From an uncultured Roseicyclus sp. (GTDB lineage Bacteria > Pseudomonadota > Alphaproteobacteria > Rhodobacterales > Rhodobacteraceae), in assembly GCA_947494975.1 (NCBI GenBank), contig CANLXA010000002.1, forward strand, positions 806,001-870,000: a DNA stretch of 64,000 nt, in the 5' to 3' direction. Both the position numbers and the translations under genes were made by a program. Positions 1-64,000 of the stretch are shown piece after piece (the first letter of the stretch is position 1; every line of letters begins with the position of its first letter). The notes below the pieces were generated by a model. That model ran no database searches. It worked only from the letters and a program-made list of their open reading frames with translations, and was not told the origin of the DNA.

Positions 1-404
1 GAATAACCCGTCACGCCATGGTCGGTCCGAAGCTCAACCAGTGGGCTGGTCGCGCAGCGGTCCAGAAGCAACTGATGCAATTGCGCCCGGTGCACGACCG
101 CGTAGGGATTGCCAAAATGCGCGCGGAAATCATCCGTCAGGGGGATCTGGGTGATCTCCTCGGCGGTTTCGGCATCCATCAGGCGCAGCGCATCGATGAA
201 CACGGCCGTTTCCCGCATCTGCGGGCCGATACCCAAGGCATCAAAGCAATGGAATCCATTGGGTCCAAGCTGAATTCCGGCGCCAATCTCGCCGAATGCG
301 CGGCCGCGCTCGCACACGATTGACGGGATATCCTTGCCCGCCAGTGCGGCGGCCGCAGCCAGCCCGCCGATGCCGCCACCGGCTATGAGGATTGGATCCG
401 TCAA
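1..404 (-). CDS. FAD-dependent aromatic-ring monooxygenase, N-terminal part (cut by window start)
   Basis: The minus-strand reading begins LTDPILIAGGGIGGLAAAAA, a Rossmann GxGxxG dinucleotide-binding motif, followed by a CERGRAFGEIGAGIQLGPNG stretch. That is the N-terminus of flavoprotein monooxygenases of the salicylate hydroxylase / 3-hydroxybenzoate 6-hydroxylase type, which add one oxygen to an aromatic ring using NAD(P)H and O2. About 134 residues are present; the DG and GD FAD motifs lie outside the window. I chose the TTG start at 404 because GGAGAGG sits six bases upstream; an in-frame ATG at 437 has no such site. It is divergent from a VOC-fold gene across about 150 bp, which may be a shared promoter region. 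The exact substrate cannot be read from this part. Confidence 0.8.
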   Translation of the reverse strand, partial: MTDPILIAGGGIGGLAAAAALAGKDIPSIVCERGRAFGEIGAGIQLGPNGFHCFDALGIGPQMRETAVFIDALRLMDAETAEEITQIPLTDDFRAHFGNPYAVVHRAQLHQLLLDRCATSPLVELRTDHGVTGY

Positions 405-553
405 GTCGCGCCTCTCCACAAAACAATAAGTATGCATATTACTTGTGGCGCAACCGGTCAAGCCGGGGCGGCGATTTGGCGGCGGGGCCATGGCCGCGCA
501 TATTCTTTGTCGCTAAGGTGAACGGCAATCTTTCAAGAAGGGTGGGGCGGACA

Positions 554-988
554 ATGAAATTGGAATTTCATCACATCAACTTTGTCTCGCGCGACGTGAA
601 CGCGATGCACGCGTTTTACACTGACATCCTGGGCTTGGCGGACATTGCAGCCGAGAATTTCCCCCGAACCGAAGAGACAGAGGATGCGGGCTATGGCGGC
701 AACATCCGGTTTGCGACCGATGGCGGCATGCAGATGCATCTCGCCGAGCGGGACCTGAGCGTGGCCTTCAAGAATGGTCACACGATCAACCCTGTCGATC
801 GTGGCCATATCGCGTTTCGCACCGATGATCTGGCGGAGGTTCTGCGTCAGCTTGAGCGGCACGGCATTCCGTATTCCGACTACGGCACGACCTTTGCCAA
901 GACCTGGCATCAGGTGTTCTTCATGGATCCGGAAGGCAACGTCGTGGAAGTGCACCAGGAGGTTGATCCGCCCGCAACCACGCCTTGA
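554..988 (+). CDS. VOC-superfamily protein (glyoxalase/dioxygenase fold), 144 aa
   Basis: A single vicinal-oxygen-chelate domain begins MKLEFHHINFVSRDVNAMHA. Candidate metal ligands are His6/His7, His85 (RGHIAF) and Glu132 (NVVEVHQ), placed as in glyoxalase I and extradiol-type members. Members isomerise, hydroxylate or cleave small substrates through a bidentate metal chelate. The reading frame is open upstream to 392, but the protein homologous to the family starts at 554, after an AAGGGTGGGG purine stretch. Divergence from an aromatic-ring monooxygenase makes a role in degrading aromatic compounds reasonable, but that is inference only. It could also be an uncharacterised glyoxalase-like protein. 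Confidence 0.75.
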   Translation: MKLEFHHINFVSRDVNAMHAFYTDILGLADIAAENFPRTEETEDAGYGGNIRFATDGGMQMHLAERDLSVAFKNGHTINPVDRGHIAFRTDDLAEVLRQLERHGIPYSDYGTTFAKTWHQVFFMDPEGNVVEVHQEVDPPATTP

Positions 989-1130
989 TGGGCTGCCGCT
1001 GGCCGCCCTGCGGCATGCCGGTCCTCTGGCTCCGAGACGAAGTGATCGCATCGATCAGTGGGTGCAATCATGGATCGCCAAGACAGTCCCGGAACCGGGA
1101 ACGCACAGGGAACGTGCCACAGAGCACGTT

Positions 1131-3176
1131 TCAGGACGCCGCCTCCAGCGCCGTTTCACATACGAGGGCGCGAAGGGAGACGAGGCTCATCGGCTTCCCA
1201 AAATAAAAGCCCTGAACGGCGTTGCACCCGGCGTCTTGCAGGAACTGCAGCTCATCCTTGTGCTCGACCCCCTCCGCCAGAACCGGGATGCCCAGGGAAT
1301 CGCCCAACAACAATGTCGCGCGCACAATCGCGGCGCGTTGATGATCGATATGGACGTCCTGAATGAAGCTGCGGTCGATCTTGATCTTGTCGAACGGAAA
1401 GGATTGCAGCGTGGCAAGCGACGAATATCCGGTTCCGAAATCATCCATGGCGATCCGAACACCCATCGCCTTGATGCCGCGCATGACCTCAAGGGTGGTC
1501 GCCTGATCCGCGATGATGCTGGCCTCGGTAATCTCCAGTTCCAGCCGCCCTGGATCCAGCAAGCTTTCCGTCAACGCGTCAGCCAGGTTCTCCAGAAACG
1601 CCGGTTCGACAAGTTGTTGGGGCGCGACATTCACGGCGATGCTGAACGGACGCGTCCAGGTCGCGGCTTCCATGCAGGCCGTGCGCAGAACCCACAGGCC
1701 AAGCTCGCAGATCAAACCGGTTTCTTCCGCCACGGGGATGAATTGGCCCGGCGAGATCAACCCGCGCTCGGGGTGCCGCCACCGCAACAGCACTTCACAT
1801 CCGGTCGGCTGCAGGGACCCCAACTCGTTCTGCAATTGGTAGACAAGTTCGAATTCGTCATTCGCCAATGCCTGACGCAGGTCTTGCACAAGCAGACGTT
1901 TCTGTCGGCTTTGTTCATCTAGATCCGCATCGTAGCTGCAAATCTGTGTACCCTGGCTGGCCTTGGCGCGGTGCATCGCAAGATCGGATTTCTGGACCAG
2001 GTCGTTGATATCCTCCGAACCGGTCACGCCGCTTGCCACGCCAATGGAAACGGAGAACCGGATCGCGATACCGTTGTAATCGACAGGCGGCTCCATCGCG
2101 GTGGACAGCCGTTGGGCAAAGGCATCGGCCTCGTGGACGTCCTTGATGCCCGTCTGCACAGCCGTGAATTCGTCACCGCCGGTTCGGGTGATATGCTCGG
2201 CAGGCTGACAGGCGCCTGCCAAACGGCGGGCAATGTCCTGAAGCACATGATCCCCGGCTTCATTGCCGTAGAGGTCGTTGATTTCCTTGAAATTATCCAA
2301 GTCCAACGTCAAAGCCGCCGTTAGCGTGTCAGCACCCTCTGAAGGACCGGCCGCCCGCTCCGCCAGCCATTCACTCAGCCAAAGCCGGTTGGGCAGGCCG
2401 GTGAGATGATCGTGCTTTGTCGAATGCGCGAGGCTGAGCAGGGCCTCCCCTTCCAGATCGGTTTCAAGCCGCACGGCCGCAAAGCCGACCGACAGGATCA
2501 CAGCGGTGACGCTGAAGATCAACATGCCGAGGGTTGCCTCGGCGATGATCTGGGGTGGCACGATGATCAGCGGGCTCAGCTCGATCATGATCGCACTCAT
2601 GCCGGTAAAGTGCATGGAGCAGATCGCGATGGTCATCAAGACGGCCCCGCCAAGCCAGCAATAGCGCGTGACCGGATAGGCGATCCGGTGATACGCGGCG
2701 GCGCCAAACCCGATTCCGAACAGAACCGACGTGACCAGTAACCCCGTGTCCCAATTGATCCGACCGGGGATCAGATAGGCCTTCATGCCGACATAATGCA
2801 TGACGGACACCGTCAGGCCCAACGTGGCCCCGGCAAGAAGGGTTCGCGCCAGGCTGCGACCGTTGGAGAAGATCATATTCGCGCCGAACATGCCGACCAC
2901 CGCAATGGCAAGGGAGATACCGGTCCAGGCCGGGTCATATCCATGATCGACGGCTGGGTCATAGGCCAGCATGGCGATGAAATGCGTTGACCATATCGTC
3001 GCGCCTGCAAGCAGGCCCGATAAGGGCAATTGCACCTGCTTGCGCGTGCTGCTGGCCACCGACAGCCGACGCGACACCAGAACCGACAGGCACGACCCCG
3101 TGACGCAGACAAGGGCCGCCACCAACAAAAGCCAAAGCTCATGTTCTTGAGTGAGGCACTCAAGGATCCGGTTCAT
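1131..3176 (-). CDS. MHYT sensor - GGDEF - EAL cyclic-di-GMP signalling protein, 681 aa
   Basis: Residues 1-235 form a seven-helix MHYT integral membrane sensor with the characteristic motifs THFIAM (His65), MHYVGM (His127) and MHFTGM (His189), thought to bind copper and sense O2, CO or NO. A diguanylate cyclase domain follows with an intact RTGGDEF signature (333-337). No RxxD inhibitory site is visible just before it. A C-terminal phosphodiesterase domain has EVL (461-463) in place of EAL, a common active variant, plus DDFGTG (578-583), KIKIDRSFI and AEGVE. Both activities may therefore be functional, making and breaking c-di-GMP at the inner membrane. GGTGGAG lies eight bases before the ATG. 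It is downstream of the peptide-maturation locus but separated from it by a terminator. Confidence 0.93.
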   Translation of the reverse strand: MNRILECLTQEHELWLLLVAALVCVTGSCLSVLVSRRLSVASSTRKQVQLPLSGLLAGATIWSTHFIAMLAYDPAVDHGYDPAWTGISLAIAVVGMFGANMIFSNGRSLARTLLAGATLGLTVSVMHYVGMKAYLIPGRINWDTGLLVTSVLFGIGFGAAAYHRIAYPVTRYCWLGGAVLMTIAICSMHFTGMSAIMIELSPLIIVPPQIIAEATLGMLIFSVTAVILSVGFAAVRLETDLEGEALLSLAHSTKHDHLTGLPNRLWLSEWLAERAAGPSEGADTLTAALTLDLDNFKEINDLYGNEAGDHVLQDIARRLAGACQPAEHITRTGGDEFTAVQTGIKDVHEADAFAQRLSTAMEPPVDYNGIAIRFSVSIGVASGVTGSEDINDLVQKSDLAMHRAKASQGTQICSYDADLDEQSRQKRLLVQDLRQALANDEFELVYQLQNELGSLQPTGCEVLLRWRHPERGLISPGQFIPVAEETGLICELGLWVLRTACMEAATWTRPFSIAVNVAPQQLVEPAFLENLADALTESLLDPGRLELEITEASIIADQATTLEVMRGIKAMGVRIAMDDFGTGYSSLATLQSFPFDKIKIDRSFIQDVHIDHQRAAIVRATLLLGDSLGIPVLAEGVEHKDELQFLQDAGCNAVQGFYFGKPMSLVSLRALVCETALEAAS

Positions 3177-3398
3177 TCAGAACGCTCCACCATAGGTCAG
3201 GCCGCGGGGCACCTGTGCCTGATGAAAGTGAACATCGCGTTGCGAACGGCGTTAAAAATTTGATCAGTTGCATAGAAACCAACGGGGACTAGGCGCTTGT
3301 GGCCGCCAGCATCGCGCCGGTAGGGGCAGGCGGGCCCGTGGAAAACCCGCCCGACACGCAGATCAGGCACCGCCATGCGTCGGTGGCGAGATCGCAAA

Positions 3399-3426
3399 AG
3401 CCCCCCGAGACCTATCCCGGGGGGCT
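3399..3426 (-). terminator. Rho-independent terminator after the small-peptide genes
   Basis: A nine-base perfect inverted repeat (AGCCCCCCG / CGGGGGGCT, ten-base loop) is followed on the minus strand by TTTT. It lies 80 bp past the stop of the last peptide gene and 220 bp before the MHYT gene, so it should close the peptide transcription unit. Confidence 0.75.
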
Positions 3427-3429
3427 CTG

Positions 3430-3484
3430 AGAGGTGGGGAGAACACCTCTGCGGGGTGAAGCGGCCCCAGGGGCGCGGGGCCGC
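3430..3484. other. Two further stem-loops between the peptide gene and its terminator
   Basis: AGAGGTG (3430-3436) pairs with CACCTCT (3444-3450), and GCGGCCCC (3461-3468) pairs with GGGGCCGC (3477-3484). With the terminator this makes three hairpins in about 90 bp directly 3' of the peptide reading frame, which could protect a short abundant mRNA from 3' exonucleases. The rest of the gene-free stretch 3177-3505 shows only the promoter and leader side of the MHYT gene; I see no other feature in it. Confidence 0.5.
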
Positions 3485-3505
3485 TTCGGGGGGGGGACCC
3501 GGGAC

Positions 3506-3664
3506 CTAGAAGAGGTCCTTGATCAGCTTCTTGCCGAGGTTGATCGCAATCGGTGCTGCCGCGGAGGCCAGCGCGCCCCAGAAGGCCGGTGCGACGTTCG
3601 CGTCGAGAGCGGATCCGAGACGGTCTTCACGATCGACAGAAGGGGATTGGTACGGAAGGTTCAT
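3506..3664 (-). CDS. Small peptide A of the PatG-type locus, candidate precursor, 52 aa
   Basis: This 52-residue frame has an excellent ribosome site (AAGGAG, seven bases before the ATG). It begins MNLPYQSPSVDREDRL and continues with a hydrophobic Ala-rich segment (APAFWGALASAAAPIAINL), ending in the cationic amphipathic tail GKKLIKDLF. The first 30 residues share 18 identities with the neighbouring peptide B, while the C-terminal halves diverge. That is the pattern of a common leader with variable cores. It has no cysteine or threonine, so azoline formation as in classic cyanobactins is not possible at those residues. Trp29 is a possible modification site. It is the last gene of the unit, before tandem hairpins and a terminator. 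An unmodified membrane-active peptide is the main alternative. Confidence 0.75.
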   Translation of the reverse strand: MNLPYQSPSVDREDRLGSALDANVAPAFWGALASAAAPIAINLGKKLIKDLF

Positions 3665-3704
3665 GGAAAGTCTCCTTGATTAAAGTTGAAAAATGACCCG
3701 TGCT

Positions 3705-3905
3705 TTACAGGCCGGAAATCGCCGAAACCGCGAAGTCTTTGGCCGCGGTTTTGGCGTGAGGGGCGAGGTAGTTCATTGCGGAACCGATCCCGCCCGTCAC
3801 ATCGTCCCAGCTCAAACCAAACAGAGCCGGATCGACGCCTTGCCCCATCGCCGCAGACAGACGGTTTTCGCGGTCAATGGCGGGGGATTGATAGGGGAGG
3901 TTCAT
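3705..3905 (-). CDS. Small peptide B of the PatG-type locus, candidate precursor, 66 aa
   Basis: This paralogue of the next gene starts MNLPYQSPAIDRENRL, keeps V-x-PA-x-x-G at residues 24-30, then diverges into a Gly/Ala-rich, weakly amphipathic C-terminus ending SAISGL. The frame stays open far upstream (to 4439) inside the PatG-type gene. The start is placed at 3905 because GAGAAAGGA lies directly upstream and the N-terminus then matches peptide A exactly. There are no Cys residues and no cyanobactin-type AYD recognition motif. It lies 137 bp downstream of the PatG-type gene on the same strand and shares an 18-bp leader element with that gene's internal start. I infer it is a maturation substrate; there is no experimental proof. 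Confidence 0.75.
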   Translation of the reverse strand: MNLPYQSPAIDRENRLSAAMGQGVDPALFGLSWDDVTGGIGSAMNYLAPHAKTAAKDFAVSAISGL

Positions 3906-3910
3906 GATAA

Positions 3911-3928
3911 TTCCTTTCTCAAATGGGA
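3911..3928 (-). promoter_or_regulatory. Duplicated ribosome-binding leader in front of peptide B
   Basis: The plus-strand text TTCCTTTCTCAAATGGGA matches 5247-5264 (TTCCTTTCTGAAATGGGA) at 17 of 18 positions. Read on the minus strand it holds the AGAAAGGAA Shine-Dalgarno site of peptide B. The second copy sits at the same distance from an internal ATG of the PatG-type gene. Confidence 0.7.
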
Positions 3929-4042
3929 TGGGCACGGGGGCCCGGATCAACATGGGGAAATCCATGCCGTGGATGTGCCGCAGGCGGGTGGGGCCGGCTG
4001 TGGCGCATGTCGGGCGGCACCGGGCGGGCGCCGCCGCGGCGC

Positions 4043-6262
4043 TTAATACGCACGCCAGCTGCGCAGCGGGCCGAAGGTGACGGGCATCATGCCGCTGACA
4101 TCGATCGTGTAGCGGTAGAGCTTGCGCGCCTCTTCCTCGCGGCGTTGCGGATTGAAGAATTGCATCACCACATCGTAGCATTCCGACCCGGGGCGGCTGA
4201 TCGGGCTGCGTTCCACCTCGATGGCGTTCAGCTCCAGCTTGTTGGCGATCGCATCCTTGAAGACTTCTCCAACCTGGTGGGCGTTGGTCGCGGCAAAATT
4301 CATCGCGCGGTAATGTGGTTCGATGCCCTTGTTGCGCAATTCGTAGTAGATGCGATCCAGGAAATTGCGCATCGCATCCAGCTCCGCCTTTTTCGCCCTG
4401 GACCCAAGAACGGCCTTGGTCAATGCCGCCGGGTTCCAAGAGAACATGCCACGCAGAACCGGGACGAGGACGGGCACGACATGGCCGTTATAGAGCCGGG
4501 TTTCCCCTTCGATATGACCGGCGATGGACACCCGATCGACCTTGGTGGGGCAATCCACGGCATCGGATTGGGCCGTCATCAGCTCCGCCGATTCCTGATC
4601 GGCATCGACGAACTTGTTCGGGTCAATGCCGGTCTGCTCGATCATGTATTGGACGAGGCGAGCAAACTCCAACACGGCGAACTGGCTTTGCGGCCGGATC
4701 GCGAAGACCGGGATGCCGTCGATCTCCAGGGTCCATTCCAGGGCGGTGGATTTGTCCATATTGGGCTGGAAGCCCGACGGATCGCGATAGGCCAGGAACC
4801 GCGCCATGGAGATGGCGTTGTTGGGCATGAGCGGCTTGAGCTTCTCGTTTTGCGCGACAAGACCGTCCATCGCCTGCTGGAAGTAATCCATGTTGGTTTC
4901 GGTCACGAAATCGTACCCGATCGTGCCAAGCGCAAAGACCTTGTCGTCGGCCAGCAGGTTGGATGCGTAGTGCTGCGGGCGCACGTCGTCTTGCGGGGCA
5001 TGGACGAAAGTGTTGGCGGCGGGGTCCCGCACGGTGTGACGGGGTTGGGCCGGGGTCGGAGCGGCAGAGGCAGGCGCGACATCTGCGACCGCAACGGCAG
5101 GCGCAGGCGATGGGGTGGGGGCCGCCGACGGGGCGGGTGCCTCTGCGGCAGCGGGTTCAATATCGGCAGGAGCCAGTTGGGCGGGGTCGATATCGCCTGC
5201 AGGGGTCACGAGATCGGCGGCATGATCGGTGTCAGACATCGTAATGTTCCTTTCTGAAATGGGAGCTTGGGGAGTCACCTTTTCGGCCCGAAATGGGCCC
5301 AGATGTTCGTGTAAAAGCACGAAATCCAATCGCCGGGCGGGGCGGGGGGGCTTGTCGTCTCCCGAGGGACTCGAAGGGCAGGGGACGCAAGATTGAAGGA
5401 AGATCCTTTGCAGGTCGGCGATCGGCATGTTGGGCACCAGCGCGCGGATCAGCGCGCAGAGGCCTGACACGACCGGGGCGGCGAAGCTGCTGCCGGAGAT
5501 GCTGGCCTCCGCATCATGGGAGGCATAGCGGATATCGACGCCGGGCGCGTGGATCGTCTTGTTGCGAAGGCCGGGCCCGAAATTGTTGAAATGGGCCGCG
5601 TGACCTTCGGCGTCATGGGCCCCGATGGCCAGAACATGAGCCATGGCGGCCGGTACGGTGTCGGCATTCAGCCCGTCGTTGCCCACGGCCGCGACAACCT
5701 GCACGTTCCTGGACACGCAATACTCGACGGCATCGCGCATCTCGTCACTGGGCTGGCCAGTATTCGAGAGGTGCGCGCCGCTCACATTGATGATCTCGGC
5801 ACCCTGGTCGCAGGCGGCCTTGATCGCCCGGGCAAGGGTGAATTGCGAACACCCGGTCAGCCGTCCGGCGCGATCCTCGGTGAATACGGGGATCTGAAAT
5901 GCATCGGCATGCGGCGCGATGCCCGTGCTCTTGCCGACAATGATGCTGGCCACGGCGGTTCCATGCAGGGTCTTCTGCGCAGCATCGATGGGCGCCAGGG
6001 ACCGCGTGTCGAGGTCCGGATGGTCGATATCGACACCACCATCCAGAACCGCGACCCTCACCCCGCTTCCGAACCGGGCCATCGCACGAAGCGCGCGGAG
6101 GGCATCTCTTTGGGCGTCCAGATCATACATGGCAACGGGTCCGTGCGGATGGCGCAGGCAAGGGCGCACCTTCTTCGTCAGCCCGAAAGGCACCGGAAGG
6201 TCGGCCTGCAACAGATGAAAAACGGGGGGTGGCTGCGCACGTGTACTAATAGGCGCAGCCAC
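4043..6262 (-). CDS. Subtilisin-like protease fused to a PatG-type (cyanobactin maturation) C-terminal domain, 739 aa
   Basis: Residues 60-290 are an S8 subtilase with Asp74 (VAVLDGG), His100 (LHGTAVA), oxyanion Asn195 (AAVGND) and Ser259 (SGSSFAAP), all intact. A Pro/Ala-rich linker (about 340-410) leads to a domain of about 310 residues. Its motifs (FLDRIYYELRNKGI, MNFAATNAHQ, VERSPISRPGSECYDV, YRYTIDVSGMMPVT, LRSW) match what I know of the C-terminus of PatG, the protease that cuts and macrocyclises cyanobactins. No azoline oxidase or methyltransferase domain is present. The frame opens at a GTG (6262) without a clear ribosome site; Met45 (6130) is an alternative. An internal ATG (Met342, 5239) has a strong ribosome site, so the C-terminal part may also be made alone. 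It has its own upstream region after a terminator. The two peptides downstream are the likely substrates. Confidence 0.85.
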   Translation of the reverse strand: MAAPISTRAQPPPVFHLLQADLPVPFGLTKKVRPCLRHPHGPVAMYDLDAQRDALRALRAMARFGSGVRVAVLDGGVDIDHPDLDTRSLAPIDAAQKTLHGTAVASIIVGKSTGIAPHADAFQIPVFTEDRAGRLTGCSQFTLARAIKAACDQGAEIINVSGAHLSNTGQPSDEMRDAVEYCVSRNVQVVAAVGNDGLNADTVPAAMAHVLAIGAHDAEGHAAHFNNFGPGLRNKTIHAPGVDIRYASHDAEASISGSSFAAPVVSGLCALIRALVPNMPIADLQRIFLQSCVPCPSSPSGDDKPPRPARRLDFVLLHEHLGPFRAEKVTPQAPISERNITMSDTDHAADLVTPAGDIDPAQLAPADIEPAAAEAPAPSAAPTPSPAPAVAVADVAPASAAPTPAQPRHTVRDPAANTFVHAPQDDVRPQHYASNLLADDKVFALGTIGYDFVTETNMDYFQQAMDGLVAQNEKLKPLMPNNAISMARFLAYRDPSGFQPNMDKSTALEWTLEIDGIPVFAIRPQSQFAVLEFARLVQYMIEQTGIDPNKFVDADQESAELMTAQSDAVDCPTKVDRVSIAGHIEGETRLYNGHVVPVLVPVLRGMFSWNPAALTKAVLGSRAKKAELDAMRNFLDRIYYELRNKGIEPHYRAMNFAATNAHQVGEVFKDAIANKLELNAIEVERSPISRPGSECYDVVMQFFNPQRREEEARKLYRYTIDVSGMMPVTFGPLRSWRAY
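5247..5264 (-). promoter_or_regulatory. Internal ribosome-binding site before Met342 of the PatG-type gene
   Basis: On the minus strand AGAAAGGAA lies eight bases before the ATG at 5239, which would start MSDTDHAADLV and give a separate 398-residue PatG-type protein. The 18-bp element is the second copy of the leader found before peptide B (one mismatch). It suggests the protease and PatG-type parts were once separate cistrons, or that both long and short forms are made. Confidence 0.6.
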
Positions 6263-6282
6263 CGGGAAAATGCTTTGCTATG

Positions 6283-6382
6283 AAAAAGTCTTGCTGAAAT
6301 TCGTCGTAAAAGGGTCGTGCTGAAATAGGCGGGGTCCGGTCAAACGCGTCCGGCGGAGGGTAGAAAACTGGGTCGTCTAAAA
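6283..6382 (-). promoter_or_regulatory. Direct repeats upstream of the PatG-type gene, candidate operator
   Basis: On the plus strand AAAAAGTCTTGCTGAAAT (6283-6300) and AAAAGGGTCGTGCTGAAAT (6308-6326) repeat with a 26-bp period. A degenerate third copy (GGGTCGTCTAAAAT) is near 6370-6382. They fill the gene-free stretch between the terminator at 6538 and the PatG-type start. SARP-type regulators bind direct repeats, and a SARP-like gene lies in the locus, so this is a plausible target. No confident -35/-10 pair was seen. Confidence 0.4.
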
Positions 6383-6537
6383 TGGTCTTGGTCGTGTGGG
6401 GCGATGTCGTTGCGGGAAAATGCCCAGGTTGATATCGCCTGCATTAACCCTACCGAAACCTGCTCCCGACCCAGAGTGAAAACGCCGTGAAAACGCGCGC
6501 CGATCCCGTGAAGCTGGCGCGATATGTGGCGGCCGCC

Positions 6538-6572
6538 AAAAAAAGAGCCCCCATGGACGGATCCACGGGGGC
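6538..6572 (-). terminator. Strong rho-independent terminator after the S8 protease gene
   Basis: GCCCCC-x-TGGA pairs with TCCA-x-GGGGGC around a four-base loop. On the minus strand the stem is followed by seven consecutive T after CTC. It lies 30 bp past the protease stop and separates the regulator/haloperoxidase/protease unit from the PatG-type/peptide unit. Confidence 0.85.
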
Positions 6573-6601
6573 AGTCGGCACCTTCAGGGAGGTTCGGGAA
6601 T

Positions 6602-8752
6602 TCAGGGGCCTGGAGTTGGGTGGCTGTTTCTGGCGACCGGCGGGGCAGTGGCGGGGCCGGTGCGCGCGCCATATTGCATTTCGACGTTTGGCACCGGGCG
6701 TTCCGTGGCCGGCAGGGGCAATTGCGCATCGAAACCGTCCAAGAGCGGTCGGCCCGCCGCCGCATTGCATGCCATGAGCCGCGCCACGGACGGGGCGGCA
6801 CAACTGGTGCCGATCAAGCGGGCCCGCGCGCCGGACAACACACCGATGGAGGGAATGCCGGGGCGGACGGCGCTGTGGTCCGACACGGCGATCACGTCTG
6901 AATGCGCCCCCCATTGGCGCACGTCGCCACCGGTTTCGGTGCGCAACCCGCCCGCTCCGGAATAGATCGCGGGCCGCCCGGTCTGCTGCACATATCCCGC
7001 AACCCGCGTTGTCGCGGCGCTGGAGGCCACGCCATTCAGCGCGCCATAGCCCGAGATGATGCCCAATTGCGCCGGAATGGTCTGCGTCGGGGCCTGGGGA
7101 CGCTCGGCAGAGTGCGGCGTTGCCACCCGGTTCAGGTCGACGAGGTAACTCTGCCGCCCATGGGATTTCAGGTCGCTGGGGTCGTCGTCCCGCTGCAACC
7201 AGATCAAAAGGTCCTGCGCGGGGGCCAGGGGGGCGCAAGTCGCAGTGCGCGAAAGGGCGAAATGCCAAAGGCCCGATGGCGCCCGCCGTCCTTGCCCCCG
7301 TGTAAACGCCGTCGGAACCAGCGCCACCATCACACGCCAGCGCGTGCCGCGGTGATGGTCGGCGGACATCTGGCCGATAATCTCGCCCCCCGCTTCCAGT
7401 TCGATGAACCGTCGGGGGTCCCCATCATCGCCGCCATTGGTGCCGGGATCGGCGGAGACGTCCAACTCTCCCGGCAGATCAAGGGCAACGCCGTGGGGCG
7501 GGGTCAGGGTGACGGTGTAGCCATCGGGGTCAAAGCCTTCCGGAAACCATAGCTCCAGATAGCTGGAGGTTTTGTCATCTGGCTGCACCTGCCAGCCGAT
7601 CGTGTAGGCGTCGGTATCGAAATTGGTCTCATCCAGCCGCGCATGCATCTCCGAGGCGAAATTGTTGCCCGTGGGCATGATGATGGCCGTGTCCGGCTGA
7701 ATCGCCTGACGTTCGGCCAACAGATCCTGGATCGCGATCTCCATCTCGGATTGGCCATCGTGACGCCCTGCGCTCCACCCATAGGAGAAGTTCAGGATCA
7801 GCGGCAGTTCATCCAACCCGCAGGCGGCGGCAATCCGGCTGGCGCGCTCGAACACGTAGTGGATGGCCGAGAGCATATACATCTCCTTGCCGAACCCGGA
7901 CGTGTCCCACGCGATGGTATTGGGCAGTTGCACCGCGATGATCTGGATGTCGTCGCCCATCGGATGGTCGGGGAAGAGCGTATCGTTTCCCGCCGCCAGC
8001 CCCAGGATGTGGGAGCCATGGGTCGCACTTCGCCTCAGGTGGTTGCCAAGCTCGGACATACCTGCCGCGATGGCCCCCGCCTGCCGGTAAAGCTCAGGCT
8101 CGTCATGGCCCAGATCGGCGCGCAGCAGGTCGATACCGGTATTCACGAATTCCCGGCCAAACGGCACATGGGCCTCGGGCTCGGCCACGCCCGATTGCAG
8201 CCAGCAATGGCTGATCCGGGTGCGCCCCGTGCTGTCAAGAAACGCGCGATGGGCAAAAGGCAGGCCATCGTCGATGACAGCCACAATCGCCTTGGGTGGG
8301 GTGGCGGGCGCCGTCCATGTATCCGGTGCGCTGTCCTCATTGTACACGGGCACCCAGGCTTCCGGCACAATCGGAAAATTCACCCGAAACCGTGGATTGA
8401 ACGCGGCACGCGTGCGTTGGGCGGATCGCCGGACCGATCCCAGAAACCGCGCAATCTCCGCATCTTGGCCAATATCGGGCGTGTTGGGTGGCGGGGCGAG
8501 GCTTTGGAAGGCGAAGGGCGTGATGTTCATCCGGCCCTCCGTGGGGTTCCAGAGTGGCGGCAGGCGCACCGCCATCGTGGCGTCGGATTGCGGCTCGCCG
8601 CCTTCCATAAGGGCGGTGTAGATCCCCGACGTCTCCCCGGCGATCAGGGGAAAGGAATAGGGCCGCCCAAGCTCGTTGGAAAACACCCAGCGCTCATAGG
8701 GCCCCGCATAGCGATCAATCCGTTCCTCTGGTTCGCGCTCCTGATACTTCAT
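6602..8752 (-). CDS. Large subtilisin-like (S8) serine protease, 716 aa
   Basis: The peptidase S8 fold is spread over about 500 residues, with Asp161 (VAVIDDGLPF), His245 (THGSHILGLAAG), the oxyanion Asn region (IIMPTGNNFASE) and Ser650 (IGTSCAAPSVAR). A long insert sits between the Asn and Ser motifs. There is no signal peptide, so it is probably cytoplasmic like the PatA/PatG proteases. The N-terminal 130 residues are of no type I recognise. It starts eight bases after the haloperoxidase-like gene, so the two are co-transcribed, and it ends at a strong terminator. In this setting it may perform one of two cuts on the peptides (PatA-like role) while the PatG-type protein performs the other; that division is inference. 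Confidence 0.88.
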   Translation of the reverse strand: MKYQEREPEERIDRYAGPYERWVFSNELGRPYSFPLIAGETSGIYTALMEGGEPQSDATMAVRLPPLWNPTEGRMNITPFAFQSLAPPPNTPDIGQDAEIARFLGSVRRSAQRTRAAFNPRFRVNFPIVPEAWVPVYNEDSAPDTWTAPATPPKAIVAVIDDGLPFAHRAFLDSTGRTRISHCWLQSGVAEPEAHVPFGREFVNTGIDLLRADLGHDEPELYRQAGAIAAGMSELGNHLRRSATHGSHILGLAAGNDTLFPDHPMGDDIQIIAVQLPNTIAWDTSGFGKEMYMLSAIHYVFERASRIAAACGLDELPLILNFSYGWSAGRHDGQSEMEIAIQDLLAERQAIQPDTAIIMPTGNNFASEMHARLDETNFDTDAYTIGWQVQPDDKTSSYLELWFPEGFDPDGYTVTLTPPHGVALDLPGELDVSADPGTNGGDDGDPRRFIELEAGGEIIGQMSADHHRGTRWRVMVALVPTAFTRGQGRRAPSGLWHFALSRTATCAPLAPAQDLLIWLQRDDDPSDLKSHGRQSYLVDLNRVATPHSAERPQAPTQTIPAQLGIISGYGALNGVASSAATTRVAGYVQQTGRPAIYSGAGGLRTETGGDVRQWGAHSDVIAVSDHSAVRPGIPSIGVLSGARARLIGTSCAAPSVARLMACNAAAGRPLLDGFDAQLPLPATERPVPNVEMQYGARTGPATAPPVARNSHPTPGP

Positions 8753-8760
8753 GACCGGCC

Positions 8761-9867
8761 TCAGACCTTCTGCGTCTCGGCCAGCGCGCGCTGCCAGATC
8801 CAGCTGAAATGCGGTGTGGCGGCAATGGGGATGGCCGCACCGACCTCAACGCCCATCGCCGCGGCCTCATTCGCGAAATCATGTTCAGTGAAGTCGTGGT
8901 TATCTGGCACGTAGCGACGGGCCTCTGCCGTCGCCCCGGCCCGCCCGCACATGCCCAATATGGCTTGCCCCAGGCTGGTGCCGAGCGACGCGCCCGCCCA
9001 GGTGTCAATCGGGTAATGCACACCGGCCACCGTGCGGTTCACGGCAATCCGTTCGGCCAGGCCCCGCACCATCGCGGTGCGATTGGCCAGATCGGTGAAG
9101 CCGTCCCAATCCTCGATAAGCCCGCTCAGTACCGTGGCCACGGCATAGGCCTCGGTCGCGTGGGCAGAGGGAAAGCTGCCATGGCCCGGCGTCGGGATCA
9201 TCGGCAGGATACGCCCGTCGATCTGATCGGGCCGCCGCACGGCCAGCGCATGTTTCAGGATCATCGCCGCATGGGCCGCCGCCACCTGCGTGGCCGTGAT
9301 CAACTCGAACGTGTCCTTGTGCTGGCCCAGATGCATGCCAAGGATCATGGCGAAATATTCGGTCGGGAAGCCGAGTTGCGAGGTGATTTCGGCCCCGCGA
9401 TCAGCTCTGAGATCGGCATAGTCATTCACAAACGCACATTGGCTGGCCAGCAGATCGTCGCCGGGAAGCACGAGTTCAACCAGAGTCTGCCCACCGAATG
9501 TCAGCTTTGCCGATTTTTGTCCGCCGGCCTCCGTTGCCTCATACCCGATCCGGGTCAGGAATTCGGAAACATAGAGAGAGCCACGCACCCACGTCGCCCA
9601 CCGGTCGTTGTTCTCGGTCGTGTTGAAGGCAAGCGGCGTGCCCGCGACAGCGGGGCCGGGCGGGGCCAGATGCGCGAGGCCCTCGGCGGTTGTCTGCAGC
9701 CCATAGGTCGTGGTGGCATCATAGCCGCCGGTATCTTCCGCACCCAGGAATGAGCCAAGCCCGGTGAAGCCGCCGATGCCACCGATCCCGCCGATGCCAC
9801 CAATCCCTCCAATGCCGCCGATGCCGCCAATCCCACCGATGCCGCCAATTCCGCCGTATTGTCCCAT
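8761..9867 (-). CDS. Vanadium-haloperoxidase / PAP2-type enzyme with Gly-Gly-Ile repeat N-terminus, 368 aa
   Basis: The phosphate/vanadate pocket of the PAP2-vanadium haloperoxidase superfamily is complete: Lys202...Arg209-Pro210 (KxxxxxxRP), Pro230-Ser-Ala-His233, and Arg275-x5-His281-xxx-Asp285. There are no obvious membrane helices, which favours the soluble bacterial haloperoxidase/acid phosphatase branch over lipid phosphatases. Residues 5-31 are eight GGI triplets and one GGF, followed by a Gly-rich linker. GGAAGGA precedes the ATG by nine bases. It lies between a regulator and a protease in one unit. If it is a true haloperoxidase it could halogenate the peptides (both contain Trp), but a phosphatase role cannot be excluded from sequence. 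Confidence 0.8.
   Translation of the reverse strand: MGQYGGIGGIGGIGGIGGIGGIGGIGGIGGIGGFTGLGSFLGAEDTGGYDATTTYGLQTTAEGLAHLAPPGPAVAGTPLAFNTTENNDRWATWVRGSLYVSEFLTRIGYEATEAGGQKSAKLTFGGQTLVELVLPGDDLLASQCAFVNDYADLRADRGAEITSQLGFPTEYFAMILGMHLGQHKDTFELITATQVAAAHAAMILKHALAVRRPDQIDGRILPMIPTPGHGSFPSAHATEAYAVATVLSGLIEDWDGFTDLANRTAMVRGLAERIAVNRTVAGVHYPIDTWAGASLGTSLGQAILGMCGRAGATAEARRYVPDNHDFTEHDFANEAAAMGVEVGAAIPIAATPHFSWIWQRALAETQKV
9775..9855 (-). repeat. Nine-unit, 9-bp coding repeat (Gly-Gly-Ile)
   Basis: Nine tandem 9-bp units encode GGI x8 plus GGF. Third positions vary between units (ccg/cca, atc/atg on the plus strand reading), so the amino-acid pattern is conserved beyond the DNA. This suggests selection on the protein rather than a fresh slippage event. 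Confidence 0.85.
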
Positions 9868-9894
9868 AGGGTGTTGTCCTTCCAGTTGGTCGCG

Positions 9895-11535
9895 TCAATT
9901 GATGCCGGCGGCCGCCAGCGCTTCGATCGCATCCCGGCCCAACCGGTAATCGGTCGCCGGGTGGCTGTTGCGGTATTGGCCGAGGCTGAACTTGGGAAAG
10001 TGCTTCTTGAGTGTGGTTGCGGCCTCGCGCGCATCCTCGGATCGGCCAAGAAAATGCAGCGCGATGATCCGTGCCCGGTGCGTCGACAGGTGCTGGTTGT
10101 TGGCCGCCAGCGAGCGGTCCGCGAAATCCAGTGCGCTTTGGTAATTCGCATCGGCAAGATGCGCCGTGCTGGCCAGGCTGTCATAGTAGTATCCGAACGG
10201 ATCAATGGGCGAGAGGCTCCGCGCCCGCGTCGTGGCCTCCACTGCCGCCGCCCCCTGGTCGGTAAAGGCCTTCAGGGAGCCCTTCAGAAGCCAGGCGAGG
10301 CTTTCGTTCGGATTGATCTGCAGGGCGGCATCGAACCGCTGCTCGGCCACGTCCGGATCGTGGGAAAGGATGGTATTGACGAAGCCGTCGATGGTGAGCG
10401 CGAGGCTCGATTCAGGATCAATGTCGAGCGCCCGGGCGCAGCATTCCACGGCCTTCTGCCTGTCGTGGTCGCGATCCAGCGAGTAGCCCTTGATGACGTT
10501 GAGCACGTACCATTTCGCCAGCCATGTCAGCGGCTCGGCCACGCCGTCCATACGTGAGGTCGCCTCGCTCAGATATTCCCGGCTTTTCAGGAAATCCCGC
10601 ATCGTGCGGCGGTGCATCAAGGTCGCGCCGGCAATCGTCAGATTGTGGTCGGCAATGTCGCTGAGCGCCTGCGCCTTCACATGGGCCACGGCGGAATGCG
10701 CGATGGAGCGCGCGATGGAATGGGCAATGGCGTTGAGATCCGTGTTGAGCCGGTCCAGATCGTTGCCGTCCTCCAGAAGAATCTCACGGCTCCACAGGAT
10801 CTGCCCGCTTTCGGCGGCAATGAAGTCGATGTCGCAGACGATGCAATTACCTGAGCGCCGGATCGATCCGGTGGCCAGGTAATCCACTTCCAGCGTCTGG
10901 CGGATCTCGGAGACGATGACGGGGGTTTGCACCGCTGCGCGCCCGGACAGGTGCGACAGGACGCTCAACAGCTTCGAGCGCGACAGGATGCGGCACGATT
11001 GCTCACCGATCCAATCGCCGAGCGCGCGCAGAACCGGATCATCGCCCAGATAGCTGAGCGGCAGCACGATCACCCGCGGCCGCGGGCGCCGCACGGTGCC
11101 GCCCCCGGGCGATCGGTGCAGGGCGGCGATTTGCGCGGGGTTGGAGCGGATCGAGGCGACCCAATCCTGAAAGTCGGCCTGCGGTACGTTCAGGTCTTCC
11201 AGAAACCGACCGGTATTCTGGTCCCCGACAAAGCGCACATGCTCAAGGTCCAGTTCCACATCGGCATTGGTGGTGTGGAAAAACGTATCGAATTCGGCGC
11301 CGAAAATCTTACGCAGATCCGCAAGTGCCCGGCGCAGGTTCTGATGGCCGCTGTCATAGCCGGAATAGCCCCACAGCGTGTTTTGCAGGTAGGTCCGCGT
11401 CCGTCGCCCAAGCGGCGCCGTGGCGAGCATGCAGATCAGCGCACGATGTTTGACGCCGCGAATATCCAGCACGTCACCGTTCTTCAAACGGACGGAACAG
11501 GTGCCGAACAGACTGATTTCAAGGCAGGTGCGCAT
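9895..11535 (-). CDS. SARP-like transcriptional regulator with TPR region, 546 aa
   Basis: The N-terminus (LEISLFGTCSVRLKNGDVLD, then RGVKHRALICMLATAPLGRR and LRRALADLRKIFG) is an OmpR/SARP-type winged-helix DNA-binding domain. The middle (RVIVLPLSYLGDDPVLRALG, SRSKLLSVLSHLSGR) resembles the TolB-like part found in CadC/adenylate-cyclase-type regulators. The C-terminal 250 residues are helical repeats of TPR type (CCARALDIDPESSLALTIDG, AALQINPNESLAWLLKG). The start is set at 11535, where AAGGGG lies seven bases upstream; the frame is open to 11592. It heads the minus-strand unit and is the obvious candidate activator of the protease/peptide genes downstream. The signal is unknown. Confidence 0.82.
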   Translation of the reverse strand: MRTCLEISLFGTCSVRLKNGDVLDIRGVKHRALICMLATAPLGRRTRTYLQNTLWGYSGYDSGHQNLRRALADLRKIFGAEFDTFFHTTNADVELDLEHVRFVGDQNTGRFLEDLNVPQADFQDWVASIRSNPAQIAALHRSPGGGTVRRPRPRVIVLPLSYLGDDPVLRALGDWIGEQSCRILSRSKLLSVLSHLSGRAAVQTPVIVSEIRQTLEVDYLATGSIRRSGNCIVCDIDFIAAESGQILWSREILLEDGNDLDRLNTDLNAIAHSIARSIAHSAVAHVKAQALSDIADHNLTIAGATLMHRRTMRDFLKSREYLSEATSRMDGVAEPLTWLAKWYVLNVIKGYSLDRDHDRQKAVECCARALDIDPESSLALTIDGFVNTILSHDPDVAEQRFDAALQINPNESLAWLLKGSLKAFTDQGAAAVEATTRARSLSPIDPFGYYYDSLASTAHLADANYQSALDFADRSLAANNQHLSTHRARIIALHFLGRSEDAREAATTLKKHFPKFSLGQYRNSHPATDYRLGRDAIEALAAAGIN

Positions 11536-11667
11536 GAGGTTTCCCCTTACGTCAACGCTATCACCGGCACCTGAGAGCGCCAAGGCATTCACACCGATTT
11601 CACGGTCGCCCCCATGAGAGCCGGGGGTAGCGTGATCCTGTCAACAAGTGGATTGGGTAGGGATTCC

Positions 11668-11844
11668 ATGTCGTCCAAGAAAGAATTTGCGGATCTCGTC
11701 GACTTCTTCAACCGGTGGCCAGACGAGCGCAACAAGGCCGAGCAGATCAGGGAGATTGCGGGCCTCTCCAAGGAGCAGCGGGACATATTGGGGGCGATGA
11801 TCTTCATCATCGACCGTGTCGGCCCGGACGATCTGGCACCATAA
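11668..11844 (+). CDS. Small conserved-looking helical protein, 58 aa, unknown function
   Basis: The product runs MSSKKEFADLVDFFNRWPDE ... IREIAGLSKEQRDILGAMIF and is charged, helical and without Cys or a membrane span. A start at 11614 would add 18 residues of poor quality; the ATG at 11668 follows GGGTAGGGA. It is divergent from the SARP-like regulator across 132 bp, so the two may share regulation, but nothing in its sequence points to a function. I do not recognise a family. Confidence 0.6.
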   Translation: MSSKKEFADLVDFFNRWPDERNKAEQIREIAGLSKEQRDILGAMIFIIDRVGPDDLAP

Positions 11845-11950
11845 GCCTCGCGCGCCGATCACATGCCTGCCGCGCAAGCTGTTCGTTGAGCGGGAGAGGG
11901 ACCGGACCCCGGATGACCTCTGGCGATGAAGCCAGCCGGCAGGCGGAAGA

Positions 11951-12025
<75 letters not shown>

Positions 12026-12110
12026 GCCGGGTGGCGGCGTGTTAGACGCTGACGGAGCACCTTGCAAGCGCAATCTGGACGCTCCGGGCCGGGCACGGTA
12101 AGGCTGTGCC

Positions 12111-12284
12111 ATGGGCACGAATTCCAAGCAGGGCGGGGCCGGCAAGTCGGCGGCGGAGGCGCGGGAAGACCGGTTGAAAGCCGCCCTGAAGGCAAATCTG
12201 GGCCGCCGCAAGGCGCAGGCCCGCATCAGACAGGCCGAAGACGCCCCGACAGATGATGAAAAAGCCGGAAAACCGGCGGATTGA
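12111..12284 (+). CDS. Short basic protein upstream of murA, 57 aa
   Basis: The frame starts MGTNSKQGGAGKSAAEARED and continues KAALKANLGRRKAQARIRQ, ending in an acidic/Lys tail. It ends 18 bp before murA on the same strand and has the same codon bias as its neighbours, so it is probably translated. It is highly charged and probably disordered or helical. Function unknown; such short Lys/Arg/Ala-rich proteins next to murA are, as far as I recall, common in this family. Confidence 0.65.
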   Translation: MGTNSKQGGAGKSAAEAREDRLKAALKANLGRRKAQARIRQAEDAPTDDEKAGKPAD

Positions 12285-12302
12285 TGAGGAAAGGCAGGGC
12301 AG

Positions 12303-13565
12303 ATGGACAGGATCATTGTGAACGGCAATGGCCCCTTGACGGGGCAGATCCCGATTGCGGGGGCCAAGAACACGTGCCTGAAACTGATGTGCGCGGCGCT
12401 GCTGAGTGATGAGCCGCTGACGCTCACCAACGTGCCGCGCCTGTCGGATGTGGCGACGCTGAGCGAGCTTCTGGAAAGCCTCGGTGTGCAGATCGGGCGG
12501 CTGGATGATGGGCAAACGCTGGCCCTTTCGGCCGCCAATCTGTCGTCGCATCTGGCCCACTACGATATCGTGCGAAAGCTGCGCGCCTCGTTCAACGTGC
12601 TGGGGCCGCTGATCGGGCGCACCGGCGAGGCCATCGTGTCGCTGCCCGGCGGCTGCGCCATTGGGGCGCGGGCGGTGGATTTCCACATTGCCGGGCTCGA
12701 GGCGCTGGGCGCAACGGTTGAGCTGAAGGATGGCTATGTTCATGCCGTAGGGGATCTGAAAGGCGCGGAGATTGAATTTCCCTTCCCCTCCGTCGGAGCC
12801 ACGGAAAACATCATGTGCGCCGCGGTGCGCGCCAGGGGCACAACCGTGATCCGCAATGCCGCGCGCGAGCCCGACACCAAGGCGCTGGCCGATTGCCTGA
12901 TCGCCATGGGGGCCGATATCGAAGGGGCCGGGACCGAGCAGATCGTGGTGCGTGGCGTGGACCGCCTGCATGGCGCGACCCATCGCGTGATCGCGGACCG
13001 GATCGAGCTTGGCACATACATGATCGCGCCTGCGATTGCGGGCGGTGAGGTCGAATGCCTCGGCGGAAGCCGCGTGCTGGTCTCGTCGCTGTGTGACAAG
13101 ATGGAAGAGGCCGGGCTCGAGATCACCGAAACCGAAGCGGGCCTCAAGGTCCGTCATACGGGCGGGCGGGTGAAATCCGTCAACGTGAAAACCGCGCCGT
13201 TCCCGGGCTTCCCCACCGATCTGCAGGCCCAGATGATGGCCCTGATGTGCTTTGCCGATGGCGAAGCCGTGCTGGAAGAGACGATCTTTGAAAACCGCTT
13301 CATGCACGCCCCGGAACTGATCCGCATGGGCGCCAAGATCGAAGTGCATGGCAACACCGCCAGAGTCACCGGCGTCGATGGCCTGAATGGCGCGCCGGTC
13401 ATGGCCACGGACCTGCGCGCCTCGGTCTCCCTGATCCTCGCGGGCCTTGCGGCGCAGGGTGAAACCGTGGTGAGCCGGGTCTATCATCTGGATCGCGGGT
13501 ATGAGCAATTGGTGCGGAAACTGCGCGGCGTCGGCGCGAATGTGGAGCGTGTGAGCGATGGCTGA
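12303..13565 (+). CDS. murA: UDP-N-acetylglucosamine 1-carboxyvinyltransferase
   Basis: MurA transfers enolpyruvate from PEP to UDP-GlcNAc, the first committed step of peptidoglycan synthesis, in the cytoplasm. The 420-residue length is standard. Lys22-Asn23 (GAKNTCLKL) and the catalytic loop [16 protein letters not shown] with Cys118 are present. The Cys, rather than Asp, predicts the fosfomycin-sensitive type. [12 protein letters not shown] and [12 protein letters not shown] near the C-terminus are also typical. The stop overlaps the start of the DUF2948 gene by eight bases, so the two are translationally coupled. Confidence 0.97.
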
Positions 13566-14025
13566 AGACGCCCGGTTTGAAGATGGTGGCGACCAGCCGG
13601 TCGCATTGCGCGCGTTGGAGGCCGAGGATGTGCCGGTGATCTCGGCGCTGGTTCAGGACGCGATCTTTCCGATCACCGAGATGAAATATGACCGCGCGCG
13701 GCGCCGGTTTGCCCTGCTCGTGAACCGGTTTCGCTGGGAACGGCGGGGCCAGAAATCCGCGCCGGAACGGGTGCAATCGGTTCTGGCGATCGAGGATGTC
13801 CAGCACGTCGCGACGCAGGGGATCGACCGATCCGACGCCGATATGGTCCTGTCCCTGCTGGCGCTGGACTGGCAGCCGGGCGAAGACGGGACGGGACGTA
13901 TCGAGTTGACCCTCGCGGGTGACGGCGCTGTGGCGCTGGAGGTCGAGGCGCTGGAACTCACGCTCAAGGACGTCACACAGCCCTACCGCGCGCCGTCGGG
14001 CCGCGCCCCCGAACATGGCGATTGA
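13558..14025 (+). CDS. DUF2948 family protein, 155 aa
   Basis: A small acidic protein with [20 protein letters not shown] near the N-terminus, [20 protein letters not shown] in the middle and a C-terminal beta-rich part ([20 protein letters not shown]). This matches the alphaproteobacterial DUF2948 family, whose function is unknown and which typically sits between murA and hisD, as here. It overlaps murA upstream and the tandem GNAT gene downstream. Confidence 0.85.
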
Positions 14026-15031
14026 ATACCGCCCCTTGGCAGAGGCGGATGCGGAGCGGTTCGCCGCCCTGCGCCTCCATGGTATCCGCGCCTATCCAAC
14101 CGCGTTCCTGCTGACGGAGGCGGAGGCGCGCGCCATGCCGAGGGAGCGTGTCGCGGCGGCCTTGGGGAACGGTGGCTTCATCGGAGCGTTCCACGGCACG
14201 GACCTCGTCGGGTTCATCGCGCAACACCCGATGCGCCTGACGCAAACCGCGCATCGCGCGGAGATCGGCCCGTTCTACGTGCGCCCCGACCACCAGGGTA
14301 CGGGGGCGGCCCACGCGCTGATGGTAGCCGCCGTGACCGCGGCCACGACCCATGGCACCACCCAGTTGGAACTGTCGGTGGAATCCTCCAACCACCGCGC
14401 CCGTGCGTTCTACACCGACCACGGCTTTCAGGCTTTCGCGACCCATCCGGGCATCGCGCGGATGGGCGGCGCAACCTTCAGCGATGTCCTCATGCGGCGC
14501 GACCTCACGGCACCTTTGCTCCGCCGCTGCGACGACGGCCTCCATCGCCTGTCACGTGCCGACTGGCGGGCGTTCCACGACATCCGCATCGAAATGCTGA
14601 CGCTGGGCACCCACAGCTTCGGCACCATGCCCGAGGAATGGACTGCCAAGGCCCCCGACGAGGTCGCGGATTGGATCGGCAAGACAAACCTGTGGGCCGT
14701 GGTAGAAGGCGGGCGCATCCTGTCATGCCTCGGCTGGCACCGGTTTCCCGGGCAGGTGCAGGCCCATCGCGGCCATGTCGTCGCTGTCTACACACGGCCC
14801 GAGGCGCAACGGCGCGGCCACGTCCGCGCGCTTCTGGATGCGGCCAAGGCGGAAGCCGTGGCGGATGGTATCATCCAGTTCGAGCTTGACGTGGGTGCCG
14901 ATAACAAGGCCGCCCGCGCCGCCTACGAGGCCCATGGCTTCACCGTTACCGGCGGCACTCCCCGTGCGCTGAATCACGCAGGCCATATCCACAACCAGCT
15001 TTATATGGTCTGCCCCCTCTCAAACGGTTGA
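14015..15031 (+). CDS. Protein with two tandem GNAT acetyltransferase domains, 338 aa
   Basis: Domain 1 (residues 1-160) has the acetyl-CoA loop VRPDHQGTGAAHALM and the late motif NHRARAFYTDHGFQ. Domain 2 (residues 170-338) has YTRPEAQRRGHVRALL and NKAARAAYEAHGFTV. Both are complete GNAT folds, so this is a duplication or a pseudo-dimer like mycothiol synthase. The start at 14015 overlaps the DUF2948 stop by 11 bases; the frame's upstream extension to 13919 lies inside that gene and was not used. The substrate is unknown. It is an insertion into the otherwise conserved DUF2948-hisD order. Confidence 0.85.
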   Translation: MAIEYRPLAEADAERFAALRLHGIRAYPTAFLLTEAEARAMPRERVAAALGNGGFIGAFHGTDLVGFIAQHPMRLTQTAHRAEIGPFYVRPDHQGTGAAHALMVAAVTAATTHGTTQLELSVESSNHRARAFYTDHGFQAFATHPGIARMGGATFSDVLMRRDLTAPLLRRCDDGLHRLSRADWRAFHDIRIEMLTLGTHSFGTMPEEWTAKAPDEVADWIGKTNLWAVVEGGRILSCLGWHRFPGQVQAHRGHVVAVYTRPEAQRRGHVRALLDAAKAEAVADGIIQFELDVGADNKAARAAYEAHGFTVTGGTPRALNHAGHIHNQLYMVCPLSNG

Positions 15032-15082
15032 GCCCCCGGTCCCCCCGCGCTATCTGCCCCTGACCCTATCGGAGCAGAGCCC

Positions 15083-16396
15083 ATGCCCCAATTCCTGACC
15101 ACACGCGACGCCGATTTCGATGCCCGCTTCGCCGCGCTTCTCGATATGAAGCGCGAAGACAGCCCCGATGTGGATGACGTCGTCGCCGGTATCATTGCCG
15201 ATGTCCGCGCGCGGGGCGACGCGGCTGTGATCGAGCTGACGGAGCGGTTTGACCGGCTTACACTCACCCCCGAAACCCTTGCCTTCAGCGCCGAGGAGAT
15301 CGCCGATGCCGTGGCGCAGGTCCCCGCCGAGGAACGTGCCGCACTGGAACTGGCCGCGGAGCGCATCCGCGCCTACCACGTCCGTCAGATGCCCGAAGAC
15401 GCGCGCTGGACCGACCCGGACGGCGCCACGCTTGGCTGGCGTTGGGGCCCTGTTGCGGCGGCCGGCCTTTATGTGCCCGGCGGCTTGGCAAGCTATCCGT
15501 CCAGCGTCTTGATGAACGCGATCCCCGCGCAGGTTGCGGGGGTGGAGCGCCTGACGATCTGCGCGCCCACGCCCGACGGCGTCGCCAACCCGCTGGTTCT
15601 GCTGGCCGCACAGCTTTTGGGTGTCGACACGATCTACCGGATTGGCGGGGCGCAGGCGATTGCCGCCATGGCCTACGGCACCGAAACGATTGAAGCCGTC
15701 GACAAGATCACCGGCCCGGGCAATGCCTTCGTGGCCGCCGCCAAGCGCCGCGTTTTCGGTAAGGTCGGCATCGACATGATCGCGGGCCCCTCGGAAATCC
15801 TCGTCATTGCCGACCGCGACAATGATCCCGATTGGATCGCCACCGATCTGCTCAGCCAGGCCGAGCACGATGAAAGCGCGCAATCGATCCTGATCACCGA
15901 TAATGCCGCCTTCGGGCGCGCCGTCGCCCAGGCGGTTGAAACCCAACTCGAAACGCTGCCCCGCGCCGCCATTGCCGGCCCGTCCTGGCGCGATTACGGC
16001 GCGATCATCGTGGCCGACAGCCTCGATCAGGCCGCCACCCTGTCCGATCGCATCGCGCCTGAACATTTGGAACTCTGCGTGGCCGATCCCGACGCGCTGT
16101 TCGAAAAGATCACACATGCGGGCGCCGTCTTTCTGGGCCAATGGACTCCGGAAGCCATCGGCGATTACATCGGCGGGCCGAACCACGTGCTGCCCACCGC
16201 GCGCTCGGCGCGGTTTTCCAGTGGGTTGAACGTGCTGGATTTCATGAAGAAAACAACCGTGGCGCGGATGACGCCCGAGGCGCTCAAGGCCATCGGCCCG
16301 GCGGCGGAAATCCTGGCGATATCCGAAGGGCTGGGGGCCCACGCGGCCTCCGTGCGCGCGCGTCTGGACCGCCTGAACCGGGGAGAGGAGAGATGA
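15083..16396 (+). CDS. hisD: Histidinol dehydrogenase
   Basis: HisD performs the last two NAD-dependent oxidations from L-histidinol to L-histidine. The 437-residue protein has GPGNAFVAAAKRRVFGKVGI, the zinc/active-site region DLLSQAEHDESAQ and the signature IGGPNHVLPTARSARFSSGL. All expected catalytic His/Glu positions are present. The stop overlaps the next start (ATGA), coupling it to the UPF0262 gene. Confidence 0.97.
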   Translation: MPQFLTTRDADFDARFAALLDMKREDSPDVDDVVAGIIADVRARGDAAVIELTERFDRLTLTPETLAFSAEEIADAVAQVPAEERAALELAAERIRAYHVRQMPEDARWTDPDGATLGWRWGPVAAAGLYVPGGLASYPSSVLMNAIPAQVAGVERLTICAPTPDGVANPLVLLAAQLLGVDTIYRIGGAQAIAAMAYGTETIEAVDKITGPGNAFVAAAKRRVFGKVGIDMIAGPSEILVIADRDNDPDWIATDLLSQAEHDESAQSILITDNAAFGRAVAQAVETQLETLPRAAIAGPSWRDYGAIIVADSLDQAATLSDRIAPEHLELCVADPDALFEKITHAGAVFLGQWTPEAIGDYIGGPNHVLPTARSARFSSGLNVLDFMKKTTVARMTPEALKAIGPAAEILAISEGLGAHAASVRARLDRLNRGEER

Positions 16397-16866
16397 CCAT
16401 GCATATCTGTCACATCGAGATTGACACCACCGGTCTTCCCGCCCCCACGCCCGAGATCGAGCAGGAACGCAAGGTCGCGATTTTCGATCTTCTGGAGGAG
16501 AATACCTTCTCCATCCCCCGCGACGATGTCCCCCAAGGGCCCTACCGCGTGACGCTTGCGATTCGCGAGAAACGGCTTGTGTTCGACGTCGATACCGAAG
16601 GTGGCGAAGACGCCGCCGAATTTCACCTGTCGCTCAGCCCGTTCCGCCAAGTGGTCAAGGATTACTGGCAGATCTGCGAAAGCTATTTCGAGGCCGTGAA
16701 AACCCTGCCGCCCTCGCAGATCGAGGCCATCGATATGGGGCGGCGCGGCATCCACAACGAAGGCGCGCGCCTGTTGCAGGAACGGCTCGAGGGCAAGGCG
16801 GTTGTCGATATCGATACGGCGCGGCGGCTCTTCACCCTGATCTGTGTTCTCCATTTCGGAGCATGA
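16393..16866 (+). CDS. UPF0262 family protein, 157 aa
   Basis: The sequence (RKVAIFDLLEENTFSI, YRVTLAIREKRLVFDV, LSPFRQVVKDYWQICESYFE, DMGRRGIHNEGARLLQERL, FTLICVLHF) matches the UPF0262 family of alphaproteobacteria. It has no known activity and is almost always encoded between hisD and a low-molecular-weight phosphatase, as here. The start at 16393 has GAGAGGAGAG upstream and overlaps the hisD stop; Met3 at 16399 is an alternative. It overlaps the following gene by ATGA. Confidence 0.9.
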   Translation: MTMHICHIEIDTTGLPAPTPEIEQERKVAIFDLLEENTFSIPRDDVPQGPYRVTLAIREKRLVFDVDTEGGEDAAEFHLSLSPFRQVVKDYWQICESYFEAVKTLPPSQIEAIDMGRRGIHNEGARLLQERLEGKAVVDIDTARRLFTLICVLHFGA

Positions 16867-17333
16867 TCGACGTGTCTCGGGACTTTCCCCAATCGGTCCT
16901 GTTCTGCTGTGACCACAATTCCACGCGGTCGCCCATGGCCGAGGGGTTGATGAAACGGTTCTACGGCCACCGCGCCTACGTCCAATCGGCGGGCGTGAAG
17001 CATGAGCTTGAGATTGACGGCTTCGCCGTGGCCGTCTGTGCCGAACTTGGGGTCGAGCTTGAGCGCCACCGCGTGCGCAGCTTCGACGAGATGGAGCAAT
17101 GGGGCGACGACCTGTCGGGCTTTGACCTGATCGTGGCGCTCTCCCCGGCCAGCCAACGCCGCGCGCTTGACATGACGCGGACCTATCACATCGATGTCGA
17201 GTACTGGCCCATCCTCGATCCCACGGGCCTCGGCGAAACACGCGAGGCCAAGCTCGCCGCCTATCGTCAGGCCCGCGATCAGATCGCGGACCGGATGATT
17301 GCGCGGTTCGGCGAACCGACCAAAGACGGCTGA
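16863..17333 (+). CDS. Low-molecular-weight protein-tyrosine-phosphatase family protein, 156 aa
   Basis: The phosphate-binding loop C16-DHNST-R22-SPMAEG fits the CX5R signature of low-molecular-weight tyrosine phosphatases and arsenate reductases, and a general-acid Asp is available late in the sequence (PILDPTGLGET). The usual Gly after Cys is replaced by Asp-His, so substrate preference may differ. Last gene of the hisD-UPF0262-phosphatase unit, coupled by overlap. Role in the cell unknown. Confidence 0.85.
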   Translation: MIDVSRDFPQSVLFCCDHNSTRSPMAEGLMKRFYGHRAYVQSAGVKHELEIDGFAVAVCAELGVELERHRVRSFDEMEQWGDDLSGFDLIVALSPASQRRALDMTRTYHIDVEYWPILDPTGLGETREAKLAAYRQARDQIADRMIARFGEPTKDG

Positions 17334-17443
17334 GCAGGGTTCATCCAACCAGGCCCCGGCCCGATTTCTCACGCGTTTCTCACGCCTATGAGCGGACCTC
17401 GACGTGATAGCGTCGAGATGATTCGAATAGCTCGGTGCATTTC

Positions 17444-19675
17444 ATGGACACGCATTTGGTCATTGCCGTTCATGGGATCGGCGAACAACAGCCCGGGGAA
17501 ACGGTTGACGAGATTGTCGGCGCCGCGACAACGCAAATCGCCAAACGGGACCCGTTGTTTTTGCCCGTCACCGTGGATCGCGACGTGGTGGAGCTGGCCG
17601 ACGAACGACTCTCCGTCAAACCGCGAAACGGCAGTTTTTTTCCGGTGCATCTGCGCAAGGTGCAGAAGGCCAAGAACGCAGAAAAACCCGAGCGCGCGAT
17701 CTTTTCCGAGGTCTTTTGGGCCGATAAATCTCCCGCCCCCAGCGGGCCGTTCTGGACGATCTTCGATCTTCTGAAAATCGTTTTGGGCCTTGGTTACCTG
17801 GCGATGGAAAACGCCGAAAGCAATCGTGGCAAGCTCAGCATCTGGCTGGTGCATCTGTTCACATGGATCTTCTACGGCTTCGTGGCGCCGATGAATGCGA
17901 TGCTGTTGATCGGCTCGGTTCTGTTGCTGCTCGATCTTACGCCGCTCTGGACGGAATTCTCGCCGGATCATCTGCCCTGGATCATCGCAGGCCATGGGTT
18001 ATGCACCTTGTTGATCGGCCTTTATGTCCGCCTGGTGCTCTCGAAAACCTATCTGGTGCGGATTTTTGGGAACGGTCTGTCCGTGGTCGGAGTGGCCGTC
18101 TTGCTCATGTTGGGCCTCTCCTTTGCGTCGGGCGGGGTCAACACGTATTTTTGCGATGTAAAGGGCGGGCAGGTCACAACGCTGACCCATGATATAGATT
18201 GCTACGCAGGTTTTGTGTTGCTCGCCTTGGGGACAAGCTGGGTGATGAATGTGGCCGTGGCCTTGCTGATCGGGCTGGTGGGCCTGATCGGTGCCTTTGC
18301 CGGCGCCTCTCGACACGACTTCCCGATGCAGGACGGTGAGACGCATACGATCGACGACAATGTCCCCGGCCTCCGCGCGATCTTTCCCAGCATCTGCGCC
18401 GCCATGGTGCTGTTCTGGAGTGTGATCGCCTCAAGTCTCTGGCTGCTCTTGCTGAATATCTCCAGCCAGTTGAGCAGCCAGGTCGTCCACGAAATACCCG
18501 CTGTGGCGGAGGACAAAGACGATGCGGACGGGATTGACGAGATGGCAGAGGCGGGCGGTGAAGGCGTCACCTCGGGCGCTCCGCCCCTGCCGGACGAAAC
18601 CCTCGCCGATCACATCCATTCGGTAAAGTCCGACAGCCTGTTGTTCACAACGCTCGACGGGAACATACGGTCCGTCCTGCAAACCATGAGCATCACCACC
18701 GCCATCTTCATCACGCTGATCCTTGTGGCGGGGATTCTGGTCGGCATCCGCAAGGCGTGGCCCGACAAGCTCTATGAGAAAGCGGAATGGCGCAGTCGCC
18801 TGATCTTGAACCCCGTGCTGCACTATTTCCTGATGGTCAGTCTGGGTTTGGTGGCGTTCGCTCTGGCCTCCATGCCCGACCTCAATGCCCGCATGTCGTG
18901 CGACCCTGCCACCGACCGGATCTTCAGCCTGTGCTGGTTCCATGCGCAAAACGCAAAGGTCACGGCGCTTCTGCTTGCGCTCGGCGTCATCATCTACCGC
19001 TTGTCCAATCACATATCGGGTGGGTTGGGCATCTTCCGTGATATCGTTACGTATTCCGTGCAGGAAAGCTGCGCCTGGAAAAGCAACCGGGCCGAACGCG
19101 CCAAGAATTTCACCCAACGCAATCAGATCAACGCCCGCTTCCGGCGCACCTTGCATTATGGCCTTGAGGCGTTCGAGCCCACGCGCATCACCATAATCGC
19201 CCATTCCCTTGGCAGCATAATCGCCGTCAAGATGCTGCAGGACAAAGACGTCAAGGCGCTGCTGAAGAAAAACGGCAATCCCGAGGTTGTCCTGATCACG
19301 ATGGGCTCTCCGGCAACCCATATCTATCGGCGCTATTTCAAGGAGTTCTTTCAGGTCTCGACCGTGGATATGCCGCTTTGTGAACGGCCCGATGATCCGG
19401 TGCGCAAGGCGTGGTACAACATTCATCGCGAAGATGATTTCGTCGGCACGCGCATTGGCGATGATCGGGAACATGACGCGCCGGATCTGGCGACGAATTA
19501 TGCCGTCGAAGCCGGTGGGCATACGGGCTATTTCACCGATTACCACGTCTGGAAGGTCCTGCGGGATCAGATCGGTTTTCGCCTGTTCCCCTCGCAATTC
19601 AACCCTGCCGCGTTTGATGCAGGATTGCCCGCGCCGCCGTCAGACGCGGACGCCGCTCGGGCGGCATCCGCCTAG
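17444..19675 (+). CDS. Membrane protein with a split alpha/beta-hydrolase domain, 743 aa
   Basis: The N-terminus (HLVIAVHGIGEQQPGETVDE) is the first strand and oxyanion HG of an alpha/beta hydrolase. The nucleophile elbow AHSLGS appears only about 590 residues later (TRITIIAHSLGSIIAVKMLQ), followed by a His-containing C-terminal part (AGGHTGYFTDYHVW). Between them lie about nine hydrophobic segments, so the catalytic halves probably meet on the cytoplasmic face. The start at 17444 is the first ATG; a GTG at 17435 is in frame. It stands alone with its own leader. Possible roles are lipase or esterase at the membrane; no specific family is claimed. Confidence 0.7.
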   Translation: MDTHLVIAVHGIGEQQPGETVDEIVGAATTQIAKRDPLFLPVTVDRDVVELADERLSVKPRNGSFFPVHLRKVQKAKNAEKPERAIFSEVFWADKSPAPSGPFWTIFDLLKIVLGLGYLAMENAESNRGKLSIWLVHLFTWIFYGFVAPMNAMLLIGSVLLLLDLTPLWTEFSPDHLPWIIAGHGLCTLLIGLYVRLVLSKTYLVRIFGNGLSVVGVAVLLMLGLSFASGGVNTYFCDVKGGQVTTLTHDIDCYAGFVLLALGTSWVMNVAVALLIGLVGLIGAFAGASRHDFPMQDGETHTIDDNVPGLRAIFPSICAAMVLFWSVIASSLWLLLLNISSQLSSQVVHEIPAVAEDKDDADGIDEMAEAGGEGVTSGAPPLPDETLADHIHSVKSDSLLFTTLDGNIRSVLQTMSITTAIFITLILVAGILVGIRKAWPDKLYEKAEWRSRLILNPVLHYFLMVSLGLVAFALASMPDLNARMSCDPATDRIFSLCWFHAQNAKVTALLLALGVIIYRLSNHISGGLGIFRDIVTYSVQESCAWKSNRAERAKNFTQRNQINARFRRTLHYGLEAFEPTRITIIAHSLGSIIAVKMLQDKDVKALLKKNGNPEVVLITMGSPATHIYRRYFKEFFQVSTVDMPLCERPDDPVRKAWYNIHREDDFVGTRIGDDREHDAPDLATNYAVEAGGHTGYFTDYHVWKVLRDQIGFRLFPSQFNPAAFDAGLPAPPSDADAARAASA

Positions 19676-19702
19676 CGCAAGCTCGGCCCGCCCCGCGTGA
19701 AA

Positions 19703-19730
19703 GCGCGGCGGCCTTGGGCAACCGCCGCGC
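19703..19730 (+). terminator. GC-rich stem-loop after the membrane hydrolase gene
   Basis: GCGCGGCGG (19703-19711) pairs with CCGCCGCGC (19722-19730) around a ten-base loop, 27 bp past the stop. There is no T-run, so it may end transcription weakly or act as a 3' stabiliser. Confidence 0.45.
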
Positions 19731-19794
19731 CCCCTGTGGCCGCAGGACAGATCGGCGCGTATGATCCCGGCGCAACCGTTTTGGGATCTTGCCG

Positions 19795-20379
19795 ATGCCA
19801 CCCATCACCATTGAGCCGCTGACGGGTACCGCACTCGAGGCGGCGCTGCCGGATCTAGCCCGCCTGCGGATAAGTGTTTTCCGCGCATTTCCCTACCTTT
19901 ACCAGGGAAACCTGACGCATGAGGCGCATTATCTCCGCTCCTATCGCGACACGCCCCGCGCGGTTCTGATCGCCGCGCGCGATGGCGACCGGATCATCGG
20001 CGCCGCCACCGGCATGCCCCTGGCCGATCACGCCGATGCGGGCCAGATCACCAACGCGCCCTTCGCGGCGGAGGATATCTTCTATTGCGCCGAAAGCGTC
20101 CTGCTGCCCGACTATCGGGGCCGTGGCGTCGGCCACGCCTTCTTCGACCATCGCGAGGCCCATGCGCGGGCGCATGGCTTTGGGCATTCGGCCTTCTGCG
20201 CGGTTCTCCGCGACGAGACCCACCCCCGCCGTCCTGCCGATTACCGGCCGCTCGATCCGTTCTGGCGCAGGCGCGGCTATGCCCCGGTGCCGGGCGTCAC
20301 TGCCGAGTTTTCGTGGACAGATGTCGGCGAGGCCCGCGACACTCCCAAAACGCTGCAAGTCTGGATGAAACGCCTATGA
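19795..20379 (+). CDS. GNAT family N-acetyltransferase, 194 aa
   Basis: A single GNAT domain with the CoA-binding segment SVLLPDYRGRGVGHAFFDHR and a late FWRRRGYAPV motif. The N-terminal part contains an aromatic-rich stretch (FRAFPYLYQGNLTHEAHYL). The ATG at 19795 is preferred over a TTG six bases upstream. It overlaps the following nitrilase-family gene by ATGA, so the two are co-translated; the substrate is probably a small amine related to the partner's chemistry, but it cannot be named. Confidence 0.85.
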   Translation: MPPITIEPLTGTALEAALPDLARLRISVFRAFPYLYQGNLTHEAHYLRSYRDTPRAVLIAARDGDRIIGAATGMPLADHADAGQITNAPFAAEDIFYCAESVLLPDYRGRGVGHAFFDHREAHARAHGFGHSAFCAVLRDETHPRRPADYRPLDPFWRRRGYAPVPGVTAEFSWTDVGEARDTPKTLQVWMKRL

Positions 20380-21302
20380 GAATCGCTACCGCCGCGTACC
20401 CGCTCGATCTGCTGCCGGATTGGGCCGCCTATGCCGAGAAACAGATCGCCTGGGTCCGCGAGGCCGCGGGGCAGGGGGCGGACCTGTTGGTGTTCCCGGA
20501 ATACGGCCGCATGGAACTGGCCGGGCTGGCTGGCCCGGACGTGGCCGGAGATCTGGAGGCGAGCCTGCACGCCGCCTCTCACCTCGCCGAAAAGGCCGAT
20601 CACCTGATGGCTGACCTGGCCGAAGGCTACGGCGTGCACATCCTCTGCCCCTCCGGGCCGGTCTTCAAGGAAGACGCGGATCGCCCGGTGAACCGCGCCT
20701 GGCTTCTGGGCCCTGAGCCCGGCGCCAATTTCCTGGACTATGCCGACAAACAGGTCATGACCCGGTTCGAACGGGAAACCTGGAATGTCGTACCCGGTGA
20801 GCCGCTGCAGGTGATCGACACGCCCCTTGGCCGGATCGGCGTGCTGATCTGCTACGACGCCGAATTCCCGCTTCTGGGCCGCGCGCTGGTGGAGCAGGGG
20901 GCGGACCTCCTGCTTGTGCCGTCCTGCACCGATGCGCTTGCGGGCTATTCCCGCGTGCGCATCGGCGCCATGGCCCGCGCGCTGGAGGGGCAATGCGTGG
21001 TGGCCCACTCCCCGACGACCGGCGCGGCCCCGTGGTCCCCGGCGGTGGACGAGAACGTGGGAGCGGCCGGGATCTATGGCCCCCCCGATCTGGGTTTTCC
21101 GCCCACCGGCGTGATCGCGCAGGGTGACTTCGATGAGCCCGGTTGGGTGATCGCAGATGTGGATCTCGGCGCCGTGGGGCGGGTCCGCCGCGAGGGGGCC
21201 GTGTTCAATCGCGCCCATTGGCCCGAGTCCGAACAGCGCGCGCGCAGGTGCGAGACACCCGATCCCGCCCCCGAAAGCCGGGGCCAAATCGATTTGCCTT
21301 GA
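20376..21302 (+). CDS. Carbon-nitrogen hydrolase (nitrilase superfamily), 308 aa
   Basis: The Glu-Lys-Cys triad of the superfamily is visible: Glu in [12 protein letters not shown], Lys in [13 protein letters not shown], Cys in [16 protein letters not shown]. Members hydrolyse amides, nitriles or N-carbamoyl compounds. The length is typical for a single-domain member. Its pairing with a GNAT protein resembles known acetyltransferase/amidohydrolase pairs, but which amide is cut is not evident. Together the pair separates the phosphatase gene from infA, which are close neighbours in related genomes. Confidence 0.85.
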
Positions 21303-21372
21303 AACCTTTGGGCTTTCGGCGCATTTACCCCGCATCTGCCCCAACGCATGGGGTGCAATCAATGGAGTGACC

Positions 21373-21591
21373 ATGGCCAAGGAAGAGATGCTCGAATTTC
21401 CTGGTGTCGTGAAGGAACTCCTGCCAAACGCGACATTCCGGGTCGAGCTCGAAAACGGCCATGAGATCATCGCGCATACGGCAGGCAAGATGCGGAAAAA
21501 CCGCATCCGGGTTCTGGCTGGCGACAAAGTGCAGGTGGAAATGACGCCCTACGATCTGACGAAGGGTCGCATTAACTACCGATTCAAGTGA
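21373..21591 (+). CDS. infA: Translation initiation factor IF-1
   Basis: The 72-residue OB-fold protein ([20 protein letters not shown] ... [15 protein letters not shown]) is a standard IF-1, which binds the ribosomal A site during initiation. GGAG lies six bases before the ATG. It leads the infA - unknown - maf - rng run, all joined by overlapping stops and starts. Confidence 0.98.
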
Positions 21592-22157
21592 GTGCAGAGC
21601 GCACCATAACGACCCCCGCAACGCTGTCTGAAGAGGTTTTAGCCTTTGCCGAAACCTTGGGAAATGGCGTGGCGGAGCTGGTCGACGTCGCGCCCGCCGA
21701 GGGCGCAGTGGAAGATCAGCCATTCTACAACGTGATCGTGGCCGGGGAGGGCGCAACGCCGGTCTTCGGCTGGCTTGTCTGGGAACTCACCGGGTTCTGG
21801 CTGGAGGCGCAACGCCACGCGGTGCTGGACCGCGACGACACCCTGGTGGACATCACCCCGCCGATTGACGGCGAGACCTCCGTGTTGTTCATCCGCGACC
21901 CCGATTGGGTCTTCGATTACGCCAACCCCAAACCGCCCCGCCGCCCGCAACGGCATCTCCTGACGGAGGATGCCGATGTCGTGAAATGGGCCAAACTCGC
22001 CGATGAGGTCGACACGTTCAAATGGCGCAATACGCGGTTCAAGGGCGAACGGTCCGAGCTTGCGATTGCACCGGGCAAGGATATGCGCAAGATGGAACGG
22101 CTCCAGCGCGACTACAACGCGGCGGCCAAGGTCGCTTTGGGAAAACCCCTGACATGA
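21588..22157 (+). CDS. Uncharacterised protein between infA and maf, 189 aa
   Basis: It begins at a GTG that overlaps the infA stop (GTGA) and ends in ATGA with maf, so it is firmly inside the operon. The middle contains [20 protein letters not shown] and [20 protein letters not shown], a pattern I have seen in proteins annotated near SEC-C/zinc-chelation families, though no Cys cluster is visible here. The C-terminus is Lys/Arg-rich. Function unknown. Confidence 0.75.
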
Positions 22158-22726
22158 AGCTGATCCTCGGCTCTGGCAGTCCGCGCCGATTGGAACTGCT
22201 TGCCGTCCTCGGCCTCAAGCCAGACGATATCCGCCCCCCCGACATCGATGAAGATCCCCGGACCGGAGAGCTGCCGCGCGCCTATGTGGAGCGGATCACC
22301 CGCGCCAAGGCGGCCGGCGTTGAGGCCGACGCGGACGATGTGGTGCTGGTGGCCGATACCACCGTTGCCGCCGGTCGCCGGATCCTCGGCAAACCCGCTG
22401 ATGCGGAAGAAGCCCGCGCCTTCCTGACCCTCCTGGGCGGGCGCCGTCATCGTGTTTATACCGGTATCGCCGTCCGGGTCGGTGCAAGAACCTCCGTCAG
22501 GGTGGTGGAAAGCCGGGTCAAGATGAAGCGATTGAGCAAGGTCGAGTTGGAGGGCTACATCGCCACCGGCGATTGGCAGGGCAAGGCGGGCGGCTATTCG
22601 ATCCAGGGCCCCGCCGGCGCCTTCATTCCGTGGATCAGCGGCTCCCATTCCGCAATTGTCGGTCTGCCCTTGGCCGAAACCGCGCAGCTTCTGCAGGGGG
22701 CCGGTGTGCCCTTGTGGCAGCCATGA
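22154..22726 (+). CDS. maf: Maf-type nucleoside triphosphate pyrophosphatase
   Basis: [20 protein letters not shown] is the Maf phosphate-binding N-terminus; [19 protein letters not shown] and [13 protein letters not shown] follow at the usual places. Maf proteins hydrolyse non-canonical or excess NTPs to NMPs and can block septation when overproduced. 190 residues, normal length. The start overlaps the upstream gene and the stop overlaps the RNase G start. Confidence 0.94.
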
Positions 22727-23760
22727 AGGGCCGTGTCGTTCTGCTTGATGAGGTGGCCGGTCGCCGGGCTGCGGCCCTGATGGTGGATGGGCGGCTGGAG
22801 GATCTTCTGATCGACCCGCCGGAGGGGGCCGCCCCCGGTGTGGGCGCGATCTCCCTGGCCAGGGCCGACCGTCCGCTAAAGGGGCAGGGCGGGTTGACCC
22901 TGCAATTGGGCGACGGGTTGAGCGGCTATCTGCGCCGCGCCAAAGACATCGCACCCGGCGATACGTTTCTTGTGCAGGTCTCGGGTGTGGCCGAGCCGGG
23001 CAAGGCCATCCCCGTTACGCCGGATCTGATCTTCAAATCCCGCTATGCCATCGTCACGCCGTTTGCCCCCGGCCTCAATGTCAGCCGTGCCATCCGGGAC
23101 GAAGACGAACGGGATCGCCTGTTGGAAATCGCCCATGAGAGCCGCGCGGCCAGCGACGAATACGGCCTGATCATCCGATCCTCGGCGGATGGGGTGGAGG
23201 CGGATACACTCCACGAAGACATCTACGCCATGTGCAAGACGGCCACGACGGTCCTCGAACAGCGCGATGGTGACATCGAATGGCTCCTCGGCGCCGAAGA
23301 CGCGCATACATTGGCCTGGCGCGATTGGGACACGCCCGACGAGGTTGTGGAAGGCGGGTTTGAGGATCACGGCGTTCTGGACGCGGTCGATGCGGCCCTG
23401 GCCCCCTGCCAGACGCTGACCGGCGGCGCCTATGCGTTTGTCGAGACGACACGCGCGCTGATCGCGGTGGATGTGAACACGGGCTCCGATCATTCCATGG
23501 CGGCCGGTTTGAAGGCGAACCTGGCCCTGGTCCGCGACTTGCCCCGGTTGCTCCGGATCAAGGGGCTCGGCGGACAGATCACGCTGGATCTCGCCCCGAT
23601 GCCCAAGAGAGAACGCCGTCAACTGGAAGACGCGGTCAAGAAGGCCTTCCGTCAGGACGGAACGGATGTGGTCGTGGCGGGATGGACGCCGCTCGGCCAC
23701 CTTGAGCTGACGCGCAAACGCGACCGGCTGCCCCTGTCACAGGTCTGGCCGCGCGCCTGA
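22723..23760 (+). CDS. rng: Ribonuclease E/G family protein (RNase G type), 345 aa
   Basis: The DNase-I-like catalytic core has Asp250 ([12 protein letters not shown]) and Asp289 ([11 protein letters not shown]), the metal-binding pair of RNase E/G. At 345 residues it lacks the long C-terminal scaffold of RNase E and the zinc-link Cys motif, so it is a short RNase G. It processes rRNA and mRNA 5' ends. A frame extension to 22573 lies inside maf and was discarded; the ATG at 22723 overlaps the maf stop. Confidence 0.88.
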
Positions 23761-23858
23761 TGCTCCACGCGCTGGCGCGGGTCATTGTCGCACGATCCGC
23801 GGTCTGGTTCTGAAAACGCGTGTACGGGGTGTGCAAAGGCTGTGTACGCCCGAAATCG

Positions 23859-25112
23859 CTATCTCAGGCGCCGCAAAAGCGCCAGCGACGGCTCGCCCGT
23901 TACCGGTAATCCATTCGCCGCCTGATAGGCGCTGATCGCCTCTTCGGTCCCCGAACCGACAACCCCGTCAGGCGTGCCCGCATCGAACCCCGCGCGATTG
24001 AGGAGCTGCTGAAGCTCCATTCTTTGGGCTTGTGTCAATCCGCTGGCGTCGGCGCCGAAACTCTGCCGCAGCGGTCCGCCGCCGCTGATCCGGTCCGACA
24101 GGTAACCGACGCCGATCCCATAGTTCGTGGATGCATTGTAACGCAGGATGACATTGAAATTGTGATATAAAATCCAGGCCGGTGCCCCCGCGCCGCCCGG
24201 CGCATGGATCGCTGCCGCCCCGTGATCGGGTAGGCTGCCACCGCCCGCGCGCCGCACCCCCAGGCCGGACCATTCCGCCACGCTGCGCCGTGTGTCGCGC
24301 CCGGTGGAGGCGGAAAACCCCGCCGGCAATTGCACCTCCATCCCCCAGGGCTGCCCCGCCCGCCAGCCAAACCGATTGAAGTAGCTGGCGGTGGAGGCCA
24401 GCGAATCCGTCGGATCACTGCTCCAGATATCGCGCCGCCCGTCGCCGCGGAAATCGACGGCATATTCCTCATAGGTTGTCGGGATAAACTGCGTATGCCC
24501 CATCGCCCCCGCCCATGATCCCAACATACGGTCCGGCGTTGTGTCGCCATTCTGCACGATCCTCAGCGCCGCGATCAGCTGCGCCTCAAAGAACTGCCCG
24601 CGCCGCCCTTCCCAGGCCAGCGTCGATACGGCCGAAATGACGGGGATGTCGCCAAGCCGGGTACCATAGGCGCTTTCCACGCCCCAGACTGCACAGCAAA
24701 CCGCAGCCGGTATGCCATAGGCGGATTCCACATCGTTCAACACACTGCGCTGAGCCGCGAACCGGCGACGCCCAAGCGCCACGTCCTGTTCCGACGCAAC
24801 AAGGGCAAGGTAATCCTCAGTCGAGCGGCGGAATTCGGTCTGGTTGCGGTCTCGCTCGATCACGCCGGGCAGGAAGCCCGCGCCCTGCAAGCCACGGGTC
24901 AAGGCATCCTCACTGATCCCCCGGGATCGCGCGCGTCCGCGAAACGCCGTCAGCCATGCGTCGTAGTCAGGATTTGCTTGCGGGCGAAACGCCGGGTCGG
25001 TCGAGGGCCCGCTGTCGCCGGGCGTTCCGATGGTCGGCAAAGTCAGGTTACCGACGCAGCCCGAAAGGGTCAGGGAGGCCGCCCCACCTCCAAACGCGCG
25101 CCGTGTGATCAT
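23859..25112 (-). CDS. Lytic murein transglycosylase (MltB type) lipoprotein with peptidoglycan-binding domain
   Basis: The N-terminus MITRRAFGGGAASLTLSGCV combines a twin Arg with a lipobox (LSGC), so export to the periplasm and lipidation are likely. The catalytic domain has the MltB glutamate in CCAVWGVESAYGTRLG and the motif AGAMGHTQFIPTTYEEYAVD. A peptidoglycan-binding domain closes the protein (LQQLLNRAGFDAGTPDGVVG ... AISAYQAANGLPVTG). It cleaves glycan strands to 1,6-anhydromuropeptides. The frame is open to 25136, but the ATG at 25112 gives the better signal sequence. Confidence 0.92.
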   Translation of the reverse strand: MITRRAFGGGAASLTLSGCVGNLTLPTIGTPGDSGPSTDPAFRPQANPDYDAWLTAFRGRARSRGISEDALTRGLQGAGFLPGVIERDRNQTEFRRSTEDYLALVASEQDVALGRRRFAAQRSVLNDVESAYGIPAAVCCAVWGVESAYGTRLGDIPVISAVSTLAWEGRRGQFFEAQLIAALRIVQNGDTTPDRMLGSWAGAMGHTQFIPTTYEEYAVDFRGDGRRDIWSSDPTDSLASTASYFNRFGWRAGQPWGMEVQLPAGFSASTGRDTRRSVAEWSGLGVRRAGGGSLPDHGAAAIHAPGGAGAPAWILYHNFNVILRYNASTNYGIGVGYLSDRISGGGPLRQSFGADASGLTQAQRMELQQLLNRAGFDAGTPDGVVGSGTEEAISAYQAANGLPVTGEPSLALLRRLR

Positions 25113-25253
25113 GGTGTCCAACCCTAGCAGCCTCATTTGAACCGACCTTGCGGCGCGCCTGCACTACGTGCAAGTCCCGCGCACTCAAAGCCCGGTTGAA
25201 GGCGGGCCCGTGCTGGCCCATCTTGTGGGCTAGATGCTGCAAGGAAGACGCCG

Positions 25254-25436
25254 ATGGCCTGCCCGATTTGTTCCAAAAAGACTGTTCAAGACTACCGTCC
25301 ATTTTGCTCGCGTCGCTGCGCAGATGTTGATCTGGCGCGTTGGTTGAACGAGAGCTACGCCGTGCCCTCAAACGACCCTGAAGACGTGGAACGCGCCGCC
25401 GAAGAGGCCGCCCGCGCGACCCCCAAAATCCACTGA
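25254..25436 (+). CDS. yacG: DNA gyrase inhibitor YacG
   Basis: The 60-residue zinc protein has CPIC (3-6) and CSRRCADVDLARW, the four-Cys ribbon of YacG, which binds GyrB and blocks its DNA binding. The acidic tail is typical. In relatives it follows maf and rng directly; here the murein transglycosylase gene sits between them on the other strand. Confidence 0.93.
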   Translation: MACPICSKKTVQDYRPFCSRRCADVDLARWLNESYAVPSNDPEDVERAAEEAARATPKIH

Positions 25437-25536
25437 GCGCGCCAAGCCGAAAAATCCATTTGCCGCTCTGGACAGTGCCCGGCGAAGGCCCTAGAACGCC
25501 CCCACCCGCAGGGCCGCCTCACCGCGCCCAACCCGT

Positions 25537-25611
25537 GCCCGGGTAGCTCAGGGGTAGAGCAGTGGATTGAAAATCCTCGTGTCGGTGGTTCGATTCCGCC
25601 CCCGGGCACCA
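25537..25611 (+). tRNA. tRNA-Phe (anticodon GAA)
   Basis: A 75-nt cloverleaf: acceptor GCCCGGG/CCCGGGC, D arm GCTC/GAGC, anticodon loop TTGAAAA (GAA), T arm GGTGG-TTCGATT-CCGCC, with encoded CCA. One T-T mismatch lies in the anticodon stem. Confidence 0.96.
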
Positions 25612-25763
25612 CTTCGTCTTTGTTCAGCGTGGCGGCACTTGCCAGGTTTTCCGGATGGCTTCGCGCCAGATACCTGCTGCGTTCCGCCTCTAATTGTCAG
25701 CCGCCCTCCGACGCATCTGGCCATCCGGGCGAACTCTTCTTTCATCGCAACGGGCAGGGCGCC

Positions 25764-27365
25764 TCATCCCTGGGGGTGGAACTCCCGGACGACACGTCCT
25801 GCATTGTCGGGGGTGCGTTGGCCGTTGCGCATCGACAGGGCGCCGTTCACCATCACATGGGCAATGCCGGAGGCGTAGCGGCGCGGATGACGCGCGGTGG
25901 CGTTGCTGGTGATTGCCGCCGGGTCGAAGACACAGATATCCGCGTGATAGCCTTTTTGCAGCTTGCCGCGGGCCTTCAGGCCGAGACGGGCGGCGGGGAT
26001 CGAGGTGATCTTGGCCAGCGCCTCTGGCAGGGTCAGCACATTCCGGTCCCGCACATAGTGCTGCAGGAACCGGGCCGCCCATCCGTAACCGCTGAGGGAC
26101 CCGATATGATCGCTGAGGATACCGTCATTGGCGATGGCGACGGTATCGGAGATCACGGCGCATTCGGGCTGCTGCAGGCACAGATCGACATCCGAATTCC
26201 GGAAGCTCTTGGAGGACCACATGGTGGCCATCAGGTTTTCGCCCTCCTCCAGCAGGATATCGAGGACGGCGTCATAGGGATCGACGCCGCGCATCCGGCC
26301 GATCTCCTCGAAATCGGCCCCAACCATATCCTTGTTCTCGGTCGCGTTGAGCAACACGATATCCTTCCACCGCCGCGCCTTCACGATCAGCCACATCGGT
26401 TTGGGGTTGGCCTTGATCTTCTCGCGCATGTCCGGGTCGGCCAGCCGCTTCAACACGTCATCGATGCTGCCCGCCTGCGCCCATTTCGGCAAGATCGCCG
26501 CCATCAGCGTGTGGTTCCAATCATGGGGGATGACGTCGAAGGCGATGTCGCCATCATGGGTGCGCGCGATATCGATCATTTCCAGCGTGTGGGTCATGGC
26601 GTGATCCGGCGCGCCGAATTTGGGCTGTATATGGCTGATTTGCAGGCGTGCTCCGGCTTGACGGGCCGTGCTCATGGCCTCCGTGAAGCCGAGATCGTAT
26701 TCGGTATCGCGGTTACGGACATGGGTGGCATAGAGGCGGCCGTACTTGGCCGCGACCTCGACCATCGGCACAAGGTGATCGGGGGCAGCGAGAATGCCGG
26801 GAAAGTATTCCAGGCCGGATGAAAACCCGCCCGCGCCTTCCTCCATACATTGATCGACCAGCTTCGCCATCCTGGCCACATCGTCGGGCTCGCCGGCATG
26901 GAGTTCTCCGCCAAGAACCGCGCGGTGGATGGTGCCGTGGCCGACAAACGCCACCACGTTGACGCCCAATTCCGTATCGTCCAGCACGTCGAGATATTCG
27001 CCGAAGCCCAACCATTTGCGGTGCTGCGCTTTCTCTGTGAACCACGGCGCCACCTGCCGGATCGCGGCGTGGGAACAGACCGGCGCACACGAAATTCCGC
27101 ATTGGCCGATCACCTCGGTCGTCACGCCCTGATGCACCTGGCTTTCGGCGCGTCCATCGGCGATGAGCGTGAAATCGGAATGGGTGTGCATGTCGATGAA
27201 GCCGGGCGAGACGGCCAGGCCCGACACGTCGATGATCTCGGCTGCCTCTGCCTTGATCTTGCCGATTTCGGCGATCATCCCGTCCTTGATCGCCACGTCC
27301 GCCAGCCGCGCCGCCGCGCCGGTGCCGTCATGCACATCGCCGCCTTTCAGAACCAGATCGAACAC
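25764..27365 (-). CDS. N-acyl-D-amino-acid deacylase family amidohydrolase, 533 aa
   Basis: A metal-dependent amidohydrolase with GFIDMHTHSDFTLIADG (first metal ligands), YATHVRNRDTEYD, LQISHIQPKFG and a late Asp region (NDGILSDHIGSLSGYGW). This arrangement is that of D-aminoacylases, which release D-amino acids from N-acyl derivatives. It is the last gene of dctP-dctQ-dctM-hydrolase, six bases after dctM, so the transporter probably imports its substrate. Which acylated compound is used cannot be told. Confidence 0.85.
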   Translation of the reverse strand: MFDLVLKGGDVHDGTGAAARLADVAIKDGMIAEIGKIKAEAAEIIDVSGLAVSPGFIDMHTHSDFTLIADGRAESQVHQGVTTEVIGQCGISCAPVCSHAAIRQVAPWFTEKAQHRKWLGFGEYLDVLDDTELGVNVVAFVGHGTIHRAVLGGELHAGEPDDVARMAKLVDQCMEEGAGGFSSGLEYFPGILAAPDHLVPMVEVAAKYGRLYATHVRNRDTEYDLGFTEAMSTARQAGARLQISHIQPKFGAPDHAMTHTLEMIDIARTHDGDIAFDVIPHDWNHTLMAAILPKWAQAGSIDDVLKRLADPDMREKIKANPKPMWLIVKARRWKDIVLLNATENKDMVGADFEEIGRMRGVDPYDAVLDILLEEGENLMATMWSSKSFRNSDVDLCLQQPECAVISDTVAIANDGILSDHIGSLSGYGWAARFLQHYVRDRNVLTLPEALAKITSIPAARLGLKARGKLQKGYHADICVFDPAAITSNATARHPRRYASGIAHVMVNGALSMRNGQRTPDNAGRVVREFHPQG

Positions 27366-27370
27366 GTGCG

Positions 27371-28666
27371 CTACCTCACCGATGCGGGGCCATAGACCCA
27401 GTTGGGCAGGAACAGGGTCAGATCGGGGAACAGGATCAGGATAATCATGCCCACGATATAGGCCCCGATGAACGGCAGCACGGCCACGGAGATGCGTTCA
27501 AGCGATATCGCCGAAATCCGCGAGGCAATGGTCAGGTTCGCGCCAAGCGGCGGGGTCAGGAAGCCGATCTCGCAGGTGATGACGGTGAAGATCCCAAACA
27601 GCACAGGGTCGACGCCAAGCGACGTGACAAGCGGCAGGAATACCGCCGTAAAGAGCACGATCTGTGCCAGGCTTTCCATGAACGTGCCGATGAAGATGTA
27701 GAAGATCCCGATCAGCATCAGCACAAGGAACGGGTTGGTGGTGATCGAGGTGATCCCGGCCTGTACGGCGGCGGGGACGTCATAGAAGGCCGTCAATTGG
27801 CCAAAGGCCAGCGTGGGCGTCAGCAGGATCAGGATACCGGTGAGAAGGGCGGTGAAGCGCAACGCCTCCAGCACCTTTTTCGGGGTCAGTTCGCGATAGA
27901 TGAACAGGCCCACGAACAGCGCGTAGAACACGGCCACACCGGCGGCCTCGGTTGGCGTGAAGATGCCACCATAGATGCCGCCGAGGATCAGAACCGGCGC
28001 GCCGATGGACCATTTGCCATCCCACGCTGCGCTTAGAAACGGGCGCCATGTGAACGGATCGCCGCCGCCGCCATATCCCCGCCGCCGAGCAATGACATAG
28101 GCGGTGATCATCAGAAGCGTGGTGACGAGGAAGCCGGGGATGATGCCCGCCAGGAACAGCCGCGGGATCGAGGTTTCGGAGACCAGACCGTAGATGATCA
28201 TCAGGTTTGACGGTGGGATCAGGCTGCCGAGGGCCCCGGCGCTGGCGGTGATGGCGGCGGCGAAGGGGACGTCATATCCGTCCTTCTTCATCGCAGGCAC
28301 GGTGGCCGATCCGATGGCGGCTGTCGTGGCGGGCCCGGAGCCCGAGAGTGCGCCGAAAAGCATGCAGGCGAACACCGTGACCAGCCCCATGGAGCCGCGA
28401 TAGGCCCCCACAAGTTTCGTGGCAATCCCGATCATCCGGTTCGCCATGCCGCCGGTTTCCATCAAGCGCCCGGCCAGCACGAAGAGCGGTATGGTCAGCA
28501 GCGGGAAGGGGGTGAGGCTTGAATATCCCGTCTGCGCCAGAAGCGTGAAGGGGATTTCAATCAGGAACAGCGCCAGCGCGGTGGTCAGGCCCACGGCGGC
28601 AAAAAGCGGCACGCCCATCACAGTCAGCACCAAGAAGACCAGGGCGAGGATCAGAAGATCGTTCAA
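27371..28666 (-). CDS. dctM: TRAP transporter large permease (DctM type)
   Basis: A 431-residue hydrophobic protein with about 12 membrane segments and the family pattern PLFVLAGRLMETGGMANRMI, LFGALSGSGPATTAAIGSAT and IPPSNLMIIYG. It forms the sodium-driven translocation unit of a tripartite (TRAP) importer. It overlaps dctQ by four bases (ATGA). Confidence 0.95.
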   Translation of the reverse strand: MNDLLILALVFLVLTVMGVPLFAAVGLTTALALFLIEIPFTLLAQTGYSSLTPFPLLTIPLFVLAGRLMETGGMANRMIGIATKLVGAYRGSMGLVTVFACMLFGALSGSGPATTAAIGSATVPAMKKDGYDVPFAAAITASAGALGSLIPPSNLMIIYGLVSETSIPRLFLAGIIPGFLVTTLLMITAYVIARRRGYGGGGDPFTWRPFLSAAWDGKWSIGAPVLILGGIYGGIFTPTEAAGVAVFYALFVGLFIYRELTPKKVLEALRFTALLTGILILLTPTLAFGQLTAFYDVPAAVQAGITSITTNPFLVLMLIGIFYIFIGTFMESLAQIVLFTAVFLPLVTSLGVDPVLFGIFTVITCEIGFLTPPLGANLTIASRISAISLERISVAVLPFIGAYIVGMIILILFPDLTLFLPNWVYGPASVR

Positions 28667-29196
28667 AACAGATGCTCCTCATCGGGGGCATCGCCATCTT
28701 CGGTCAGCATCCCCGGCAGGCCCTCTGCCCCGTCCCGGATCCACAGGATGTAAGTCTGCAAGAGCCGCGCCAGCATGAAGGCGTAGCCGATGACAAGAAT
28801 GGTCTGTGGGTAGAATTGGTTGATCCCCAGGCTGGGGGAGCGCGACGGGAATTGCCACAGCACCACCAGGTATTCCCAGCTGACCTTGATCATCAGGATG
28901 CTGAAGGCCGCCCATGCGATATCGGCCAGGAAGATCACGTAGCGGCCCAGTCCGGTGGGCAGCGCCTGAACAGCCACCAGGATGCGAATATGAAACCGCT
29001 CGCGCACACAGAGCGACGCGCCCATATAGACGGCCCAGACCATGGCCATCGCGGCGGTTTCCTCGGTCCAGTGCAAGGCAATTTCGAAGACGTAGCGCGC
29101 GAGGACCTGCGCAAAGACGGCGACCGCGATGATCACCAATGCAATGCAACACAGAGCCTCTTCAAAGTGCTTTTCGAGCCATCTGAGCACGAACAT
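28663..29196 (-). CDS. dctQ: TRAP transporter small permease (DctQ type)
   Basis: The 177-residue protein has four membrane segments and the typical VFAQVLARYVFEIALHWTEE motif near the second. It partners DctM in the inner membrane. A stem-loop precedes it, after the binding-protein gene. Confidence 0.92.
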   Translation of the reverse strand: MFVLRWLEKHFEEALCCIALVIIAVAVFAQVLARYVFEIALHWTEETAAMAMVWAVYMGASLCVRERFHIRILVAVQALPTGLGRYVIFLADIAWAAFSILMIKVSWEYLVVLWQFPSRSPSLGINQFYPQTILVIGYAFMLARLLQTYILWIRDGAEGLPGMLTEDGDAPDEEHLF

Positions 29197-29227
29197 GCCC
29201 GGTCCCCCTCGGCGCTATGTCGGGTCT

Positions 29228-29267
29228 TTGGATGGGCGGAGGCCGCTTATGCACGGCCCCCATCCAA
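29228..29267 (-). promoter_or_regulatory. Stem-loop between dctP and dctQ
   Basis: TTGGATGGG (29228-29236) pairs with CCCATCCAA (29259-29267), with an inner GGCCG/CGGCC pair. There is no T-run. Placed after the binding-protein gene, it probably stabilises the dctP mRNA or attenuates read-through, giving more binding protein than permease. Confidence 0.6.
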
Positions 29268-29277
29268 GGTATCGGGG

Positions 29278-30270
29278 CTATTCCGCGGCGGCGTTGATCA
29301 TGTTCACGAGATCCACGAATTCCTGCCCACGCTCGGCGGCCACGGTTTGCTGCACCTCCTGGGCGGCGGCGATGAAATCGGTGCGATCCGGATCGGTCCG
29401 GGCCATGCCGCCTTCTTCCACCAGCCAGGTGCGGACTTCCTCGGTCTCGGTGCGGACCTCCTCGCTGAACCGGTTCCCGGCATCGACGGCGGCGCGCATG
29501 ATCTGCTCGCGCTGCTCCTCGCTCAACCGATCCATGAAGGAGGACGATGCGAAGAGCGGGGCCATCGATACGAAATGCTCAAGGATCACGAGGTTCGGCA
29601 TGAACTCGTAGAAGCTCATGTCACGGATGAAGGACGTACCGTTGTCGCCACCGTCGACCGTACCGGTCTGAAGCGCAGTGGGCGTTTCCGACCAGGCCAG
29701 CGGCACAGGGTTGGCGCCGAAGGCTTCGAAGGTGGCCAGCATCACGGCGTTGTTGGGCGTGCGGATCCGCAGGCCTTCCATATCCGCCATCGTCTCGACG
29801 GGTCGCACGGAATTGTAGAAATCCCGATAGAGCGCCGGGCCAAAGCTCAGCAGATGCACGCCGGTATCTTCCAGCAACTGCGCGCGGATGAAATCGCCCA
29901 CCTCGCCGTCGATAACGCGGGCCATATGGTCGGTATCCTGGAAGATGTAGGGAAGAACCGTCACATCCATCAGCGGCCAATGGGGTGACACGTTGTTGGC
30001 GGTGATGAAGAAGCCATCCACCGTGCCAAGCTGCATCGCACGGAAGCCTTCATCCTCGGTCGCGATCTGGTTGCAGCAGCGCAGGCGGACATCGACGGCG
30101 CCATCGGTGTAGTCTTCCGCCAGTTCCTCGAAAATCGCGCCAAACCGGCCGTAAAGCGAATCCTCCGGCGCGCCGAAACCCACATTCATCGTGATGTCCT
30201 GCGCGGACACTGCCGCCGTCGACAGCGTCAGCGCGACAAGAGTCGCCACACTCCTGGTTTGAAATCCCAT
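29278..30270 (-). CDS. dctP: TRAP transporter substrate-binding protein (DctP type)
   Basis: The 330-residue protein starts with a Sec signal (SVATLVALTLSTAAVSA, cut before QDITMN), then the periplasmic DctP fold. The region RTPNNAVMLATFEAFGANPV contains the Arg that clamps a carboxylate in the family, so the ligand is an organic acid, perhaps an N-acyl amino acid given the hydrolase in the operon. First gene of the unit and divergent from a LysR regulator over 100 bp. Confidence 0.93.
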   Translation of the reverse strand: MGFQTRSVATLVALTLSTAAVSAQDITMNVGFGAPEDSLYGRFGAIFEELAEDYTDGAVDVRLRCCNQIATEDEGFRAMQLGTVDGFFITANNVSPHWPLMDVTVLPYIFQDTDHMARVIDGEVGDFIRAQLLEDTGVHLLSFGPALYRDFYNSVRPVETMADMEGLRIRTPNNAVMLATFEAFGANPVPLAWSETPTALQTGTVDGGDNGTSFIRDMSFYEFMPNLVILEHFVSMAPLFASSSFMDRLSEEQREQIMRAAVDAGNRFSEEVRTETEEVRTWLVEEGGMARTDPDRTDFIAAAQEVQQTVAAERGQEFVDLVNMINAAAE

Positions 30271-30370
30271 AGCTTCTCTCCTTGTTGGTGATCGTTTTCT
30301 TTTCAGCTTTGCACGGGAAATCGTGTGGGCATAATATCAATTATGACAACTTTGATACCCAAACAGCATC

Positions 30371-31282
30371 ATGCGATCTGACCTGCGGCTGGTCCGATAC
30401 TTCGTGGCGACGGCGGAAGAGCTGCATTTTCGTCGCGCGGCCGAGCGGCTGGGGATCGCGCAACCGGCGCTCAGCCGGGCGATCCAGACGTTGGAGGGGG
30501 AGCTTGGCGTCACCTTGTTCCTGCGCACCAACCGCAACGTGCAGATCACCACAGCCGGGCAGGTGTTCCTCGATCGTGCCCGCGAGATCCTGACCGCCAT
30601 GGAGCGCAGCGTCGAAGAGGCACGCAATGCCCACGATGGGCGCGTCGGCTCGCTCCGGATCGGGTACACGGATTTTGCCATCGTCGGCCCGTTGCCGATC
30701 ATCCTGAAAGAGTTTCAGGAGCACCAACCCGGGATTACGCTCAAGCCGCAACACGGCGTGACACTCACCCAGATGCAGCGGATGCAGGAGGGCAAGCTGG
30801 ATATCGGCTTCGTGACCGGCCCGGTGAACAAGCCCGGCTTCGACCAGCGGCCCGTGCAATCGGAGGCGTTTGTTTGCGTCTGCGCCGATAGCCACCCCTT
30901 CGCGCGCCGCGCGGCCATCGGCATCACGGATCTCGCGGATCAGGATTTCGTGCATGGAAGCTCCAAGGATTGGCAGCATTTCTATGATTACCTGATCCCG
31001 CTCTGTCGCCGCGCCGGGTTCGTGCCGCGCATCGTGCAAGAGGCCTTCAACACCGCCGGTATTCTCGGCCTTGTGTCATGTGGAATGGGGGTGACTGTGT
31101 TGACCGAGAAGGTTTGCGTCGCCCTTGGACCGGGCCTTGTCGTGGTCCCGATTGCGGATGTGTCCGAGCGGCTGATCACCACTGCGATCTGGCGGAGGGA
31201 TCGCATGATCGGACCGGTTCGCCATTTTGTCGATTACCTCCACCAATTGCCCGACCTCCCGGTGCCGGCCGATCCGCGATAA
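30371..31282 (+). CDS. LysR-family transcriptional regulator, divergent from the TRAP operon
   Basis: The N-terminal helix-turn-helix (LVRYFVATAEELHFRRAAER, then IAQPALSRAIQTLEGELGVT) is typical LysR; the C-terminal 200 residues are the co-inducer domain. The 303-residue length is normal. It faces dctP across 100 bp, the standard arrangement for LysR control of a transport/catabolism operon, so it probably responds to the transported acid. Confidence 0.92.
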   Translation: MRSDLRLVRYFVATAEELHFRRAAERLGIAQPALSRAIQTLEGELGVTLFLRTNRNVQITTAGQVFLDRAREILTAMERSVEEARNAHDGRVGSLRIGYTDFAIVGPLPIILKEFQEHQPGITLKPQHGVTLTQMQRMQEGKLDIGFVTGPVNKPGFDQRPVQSEAFVCVCADSHPFARRAAIGITDLADQDFVHGSSKDWQHFYDYLIPLCRRAGFVPRIVQEAFNTAGILGLVSCGMGVTVLTEKVCVALGPGLVVVPIADVSERLITTAIWRRDRMIGPVRHFVDYLHQLPDLPVPADPR

Positions 31283-31347
31283 GCGCCAAAAGGATTTGTC
31301 TTCGCCGCGGAACGCGGTAGGGCTAGGGCAGGCGAGTGAGGGGTGAC

Positions 31348-32973
31348 ATGTCGGAAATCACTGTTTTTGAAGCGAAAAAGATCCTCACCATGGATCGCAA
31401 CCGGCCCGAGGCAACCCACGTGGCGGTGCGTGATGGCCATATTCTGGCCGTTGGCGACGCCACCTGTGCCGATGCGTGGGGAAGTGTCGCCCATGATGCA
31501 ACGCTGGCGAAAGCGGTCCTGATGCCGGGCTTCGTGGAGGGGCATGCCCACATGATGGCCGGTGCGATCTGGGACTACGCCTATACCGGCTTCCACGACC
31601 GCATCGACCCCGACGGAACCCTTTGGCCGGGTCTGTCGAGCCTGGATGATGTCGTCGCGCGTCTGGTGGAGATCGACGCAACCCTGCCACAAGGCGAACC
31701 GCTGATCGGCTGGGGCTTCGATCCGATCTTTCTGCCCGATGACCGGCTGGGGCGCAGGCATCTCGATCAGGTCTCCACAACGCGCCCGATCGCGATCCTG
31801 TTCTCGAACTTTCACCTGATGTGCGTGAATTCGACTGCGCTCGACATGGCGGGATTTGCGGCGGGCAGCAATATCGAAGGCGTCGTGACAGGGGCCGATG
31901 GCGCACCAACGGGCGAGTTGCAGGAAATGGCCGCGATGTTTCCCATCATGCGCCGTCTCGGCATCGATTTCCGCGCCCTGTCACAGCGCGAAAGTGCGAT
32001 CCGGTCCTACGCCAAGGTGGCCAATCGGGTCGGCGTCACCACGGTGACGGACCTGTTCTCGCAGCTGGAAGATGATGACCTCGAAATCATGCTCAACGTC
32101 ACGGGTGAGCCCGCGTTTCCCTTGCGGATCATCCCGGCGCTTGGGGCCAGTGGCGATCTGCAGGCGCTGGCCAACCGCGCCCGCGCGCTCAGGGCGCGGT
32201 CCACCGACAAGGTGCGCCTCGGGGCCGTCAAGCTGATGACGGACGGCTCGATCCAGGGCTGGACGGCGCGGGTGAAATGGCCGGGCTATGTCGGCGGCCA
32301 GCCCAACGGTATCTGGAATATGGCGCCCGAACAGATCCGTGAAACCTGCGCTGCGATGCATCGGGCCGGGGTGCAGATGCATATCCACGTCAATGGCGAT
32401 GAGGCCTCGGACTATGTGATCGATGCCCTGGAAGACGCCATGCGGGACCATCCGTGGCCGGGCCATCGGCACGTCTTGCAGCACGGGCAGTTGATGGCAG
32501 AGGATCAGTTTCACCGTGCCGCCGAACTGGGCCTGTGCGTGAACCTGTTTGCCAACCACCTGTGGTACTTCGGCGATCAGCATGAGGCCCTGACCGTCGG
32601 ACAGGACCGCGCCAACCGCATGGATGCGGTGCGCGCGGCGCTCGATGCGGGCCTGATCGTGGCGATACATTCCGACGCGCCCGTCACGCCGATGGGGCCG
32701 CTTTTCACCGCATGGTGTGCGGTCAATCGCCAGACCATGTCCGGCCGTTTACTGGGGGAAGCGCAGCGGATCAGCGTGCCGGAGGCTTTGCATGCGATCA
32801 CCCTTGGGGCGGCGCGCACCTTGAAGCTGGATGATGAGATCGGGTCGATCGAGATCGGAAAACGCGCCGATTTCGCGGTGTTGGGGGTCGACCCGACCGA
32901 GACGGATCCGGCGGCGCTCAAGGACGTCCCCGTCTTGGGGACGGTCTTTGGCGGGCGGGTTGCTCTGCTATGA
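31348..32973 (+). CDS. YtcJ-type amidohydrolase, 541 aa
   Basis: An amidohydrolase-3 family enzyme: LMPGFVEGHAHMMAGA holds the first metal ligands, MHIHVNGDEASDYVID and HVLQHGQLM the next, and AIHSDAPVTPMGPL the catalytic Asp. Relatives include N-substituted formamide deformylase and YtcJ. The ATG at 31348 follows GAGGGG; a GTG at 31336 is in frame. Its stop overlaps the start of a CobW-type GTPase, suggesting the GTPase helps load its metal (inference). Confidence 0.85.
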   Translation: MSEITVFEAKKILTMDRNRPEATHVAVRDGHILAVGDATCADAWGSVAHDATLAKAVLMPGFVEGHAHMMAGAIWDYAYTGFHDRIDPDGTLWPGLSSLDDVVARLVEIDATLPQGEPLIGWGFDPIFLPDDRLGRRHLDQVSTTRPIAILFSNFHLMCVNSTALDMAGFAAGSNIEGVVTGADGAPTGELQEMAAMFPIMRRLGIDFRALSQRESAIRSYAKVANRVGVTTVTDLFSQLEDDDLEIMLNVTGEPAFPLRIIPALGASGDLQALANRARALRARSTDKVRLGAVKLMTDGSIQGWTARVKWPGYVGGQPNGIWNMAPEQIRETCAAMHRAGVQMHIHVNGDEASDYVIDALEDAMRDHPWPGHRHVLQHGQLMAEDQFHRAAELGLCVNLFANHLWYFGDQHEALTVGQDRANRMDAVRAALDAGLIVAIHSDAPVTPMGPLFTAWCAVNRQTMSGRLLGEAQRISVPEALHAITLGAARTLKLDDEIGSIEIGKRADFAVLGVDPTETDPAALKDVPVLGTVFGGRVALL

Positions 32974-33851
32974 CTCCGCTCCCGATGAGTGTTGTCGCGG
33001 GCTATCTGGGCGCCGGGAAAACCACTCTGATCAATCGGGTATTGGCGGCGGATCATGGGCTGAAGCTGATGATCCTCGTCAATGATTTCGGCGCGATCAA
33101 CATCGATGAAGGGCTGCTGGCGTCGAAGGACGAGGACACGATCGCGCTCGCCAATGGCTGTGTCTGCTGCACGATGGGGGCAGATCTGTTCATGGCGCTT
33201 GGCGACGCATTGGACCGGCAGCCGCGCCCCGATCACCTGATTGTGGAGGCCAGCGGTGTGGCCGCGCCCGCCCAGATTGCAAACGCGGCCTTGGCCGAGC
33301 CCGATCTGGATTATGCCGGGATCGTCACGGTGGTCGATGGGCCGGCCTTTGATGAGTTGCGGCAGGACCCGTTGATTGGGGCGCAAGTGGTGCAGCAGGT
33401 CGCGCAGGCGGATCTGGTCTGGATCAGCAAACAGCCGCCGGGTGGCCCATCTCCACTTCTCGACGACATCACCCGCGCGCCGATCCTGATCGATGGCGAC
33501 GTTTCGACCCTCCTGCATCTGGTCGCGCAGGCCCCGAAAACGGCACCCGACCAGTCGCCCTTGCCGACCCATCCCCGATACGTCGCGTGGTCCTGCGATG
33601 CCCCCGATCCGATGCCGGTCGACACCCTGCGGGCTGCGTTGGCGGCGCGCCCCGAGGGCCTCTTCCGTGTGAAGGGCACGATCTGCAGCCCGGACGGCAT
33701 CTGGTGGCGCGTGCAGGTGGTCGGCCGTCAGGTGGAGTTGACACGGTGCGATGCCGTTCTCCGGGCGGCTCTGGTTGGTATCGGGCTGGCCGAACATGTC
33801 ACGGAAGATGCCATCGAGTACTGGTGGGCCGGGCACATGGCAGCCGTCTGA
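32970..33851 (+). CDS. CobW/COG0523-type GTPase, putative metallochaperone, 293 aa
   Basis: The P-loop GYLGAGKTTLINRVL, the metal-binding LANGCVCCTMGADL (CxCC) and the base-specific region WISKQPP identify a G3E GTPase. Such proteins deliver zinc or cobalt to client enzymes using GTP. The usual NKxD motif reads SKQP, so nucleotide specificity may be loose. It overlaps the amidohydrolase gene (ATGA), a likely client. Confidence 0.87.
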   Translation: MTPLPMSVVAGYLGAGKTTLINRVLAADHGLKLMILVNDFGAINIDEGLLASKDEDTIALANGCVCCTMGADLFMALGDALDRQPRPDHLIVEASGVAAPAQIANAALAEPDLDYAGIVTVVDGPAFDELRQDPLIGAQVVQQVAQADLVWISKQPPGGPSPLLDDITRAPILIDGDVSTLLHLVAQAPKTAPDQSPLPTHPRYVAWSCDAPDPMPVDTLRAALAARPEGLFRVKGTICSPDGIWWRVQVVGRQVELTRCDAVLRAALVGIGLAEHVTEDAIEYWWAGHMAAV

Positions 33852-33912
33852 GCCAAACGCGCTACCCCGCATCCGAATTGACAAACCGTGCGCATCCGGT
33901 CGTGATCGCGCC

Positions 33913-34602
33913 ATGCAGCGTCTGACCGGCCATTGGCAATTGATCACCCTGATCGTGGTGGTGTTTGCCCTGTGGAATACACCCATCGTGTTCCCGCTCA
34001 AGATCCTCGTCGTCTTTCTTCATGAGTTGTCCCACGGCCTTGCCGCGATCCTGACGGGCGGCTCGATTCATTCGATTTCGCTGTCGATGCAGCAGGGTGG
34101 CCTTGCCACGACTATCGGGGGCAGCCGGTTCCTGATCCTGTCGGCGGGCTATGTCGGATCGCTCCTTCTGGGTGTGCTGTTGCTTTGGGCGGCGCTGCGA
34201 ACGCGGGCGGATCGCGCCATCATGGCGATGTGCGGCGTGATCACGCTTCTCGTCGCCGTGCTTTATATCCGTGACCTGTTTCCACTGGCCTTCTGCATCG
34301 CCACGGGCGCGGGGATGCTGGCCGCCTCGCGCTACCTCAGCGAGCCCGTCAATGACCTGATCCTGCGCCTGATCGGGCTGACCAGCGTGATCTACGTGCC
34401 CTACGACATCTTCAGCGACACCATCGCCCGGTCCGAGTTGCGCTCGGACGCGCGGATGCTGGCCGAGGAATTCGGCGGCGCTACGATGCTCTGGGGCGGA
34501 TTGTGGCTGGTGATCAGCGTTGTGGTGATCGTCTTGTGTGCACGCTCCATCCTGGGGCAGGACAGCAACATCCACTTCGGCGGCAAGGGCCTCCGGCGCT
34601 AG
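33913..34602 (+). CDS. M50-like integral membrane zinc peptidase, 229 aa
   Basis: VVFLHELSHGLAAILTGG carries the HExxH-like zinc motif (HELSH) inside a membrane helix, and further helices follow at about 75, 110 and 200. This fits the M50/SpoIVFB-like family annotated in many bacteria; the substrate is unknown. The ATG at 33913 gives the protein whose first helix starts immediately; a longer frame from 33751 overlaps the GTPase gene and was rejected. Confidence 0.75.
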   Translation: MQRLTGHWQLITLIVVVFALWNTPIVFPLKILVVFLHELSHGLAAILTGGSIHSISLSMQQGGLATTIGGSRFLILSAGYVGSLLLGVLLLWAALRTRADRAIMAMCGVITLLVAVLYIRDLFPLAFCIATGAGMLAASRYLSEPVNDLILRLIGLTSVIYVPYDIFSDTIARSELRSDARMLAEEFGGATMLWGGLWLVISVVVIVLCARSILGQDSNIHFGGKGLRR

Positions 34603-34608
34603 GGGCGG

Positions 34609-35442
34609 TCACGCCGCCCGCAATCCCAGGATTTCGCGCGCCTGCTGCCAAGTGGCGACGGGCCGGTCATGGCGGGCGCAGATCTCCGCCGCGCGCTCCA
34701 CCAGCGCGGCGTTCGACGGTGCAAGGTGCTCCCGGTCAAGGCGGACATTGTCCTCCAGCCCCGTCCGGGCATGGCCCCCCGCCGCGATGGCCCACTCGTT
34801 CAACACGATCTGATTGGCGCCGATCCCCGCGGCACACCAAGGCGCGTCAGCCCCGAACAGGCGATGTACGGTCTTCACGTAGAAATCGAACACGTCGCGG
34901 TCGGCGGGCATGGCGTTCTTCACCCCCATCACGAACTGCACGTAAGGTGTGCCGGCCAGCTTGCGCTGATCCGCCATCTGTTTGGCCATCAGGATATGGC
35001 TGAGGTCGAAGGCCTCGATTTCGGGCTTCACGCCATGGGCGATCATTTCAGAGGCCAGCCACGCCACAAGATCGGGCGGGTTCTCATAGACCCGCGTGGG
35101 AAAGTTGTTTGACCCCACCGACAGCGATGCCATGTCCGGCGACAGGTGCAGCATGCCGCCCCGTTCCCGCCCTGCGCCCGAGCGCCCACCGGTGGAGAGC
35201 TGAATGATCATGCCGGGGCAGTGCTTTTCCACCCCCTCCTTGAGCGCCGCGAATTTCTCGGGGTCGGATGTGGGCGTCTCGTCGGCATTGCGCACATGGG
35301 CATGCATGATGCTGGCGCCAGCCTCGAACGCGGCATGGGTGCTTTCGATCTGCTCTGAGATGCTGATCGGCACGGCGGGGTTGTCGGCCTTGCGCGGAAC
35401 GCTTCCGGTGATGGCCACGCAGATGATGCAGGGTTGGGTCAT
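34609..35442 (-). CDS. Beta-keto acid cleavage enzyme (BKACE, DUF849), 277 aa
   Basis: CVAITGSVPRKADNPAVPIS, the zinc-binding IMHAHVRN and QLSTGGRSGAGRERG are the hallmarks of BKACE enzymes, which cleave beta-keto acids with acetyl-CoA to give acetoacetate and a CoA ester. The start at 35442 lies seven bases after the pcaG stop, making it part of the pobA-pcaCHG unit; the frame continues to 35571 inside pcaG without meaning. Its presence where lower-pathway pca genes are usual suggests a side branch for ring-cleavage products (inference). Confidence 0.87.
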   Translation of the reverse strand: MTQPCIICVAITGSVPRKADNPAVPISISEQIESTHAAFEAGASIMHAHVRNADETPTSDPEKFAALKEGVEKHCPGMIIQLSTGGRSGAGRERGGMLHLSPDMASLSVGSNNFPTRVYENPPDLVAWLASEMIAHGVKPEIEAFDLSHILMAKQMADQRKLAGTPYVQFVMGVKNAMPADRDVFDFYVKTVHRLFGADAPWCAAGIGANQIVLNEWAIAAGGHARTGLEDNVRLDREHLAPSNAALVERAAEICARHDRPVATWQQAREILGLRAA

Positions 35443-35449
35443 GGGGGCC

Positions 35450-36073
35450 TTATATGTCGAAGAACACGGTCTCGCCATCACCTTGAAGGCGGATATCGAA
35501 GCGGTAGGTCGCGGGGCCGTCACCCTCAACACGCTCGGCCAGCAAGGTGGTGCGCCGGTTTTCCCATTCAATCATGGTCAGGACGGGATCGGCGGCATTG
35601 GCGGCGCCCTCATCAGCAAAATACATCCGCGTGTGCAGACCCAGATTGATGCCGCGCGCCACGATCCAGAGGTTCAGATGCGGCGCCTGTGTCGCCCCGT
35701 TCCGCCCCGGGCATGGGCCCGGCTTCACGGTGTCAAACGCCCAATCCCCGGTCTGAAAATCGGTAATGACCCGGCCCCAGCCGCGAAACCCATCCTCCAC
35801 CTCGCCCCCGCCGTCGGGATGGGCGAAGTGCCCGGCGGCATTGGCCTGCCAGACCTCCAGCAACACGTCCTTGACCGGGCTTCCGGTGCCGTCGATCACC
35901 CGGCCCTGCACGCGGATCCGCTCCCCCGCCGCGTTGGGCCCGGCAATGTCCCAGCCGAGCTCTTGGTCGTAGATGTCGAAACCCGCCGCGCCGGGAGCCA
36001 GCCCGATATGTACGTAAGGCCCCGCCGTCTGGGAGGCGGTTTCCTTCAGATATCCAAGATCGTCCGCCATCAT
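35450..36073 (-). CDS. pcaG: Protocatechuate 3,4-dioxygenase alpha subunit
   Basis: The 207-residue intradiol dioxygenase subunit ([51 protein letters not shown]) pairs with PcaH. The alpha chain lacks the full iron-ligand set, as expected. Start ATGATG overlaps the pcaH stop. Together with PcaH it cleaves protocatechuate to 3-carboxy-cis,cis-muconate in the cytoplasm. Confidence 0.95.
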
Positions 36074-36798
36074 GTGCCCTCCATCCGGTTTTCAAAGAGC
36101 GTCGCCCGGCGGCCGCGCAGGACGATATCGAAGCGGTAGGCGATGGTGTCGAGCGGGATGGTCGCGTTCATGTCGAGTTTCGCGGTCAATCCGGTGATTG
36201 CGTCGGGGTCCGGGATCGTCTGCACGATCGGGCAGCGCGGGATCAGGGGATCGCCCTCGAAATAGCATTGCGTGATCAGGCGTTGGCAAAAGGCTGTGCC
36301 GAATACCGAAAAATGCACATGGGCCGGGCGCCAATCGTTCACGCGGTTGCGCCATGGATAGGCACCCGGCTTGACGGTGCGGAAATGGTAATGTCCCTCG
36401 TCATCCGTCAGTGTCCGGCCACAGCCGCCGAAATTGACATCGATGGGCGCGAGGTAGCGGTCATTCTTGTGCCGATACCGGCCGCCGGCATTGGCCTGCC
36501 AGATCTCCACCAAGGTGTTCGGCACCGGTCGCGTGTTTTCATCGAGCACCCGACCATGCAAGATGATCCGCTCGCCAATAGGGCTTTGGCCCGGTTGGGC
36601 GTAATTGCTCAGCAGATCATTGTCGCCCGCATCGATATCGCCGTGGCCGAAGGTCGGGCCCGTCACTTCGCCCACGCCCTGATCCAGGCTGATCAGCGAG
36701 AAGCGCGGGCTGCGCGCGTAAGACGTCTTGTAATCCGGGGTGAAAGCGGGCGGGTGGCGCGCCGTGTCGCGCTGATAGAACTCGGCTGGCTTGGTCAT
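36070..36798 (-). CDS. pcaH: Protocatechuate 3,4-dioxygenase beta subunit
   Basis: This 242-residue subunit holds the non-heme Fe(III) site. Tyr ligands lie in GGRYRHKND and KPGAYPWRN, His ligands in [12 protein letters not shown]. The N-terminal part ([18 protein letters not shown]) is characteristic of the beta chain. It overlaps pcaC and pcaG by ATGA. Confidence 0.96.
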
Positions 36799-37178
36799 GG
36801 CTGCTCCTCCTCCATCTCGGCCAGGGTCGCCTTGGCGAGCTTGATGGCATGGTTCGCCTTGGGCACGCCGGCATAGATCGCGACGTGCAAGAAGGCCTGC
36901 ATGATATCCTCGGCGCTGGCACCGGTGCGCGCGGTGGCGCGGACATGCATCGGGATTTCCTCGAAATTTCCCGTCGCCGCCAGAAGCGCAAGGGTGAGCA
37001 TGGATCGCTCCCGCTGGCTGATCGTGTCATCGGACCAGACCCGCCCCCACGCCCCCTCTGTTATGAGGTCCTGAAACGGCTGATCGAATGCGGTTTTGGC
37101 GGCCTCCGCACGGGTCACATGGGCCTCGCCCAGAACCGCGCGGCGTGTGGCCATGCCCATCTCGTATCTGTCTGTCAT
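36795..37178 (-). CDS. pcaC: 4-carboxymuconolactone decarboxylase
   Basis: The 127-residue all-helical protein ([55 protein letters not shown]) decarboxylates 4-carboxymuconolactone to the enol-lactone in the beta-ketoadipate pathway. It is coupled to pcaH by overlap. The lactone hydrolase (pcaD) and cycloisomerase (pcaB) that flank it in many genomes are not in this window. Confidence 0.95.
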
Positions 37179-37199
37179 CCCGTCGCCTTTCAGGCCGGT

Positions 37200-38369
37200 T
37201 CAGTAGGGCAGGCCCACGTAATTCTCGGCCATTGCCTGCTGCGCGGCCCGGTTGCTTTGCAAAAACGCCAGATCAGCCATCTGCATCTTGTGATCGAACT
37301 CTGTCTGATCAGGATAACGGTGCATCAGCGACGAGAACCACCACGAAAATCGCTCCGCCTTCCAGATCCGCGCCAAGGCCTTTTGCGAATAGGCATCGAT
37401 GCCGTCGCTTGATCCATCGGCGTAATACTGGACAAGCCCGTGATAAAGGTAATGCACATCCGATGCGGCGGTGTTCAGGCCCTTGGCGCCTGTCGGCGGC
37501 ACGATATGCGCTGCATCCCCGCACAGGAACAACCGCCCCCAACGCATCGGTTCGGTGACGAAAGATCGCAGCGGCGCGATGGATTTCTCAATCGACGGCC
37601 CGGTGACCAGTTGCGCCGCCTGATCCGCGGGGATGCGGCGCTTCAACTCGTCCCAGAACGCCTCATCGCTCCAAGCTTCGGGGCGGTCTGACAGCTTGCA
37701 CTGGATGTAATAGCGGCTCAGTTGATCGTTGCGCATGGAGCAAAGGGCGAAGCCGCGCTCGGAATTGGCATATATCAACTCGTCACTTACTGGCGGCGTC
37801 TCTGACAGGATGCCAAGCCAGCCAAACGGGTAGACCTTCTCGTATTCAGTTCGGATCGTGTCGGGGATCGACCGGCGGCTGACCCCGTGAAACCCGTCGC
37901 AACCGGCGATGAAATCGCAATCGATCCGCCGCGCCTCACCATGGATCGTGTAGGTCAGGTAGGGCGCGTCGGTCTCAGCGCCGTGGATCGTAACGTCGTC
38001 CACCTCATACTCAATCTGCCCGCCCGCCGCTTCGCGCGCTGCGTAGAGGTCACGCGTCACTTCCGTCTGGCCGTAAACCATCACCGGCGTGCCTGTCAGC
38101 TCCTTGAAATCAATGCGAAACAACTCTTCGCCATAGGAGATCAGCGTGCCGTCATGGGTGAAGCCTTCGGCCTGCATGCGGCTGGCACACCCGGCCTCCT
38201 CCATCAGGCGCACAAGGCCTTGTTCCAGCACCCCGGCCCGGATCCGCGACAGGACGTACGCCTTGGTCTTGCGCTCCAGCACGATGCTGTCGATCCCGCG
38301 CCGATGCAGAAGTTGCGACAACAGAAGCCCGGACGGACCGCCGCCGATAATCGCCACTTGTGTCCGCAT
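37200..38369 (-). CDS. pobA: 4-hydroxybenzoate 3-monooxygenase
   Basis: PobA hydroxylates 4-hydroxybenzoate to protocatechuate with FAD, NAD(P)H and O2. VAIIGGGPSGLLLSQLLHRR binds FAD, FIAGCDGFHGVSRRSIP is the DG motif, and LFLCGDAAHIVPPTGAKGLN the GD motif. The start at 38369 (GGGAGG seven bases upstream) gives 389 residues, the usual length; the frame extends to 38417. It heads the unit that continues into pcaCHG, supplying their substrate. Confidence 0.95.
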   Translation of the reverse strand: MRTQVAIIGGGPSGLLLSQLLHRRGIDSIVLERKTKAYVLSRIRAGVLEQGLVRLMEEAGCASRMQAEGFTHDGTLISYGEELFRIDFKELTGTPVMVYGQTEVTRDLYAAREAAGGQIEYEVDDVTIHGAETDAPYLTYTIHGEARRIDCDFIAGCDGFHGVSRRSIPDTIRTEYEKVYPFGWLGILSETPPVSDELIYANSERGFALCSMRNDQLSRYYIQCKLSDRPEAWSDEAFWDELKRRIPADQAAQLVTGPSIEKSIAPLRSFVTEPMRWGRLFLCGDAAHIVPPTGAKGLNTAASDVHYLYHGLVQYYADGSSDGIDAYSQKALARIWKAERFSWWFSSLMHRYPDQTEFDHKMQMADLAFLQSNRAAQQAMAENYVGLPY

Positions 38370-38464
38370 CCTTCGCCCTCCCGCTCCGTTCCAAACATCG
38401 CATATTGATTTTTGCACTTAAATTGAGTTATCGGACAAAATGATTATCAAAACAGTCAAGTAAA
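38370..38464. promoter_or_regulatory. Divergent pobA/pcaQ promoter region
   Basis: This 95-bp AT-rich stretch separates pobA from the LysR gene. It contains TTATC twice, 16 bp apart (38428-38432 and 38444-38448), and TTGATAATC/GATAACTCAA on the other strand, compatible with a LysR T-N11-A site. The match to the published PcaQ motif is only partial. Confidence 0.45.
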
Positions 38465-39379
38465 TTGGATCGCCGGATCAAGTTCCGCCATCTTGATGCG
38501 TTCTCGGCCATCGCCCGCGCGCAGAGCCTGAAACGTGCGGCCGAGGCGCTGTCGCTGACCCAGCCCGCGATTTCCAAGACACTCAAGGAACTGGAGGACA
38601 TCCTCGGCACGATCCTGATGGAGCGCAGCCGCGCCGGTGTCCGTTTGACGCCGGATGGCGAGGTGTTTCTTCACTTCGCGGAACAAAGCACATCGGCATT
38701 GCGCCAGGGCTTTCGGAGTCTGAAAGGCACGGGTCCCGGCGCCGGTCGGCTGGTGGTCGGGGCGCTGGCCTCGGTCGCGCAGGGCTTGGTGCCGCAGGCC
38801 GCGCTTCGGATGGTCGACGCGCACCCTGATATCGGGCTTGAGATCCATGACGGCGCCCATCGCGATCTGACCGCGCGGCTGCGCAGCGGCGATCTGGACC
38901 TCGTGATTGGTCGCCTCGGACGCCCCGAAAGCATGGAGGGCCTCGTCTTTCGCCAGCTCTATGCCGAAGAGGTTGTCGTTGTCACCGCGCCCGGTAGCCC
39001 CGCGGCACGGGTCCGTCGCTTTGAGGATCTTGAGGCCTTTCGCCTGATCTACCCGCCCAAGGATACGGCGATCCGGTCGCTCGTGGCTCGCATGCTTATC
39101 GCGCAGAGCGTGCCGCTGTTCAGCAAGCGGATCGATACCGCCTCTGCCACCGTAGGCCGCGCGCTGGTTTTGGGGGATCCGAGCGCCGTCTGGATTATCA
39201 GCCGTGGCGTCGTGGCCCGGGACGTGGCCGATGGCACGCTGACGCGCCTCGACCTCGACACCAGCGCCACGATCGGCGCGGTCGGCATGATGAGCCGCGC
39301 GGAGGAGGTGCCATCACCCGCGGCGCGCACCTTCGCCCGGGCTTTGAGCGCCACCACCGAGGCGATGGGCCTCGCCTGA
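38465..39379 (+). CDS. pcaQ: LysR-family regulator, probable PcaQ
   Basis: A 304-residue LysR protein (HLDAFSAIARAQSLKRAAEA helix-turn-helix, LIYPPKDTAIRSLVARML in the effector domain) whose overall pattern and position divergent from pob/pca genes match PcaQ, the activator responding to protocatechuate ring-cleavage products. The start is a TTG with no clear ribosome site; no other start fits without losing the recognition helix. Confidence 0.82.
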   Translation: MDRRIKFRHLDAFSAIARAQSLKRAAEALSLTQPAISKTLKELEDILGTILMERSRAGVRLTPDGEVFLHFAEQSTSALRQGFRSLKGTGPGAGRLVVGALASVAQGLVPQAALRMVDAHPDIGLEIHDGAHRDLTARLRSGDLDLVIGRLGRPESMEGLVFRQLYAEEVVVVTAPGSPAARVRRFEDLEAFRLIYPPKDTAIRSLVARMLIAQSVPLFSKRIDTASATVGRALVLGDPSAVWIISRGVVARDVADGTLTRLDLDTSATIGAVGMMSRAEEVPSPAARTFARALSATTEAMGLA

Positions 39380-39507
39380 ACCCCAACGCGGTGTCGGGGA
39401 TTATGGCCGCATCAGGTGTTGAATTCGATTACGTATACATTAAAAGGAGACCCTCAAGATGCATTGGGCGCGCCAGGCGATCTTTGCGGCACAGGAAGGG
39501 GCATTCC

Positions 39508-40598
<1,091 letters not shown>

Positions 40599-40602
<4 letters not shown>

Positions 40603-41624
40603 GCCTCAAGGTCGCGGTTCTTGGCGGCGGCTATTTCGCGCGGTTCCAGCACGAGGCCTGGGCGCGGCTTCCGGGCGTGGACCTTGTCGGGATCGCCGAT
40701 CTGGACCCCGCCCGCGCAGAGGCGGCCTGCGCGGCCCATGGCGGGCGCGCCTTTGGTGATCCGGCCCGGATGCTGCACGAAACATCACCCGATATCCTCG
40801 ATATCGCGATCCCGCCCGAGGGCCATGCCGACGCGATCCGCATGGGCTTGGCCGCGGGGGCCCGGCTCATCGTCTGCCAAAAGCCGTTCGCATCCGATCT
40901 GGCCACTGCCGAGGCCCTGACCGCCGAGGCGGAGGCCGCCGGTATCCCGCTGGTCATCCACGAGAATTTCCGCTGGCAGCCCTGGTTTCGCGTGATGCGC
41001 CAGGCGATCGCGGACGATCGGATCGGCGCCGTTCAGAACATCACCTTCCGCCTGCGCACCGGCGACGGGCAGGGTCGCGACGCCTATCTTGACCGGCAGC
41101 CCTATTTTCAGACCATGCCACGCCTGCTGATCCACGAAACCGGCGTGCATTACTTCGATACGTTCCGGTTTCTGATGGGGCAGGATCCAACCCATATCTA
41201 TGCCGATCTCAGGCGGATGAACCCAGCTATTGCCGGCGAAGATGCGGGTCATGTCCTGTTCGATTATCCCGGACAGGCACGTGCGATGCTCGATGGCAAC
41301 CGGCTTCTGGATCACGCCAGCGACAATACCCGTCGCACCTTTGGCGAGGCTCTGATCGAAGGCAATGACGGCAGTTTGAGCCTCGACGGATCGGGCCGGG
41401 TCATCCTGCGTGCCTTCGGGCAAGCCACCGCCGAGACCCTTCTGGAGGCCCGCGACTGGCCGGGCTTCGCGGGCGATTGTGTTTACGCGCTTCAAGAGCA
41501 TCTTGTGCAGGCCTTGGAGGGGAACAGCGATTTCGAGAACATCGCACGCGACTACCTGGGCGTGTTGCGGATGGAGGTGGCGGCCTATCGCTCCGCGCAG
41601 GACGGGTGTAAGCTTGCCCTGTAA
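40599..41624 (+). CDS. Gfo/Idh/MocA family oxidoreductase, 341 aa
   Basis: The N-terminal Rossmann fold (KVAVLGGGYFARFQHEAWAR) is followed by CQKPFASDLATAEAL, with the catalytic Lys in the EKP-like position (QKP), and the HENFRWQPWFR segment. Members oxidise sugars, inositols or related polyols with NAD(P). It starts at a GTG overlapping the upstream stop and ends TAATGA into the GntR gene, so it is part of a three-gene unit. Substrate unknown. Confidence 0.87.
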
Positions 41625-42298
41625 TGACTGACCCCGACCGCCCCAAGACATCGACCGCCGCCGCGCTGAACCGGCTGCGCGAGATGATCCTGACCGGCGA
41701 ATTGTCCGCCCAATCCGACCATCTGGAAGCCGAACTGGCCACGCGCCTCGGCATGTCCCGCACGCCCGTGCGCGAGGCCACGCTGGTGTTGCAGGGTATG
41801 GGCTTGCTGGAGGTTCGGCCCCGCAAAGGCGTGCGGATCAAGCCGATCACCATCCGCGACATGGAGGAGGTCTACGAGATCCTGACGGAGCTTGAGAGCC
41901 TTGCCGCCGCGCGGGCCGCCGCCGCCGGATACAGCGCGGATGATCTAATGGCCTTGAAGGAGGCGACCGAGGAGATGGATGCCGCCTTGGCGCAGGAGGA
42001 CCGCGCCGCCTGGGCCGCTGCTGACGAGGCCTACCACACGGAGCTTGTGCGCCTCGGTGGAAACAGCCGCGTCATCGGGATCGTGCAGATGTACAACGAT
42101 CAGGTGCGCCGCGCGCGGGCCGCAACGCTTGACGCGCGCCCATTGCCGACGGCGTCCAACGCCGATCACCGGGCCCTTTACGAGGCGATCCTGACCAGGG
42201 ATGCCGAGGGCGCGCGCAAGATCCACCGCCGCCATCGGATCGCCGCGCGAAAACTCCTGACAGCCATCCTGTCGGATCTGGGTCAGCCCTACGTCTGA
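41624..42298 (+). CDS. GntR-family regulator (FadR/FCD type), 224 aa
   Basis: The winged helix (LNRLREMILTGELSAQSDHL, ATRLGMSRTPVREATLVLQG) is GntR; the C-terminal helical FCD domain contains Asp/His positions for a metal-bound carboxylate effector (EAYHTELVRLGGN, NADHRALYEAI). It is the third gene of the dehydrogenase unit and probably its own regulator. Its 3' end overlaps the convergent AbrB-type gene by ten bases. Confidence 0.9.
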   Translation: MTDPDRPKTSTAAALNRLREMILTGELSAQSDHLEAELATRLGMSRTPVREATLVLQGMGLLEVRPRKGVRIKPITIRDMEEVYEILTELESLAAARAAAAGYSADDLMALKEATEEMDAALAQEDRAAWAAADEAYHTELVRLGGNSRVIGIVQMYNDQVRRARAATLDARPLPTASNADHRALYEAILTRDAEGARKIHRRHRIAARKLLTAILSDLGQPYV

Positions 42299-43323
42299 TC
42301 CCCGAAAAGCCGCGCCGCCACCGGCGCACCGATGATCACCACGACAATCCGCATGAGGTGATGGGCCACCACGAACGCCACATCCGCACCCGCCATCAAG
42401 GCCAGGATCGTCATTTCCGCCTGCCCCCCGGGCGCGAAGGCCAAGAGCGCTTCGAGGGGCGGGGCAAGCTCCAGAAGCACGACGGCCTCGGTGAAAAGCG
42501 CCGCAAGGATCAGCAGGATCACGCAAAACCCCAGCGCCGCGGCCACGTCGCGGCGGATCTCTTCCATGGTGACGCCCACATATTTCGTGCCGACCGTCAT
42601 GCCGATGAAAAACTGCGCCGCCCAGATGGCCTCGGCCGGGGGGCGGTGCTGCAGGATACCAGCCACGGCAAGGATCGCGGCGAGGATGAGCGGCCCAAGG
42701 ATCGACGCGCCGAACAGCCCGACGCGTTTGGCAATCTGCCAGCCCACGACGCCGCAGATCACCATCAACAGCAATTGCTCCGGGGCTATGCTGGTGGCCG
42801 GCGCGCCGGGAGGGTTGTTCAGGTCGACGTCCCAGAAGTAGCTCAGGATGAAGGGCAGGCTTGCGACGATCACCAGAACCCGCGTGGCATGGATCAGCGA
42901 CAGCGCGCGCACGTCGCCCCCGGCCTCCTCTCCAAACAGCAGCATATCCTGCAATCCACCGGGCATGGCGGAGTAGTAGGACGTCGGGAAATCAAAGCCC
43001 CAGAGCCGTCGAAAATACGGCACCCCGATCACGGCGGAGGCCAGGATCATGACCGGCATCATCAGGAGCGTGGGCCACATCGAGGCCATGGAGATCACGA
43101 CGGCCATGCTGAGCGTCGCGCCCACCGCAACGCCCAGCACCGTACGCATCAGCGTGTTCACCAACTCGACCCCGCGCAGCTGCACCCCCAACAAAGCCGC
43201 GATCAGGCAGGCAAAGATCGGCCCCAGAAGCCAGGGAAGCGGCAGGTGCAGCCACTGGAACAAGGCCACCCCGATCCCGGCAATCAGGTAAGTGCGCGCC
43301 AGAATGATCAACTCGCGGTGCAC
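42289..43323 (-). CDS. AbrB-family integral membrane protein, 344 aa
   Basis: About ten hydrophobic helices in two repeats, with PLPWLLGPIFACLIAALLGV and TSYYSAMPGGLQDMLLFGEE, match the AbrB/ammonia-monooxygenase-like transporter family. The name does not refer to the Bacillus regulator. The start is a GTG at 43323. Possibly an organic-acid exporter or importer for the neighbouring catabolic genes; no substrate evidence. Confidence 0.82.
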   Translation of the reverse strand: MHRELIILARTYLIAGIGVALFQWLHLPLPWLLGPIFACLIAALLGVQLRGVELVNTLMRTVLGVAVGATLSMAVVISMASMWPTLLMMPVMILASAVIGVPYFRRLWGFDFPTSYYSAMPGGLQDMLLFGEEAGGDVRALSLIHATRVLVIVASLPFILSYFWDVDLNNPPGAPATSIAPEQLLLMVICGVVGWQIAKRVGLFGASILGPLILAAILAVAGILQHRPPAEAIWAAQFFIGMTVGTKYVGVTMEEIRRDVAAALGFCVILLILAALFTEAVVLLELAPPLEALLAFAPGGQAEMTILALMAGADVAFVVAHHLMRIVVVIIGAPVAARLFGDQT

Positions 43324-43517
43324 GGCGTGGCGAAAAGGGAGAACGGCATGAATGTGTCCCGTTGGTTGGCCACGTGATGCCAGCCGCCGCCAGGCCTGTC
43401 AAAGCCTCGCTGCGCGGATCGGGGCCAGGATCGGGTCGCGCGTGCATTCAGAACTGGAACTTGGCCGAAAACTCCGCCAAGCCATGGGCGAACGTTTGGC
43501 GAAAAGGCAAATCAGCG

Positions 43518-43775
43518 ATGGATCTCGGAACCCTGGTGCAGACGCTCACGGATTGGGTCGTTCGGATCGGGACGTCGGTGAATGATCTGCCCGGCACCGT
43601 TGCCTTTGGCCTCGGCCTTTTCACATGGTTCGCCTTGGAGCAGATCCTGCGCCGGATGGTCAGCGGGTTGCGCTGGGTGATCCTGATCGGGGTGGTTGTG
43701 GCCCTTGGCCTCAGCATCCCCTACCTGGCCGGGCTGATGTTCGAACGGGGCGGACCCGTGGAGATCGCTCAGTAA
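43518..43775 (+). CDS. Small membrane protein, 85 aa, unknown
   Basis: MDLGTLVQTLTDWVVRIGTS leads to two hydrophobic helices (VAFGLGLFTWFALEQIL, VILIGVVVALGLSIPYLAGL). A longer frame from 43362 is open but its first 52 residues look non-coding, so the ATG at 43518 is used. It lies between divergent and convergent catabolic genes and has no recognisable family. Confidence 0.55.
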   Translation: MDLGTLVQTLTDWVVRIGTSVNDLPGTVAFGLGLFTWFALEQILRRMVSGLRWVILIGVVVALGLSIPYLAGLMFERGGPVEIAQ

Positions 43776-43793
43776 ACGCGCCCGGGCCGCGCG

Positions 43794-44756
43794 TTATGCC
43801 CTCGCGGTTTCGCGCATATGGGCCGCGATTATCGCGTCAATACCGTCATCGATCGGGAACCGGAGGTCTTCGGCCAACGTGCAGGCAAAGGCCTTGGGCC
43901 AGCCGCCCACGATATCGGCCACCACCGGGTCAGGTTCCGCGCGCACCAGCGCCCGCGCCTCCGCGCCGGCGGCCCGCTCCAATGCGTCCAGCATCTCCGC
44001 CACACTCACGCTCAGACCCCGGCCTGACACCACTGCGCCCGGGCCGAGCGCGCCTTTCGGCAACCCCGCCGCATGAAGGAGCGTGTCCACCGCGCAATCC
44101 GGGGATGCGATCCAGACCTTCAGGGCAGGATCGACGGGCAGGGGGGCTTCTTGCCCCGCCAACGGCTCGCGAATGATCCCGGACATGAAGCTCGATGCCG
44201 CCGCGTTCGGGCGGCCGGGCCGGACGGAGATCGTGGGCAGCCGCACGCAGCGCCCGTCCAGATGGCCACGCCGCGTATGGTCGGCCTGCAACAGCTCCCC
44301 CATCGCCTTTTGCGTGCCATAGGAGTTCTGCGGGGTGAGGCAGTGGGTGTCCGGCACCACGTCGGGCAAGTCGCCACCAAAGGCAGCGACCGATGAGGTT
44401 GAAACAACGATAGGGGATGCGCCCAAAGCCCTGATATCGTTCAGGAAGGCGGCAGTCGCCTCAAGGTTCACGGCATAACCCAGATCGAAATCCGCCTCCG
44501 CCGCGCCCGAGACAACGGCGGCAAGATTGAAGATCAGGTCGGGCGCGTCGGACAAAGCCGCGGCCCGTCCCTCGGCCTGGGTCAGATCGGCGGCCATGGC
44601 GGTGATGGGGAAGTCCGCCTCCGGCGCCACGGGGGTGGTAAGATCGGCAAGAACCATGCTCGCAACGCGCCGGTCCGCCACCGCGCCATGCCGCGCAATA
44701 CGGGTTGCCAGCCGCGCGCCGATCATGCCGCCGCCCCCGGTGATCAGAACCCGCAT
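43794..44756 (-). CDS. denD: NAD-dependent epimerase/dehydratase, D-erythronate dehydrogenase type
   Basis: An extended SDR: VLITGGGGMIGARLATRIAR (TGxxGxxG), VVSTSSVAAFGGDLPD and the catalytic YGTQK. The region IVSTSS...RLPTISVRPGRPNAAASS resembles DenD, which oxidises D-erythronate at C2 in four-carbon acid sugar catabolism. The partner genes of that pathway (otn) are not in view, so the substrate assignment is moderate. Start overlaps the threonine aldolase stop (TGATG). Confidence 0.75.
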   Translation of the reverse strand: MRVLITGGGGMIGARLATRIARHGAVADRRVASMVLADLTTPVAPEADFPITAMAADLTQAEGRAAALSDAPDLIFNLAAVVSGAAEADFDLGYAVNLEATAAFLNDIRALGASPIVVSTSSVAAFGGDLPDVVPDTHCLTPQNSYGTQKAMGELLQADHTRRGHLDGRCVRLPTISVRPGRPNAAASSFMSGIIREPLAGQEAPLPVDPALKVWIASPDCAVDTLLHAAGLPKGALGPGAVVSGRGLSVSVAEMLDALERAAGAEARALVRAEPDPVVADIVGGWPKAFACTLAEDLRFPIDDGIDAIIAAHMRETARA

Positions 44757-45808
44757 CAGGCCGCGCCGCGTGTATTGGTCAGGGCGCTGAAGGCTTCAAG
44801 TATGGCGTCGAACCCGTCATCGGTGATGTCCTTGTGCATCACGAACCGGAAATCCGGGTCGGGCGCCGAAACCTGCACTCCCCGCGCCACAAGGCCCGGC
44901 ACCAGATCCGCCCCGGAATGCGGGGTCAGGAACACCATGTTTGTCGAGTGCCGCACCTCACCCAGATCAAGGCTGCGAAGATGCGCCGCCAAGGCCTCCG
45001 CCCGCGCGTGATCCTTGGAAAGCCGCGCGACGTTGTGCTCCAGCGCGAACAGCCCCGCCGCAGCCAGTACACCGGCCTGCCGCATCCCGCCGCCAAGCAT
45101 CTTGCGCATCCGCCGCGCCTTCGCGAGCAGGTCGCGCGGCCCCAGCAGGACGGATCCAATCGGCGCGCCGAGGCCCTTGGACAGGCAAACCGACACGCTG
45201 TCAAACGGCCCCGCAAGGTCGGTTTCGGAACAGCCCAATGCGGTGATCGCGTTGAAAAACCGCGCCCCGTCGAGATGGATGGACAGGCCCTCCGCCCGGC
45301 CGGCCTGCACGGCGGCATGGATCCGCGTCAACGGTACGGCGCGTCCGTAATTGGTGTTCTCCAGCGACAGCAGGCGGCTGATCGGGTGGTGGCTGTCATC
45401 GTCCTTGACCGCGCCCCGGATCGCATCCGCATCCAGTCCGCCATCGTCGGCCACGGGCAAAGCCTGCAACGCAACGCCACCCAGAACCGACGCGCCCGCC
45501 GCCTCGTACCGGATCACGTGATAGCTTTCGCCCGCAATCACTTCCTCGCCCCGCCCGCAATGGGCCAGCATGGCCAACAGGTTGGATTGCGTTCCCGACG
45601 GCACGAACAGGCCCGCATCCTTGCCAAGCCGTTCGGCCAGCGCCGCCTCCAGCCGGTTCACGCTCGGATCGTCGCCGTAGACGTCATCCCCCACCTCCGC
45701 CGCTACCATGGCCTTGCGCATCTCGGCGCAGGGCCGGGTCACGGTGTCTGACCGCAGATCGGCGATCACGGGGCCTCTCGGGGCGGCGGCTTGGGCGTAT
45801 TGGGACAT
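44756..45808 (-). CDS. ltaE: Low-specificity L-threonine aldolase
   Basis: A PLP enzyme of 350 residues: IADLRSDTVTRPCAEMRKAM, VPSGTQSNLLAMLAH, SIHLDGARFFNAI and the PLP lysine in SVCLSKGLGAPIGS. It splits L-threonine or L-allo-threonine to glycine and acetaldehyde. It is coupled by one base to the denD-like gene, so both may serve one degradative route for a hydroxylated compound. Confidence 0.93.
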   Translation of the reverse strand: MSQYAQAAAPRGPVIADLRSDTVTRPCAEMRKAMVAAEVGDDVYGDDPSVNRLEAALAERLGKDAGLFVPSGTQSNLLAMLAHCGRGEEVIAGESYHVIRYEAAGASVLGGVALQALPVADDGGLDADAIRGAVKDDDSHHPISRLLSLENTNYGRAVPLTRIHAAVQAGRAEGLSIHLDGARFFNAITALGCSETDLAGPFDSVSVCLSKGLGAPIGSVLLGPRDLLAKARRMRKMLGGGMRQAGVLAAAGLFALEHNVARLSKDHARAEALAAHLRSLDLGEVRHSTNMVFLTPHSGADLVPGLVARGVQVSAPDPDFRFVMHKDITDDGFDAILEAFSALTNTRGAA

Positions 45809-45866
45809 CGGCGGGCTCCTTTATCGGGGGCCAAGGCATCATGCCGGGCGCCGCTTCGCAACCCCT

Positions 45867-46173
45867 TCAGACGGACCGCGTGATGCCACCATCCACGCGA
45901 ATATTCTGCCCTGTGATGTACGCGCCGCCGGGGGACGCCAGGAACGCCACAACGCTGGCAATTTCACCCAGTGAATTGCCATACCGCCCCATCGGGATCG
46001 CCGCCCGGAATTCCTCTTTCTCCGGCAGCGAGTCGATGAAGCCCGGCAGGACGTTGTTCATGCGGATGGTCCGCCCCGCGTATTTGTCCGCGAAACGCGT
46101 GGTGAAGGCCGCCAGAGCCAGCGCCCATACCCCATGCACCTGCTGTGACCGGCGCAACCTTCACATCAGCCAT
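45867..46173 (-). pseudogene. Short-chain dehydrogenase remnant with large internal deletion
   Basis: From 46173 the minus strand encodes MADVKVAPVTAG, an SDR first strand with the beginning of its glycine loop. Within about a dozen codons it switches frame to the SDR C-terminus: ALAAFTTRFADKYAGRTIRM, NNVLPGFIDSLPEKEEF and ITGQNIRVDGGITRSV with a proper stop at 45867. The cofactor loop, the catalytic Ser-Tyr-Lys and roughly 130-150 residues between are missing. The junction changes frame, so no functional enzyme can be made. The gene sat ten bases after the hydantoinase-type gene and was once in its operon. No insertion element flanks the scar. Confidence 0.8.
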
Positions 46174-46182
46174 TTTTCTCTT

Positions 46183-49100
46183 CTAAACCTCTTCTCCGCG
46201 GGCCACAGCGCCCTCGATCTGGGCGACATCCTTTTCCGAAAGCCCATATTCATCCCGCGCAATTTGGGCGGATATGTACCCTTTCGCCAGATCTTGTTGT
46301 ACTTTTCGAACGTTTCTTCCGGACGCATCGCCATATCCGGCACCGCCGGGAAATTCCATCTGAACCCGCGCCCCATGGGGCACGAATTGCTTGCCTTTCC
46401 CGCGCATTTTGACCCCGTCGGACCGTCCAATCAGCGTGGGCGCGCCGGCTTTCCCTCCGCGCCGGCCGCGCGCGGGATGATCGACCCGGTCAAACATCGC
46501 CTGGATGTCGAACTCGTGCCCTTCGATCGCACCGACCTCCATCACCTGCCCCAACCCGCCGCGCGTCTCTCCCGCGCCGCCGCTGTCGGGCCGCAGCTCC
46601 TTGCGCCAGATCATCACCGGCCCCGCATGTTCGGTAGCCTCCACCGGCATCGTCATCACGCCCGACGGAAACGCCGTGGCGTTCAGCCCGTCCACCGTGG
46701 GCCGCGCACCGGAGCCGCCGGAATTGAACGTCAGCACCTCGGAGCGCCGCGCGTCCGGCGGGGCGGGGGCATCGGTGCGCGGCCGCAGCGACACCTGGAA
46801 ATTGCACAAACATCCCGCACCCTCGGCCGGAACAACGCCGGGCAAAACCTTGTCGAGCGCGTCATAGACCACGTCCGGCACGAAATGCCCGATGATGTGG
46901 CGCAGTGCGACCGGGGCGGGGTGCACCGCGTTGACGATGGAATCCTCGGGCGCGGTGATTTCGAATGGCGCCAGCGAAGCGTGATTGTTCGGGATCTCGG
47001 GCGCGATGGCGCATTTCAGGGCGTAGCAGGCATAGGCCTTGGTATAGACCAGCGGCACATTGATGCCCTTCTTGTCCAACCCGCTGGTCCCGGCCCAATC
47101 GCTGACGATCCGGTCCCCTTCGATGCGCAGCTGCACCTTCAACGTGATCGGCGTATCGAACCCGTCGATCACCATCTCGCCATCCGCCACTTCCTGAGGC
47201 AGGGCCGCGATCCGCTCGATCGTCGCCTGGCGGGAGCTGTCCAGAATGAACTCGGCAATCCCGGTCAGGTCGTCCAGCCCGAATTCGTCCATCATGTCAA
47301 TCAGTCGCCGGTGCCCGATTTCGTTGCAGGTCGCCAGCGCATAGATATCGCCGATCAACTGATCGGGCTCGCGGACATTGCCGCGAATGATACGCACCAG
47401 CGTCTGGTCCACGTCGCCGCGCTCGGCGAATTTCATGATCGGGATTTGCAGGCCTTCCTCGTAGATCGATGCCGCATCGGCCCCGAACCCCCGCCCGCCG
47501 ATATCCACGATATGCGCGGTGCAGGCGAAAAAGCCGACAAGCTGGCCGCGATGGAAAGACGGCGTCACCATCGTGATATCATGCAGGTGGCCGGTGCCTT
47601 CCCACGGGTCATTGGTGATGTAGACGTCCCCCTCGAACATCTGCTGCCGCCCGATCCGCCGAATGAAATGCGCCACGGCATCGGCCATCGCATTCACGTG
47701 CCCAGGCGTGCCGGTGACGGCCTGCGCCAGCATTCGGCCCTGCATATCATAGACGCCGGCGGACAAATCCCCGGCCTCGCGGACGGAGGTAGAAAAAGCC
47801 GTACGAACAAGGGCTTGCGCCTGCTCTTCCACGACCGAGATCAAGCGGTTCCACATCACCTGATAGGCGACGCGCCCGGCTTCGGCCCGCGCAACCGTCC
47901 CCGCTTCGCGCAAGATCAAGGTACCGTCATGGGATTTCGTGACATCGCGGCTGGAGGGGACAACAATGGTCGTTTCGCGCTCCGTCAGCAGGGCAGGGCC
48001 CTTGACCATGCCGCCCACGGGCATCGCGTCGCGGTCGATCAACCCCGCATCAACGCTGCGCCCGAGGCCCGGATCGAACAGGGCGCGGGTGTCGCCCATC
48101 GGAACGTCCACCACCTCTGCGGGTGCCGGCTCCGGCGTTGCGGCGCCCGTCGCCGTGTGGGCATTGACCGACCAGACGGTGATTTCCACCGCCATATCCG
48201 CCACAACGCGCCCGAACAGACGACCATACTCCGCCTCGAACAGCGCCAGGATCGCATCGCCATCTGGGGCGGCGGCCAGATCCGCTGACAGATCGACGGG
48301 AATTTCCCAACCCTGGCCCGCGTAGCGCATGTAGATGCGATGGCTGGTCAACACGTCGGCCTTGGCATCGCAGGATCGCACGAAGCGCGTCGCCTCCTCC
48401 TCCATCTCCGCGAACAGAGCGGTCACAGTGCCTGCGTCAAACTCGGACATCCGCATGAAAACGGAGCGATTGGCCTCAAAACTGAACGGCGCGCGCAGGA
48501 AGCCGATGGCCGAACCCACACCCGCACCTTCGGGAATCAGGCAGGTCGACACGCCCAGTTTCTCGCACAACCGGGCCGCGTGCAGCGGGGCCGCGCCGCC
48601 AAAGGCGATCATCGTGTATTCGCTGAGGTCCTCGCCGTTTTCCACGGCGTGGACCCGCGCTGCATTGGCCATGTTCTCGTCAACCACCTCGGCCAACCCC
48701 CAGGCCGCCTCCGTCGCATCCATGTTCAGACGGTCGCCGATCACCGCATCCATCGCGGCCTTGGACGCCTCGGGATAAAGCGGAATGGAGCCGCCAGCGA
48801 AATTGTGCGGGTCCAGCTTGCCCAGGATCAGATCCGCATCCGTGACGGCGGGCCTTGTCCCGTCGCGTCCGTAACAGGCCGGCCCCGGCTCCGATCCCGC
48901 GCTTTCGGGGCCCACGCGGATCTGGCCCATCGCATCCACATGGGCCAGCGAACCGCCGCCCGCCCCGATCTCCACCATGTCGATCACCGGGATGGAAATC
49001 GGCATTCCCGATCCCTTCTTGAACCGGTAGGACCGCGCCACTTCAAAGACGCGCGCGGTCTTGGGCGTCTGGTTCTTGATGAGGCAAATCTTGGCAGTGG

Positions 49101-49974
49101 TCCCGCCCATGTCGAAGGACAACACCTTTTCAATTCCGTGCTTTGCCGCGATATCCGCCGCAAAGATCGCGCCACCCGCGGGGCCGGATTCCACCAGTCT
49201 GACGGGGAATTCCGCCGCATCGGCCAGCGAAATGATCCCGCCGCCCGAATGCATCAGGAAGATCGGGCAGCCCGCGCCCGCATCGCGCAGCCGCCCCTCC
49301 AGCCGGCCCAGATAGGACTTCATCAGCGGCTTGATATAGGCATTGGCGATAGTCGTGTTGAAGCGCTCGTATTCGCGCATCTGTGGGGAGACATCGGAGG
49401 AGAGCGACACCATCGCGTCCGGCATCTTTTGTGCCAGAACCTCGCCAATCAGGCGCTCATGGGCGGGGTTGAGGTAGGAATGCAGCAGGCCCACCGCGAC
49501 GCTGTCATATCCCGCGAAGATCAGGCGATCTACCAGCCCCTCAACCTCCGCCCGGTCCAGATCAATCAGCACTTTCCCGCGCGCATCGACACGTTCCTTC
49601 ACCGTATATCGCCGCTGTCGCGGCAGCAGCGGGTCGGGCAGAACGAGGTTCAGATCATATTGCTCGAACCGGGATTCTGTCCGCATTTCAATGACATCGC
49701 GGAAACCTTCGGTGGTGATCAGCGCTGTCTTGGCCCCACGCCGTTCGATCAGGGCATTGGTGGCGAGCGTTGTGCCGTGGATAATCTGATCGAGATCCCG
49801 AGGCGCCAAACCGGCCTTGGCACAGACCTGCGCCATACCGTCCAAAATCGCGTCTTCCGGGGCGGAATAGGTCGTCAGCACCTTGATGGAATGCAGGCCA
49901 TGCCGCGTTTCCAGCACGACGTCGGTAAAGGTGCCGCCGATATCGACGCCGAGGCGATTGGTGGATGTGGTCAT
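46183..49974 (-). CDS. Fused hydantoinase A/B (5-oxoprolinase family), 1263 aa
   Basis: Residues 1 to about 690 are HyuA: RLGVDIGGTFTDVVLETRHG (phosphate loop), LVESGPAGGAIFAADIAAKH and VLSFDMGGTTAKICLI. Residues from about 700 are HyuB: VREAGDLSAGVYDMQGRMLA, VYITNDPWEGTGHLHDITMV and GGSGARPTVDGLNATAFPSG. The family performs ATP-dependent opening of hydantoins, 5-oxoproline or similar lactams, or acetone-carboxylase-like reactions. The start at 49974 has GGGAGG six bases upstream; the frame is open to 50031. A LysR gene lies just upstream on the same strand, and the broken SDR just downstream. Confidence 0.9.
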   Translation of the reverse strand: MTTSTNRLGVDIGGTFTDVVLETRHGLHSIKVLTTYSAPEDAILDGMAQVCAKAGLAPRDLDQIIHGTTLATNALIERRGAKTALITTEGFRDVIEMRTESRFEQYDLNLVLPDPLLPRQRRYTVKERVDARGKVLIDLDRAEVEGLVDRLIFAGYDSVAVGLLHSYLNPAHERLIGEVLAQKMPDAMVSLSSDVSPQMREYERFNTTIANAYIKPLMKSYLGRLEGRLRDAGAGCPIFLMHSGGGIISLADAAEFPVRLVESGPAGGAIFAADIAAKHGIEKVLSFDMGGTTAKICLIKNQTPKTARVFEVARSYRFKKGSGMPISIPVIDMVEIGAGGGSLAHVDAMGQIRVGPESAGSEPGPACYGRDGTRPAVTDADLILGKLDPHNFAGGSIPLYPEASKAAMDAVIGDRLNMDATEAAWGLAEVVDENMANAARVHAVENGEDLSEYTMIAFGGAAPLHAARLCEKLGVSTCLIPEGAGVGSAIGFLRAPFSFEANRSVFMRMSEFDAGTVTALFAEMEEEATRFVRSCDAKADVLTSHRIYMRYAGQGWEIPVDLSADLAAAPDGDAILALFEAEYGRLFGRVVADMAVEITVWSVNAHTATGAATPEPAPAEVVDVPMGDTRALFDPGLGRSVDAGLIDRDAMPVGGMVKGPALLTERETTIVVPSSRDVTKSHDGTLILREAGTVARAEAGRVAYQVMWNRLISVVEEQAQALVRTAFSTSVREAGDLSAGVYDMQGRMLAQAVTGTPGHVNAMADAVAHFIRRIGRQQMFEGDVYITNDPWEGTGHLHDITMVTPSFHRGQLVGFFACTAHIVDIGGRGFGADAASIYEEGLQIPIMKFAERGDVDQTLVRIIRGNVREPDQLIGDIYALATCNEIGHRRLIDMMDEFGLDDLTGIAEFILDSSRQATIERIAALPQEVADGEMVIDGFDTPITLKVQLRIEGDRIVSDWAGTSGLDKKGINVPLVYTKAYACYALKCAIAPEIPNNHASLAPFEITAPEDSIVNAVHPAPVALRHIIGHFVPDVVYDALDKVLPGVVPAEGAGCLCNFQVSLRPRTDAPAPPDARRSEVLTFNSGGSGARPTVDGLNATAFPSGVMTMPVEATEHAGPVMIWRKELRPDSGGAGETRGGLGQVMEVGAIEGHEFDIQAMFDRVDHPARGRRGGKAGAPTLIGRSDGVKMRGKGKQFVPHGARVQMEFPGGAGYGDASGRNVRKVQQDLAKGYISAQIARDEYGLSEKDVAQIEGAVARGEEV

Positions 49975-50047
49975 GATGGCCTCCCGGAAGCATTTTGCGG
50001 GAGGGTGGCGCGGGCAGAGGATCACGTCCAATTATTTTATAGGATCT

Positions 50048-50962
50048 CTAGGATAGAAAATCCTGATCCTCCTGGGCCAATCGACAGGCCATTGCCGCCC
50101 CCTGCCGCGCCATCGGGGAGGCGCGTGTCCGATCGTACCGGGCGTAGAACCGCAGAGGCTCGGGATGCCAATTGCAGGGGATCTCGGCCAATGCCCCATC
50201 CCGGAGAGCTGGCGCGACAAGGGCGCGCGGCAGGAGCGCGAGGCCCATGCCGCCGAGCGCCATCTGAAAGGTGGAGGTGAGCGAAGTGGATTGCACCACC
50301 TGCCGCGCCGACAGGCCACGAGCGGCACAGGCGCTTTCGAATTCGACCACCGCGGCGGTCGGTTTGCCGTGGGTCAAGATCGTCTGGTCCAGAAGGTCGC
50401 CAAGGGCGGGTTCCGATGGAAGCGGCCCGGCCAGATCCGGCGACGCCACCCAGATATAGGCGCATTCGCCCAGGGGGATCGCGGTTGCATCGGCATAGTC
50501 GAAGGGTGTGTTGTAGATCGCAAGGTCCAGACGCCCCGAGGCCAGATCACGATCCAGGTCGCGGGCAAGCGCCACGGCCAGCTCAAGGTTAACGGTCGGG
50601 TAGGCCGCGCGCAGGGCCCGCATCAGGTCCTGCGCCCATGTCACGGCGACCAATTCGCTGACGCCGATCCGAAGGCGGCCTTCGATCAGGTCGCGCCGTC
50701 CGGCTTCCTCCACCACGGCAATCGCGGCCTCCAGAACGGTGCGCGCTTTGGGCAAAAGGCGCTCCCCCGCTTCGGTCAGACGCACCGAGCCCGCATCGCG
50801 CAGCATCAGCGTGCTGCCCAACGCATCCTCCAGTGTCGAGATCCGGGCCGAGATGCTGGGTTGCGTGGTGCCCAGATGGGTGGCGGCCGCGCGGAACGTA
50901 CCGAGGTCGATTACGGCGACAAAGGCCTCAAGCTGCTTGAGGTTGATGGAATGGCTGATCAT
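50048..50962 (-). CDS. LysR-family transcriptional regulator upstream of the hydantoinase gene
   Basis: MISHSINLKQLEAFVAVIDL and TTQPSISARISTLEDALGST form the LysR helix-turn-helix; the remaining 210 residues are the effector domain. The start at 50962 fits the family; the frame continues to 51049 without homology. It points in the same direction as the hydantoinase gene, 74 bp away, so it may regulate or be co-transcribed with it, and it is divergent from the tauR-like gene. Confidence 0.9.
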   Translation of the reverse strand: MISHSINLKQLEAFVAVIDLGTFRAAATHLGTTQPSISARISTLEDALGSTLMLRDAGSVRLTEAGERLLPKARTVLEAAIAVVEEAGRRDLIEGRLRIGVSELVAVTWAQDLMRALRAAYPTVNLELAVALARDLDRDLASGRLDLAIYNTPFDYADATAIPLGECAYIWVASPDLAGPLPSEPALGDLLDQTILTHGKPTAAVVEFESACAARGLSARQVVQSTSLTSTFQMALGGMGLALLPRALVAPALRDGALAEIPCNWHPEPLRFYARYDRTRASPMARQGAAMACRLAQEDQDFLS

Positions 50963-51036
50963 GGCGGCCAGATTGCATCGAAAATCCTGATCCTCCAACC
51001 CGTCACGTCTTGCCCATGGCCCCTGACGCGACCATG

Positions 51037-51045
51037 CTGGCCTTA
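51037..51045 (+). promoter_or_regulatory. Single TauR-like half-site before the tauR-like gene
   Basis: CTGGCCTTA, the same motif found in pairs before tpa and xsc, lies 19 bases before the ATG. A weak partner (ATGGCCCCT) occurs 21 bp upstream. The position over the start favours autorepression; support is weaker than for the paired sites. Confidence 0.35.
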
Positions 51046-51063
51046 TCAAAGCCGAGATTCCAT

Positions 51064-52542
51064 ATGGCCATCATTTCCGAACACCACATTTTCCTGTCCG
51101 AAGACGCCAATGTCGGGCTGCAGACGCGTTTGAAGGATGCGATCACCCGCGCGATCTGGGACGGACGGTTTTCGCCGGGCGACCGGCTCCCCGCAACGCG
51201 TGCCCTGGCCAAGCATCTGGGCATCAGCCGGATCACGGTGAGCCTGGCCTATGATAGCCTTCTGGCAACGGGGTACATCGTGTCGGTGGCCCGGTCCGGC
51301 TATTTCGTGGCGCCCGACGCACCGACGCGGATGGAGGTGGTGAAACCCGGCAAAACAGTGCCCGGCGACCGGTTGGATTGGGTAGGTCGCCTGGGGCCGC
51401 CGCCCGCCGCACTGGGTGCGCAGGCCACGCCTGCCGATTGGCGGCGGTTCAAATACCCGTTCATCTTCGGCGAACCCGATGTCGCGCGGTTTCCGGTGGA
51501 TGATTGGCGCGATTGCGTGCGGCGCGCCCTGGGCAAACGCCATTTTGAGCAGATCGCCGATGACGCGAGCGACCGCGACGATCCGTTTCTGGTGGAGCAG
51601 ATCGTGCGCCGTTCGGTCTCCGGGCGCGGGGTGGCCGCATCGATCGACGATGTTCTGGTGACAGCTGGCGCGCAAAACGCCCTGTGGCTAATGGTGCAGG
51701 TGCTGTTCGGGCGCAGGGGTGGCCATGTTGCGATGGAGGAGCCGGGCTATCCGGAACTGCGCAACCTCCTGCATCAGCAGGGATTGGAGATCCACCCGGT
51801 GCCGGTGGATCGGGAGGGCCTGAAGGTGGCGGAGATCCCGGCGGGGATGGACGCGGTGTTCGTGACGCCATCGCATCAGGCGCCGACCGGTGCGACCATG
51901 TCCATGGCGCGCCGACGGGCCCTGTTGGAACGGGCCGAGGCCGAAGATTTCATCGTGATCGAAGACGATTACGACTACGAGATGAGCTATGCGTCACCGT
52001 CGCTCCCGGCGCTCAAATCGCTCGATCTGAGGGGGAGGATCGTCTATATCGGCAGCTTCTCGAAATCGATCTTTCCCGGTCTGCGCCTGGGCTACCTGAC
52101 GGCGGAACCCCACGTGGTCGACCATGCCCGCGCGATCCGGACCTTGTCCGAGCGCCACCCGCCGGGCCTGACCCAGCGCACGGTGGCCTATTTCCTGTCG
52201 GAAGGGCATTACAACAGCCATTCGCGGCGGATGCGGATGCGGATGTCCCGCCGTAACGAGGTGCTGCGCGAGGCACTGGCGATCCATGGCCTGAAGCCGG
52301 CGCTGAAGCGCGTAACGGGGGGCACGACGCTGTGGTTGCGGGGGCCGGACGGGCTTGATGCGGATGCCCTGGCGCTTGCGTTGAAGGACAGGGGCGTGCT
52401 GGTGGAGGCTGGGTCGGCTTTCTATGCGACAGACGATCAGCCGAAGAACCGGGTGCGCCTTGGCTTCGCGACCATCGAAACGGCGCTGATCCCCGACGGT
52501 GTCGCGCTGATCGCCGAGGCCATCAGGGAGCAGGTCGGATAA
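51064..52542 (+). CDS. tauR: MocR-type (GntR-aminotransferase) regulator, probable TauR
   Basis: Residues 10-85 are a GntR winged helix (LKDAITRAIWDGRFSPGDRL, AKHLGISRITVSLAYDSLLA). Residues 110-490 are a fold-type I aminotransferase domain with EDDYDYEMSYASPSLPALKS and the PLP lysine in YIGSFSKSIFPGLRLGY. TauR of Rhodobacter capsulatus has this architecture and activates taurine genes. The location next to tpa, pta and xsc, with matching operator repeats before tpa and xsc, supports the name. The ATG at 51064 is preferred over 51010. Confidence 0.82.
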   Translation: MAIISEHHIFLSEDANVGLQTRLKDAITRAIWDGRFSPGDRLPATRALAKHLGISRITVSLAYDSLLATGYIVSVARSGYFVAPDAPTRMEVVKPGKTVPGDRLDWVGRLGPPPAALGAQATPADWRRFKYPFIFGEPDVARFPVDDWRDCVRRALGKRHFEQIADDASDRDDPFLVEQIVRRSVSGRGVAASIDDVLVTAGAQNALWLMVQVLFGRRGGHVAMEEPGYPELRNLLHQQGLEIHPVPVDREGLKVAEIPAGMDAVFVTPSHQAPTGATMSMARRRALLERAEAEDFIVIEDDYDYEMSYASPSLPALKSLDLRGRIVYIGSFSKSIFPGLRLGYLTAEPHVVDHARAIRTLSERHPPGLTQRTVAYFLSEGHYNSHSRRMRMRMSRRNEVLREALAIHGLKPALKRVTGGTTLWLRGPDGLDADALALALKDRGVLVEAGSAFYATDDQPKNRVRLGFATIETALIPDGVALIAEAIREQVG

Positions 52543-52592
52543 CACCGTGGGATTGAGGTGAGCCCGGGACCGTCCAGTCATTAATGGCTTTC

Positions 52593-55031
52593 TTAAGCCC
52601 GCGCCTTCTCCGATTTCGGATCGTACATGGGTTTGAGGCTCGCCTCCGCGGCCACGCGCGTGCCCGCCACCTCGATCTCGTAGCTCGACGCCAGCACGTC
52701 ATCGGGTTTTTCGCCGGGGCATGGGACGTAGCCAAGGCCGATGGCCCCCCCGAGAGTGTGCCCGTAATTGCCCGAGGTGATATAGCTGACGACCTCACCA
52801 TTGCGCACGATGGGTTCGGCGTGGAACAGCATCGCGTCGGGATCGGTCAGCTTGAACTGCACCATCCGCATTTGCAGCCCCTCATCCCGCTTGCGCGCCA
52901 CGGCATCCGCGCCAATGAAGTTGTTCTTCTGCTTGGAGATGGCAAAACCGAGACCGGCCTCCAGCACGTGATCTTCGCCGGTGATGTCATGGCCGAAATG
53001 ACGGAAGGCCTTTTCGATCCGGGCCGAGTCCATCATGTGCAGGCCGCAGAGTCGCAGCCCGTGATCCGCGCCCGCCTCGTGCAGGGTTTCGAACACGTGG
53101 GCGGCCTGATCGGCGCTTACATACAGTTCCCACCCCAACTCACCCACATAGGTCACCCGGTGGGCCCGCGCGATGCCAAGGCCGATGTCCACGCTTTGCG
53201 CGGTGCCGAACGGGAAGGCCTCGTTCGACCAATCATGGGGGCTGACCGATTGCATCAGCGCGCGGGCGTTGGGGCCCATCACGCAGATCACGGCCTCCGA
53301 CGCCGTGGCATCGGAGATCACCACGACCTCATCGCGGCGGTTCATGGTCAGCCATGCCATGTCGCGGATCAGCGTGGCGGCCGGGGTCACGATGAAATAG
53401 CTGTCGCGCGCGAGGCGGGTGATGGTCACATCCGCCTCGATCCCCGCGCGTTCGTTGAGGAATTGGGTATAGACGATCTTGCCCACCGGCACGGACATGT
53501 TGCCGCCCGCGATGCGGTTCAGGAAGGCCTCCGCATCTGGCCCGTCGACGCGGATCTTGCCGAAGGACGACATGTCATACATGCCCACCTGGTTGCGCAC
53601 CGCATCATGTTCCTGCGCCTGATTGCCGAACCAGTTCTGGCCTTTCCAGTCGTAGATGTATTCACGTTCCTGCCCCTCGTTCGCGAACCAGTTCGCGCGC
53701 TCCCATCCGGCCAATTCGCCGAACACGGCGCCCTGCGCCTTCAGATGCTCGTGCAGGGGAGAGCGTCGGACGCCACGTGCCGTGGCCTTCTGGCGGTAGG
53801 GGTAGTGGTCGGCGTAGAGCAGGCCGAGCGTTTCGGACGCGCGTTCTTTCAGATAGCGTTTATTGCGCTGGAACGGCTGCATCCGGCGGATATCGACATC
53901 GCCCACATCGAAGGGGGGAATGCCGTTTTCCATCCATTCTGCCAGCGCCCAACCGGCTCCGCCGGCGGATTGGATGCCGATGGAGTTGAATCCGGCGCAG
54001 ACCCAGTAGCCGTCGACCTCGGGCGCGGGGCCCATGTGATAGGCGTCGTCGGGCGTGAAGGACTCAGGCCCGTTGAAGAAGGTATGGATGCCAGCCTCGG
54101 CCAGCATCGGAAGGCGCTCGCACGCGGCCTCAAGGATCGGCTCGAAATGGTCGAAATCCTCGGGCAATTGGTCGAACTCGAAATCTTCGGGGATCGGGCC
54201 CCAGGGTTTGGAGACCGGCTCAAACGCGCCGAGGAGCATCTTGCCGGCATCTTCCTTGTAATAGGCACATTCGTCGGGCACTCGCAGGACGGGAAGTTGT
54301 TTCAATTGCGGGATCTGCTCGGTGACGATGTAGAAATGCTCGCAGGCCTTGAGGGGCACATTAACCCCCGCCATCTGCCCGAAATCGCGCGCCCACATTC
54401 CGGCGCAATTCACCACGATCCCGGTCTGGATCGTGCCGCTGTCGCCATCGGCCTCCCAGTTAACGCCGTTAACCCTTCCACCGGTCGTATCCACGCCGGT
54501 GACCTTCACATTCTCCAGCACCGTCGCGCCGCCCATGCGCGCGCCCTTCGCCATACTGAGCGCGATATTGGCCGGGTCGCCTTGCCCGTCCAGCGGCAGC
54601 CAGACGGCGGCTGTCATGCCATCGGTATTCACATGGGGGTAGCGCGCCAGCACGTCGTCGGCACCGATCTCCTCGACCTCCACCCCGAAGGCGCGGGCCA
54701 TCGACGCCTGCCTGCGGATCTCCTCGGCGCGGTGTTCGGTCAGCGCCATGGTGATGGACCCGCAGCGGCGGAAGCCCGTGGCCACGCCGGTTTCCGCCTC
54801 CAGATTGCCGTAGAGTTCCTGGGAATACTTCGCGAGCCGCGTCATGTTCTTGGTGGCGCGCAGCTGCGCGATCAGGCCCGCCGCGTGCCACGTGGTGCCG
54901 GACGTCAGGCGTTTGCGCTCCAGCAGAACCACATCCGTCCAGCCAAGTTTCGTCAGGTGATACGCCACGGAACATCCGGCAACGCCGCCGCCGACGATGA
55001 CAACGCGCGCGTGGGAAGGGACTTTGGACAT
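52593..55031 (-). CDS. Dimethylglycine/sarcosine-dehydrogenase-like flavoprotein with GcvT domain, 812 aa
   Basis: The N-terminal half is a DAO-type FAD oxidase: RVVIVGGGVAGCSVAYHL, then LTSGTTWHAAGLIAQLRA, where His49 is the residue that binds FAD covalently in dimethylglycine dehydrogenase. The C-terminal half is a folate-binding GcvT/aminomethyltransferase domain (MGPNARALMQSVSPHD, GELGWELYVSADQAAHVFET). Such enzymes remove N-methyl groups, passing the carbon to tetrahydrofolate. It follows tpa by 68 bp on the same strand, under the same TauR-type site. I infer it demethylates an N-methylated sulfonate such as N-methyltaurine to taurine for Tpa; sarcosine or dimethylglycine remain possible. 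Confidence 0.85.
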   Translation of the reverse strand: MSKVPSHARVVIVGGGVAGCSVAYHLTKLGWTDVVLLERKRLTSGTTWHAAGLIAQLRATKNMTRLAKYSQELYGNLEAETGVATGFRRCGSITMALTEHRAEEIRRQASMARAFGVEVEEIGADDVLARYPHVNTDGMTAAVWLPLDGQGDPANIALSMAKGARMGGATVLENVKVTGVDTTGGRVNGVNWEADGDSGTIQTGIVVNCAGMWARDFGQMAGVNVPLKACEHFYIVTEQIPQLKQLPVLRVPDECAYYKEDAGKMLLGAFEPVSKPWGPIPEDFEFDQLPEDFDHFEPILEAACERLPMLAEAGIHTFFNGPESFTPDDAYHMGPAPEVDGYWVCAGFNSIGIQSAGGAGWALAEWMENGIPPFDVGDVDIRRMQPFQRNKRYLKERASETLGLLYADHYPYRQKATARGVRRSPLHEHLKAQGAVFGELAGWERANWFANEGQEREYIYDWKGQNWFGNQAQEHDAVRNQVGMYDMSSFGKIRVDGPDAEAFLNRIAGGNMSVPVGKIVYTQFLNERAGIEADVTITRLARDSYFIVTPAATLIRDMAWLTMNRRDEVVVISDATASEAVICVMGPNARALMQSVSPHDWSNEAFPFGTAQSVDIGLGIARAHRVTYVGELGWELYVSADQAAHVFETLHEAGADHGLRLCGLHMMDSARIEKAFRHFGHDITGEDHVLEAGLGFAISKQKNNFIGADAVARKRDEGLQMRMVQFKLTDPDAMLFHAEPIVRNGEVVSYITSGNYGHTLGGAIGLGYVPCPGEKPDDVLASSYEIEVAGTRVAAEASLKPMYDPKSEKARA

Positions 55032-55099
55032 GTGAGGGACCCGGTCGGTTATGGCGTGCAGAAAAAGGGCGGGACCCTTGCAAGCCCCGCCCGGAATGG

Positions 55100-56434
55100 T
55101 CAGCCGTTGTCGCGCATGTCGTCAAGCGTTTTGCGGAAGCGATCGATGATCTCGTCCACGTGGTGACGCTCGGCGATGAACTGGGGCGCGAGGATGGCGT
55201 TGTCGCCGGTGAATTTCACCGACAGGCCCTGCCAGAACATCCGCTTCTGAAGCTCCGTCCCGCGCATGCCGGGGCCGCCTTCGGCATGGACCTCGACCCC
55301 CGCCATCAGGCCTGCAACGCGGATATCCCTGATCATCTCGTGATCCTTGAGGCCGTCCATCAGGGCGCTCTCGAAATAAGGGATCAGCGCGTCGGCGCGG
55401 GCAAAGAGATCTTCCTCGGCGATGATGTCCATCATCGCGTTGCCCGCTGCACAGGCCGCCGGGTGGCCGGAATAGGTGTAGCCGTGGAAGAACTCCGTCA
55501 GGCCCCGCTTGGAGGAGCCGACGACGGTTTCGTAGATATCGTCGCGGCAGGCGACAGCGCCCATCGGGATCGAGCCGTTGGTGAGCGCCTTGGCCATCGT
55601 GATGATATCGGGCTCCACGCCGTATTTCTGGGCGGCGAAGGCCGTGCCCAGACGCCCGAACCCGGTGATGACCTCGTCGAACACCAGCAGGATACCGTAT
55701 TGGTCACAAATCTCGCGCAGACGCTCCAGGTAGCCTTGCGGCGGGGGCAGCGCACCGGTGGAGCCGGCCACGGGCTCCACGAACACGGCCGCGATGTTGC
55801 CGCCGCCATAGGTCTGGGCCATCCGCTCCAGATCATTGGCCAGCTCCACGCCATTGTGCGCGGACCGGCCGCCGGGGATGAAGGTTTCCGACGGGTCATA
55901 GGTGTGGCGCAGCATCATCACGCCGGGCACCGTGGCGTGGAAAATGTCGCGGTTCTTGACCATGCCCGAGAGGCTTACGCCGCCGATGTTCACGCCGTGA
56001 TAGGCGCGCTCACGCGACACAAACCGGGGGCGGCTTTCGCCGCGGGCGTTCCAATAGGCCATCACGATCTTCATCGCCGTATCGACGCTTTCGGATCCGG
56101 AATTGGTGAAGAAGACGTGGTTCATCTTCTCGGGCAGCATCCGGCTGATCTTTTCGGCCAGCGCGAAGGAGCCCGGATGGCCCGCCTGGAAGGGCATGAC
56201 GTAGGTGTATTCCGTCATCTGCTTGGCGACGGCTTCGGCGATCTTGGGGTGGCAATGGCCCGCGGGCGAGCAGAACAGGCCCGACGAGCCGTCGATCAGC
56301 GTACCCCCGCGATGGTCATAGAGGTGAACGCCTTCCGCGCGGACAACCAGACGGGGATCTTCCTTGAACCCGCGATTGTCGGAAAACGGCATCCAATGGG
56401 CTTCAAGCGAGTTGGTCGATGCATCATAGGCCAT
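55100..56434 (-). CDS. tpa: Taurine--pyruvate aminotransferase
   Basis: A class III aminotransferase of 444 residues: SSGLFCSPAGHCHPKIAEAV, VFFTNSGSESVDTAMKIVMA, LLVFDEVITGFGRLGTAFAA and the PLP lysine in DIITMAKALTNGSIPMG. It resembles Tpa, which moves the amino group of taurine to pyruvate giving sulfoacetaldehyde and alanine. The nearby xsc and pta convert sulfoacetaldehyde to acetyl phosphate and acetyl-CoA, which fixes the assignment. A TauR-type repeat pair lies 77 bp upstream. Confidence 0.88.
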   Translation of the reverse strand: MAYDASTNSLEAHWMPFSDNRGFKEDPRLVVRAEGVHLYDHRGGTLIDGSSGLFCSPAGHCHPKIAEAVAKQMTEYTYVMPFQAGHPGSFALAEKISRMLPEKMNHVFFTNSGSESVDTAMKIVMAYWNARGESRPRFVSRERAYHGVNIGGVSLSGMVKNRDIFHATVPGVMMLRHTYDPSETFIPGGRSAHNGVELANDLERMAQTYGGGNIAAVFVEPVAGSTGALPPPQGYLERLREICDQYGILLVFDEVITGFGRLGTAFAAQKYGVEPDIITMAKALTNGSIPMGAVACRDDIYETVVGSSKRGLTEFFHGYTYSGHPAACAAGNAMMDIIAEEDLFARADALIPYFESALMDGLKDHEMIRDIRVAGLMAGVEVHAEGGPGMRGTELQKRMFWQGLSVKFTGDNAILAPQFIAERHHVDEIIDRFRKTLDDMRDNG

Positions 56435-56510
56435 GTCTGGAACCTCCCCAAAGGGCCCCGCAGGACCCGTAATAAGATGCGCGAAAGTCGCTCCGCGCCG
56501 AGAGTCGGAG

Positions 56511-56541
56511 TAGGGCCAGCGCGGACGATGATTAAGGCCAG
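56511..56541 (-). promoter_or_regulatory. TauR-type direct repeats upstream of tpa
   Basis: On the minus strand CTGGCCTTAA (56541-56532) and CTGGCCCTA (56519-56511) repeat with a 22-bp period, and the proximal edge is 77 bp from the tpa start. The motif is close to the CTGGACTTAA-like repeats reported for TauR of Rhodobacter capsulatus. The same pair, period and distance recur before xsc. Confidence 0.75.
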
Positions 56542-56625
56542 GTTAAGGGCTTGCTCTATCGGGGTTTCCGACATGGCATCGGCCCCGCCGAGGCGGTTTC
56601 AGGGGCTTGGACACGGAAAGAAAAA

Positions 56626-57633
56626 TCAGGCGTTGTTCTGGGCCTGCACGGCGGTGACGGCGACCATCTGCACGATGTCATTGGCGCTGCAGCCGCGCGA
56701 GAGGTCGTTGGCCGGTTGGGCCAACCCCTGAAGCACCGGACCGATCGCCGTCGCGCCGCCAATCCGCTGCGCAATCTTGTAGCCGATATTGCCCGCATCG
56801 AGGTTCGGGAAGACCATCACATTGGCCTGCCCCGCCACGGGGGAGCCCTTGGCCTTGGAGGACGCGACCGACGGGATCAGCGCCGCGTCGAATTGCAGTT
56901 CGCCATCGATCGCCAGATCCGGCGCGGCCGCCTGGGCGATCCGGGTGGCTTGGGCCACCTTGTCCACTGCGGGATGGCGGGCGCTGCCCTTGCTGGAAAA
57001 CGACAGCATGGCAACCTTTGGGACCGTGTCGAGAAGGGCGCGCCCGGAGGCTGCCGCCTGCTGCGCGATGGTGGCCAGCTCCTCGGCGGTGGGCTCGATG
57101 ACAAGGCCGCAATCGGAAAAGATCATGCCGCCGCGGCCCATCGGGTGGCCATCGGGCAGGACCATCAGGAAGAAGCTGGACACCAGCGGCGCGCCATTGC
57201 GCTTGCCGATCACCTGAAGCGCGGCGCGCACTGTGTCGGAGGTGGTGTGGATGGCACCACCCACGGTGCCATCGGCCAGGCCCTGCCGCACCATCATGGC
57301 GGCGAAAACAAGCGGCTGGCGCACGGTTTCGGCGGCTCGCTCGGCCGTCATGCCCTTATGGGCGCGCAGCTCGTGAAAGGCGGCCGCGAAGTCGGGGTGA
57401 TGATCTGAGGTGTCGGGATCTTCGATGGCGACGCTGTCGCCCACCTGATCGGCCAGGGTAGCCGGGCCCAGGATGGTGATCCGGGCCAGGCCCTGGTCGG
57501 CGGCGGCCCGCGCGGCCTGTTGCACGCGCGGGTCGATGCCTTCGCTCAGCACGATGTGCTTGATGTCCGCCGCCGCACGGGCGGCGATGGCGGCCAGCGG
57601 CCCCGTGTCAGGCGCGCTCGCCGCCGCCGCCAT
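56626..57633 (-). CDS. pta: Phosphate acetyltransferase
   Basis: A 335-residue phosphotransacetylase (HIVLSEGIDPRVQQAARAAA, LADGTVGGAIHTTSDTVRAA, PNLDAGNIGYKIAQRIGG) without the long N-terminal domain of the E. coli enzyme. It turns acetyl phosphate made by Xsc into acetyl-CoA. It starts within the xsc stop (TGATG), so the two are coupled. Confidence 0.94.
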   Translation of the reverse strand: MAAAASAPDTGPLAAIAARAAADIKHIVLSEGIDPRVQQAARAAADQGLARITILGPATLADQVGDSVAIEDPDTSDHHPDFAAAFHELRAHKGMTAERAAETVRQPLVFAAMMVRQGLADGTVGGAIHTTSDTVRAALQVIGKRNGAPLVSSFFLMVLPDGHPMGRGGMIFSDCGLVIEPTAEELATIAQQAAASGRALLDTVPKVAMLSFSSKGSARHPAVDKVAQATRIAQAAAPDLAIDGELQFDAALIPSVASSKAKGSPVAGQANVMVFPNLDAGNIGYKIAQRIGGATAIGPVLQGLAQPANDLSRGCSANDIVQMVAVTAVQAQNNA

Positions 57634-59414
57634 CAGGCGACGCTCTGCGGCACCATGTCCGCCGCCGAGATCCCAGCCACTTCCACGGGCTTTTTCATCG
57701 CATCGCGACGGAAGGGATCACCCAGTTCCTGGTTGATCATCGCCTCGATCAGTGTGGTTTTACCGTGCTTCATCTGATCCTCGATCGCCTTGTTCAGCGC
57801 GGCTGTCAACTCGTCCATGGTACGGGCCACGACGCCTTCCAAGCCACAGGCCTGCGCGATGCCGGCATAGGAGACATCTTCATCCAACTCTGTGCCGACG
57901 AAATTGTCGTCGAACCACAGCGTGGAGTTCCGCTTTTCCGCGCCCCATTGGTAATTGCGGAAGACGATCTGCGTGACCGGCGGCCAATCGCCCCGGCCGA
58001 TGGCCGTCAGCTCATTGACTGCGATGCCGAAGGCGCCGTCACCGGCAAAGCCGACAACCGGGACGTCCGACTGGCCGATCTTGGCGCCGACGATGGCGGG
58101 CAGGCCGTAGCCGCAGGGGCCGAACAGGCCCGGTGCGAGGTATTTGCGACCAGCGTCGAAGTCGGGATAGGCGTTGCCAATGGCGCAGTTGTTGCCGATA
58201 TCCGACGAGATGATCGCTTCGCGCGGCAGGGCCTGCTGGATCGCGCGCCATGCCATGCGGGGGCTCATCCAATCGGGCTTGGCCGCGCGGGCGCGCACGT
58301 TCCAGTCGGTGCCGGGATCGTCGTTTTCGTGGGTCAGCGAGGTCAATTCCTGCGCCCAGGCGGATTTCTTCTGGGCGATATTGGCCTTGCGTTCGGCGCG
58401 GTTGATATCGCCTGCCGTGTCGGAGAGGCCGTTGAGGATCCCCTTGGCGACCTTGGCCGCGTCGCCCACGATACCCACAGTGACCTTCTTGGTCAGGCCG
58501 ATCCGGTCGGGGTTGATATCGACCTGGATGATCGTGGCATTGGCGGGCCAGTATTCCATGCCATAGCCAGGCAGGGTGGAGAACGGGTTCAGGCGCGTGC
58601 CGAGGCAGAGGACGACATCGGCCTCCTTGATCAGCTCCATGCCAGCCTTGGAGCCGTTATAGCCAAGCGGGCCGGCGAAGAGCGGGTGCGAGCCGGGGAA
58701 GGCGTCGTTGTGTTGGTAGCCCACACAGACCGGCGCATCGAGGCGTTCGGCCAGCGCCTTGGAGGCCTCGATGCCGCCGTCGGACAGGACCACACCGGCC
58801 CCGTTCAGGATGACGGGGTTCTTGGCGTTCGACAGGATCTCGGCGGCTTTCGCGACGGAGTTTTCACCGCCCGAGGAGCGTTCGAACTCGATGGGATCGG
58901 GGATTTCGATATCCACGACCTGCGTCCAGAAATCGCGCGGGATGTTGATCTGCGCCGGACCGCTGAGGCGCTTGGCCTGGGAAATCACGCGGGTCAGAAC
59001 TTCGGAGACGCGGGACGGGTCGCGGACCTCTTCCTGGTAGGCGACCATGTCCTGGAACAAGGCCATCTGTTCGACTTCCTGAAAACCGCCTTGCCCGATG
59101 GTCTTGTTGGCGGCCTGCGGGGTGACCAGCAAGAGCGGCGTATGGTTCCAGTAGGCCGTCTTCACCGCGGTTACGAAATTGGTGATGCCCGGGCCGTTTT
59201 GCGCGATCATCATCGACATCTTGCCGGTGGCGCGCGTGTAGCCATCGGACATGAACCCGGCAGAGCCCTCATGGGCGCAATCCCAGAACTTGATACCCGC
59301 CTTGGGGAACAGGTCGGAGATGGGCATCATGGCCGATCCGATGATCCCGAAGGCATGTTCGATGCCGTGGCGTTGCAACGATTTGACGAAGGCTTCTTCG
59401 GTGGTCATTTTCAT
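57633..59414 (-). CDS. xsc: Sulfoacetaldehyde acetyltransferase
   Basis: A ThDP-dependent enzyme of 593 residues: AFGIIGSAMMPISDLFPKAG at the N-terminus, MMIAQNGPGITNFVTAVKTA, and the ThDP signature VVGFAGDGAFGIAVNELTAI with VFRNYQWGAEKRN. It converts sulfoacetaldehyde and phosphate to acetyl phosphate and sulfite, releasing the sulfonate sulfur. It leads the xsc-pta unit, with the paired TauR-type repeats upstream. No sulfite oxidase or exporter gene is in view. Confidence 0.95.
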   Translation of the reverse strand: MKMTTEEAFVKSLQRHGIEHAFGIIGSAMMPISDLFPKAGIKFWDCAHEGSAGFMSDGYTRATGKMSMMIAQNGPGITNFVTAVKTAYWNHTPLLLVTPQAANKTIGQGGFQEVEQMALFQDMVAYQEEVRDPSRVSEVLTRVISQAKRLSGPAQINIPRDFWTQVVDIEIPDPIEFERSSGGENSVAKAAEILSNAKNPVILNGAGVVLSDGGIEASKALAERLDAPVCVGYQHNDAFPGSHPLFAGPLGYNGSKAGMELIKEADVVLCLGTRLNPFSTLPGYGMEYWPANATIIQVDINPDRIGLTKKVTVGIVGDAAKVAKGILNGLSDTAGDINRAERKANIAQKKSAWAQELTSLTHENDDPGTDWNVRARAAKPDWMSPRMAWRAIQQALPREAIISSDIGNNCAIGNAYPDFDAGRKYLAPGLFGPCGYGLPAIVGAKIGQSDVPVVGFAGDGAFGIAVNELTAIGRGDWPPVTQIVFRNYQWGAEKRNSTLWFDDNFVGTELDEDVSYAGIAQACGLEGVVARTMDELTAALNKAIEDQMKHGKTTLIEAMINQELGDPFRRDAMKKPVEVAGISAADMVPQSVA

Positions 59415-59490
59415 GGCGAATCTCCTCTGAGCGGACTCCCCCGTGGGTCCGCGCTTGAACGGGTAATGAGCCTACGAGTCTCGGTTTCGG

Positions 59491-59521
59491 TAGGGCCAGA
59501 TTGCCCGTTGGATATGGCCAA
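59491..59521 (-). promoter_or_regulatory. TauR-type direct repeats upstream of xsc
   Basis: On the minus strand TTGGCCATA (59521-59513) and CTGGCCCTA (59499-59491) repeat with a 22-bp period, and the proximal edge is 77 bp before the xsc start, exactly as before tpa. Nothing else is seen in the 209-bp gap between xsc and cheD. Confidence 0.75.
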
Positions 59522-59623
59522 CCCATAAGAAAGTCAAAAAAGAATGGGTGGAGTGGCGGATTCACGCAGTTCGTCGGGCTCAGCGCGTTTGAACGCCTTG
59601 ATGCCCCGGGGCGTGGATCTGGC

Positions 59624-60145
59624 TCAGAACAATTCCACTGTTCCGCGACCCGGGCGGTCGGGAATGGGGCGTTCGATCGGCGCGCGCTCCAGAAGCGAAA
59701 CTTCCACGCGGCCGGAATGGGGATGGAACCGCACCTTGCGCCCGCAGATGCCGCCCAGATCCGTGCCTTTGAGCGCAAAGCCTTCCGCCTCGACAAACAG
59801 GCGGGCAAAGGTGGCGTTGCTGGCGCCGATCCCCGTCGGGCCACCCAGGACACTGGCCCCACCGTAAAGCCAGACCTCCAGCCGCCGCCTGTCCGCGCCA
59901 CGCCGCAAAAGCGCGTTGATCAGGTCCTCCATGCTGCGCGCGCCGTATCGGACATTGCCGCTGTCGCGTGGATCGTCCCCGGGCAGGAGAAAGTGGTTCA
60001 TGCCGCCGATCCGCAGTTCCGGATCACGGATGCATGCCGCCACACAGGACCCCAGCAGGGCAACCAGCACGTCATCAGGCTCTTCCGAGATGCGGACCTT
60101 TCCCTGCATCACATGCAGGGTGCGGGGATCGGTTACGAGGATCAC
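59624..60145 (-). CDS. cheD: Chemoreceptor glutamine deamidase CheD
   Basis: ALLGSCVAACIRDPELRIGG holds the catalytic Cys34 and GGMNHFLLPG the catalytic His51. The 173-residue length fits. It deamidates glutamines of methyl-accepting chemotaxis proteins. It overlaps cheB by ATGA and ends the minus-strand chemotaxis unit. Confidence 0.94.
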   Translation of the reverse strand: MILVTDPRTLHVMQGKVRISEEPDDVLVALLGSCVAACIRDPELRIGGMNHFLLPGDDPRDSGNVRYGARSMEDLINALLRRGADRRRLEVWLYGGASVLGGPTGIGASNATFARLFVEAEGFALKGTDLGGICGRKVRFHPHSGRVEVSLLERAPIERPIPDRPGRGTVELF

Positions 60146-61053
60146 CGCGATGCCTTGCCCGGGATTTCGGCCGCGCTCAGGATCGCGCGACTGATCCGGT
60201 GCAAAGGCAGGAGTTCGCGGATGGCCCCCTCCTCATGGGCGACACGCGGCATGCCGAACACCGTGGAGGTGCGGGCATCCTGCCCGATGGTCCAGGCCCC
60301 GGCGCGCCGCATCGCGCCAAGCCCGGTGGCCCCGTCCCGCCCCATGCCCGTAAGCAACACCCCCACGACATCTGCGCCAAGCGACGTGACGCTTTGAAAG
60401 AGCCGGTCGACCGACGGCCTGTGGCCGGACTGCGCTGGCCCATCGCGCAATCGGCACCGGAGGGAGGCGGGCTCGATTTCGAGATGCTTCGGCAATCCGG
60501 GCGCCAGGGCCACCTGGCCGGGTCGCAAGATGGTGTTCGGCGTCGCCTCCACAACCTCCGCCGCGCAATGGCGGCCTAGTCGGCGGACAACGCCGCTGAG
60601 GAATTCGGGTTTGATATGTTGCACGATCGCGGTGGGTGGGCAGTTGGCAGGATAAGATGAGAGCACATGTTGCAACGCGTCGATGCCGCCGGTTGACGCC
60701 CCGATGACCACCAGCCGGTATCTTGCGTCAGGCGGGGAACCGGTATGGCGCCGCGCACCCCTTGCGGACCCGAGCAGGGGCAGGCCCATCGCCTGGGCGA
60801 TGACTGGGATGCGGGCGCCGGACGGAACGGCGAGCACCCGGCCGCCCTGCGCCTCGGCCTCGGCGCGGAGCTCGGCGAAGTCGCTGTGTTTTCGAAAGCT
60901 GGAATGGCACAGGATCAGATCCGCGCCCCCACGCGTCAGCGCTGCGCGCACTGAGGCCAAATCGGCGAAAGACGCGTCGATCCGGAACCGCGGGTCCCCC
61001 GCCAGCGACAGCATCACGTCTTCGCGGTCGGTCACAACCGGGAAGACCAGCAT
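60142..61053 (-). CDS. cheB: Protein-glutamate methylesterase CheB with degenerate receiver
   Basis: The C-terminal methylesterase domain has Ser in VVIGASTGGIDALQHVL, His in TAIVQHIKPEFLSG and Asp in VGVLLTGMGRDGATGLG, the full triad. The N-terminal 110 residues resemble a receiver domain, but the strand that should end in the phosphoacceptor Asp reads GGADLILCHSSFRKHS, and the conserved Lys is not evident. Control by CheA phosphorylation is therefore doubtful. The start is uncertain: the ATG at 61053 is used; GTG 61086 (with GAGGG upstream) and the longer frame to 61209 are options. Confidence 0.88.
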   Translation of the reverse strand: MLVFPVVTDREDVMLSLAGDPRFRIDASFADLASVRAALTRGGADLILCHSSFRKHSDFAELRAEAEAQGGRVLAVPSGARIPVIAQAMGLPLLGSARGARRHTGSPPDARYRLVVIGASTGGIDALQHVLSSYPANCPPTAIVQHIKPEFLSGVVRRLGRHCAAEVVEATPNTILRPGQVALAPGLPKHLEIEPASLRCRLRDGPAQSGHRPSVDRLFQSVTSLGADVVGVLLTGMGRDGATGLGAMRRAGAWTIGQDARTSTVFGMPRVAHEEGAIRELLPLHRISRAILSAAEIPGKASR

Positions 61054-61370
61054 GGTCCTAAGGCGTTGGGTCGTTGCGTGCAGCACCAGGGCCCTCGTCG
61101 CAAGGATCGACGCGACGCAGCATTGGACTGGCGCGCAAGTTCGCCCTGGCTGATAGGGAGGAAAGGTTAAAAATCCCTGTCTCCGGGTCGGGTGACCGGC
61201 AATTTCCAACCCCAGTTACCCGCGCCGCTTTTTCTCCCGCGTCGTTAACCACCTCTTCACGTCATGTGCCTAATTCTCGGCCGTGGCGATTGGATCCGGG
61301 GCCCGGTCTTCGCGGCGCGGGGATGATCCTCGGAGCCCGCCACCCGGGTCATCCTGTACAGGAGAATGCG
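61054..61370. other. Divergent intergenic region between cheB and the STAS-cheY-cheA unit
   Basis: This stretch of about 317 bp has no convincing reading frame of its own. It should hold promoters for both chemotaxis units. AAGGTTAAAAATCCC (near 61164) is the most AT-rich part, but I see no clear -35/-10 or flagellar sigma-28 site and no strong hairpin. Confidence 0.5.
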
Positions 61371-61673
61371 ATGTCGGAAGGCTACAATCTACAGACGCAT
61401 CTTGATAGCGCCGCCGCGCCCGCCCTCGCGGCGGACCTCAAGGCGCTGCGCGGCAGACCGGTGCGTGTGGATGGTGGCGCCGTCCGGTTTGCCGGAACCT
61501 TGAGCCTCCAGGTTTTGATCGCTGCCCGGCGGCAATGGCTGGAGGACGGACGGGATTTTTCGGTTCATCCCCTCAGCGACGCGCTTGGTGCGGCCTGTTC
61601 CGATCTGGGTCTGTCGCTGACGGATATCGGCGGATCCCAGGACGACCAGAACGATATGGAGCGCACCGCATGA
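61371..61673 (+). CDS. STAS-domain protein of the chemotaxis cluster, 100 aa
   Basis: The ATG at 61371 follows AGGAGAATGCG. The sequence (NLQTHLDSAAAPALAADLKA, VRVDGGAVRFAGTLSLQVLI, FSVHPLSDALGAACSDLGLS) is a STAS (anti-sigma antagonist-like) domain with the Ser/Thr loop as GTLSLQV. Such proteins precede cheY-cheA in many alphaproteobacterial clusters; their role there is not established. The stop overlaps the cheY start (ATGA). Confidence 0.82.
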   Translation: MSEGYNLQTHLDSAAAPALAADLKALRGRPVRVDGGAVRFAGTLSLQVLIAARRQWLEDGRDFSVHPLSDALGAACSDLGLSLTDIGGSQDDQNDMERTA

Positions 61674-62050
61674 GTCTTTCCGTTCTTGCCATCGATGATT
61701 CCCGCACGATGCGAAACCTGCTCAGCGCGGCCCTTGGCCGGGCCGGTTATTCGGTTGAATTGGCAGAGGATGGACAAGATGGCCTTGAGCGGTTCGCAAG
61801 GACGAACCCGGATGTTGTCATTACCGATATCAACATGCCCAATCTCGATGGATTTGGCGTGATCGAAGGCGTTCGGTCCATGGCGCCTGGCCGCGTTGTG
61901 CCGATCCTGGTTCTCACCACCGAAAGCGCGCCGGAATTGCGGCAACGGGCCCGCGCGGCGGGCGCGACGGGCTGGATCGTGAAGCCGTTCGACGATGAGA
62001 AGCTGATTTGGGCGATCGAGCGGGTCGCCCCAACCGGAGGCGCGGCATGA
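61670..62050 (+). CDS. cheY: Chemotaxis response regulator CheY
   Basis: A single receiver domain of 126 residues with the acidic pair in LAIDDSRTMRNLL, phosphoacceptor Asp in VVITDINMPNLDGFGVI, Thr in ILVLTTESAPELR and Lys in GWIVKPFDDEKL. When phosphorylated by CheA it binds the flagellar motor or acts as a phosphate sink. It is coupled to both neighbours by ATGA overlaps. Confidence 0.95.
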   Translation: MSLSVLAIDDSRTMRNLLSAALGRAGYSVELAEDGQDGLERFARTNPDVVITDINMPNLDGFGVIEGVRSMAPGRVVPILVLTTESAPELRQRARAAGATGWIVKPFDDEKLIWAIERVAPTGGAA

Positions 62051-64000
62051 CGACCGGGGGCAGCGACGACTTCCGCGCGTCCTTTTTCGAGGAATGCGAT
62101 GAGTTGCTGGAGGCGATGCATGACGGCCTTGGCCTGATGCAAGATGGCGCAGGCGACGGCGAAACGGTTCATGTCATCTTCCGCGCCGTGCATTCGATCA
62201 AGGGCGGCGCTGGGGCCTTCGGCCTCGATGCGCTCGTGTCCTTTGCCCATCAACTCGAAACCGTGTTGGAGCGGTTGCGCTCCGGCAAGATCGAGGCCAC
62301 GCCGGATTTGCTGACCCTGTTCCAGCAATGTGGAGATTACCTCTCCGATCTTGTGACGGCGGCGCGGGCGGATGCCGCGGTCGATCCCGGCCCGGCGGAC
62401 GCACTGGGCAGGCGGCTCGATGCGGCTTCGGGGCCGGATTGCGATACGTCCGAGGCGGTGTCACAGGCCGCGGACGACTTCGTGCCGCTGGCGTTGGATC
62501 TTGATGCCTTGGAAGATCCCCAAGAATCCGATGCCGATGATCCGATGTCTTCCGGGATCGGTCATCACATCACCTTCACGGCTGAGCCTGAATTGTTTTC
62601 CAGCGGCAACGAACCCGCCTTGCTGTTTCGCGCCCTCGCCACACTTGGGCCGACAAGGGTTGGTGCGGATGTCTCGGATGTCCCACCGCTCTCGTTGCTG
62701 GATCCAACGATGTCTCACCTGTCTTGGGAGATCGAGCTGGATGGCGATTGCCCGGCCGACATCGTGCTCGATGTCTTCGATTTCGTATCGGATTGCGCAA
62801 GTGTTGAGATCGCCCCCTTGGAGCATATTGCCGCCCCTCCTGATCGGTCCACCGTTCCGGCCTCCGATGACATCGCGCCCGCGGCCGGGGCTGATGCCGC
62901 AGCGCCCGCTGAGGGCCAGCCACCAAATTCCGAAACGGTGGGGTGGGGGCATGAGCCTGCGCGCGCCGCTCTGCCCGAGCCCGCGGTTGCACCCCCACAG
63001 CTCTCCGCCAGGATTGCCGCGCCCCAGACCATCCGTGTCGATTTCGAGCGGGTCGACAAGCTTATCAACCTGGTCGGCGAACTGGTCATCAAGGAGGCCA
63101 TGCTGTCGCAGGCAGTGGGCAAGCTCACCCTGAATACCGGCAACGAAGTGCTGCAGGAGCTTGATGGCCTTAAGCAACTGGCTGGTGAGATCCAGGAGGG
63201 CGTGATGGCCATCCGGGCGCAGCCGATCAAACCGTTGTTCCAGCGCATGGGGCGCACCATTCGCGAGGCGGCGGCGATGACGAACAAACGCGTGCGTCTC
63301 GTCATGAAGGGCGAGGCTGCTGAAGTCGACAAGACGGTCCTCGAACGGCTGGTGGATCCGCTCACCCATATGGTGCGAAACGCGGTCGATCATGGATTGG
63401 AAGACACCGAGACGCGCATGGCGGCCGGCAAACCGGCCGAGGGCAGTGTGACCTTGTCCGCCGCCCATCGATCTGGCCGCGTCGTGATCGAAATCTCCGA
63501 TGATGGGGGCGGGATCAACCGCGACAAGGTCCGCCAACTGGCCGAAAAAAAGGGCCTGATCGCACCGGACGCGCCGCTCATCTCGTCTGACATCGATGCG
63601 CTGCTTTTCATGCCGGGCTTCTCCTCGAAGGACGAGGTTTCGGAACTCTCGGGGCGCGGTGTCGGGCTCGATGTCGTGCGAAGCGAAATCACCGCCCTGG
63701 GCGGACGCATGTCCATCCAGTCGGAGCTCGGGGTTGGAACGGTCTTCTCCATCAGCCTCCCCCTGACTCTCGCGGTGCTGGAAGGTATGGTCGTGAACGT
63801 GGCGGGGCAGACCATGGTTGTGCCGATCACCGCGATCCAGGAAACCTTGCAACCTGCTTCTGCCAGGATCCACACGATCGGGCCCGGTACAAAGGTGTTG
63901 TCCATCCGGGAGACGTTGATGCCGGTGGCCGATCTTGGCGCCCATTTCGGGTTTCGGGAGCCACCGGAGGAGCTTGACGACCATGTCCTGCTGGTCATCG
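62047..64000 (+). CDS. cheA: Chemotaxis histidine kinase CheA (3' end outside window)
   Basis: Domains in order: Hpt with His49 (FRAVHSIKGGAGAFGLDAL), an acidic Pro/Ala-rich linker region (about 110-320), the dimerisation segment (FERVDKLINLVGELVIKEAM), the HATPase domain with N box HMVRNAVDHGLED and G boxes ISDDGGGINRDKV and LSGRGVGLDVVRSEI, and the start of the CheW-like domain (TLAVLEGMVVNVAGQTMVVP). 651 codons are present with no stop. It reads receptor state and phosphorylates CheY. Confidence 0.96.
   Translation, partial: MTTGGSDDFRASFFEECDELLEAMHDGLGLMQDGAGDGETVHVIFRAVHSIKGGAGAFGLDALVSFAHQLETVLERLRSGKIEATPDLLTLFQQCGDYLSDLVTAARADAAVDPGPADALGRRLDAASGPDCDTSEAVSQAADDFVPLALDLDALEDPQESDADDPMSSGIGHHITFTAEPELFSSGNEPALLFRALATLGPTRVGADVSDVPPLSLLDPTMSHLSWEIELDGDCPADIVLDVFDFVSDCASVEIAPLEHIAAPPDRSTVPASDDIAPAAGADAAAPAEGQPPNSETVGWGHEPARAALPEPAVAPPQLSARIAAPQTIRVDFERVDKLINLVGELVIKEAMLSQAVGKLTLNTGNEVLQELDGLKQLAGEIQEGVMAIRAQPIKPLFQRMGRTIREAAAMTNKRVRLVMKGEAAEVDKTVLERLVDPLTHMVRNAVDHGLEDTETRMAAGKPAEGSVTLSAAHRSGRVVIEISDDGGGINRDKVRQLAEKKGLIAPDAPLISSDIDALLFMPGFSSKDEVSELSGRGVGLDVVRSEITALGGRMSIQSELGVGTVFSISLPLTLAVLEGMVVNVAGQTMVVPITAIQETLQPASARIHTIGPGTKVLSIRETLMPVADLGAHFGFREPPEELDDHVLLVI

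Follow-up and report, generated by a model that had tools for sequence, protein, structure and literature searches.

Does a PatG-like subtilase encoded beside two small paralogous peptides in an uncultured Roseicyclus sp. constitute a peptide-maturation system, and if so, does it work in the manner of the cyanobactin pathways? The protease, P0001 (4043..6262 of the window, the 64,000-nucleotide stretch of DNA that we analysed; this and all features below lie on the minus strand), scores 431.2 bits against TIGR03895, a model that spans both PatA and PatG (curated cut-off 421.05), and contains a Peptidase_S8 domain (residues 65-292, 5387..6070; Pfam, 107.8 bits) followed by PatG_D (residues 441-585, 4508..4942; PF18047, 62.1 bits, cut-off 27) and PatG_C (residues 628-736, 4055..4381; PF18065, 124 bits, cut-off 25.9). 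The catalytic triad is intact, with Asp74, His100 and Ser259 invariant in 43 aligned rows (P0001's own row counted). The first-pass annotation had assigned the C-terminal domain to the PatG family and had named a profile search as the test; these searches put it inside the family, and the domain also matches the PatG DUF structure (4uvq) by sequence (E 3e-38) and by fold (TM-score by target 0.88). The frame runs for 739 aa from a GTG, and homology to relatives begins at about Met45 (window position 6130), which, judged from the frames of these relatives, is probably the start.

Downstream of P0001 lie the genes for precursor peptide 2 (66 aa, 3705..3905) and precursor peptide 1 (52 aa, 3506..3664), each with a ribosome-site-like sequence ahead of it (by eye); a terminator-like inverted repeat follows precursor 1 (3396..3427; also by eye, and absent from the hairpin scan's list). 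A degenerate pattern picks out these two genes and nothing else in the window (chance expectation 0), and all of their 12 nucleotide differences to the sister species (3 in precursor 2 and 9 in precursor 1) are synonymous. The MNLPYQSP peptides are real genes under purifying selection: the two small paralogous peptides of the first-pass annotation are borne out by these synonymous-only differences and by conservation in 19 precursors from 12 loci of the window's clade, in which M1, L3, P4, Q6, R12, P26 and A27 are invariant.

The clade alignment delimits a 27-residue leader that terminates in the invariant Pro-Ala and that is composed of a 12-residue tag (MNLPYQSPxxDR), a 10-residue spacer and a PatA-like site, GVDPA in precursor 2 (leader at 3825..3905) and NVAPA in precursor 1 (leader at 3584..3664). 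Thus, the precursors possess a leader (LPxQ) and N-terminal cut site of the RSII type, the last residue of the site being Ala versus Ser in the published consensus; PatA-like enzymes cleave after G(L/V)E(A/P)S, according to the available part of PMC10885120. The cores predicted from the PatA-type site (39 aa, 3708..3824, and 25 aa, 3509..3583) reach the stop codon without AYD-, SYD- or FAGDD-like ends, so that no C-terminal recognition sequence of the RSIII type is seen in either precursor. Strong precursor matches were confined to the own genome among 295 genomes of the bacterial family, and a PHROGs search returned nothing for the peptides.

The pairing of such a protease with such peptides recurs widely. 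In a survey that kept the best 80 of 322 relatives, we observed beside PatG_D/C proteases a recurring leader, MxLPxQ[SA]xPVxR, followed about 10 residues on by a PatA-type site, VxP[SA]. Using a leave-one-locus-out profile, leaders were found at 62/85 loci, some of which are close relatives of each other and hence not independent, versus 0/85 for reversed frames, and at 56 of the 70 loci outside the cyanobactin clade; 9 of the 23 loci without a leader peptide at E<0.01 belong to the cyanobactin clade. All 12 phylum-level groups sampled contain leaders, ranging from 29/31 Pseudomonadota loci to 2/8 for Planctomycetota (6/8 without), with the reservation that organism names may be wrong because many loci come from metagenome bins and that the tree of loci was built quickly, with SH-aLRT as its sole measure of support. 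The first-pass annotation's link between protease and peptides is supported: its second check, on whether relatives consistently lack an adjacent small peptide, came out in its favour at these 62/85 loci.

Simpler counts point the same way. A regular expression for the leader matched a peptide within 3 kb at 58/87 loci versus 0/87 with the reversed motif (the 87 include the sister-species copies L040 and L048, which are one record and are excluded from the counts of 85; L044 and L055 share one contig), and the motif occurred at 56/85 loci, versus a mean of 3.4 and a maximum of 18 for 300 permuted motifs. Of 76 non-cyanobactin motif peptides, 46 have a PatA-type site 9-14 residues past the leader Arg, against an expectation of 2.1. 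Accidental-looking matches in L044 (at 4301), L078 and L095 remain in the regex, permutation and cut-site counts, and two PatB homologues that are not precursors (L097 at 8663 and L122 at 8619) are counted in the regex totals and among the 83 profile seeds. At 28 control loci, chosen because their match to P0001 is limited to the S8 part rather than by a locus-wise PatG_C scan, a leader was found once, in an unlikely frame. Within loci, identity was 0.68 in the leader versus 0.33 in the core (42 pairs, 24 loci; 0.50 between loci), a comparison of little weight, biased by the regex, which itself fixes some of the leader positions. The leader's DNA pattern occurs in four IMG/VR contigs (L031-L034); neither the phage search nor the viral contigs searched with the domain yielded a relative, and the E. 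coli genomes searched with the Enterobacter locus yielded none either. These data suggest a widespread peptide-maturation module across several phyla, of which the cyanobactins are one elaborate branch.

We consider it likely that P0001 works alone as a leader peptidase of the PatA type, with dedicated substrates encoded by the two downstream genes; the peptides themselves are very probably its precursors. P0001 would recognise the leader and cut after Ala27, the cut and its position being predicted from the site pattern, and would thereby set free two linear products, of 39 and 25 residues, that probably carry no azolines and undergo neither macrocyclisation nor other tailoring. These products might be membrane-active, bacteriocin-like peptides, a tentative assignment: set against the secreted, membrane-active pairs of two-peptide or leaderless-type bacteriocins, the cores of the window are not clearly amphipathic (the fraction of shuffles as high is 0.31 for precursor 1 and 0.059 for precursor 2), and the amphipathicity of four gammaproteobacterial cores exceeds that of most shuffles.

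Which part of the system reads the leader is a separate matter. The PatG_D/PatG_C part may do so, a proposal that we make with less than even confidence. It could instead be a dimerisation or scaffold domain, the leader being read by the S8 part, an exporter or an immunity factor, and this alternative retains a real, if lesser than even, probability. According to the accessible part of PMC4259220, PatG-DUF showed no binding to PatE', plain or heterocyclised, by NMR; for the C-terminal domain of PatA/PatG a structure has been available since 2014, with no role assigned to it in print. Against another reader, no further gene was seen to recur beside leader and protease in the loci inspected by eye, nor was a recurring exporter or immunity gene seen beside protease and peptides (loci other than the window being judged by eye). 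The gammaproteobacterial loci have little else in common but a small helix-turn-helix-like gene, present in 4/6.

The neighbouring minus-strand unit encodes a divergent S8 protein, P0002 (6602..8752), whose S8 score of 18.6 bits is below the Pfam cut-off of 21.8, whose D/H/S motifs are retained in relatives and for which profile searches gave neither a PatG domain nor a TIGR03895 match; a PAP2/vanadium-haloperoxidase-like protein with N-terminal GGI repeats, P0003 (8761..9867; PAP2 47.7 bits), the conserved motif-like residues of which we take to resemble haloperoxidase motifs; and a regulator-like protein, P0004 (9895..11535; the frame is open from 11592, with a likely start at 11535). The SARP-like label originally given to P0004 was not backed by the profiles, which call TPRs and no SARP/BTAD domain. 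All six genes might form one system, with further trimming by the second subtilase and halogenation of the products by P0003, and the two units do stay adjacent in the sister Roseicyclus, in two species of Roseibium and at one locus of an uncultured alphaproteobacterium. However, the regulator/PAP2-haloperoxidase-like/subtilase trio also occurs at L159, L160 and L161, whose genomes belong to the same bacterial family and give no PatG_C match, whereas tblastn, within the flanks searched, detected none of the trio where protease and peptides are present in Tateyamaria and at six gammaproteobacterial loci. Moreover, a terminator-like hairpin (6547..6572; an 11-pair stem followed by a T run) separates the units, although the 7 such sites in the region are not above shuffles (mean 6.4). 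Since trio and protease-peptide pair each occur without the other, we rejected a single six-gene pathway as improbable; P0002 is probably outside the module. The trio being a separate unit, the halogenation step and the joint action of two subtilases on the peptides, both envisaged in the first-pass annotation, are therefore unsupported. P0003 was likewise rejected as a core tailoring enzyme because its relatives are far commoner in the family (51/149 genomes) than PatG_C (1/394; own genome in both).

A reduced cyanobactin-like pathway, in which P0001 both cuts and cyclises its substrates to head-to-tail macrocycles, is more improbable still. It draws on the breadth of TIGR03895, which covers PatA and PatG alike, and on the existence of cyanobactins without azolines (PMC4663559, in the part available), but the S8 domain of P0001 is nearer to PatA/PagA than to the PatG macrocyclase by sequence (142 bits to PatA versus 74 bits) and by fold (Foldseek TM-score by target 0.80-0.85 versus 0.70), and we accordingly rejected the view that P0001 is more likely to be a macrocyclase. 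The peptides also differ from the true cyanobactin precursors at L105 and L119 in having no C-terminal recognition sequence, and with the S8 comparison this leaves cyclisation unsupported. The earlier verdict that this is not a standard cyanobactin cluster was well founded: the genome has a single P0001-like match and a single PatG_C match, both at the same place, and thus neither a second PatA/PatG-family protease nor the cyanobactin A plus G pair, and PatB, PatC and PatD had no match at L040 and L048, the sister-species copies by which the scan represented this locus. By tblastn, Gloeothece PatB and PatC each hit 10/86 loci, a count that includes the query locus and is confined to the cyanobactin clade, and most sampled loci have no nearby heterocyclase match. 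G+C-rich DNA commonly has short frames, yet a chance origin of the two small ones here, or their being unrelated genes, is virtually excluded by the purely synonymous differences, the conservation across the clade and the large excess of leaders over reversed and permuted controls.

PatA and PatG of the cyanobactin pathways thus appear as one branch of a wider protease family. We suggest, with confidence a little short of even, that PatG_D/PatG_C reads the leader within an old system shared across phyla, which comprises one PatA-type protease and precursors bearing the tag MxLPxQ[SA]xPVxR and a cut site GVxP[SA], and whose products are either Cys-rich mini-proteins or helical peptides that are short and free of Cys; cyanobactin biosynthesis would be the branch with a duplicated protease and an added heterocyclase, and PatB a relic or second substrate that is still tagged. 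The survey ties the domain to a single leader motif and a single cut-site pattern in 12 phylum-level groups, making its role directly testable; it also brings into view a set of small peptides so far unstudied and suggests which part of the cyanobactin leader pertains to the protease system and not to the heterocyclase.

Among known precursor families, DUF5837 and DUF5840 score over cut-off on the cyanobactin precursors of L119 and L105, DUF5840 reaching one clade precursor only at 0.13; a literature search on both found no paper, nor did one under the Pfam/TIGR accessions themselves. The NCBIfam patellamide-precursor and PatB models weakly align their own leader positions to the surveyed leaders, and the LPxQxxPVxR of related precursors falls at about positions 7-17 of TIGR03678, whereas the 19 clade precursors, those of the window included, match no NCBIfam model (TIGR03678, TIGR04446 and NF042906 among them) at E<=1. 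A 2015 review states, in the part available, that cyanobactin clusters had so far been identified solely in cyanobacteria (PMC4663559). In Streptomyces scabies, SCAB_66631 is homologous only to the PatG DUF and lies beside four short peptides, resembling our locus, but the description available in PMC7369419, on which this comparison is based, gives no shared leader or cut site. Compared to PatG, P0001 is alike in the C-terminal domain, has no oxidase part and carries a less macrocyclase-like S8 domain. The closest likeness is to PatA (patellamide) and PagA (prenylagaramide), with S8 domains 35-36% identical to that of P0001, a PatG_D/PatG_C part by family model and a substrate with a leader and a G(V/L)xP[SA]-like site. 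P0001 differs from these systems in having no partner PatG, in sister copies devoid of PatB/PatC/PatD, and in putative substrates that have no C-terminal recognition sequence and whose predicted cores, at 25 and 39 residues, exceed the 3-5 of linear and the 7-20 of non-heterocyclised cyanobactins given in the available part of PMC4663559.

The locus is transcribed from the minus strand, beginning with P0004 (9895-11592; regulator-like, with TPRs), P0003 (8761-9867; PAP2/haloperoxidase-like) and P0002 (6602-8752; a divergent S8 subtilase). A terminator-like hairpin (6572-6547) lies between this trio and the S8 protease P0001 (4043-6262), which is followed by the 66-aa precursor 2 (3705-3905) and, last, the 52-aa precursor 1 (3506-3664). 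P0001 is a member of the PatA/PatG family, as its Peptidase_S8, PatG_D, PatG_C and TIGR03895 matches all exceed the respective profile cut-offs. In the predicted structure, the S8 part (approximately residues 49-328) resembles PagA and PatA and the PatG_D/C part (approximately 441-739) resembles the solved PatG DUF (4uvq), with a low-confidence linker (329-437) in between. Asp74, His100 and Ser259 are invariant in a 43-row alignment. The PatG-like proteases of three compared loci (L039, L041 and L038) have a Cys/Gly-rich linker (CGCG, CSCGG, CSCGEGG) joining S8 and PatG_D that is missing from P0001. A MHYT-GGDEF-EAL protein is encoded on the same strand (1131-3176), 3' of the precursors.

The PatG domain is rare among the relatives of the window, but widespread overall. 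With the own genome counted, 1/394 genomes of the bacterial family and 2/398 of the phylum contained PatG_C, and 1/240 of the class matched the PatG_D/C profile; the P0001 counterpart in a same-genus relative is 96% identical. A scan of one genome per species (84,980 species) returned 322 relatives, and the 80 best of these, from 79 loci, entered the survey. We added five of the 11 plasmid records with a match, along with L039, L040 (the sister-species copy of the window locus) and the window itself, giving 87 loci; leaving out the duplicate pair L040/L048 reduces this to 85. Loci were gathered by the domain alone, peptides playing no part in selection, and they span 12 groups at phylum level, among them an archaeal bin. 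A quick tree built from 88 proteins placed the window inside a 13-row alpha-/gammaproteobacterial clade (SH-aLRT 100), while 20 cyanobacterial rows, including an annotated Gloeothece PatA/PatG pair, formed a separate clade (SH-aLRT 99), hereafter the cyanobactin clade.

The pairing of such proteases with tagged small peptides recurs with a fixed architecture. Frames within 3 kb carrying [LIMFV][PA]xQxx[PAGS][VIALQ]xR were found at 58/87 loci, compared to 0/87 for the reversed motif, and relaxed inspection by eye added leader peptides at L049, L050, L056, L059, L060, L061, L065 and L102. Of the 89 motif frames, 76 lie downstream of the protease on the same strand. A scan of all start codons with duplicates removed detected the motif at 56/85 loci, versus a mean of 3.4 (s.d. 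1.9, max 18) for 300 permuted motifs. A 14-column leave-one-locus-out profile recovered the leader at 62/85 loci (E<0.01; reversed frames 0/85), 56/70 outside the cyanobactin clade and 6/15 inside it, and at E<0.1 at 73 of the 85 loci versus 8 in reversed frames. The leader, whose commonest letters give M[KR]LPxQ[SA]xPVxR, occurs at 29/31 Pseudomonadota, 3/3 Acidobacteriota, 14/25 Cyanobacteriota, 5/8 Bacteroidota and 2/8 Planctomycetota loci. With 1.5-kb flanks, a motif frame is present at 49/85 PatG loci and at 1/28 loci matching P0001 in the S8 part only, the latter apparently accidental. The leader's DNA pattern also has matches in four viral contigs (L031-L034). On a Streptomyces plasmid (L041; 5492-6205, 9095-11008), the PatG-like protease is accompanied by six small genes, five or more of which carry the tag, and by an annotated BTAD regulator gene, and in Dickeya/Enterobacter/Yersinia a small helix-turn-helix-like gene was seen by eye 3' of the precursors (L050 8474, L051 8267, L052 8430, L053 8429).

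Both small peptides of the window are genes, and they are under selection: all 12 nucleotide differences from the sister species (9 in precursor 1, 3 in precursor 2) are synonymous. By eye, a ribosome-site-like sequence precedes each. A profile of 19 precursors found the two window copies in the own genome, the next match being no better than E 0.81, and family-wide a precursor profile matched 10/295 genomes at E<=0.01, namely the own genome (two copies) and nine weak matches (E 2.7e-4 or worse) that start at profile position 6 or later.

PatA-like enzymes cleave after G(L/V)E(A/P)S (PMC10885120). An xVxP[SA] site (V, I, L or M) lies 9-14 residues (median 10) past the leader Arg in 46/76 non-cyanobactin motif peptides, versus 2.1 expected from shuffles of the same windows. 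Because P26 and A27 are invariant, along with M1, L3, P4, Q6 and R12, in the 19 precursors from 12 loci of the window clade, the cut is expected after residue 27. In the window precursors, 10 residues separate the 12-residue tag from this site. The predicted products fall into two kinds. The predicted core lacks Cys in 17/18 window-clade motif peptides, the remaining one being an accidental match, while non-cyanobactin peptides outside this clade have a median of 6 Cys (at least 4 in 46/58). The window cores are not clearly amphipathic (0.31 of shuffles as high for precursor 1, 0.059 for precursor 2) in contrast to the 22-residue gammaproteobacterial cores, whose amphipathicity exceeds that of most shuffles (0.010 to 0.043 as high); membrane activity of the products would therefore be a guess. 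By eye, some tagged peptides carry GLGD..T..G..xCxxC..R..xLN in place of the usual core (L065 5497, L080 4671, L092 8248, L106 3631, L118 3925).

In the mechanism we propose, the protease would read the leader and then cut after residue 27, probably with no tailoring thereafter, since inspection of window-clade neighbourhoods by eye revealed no recurring tailoring gene. That PatG_D/C accompanies the leader at loci without a detected heterocyclase suggests this domain as a candidate leader reader. A 2014 NMR experiment in which PatG-DUF gave no shift of PatE' counts against such a role (PMC4259220); however, PatG acts once the leader is gone and the part of that paper covered here reports no PatA-DUF binding test. 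Pfam revealed no exporter among the ten frames around the window unit, and inspection of the other loci by eye no recurring exporter beside protease and peptides; at L044, genes resembling an ABC transporter lie on the opposite strand, and at L049 a transporter-like gene lies upstream (both judged by eye).

Next to the protease, the trio is also present in two Roseibium, in the Roseicyclus sister and in one uncultured bin, and this conserved adjacency suggests some tie between the units. P0002 relatives occur in 41/198 and P0003 relatives in 51/149 family genomes (own genome included), and the two match lists place them approximately 1 kb apart or less on 20 or more contigs. All three genes are present at two loci from the same family (L159 and L160) and, with lower identity, at a third (L161); neither a protease nor a credible leader peptide is encoded in these stretches, and no PatG_C match was found in the three genomes. 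Conversely, the trio is absent within the flanks covered at the Tateyamaria and six gammaproteobacterial loci, which carry protease and peptides. We therefore treat the trio as a separate module. P0003-type proteins of this trio begin with a long GGI/GGL/GGV repeat tract kept between genera (window 8761-9867, L159 9851-10966, L160 9298-10407), and the P0002 copy of the L044 bin (3488-5574) is split over two overlapping frames, thus broken or mis-assembled.

Compared with cyanobactin loci, tblastn across 86 loci gave strong matches to PatD-like genes at 5 loci, PatB at 10 and PatC at 10 (the query's locus counted), all in the cyanobactin clade, and weak PatD-like matches at two Actinomadura loci. 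True cyanobactin precursors (L119 and L105) exceed the Pfam DUF5837 and DUF5840 cut-offs, four non-cyanobactin precursors scanned alongside gave no match, and the best DUF5840 match in the window clade was 0.13. The patellamide precursor model TIGR03678 matched 8/46 precursors (E<=0.5), a set of 46 that includes true cyanobactin precursors. In single scans it matched five of ten non-cyanobactin precursors, all in one shared register, with E values from 0.0083 to 0.28. The Gloeothece PatB N-terminus reads MRLPKLAPPVKR, and PatB model positions 1-12 align with two non-cyanobactin leaders (E 0.042 and 0.17). These PatB-model and TIGR03678 matches are weak and below cut-off; what matters is that they agree in register. 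PatB also shares its leader-like N-terminal tag with the precursors, at L042 (10383-10598), L097 (8663) and L122 (8619). The open-licence literature searched held no description of the leader outside cyanobactins, and a report elsewhere is possible. Related genes have been described in Streptomyces scabies, where a protein homologous only to the PatG DUF adjoins four short peptides (PMC7369419), in Roseomonas oryzae, with a cyanobactin peptidase gene (PMC8776678), and in Saccharopolyspora, with cyanobactin-like genes (PMC10145562).
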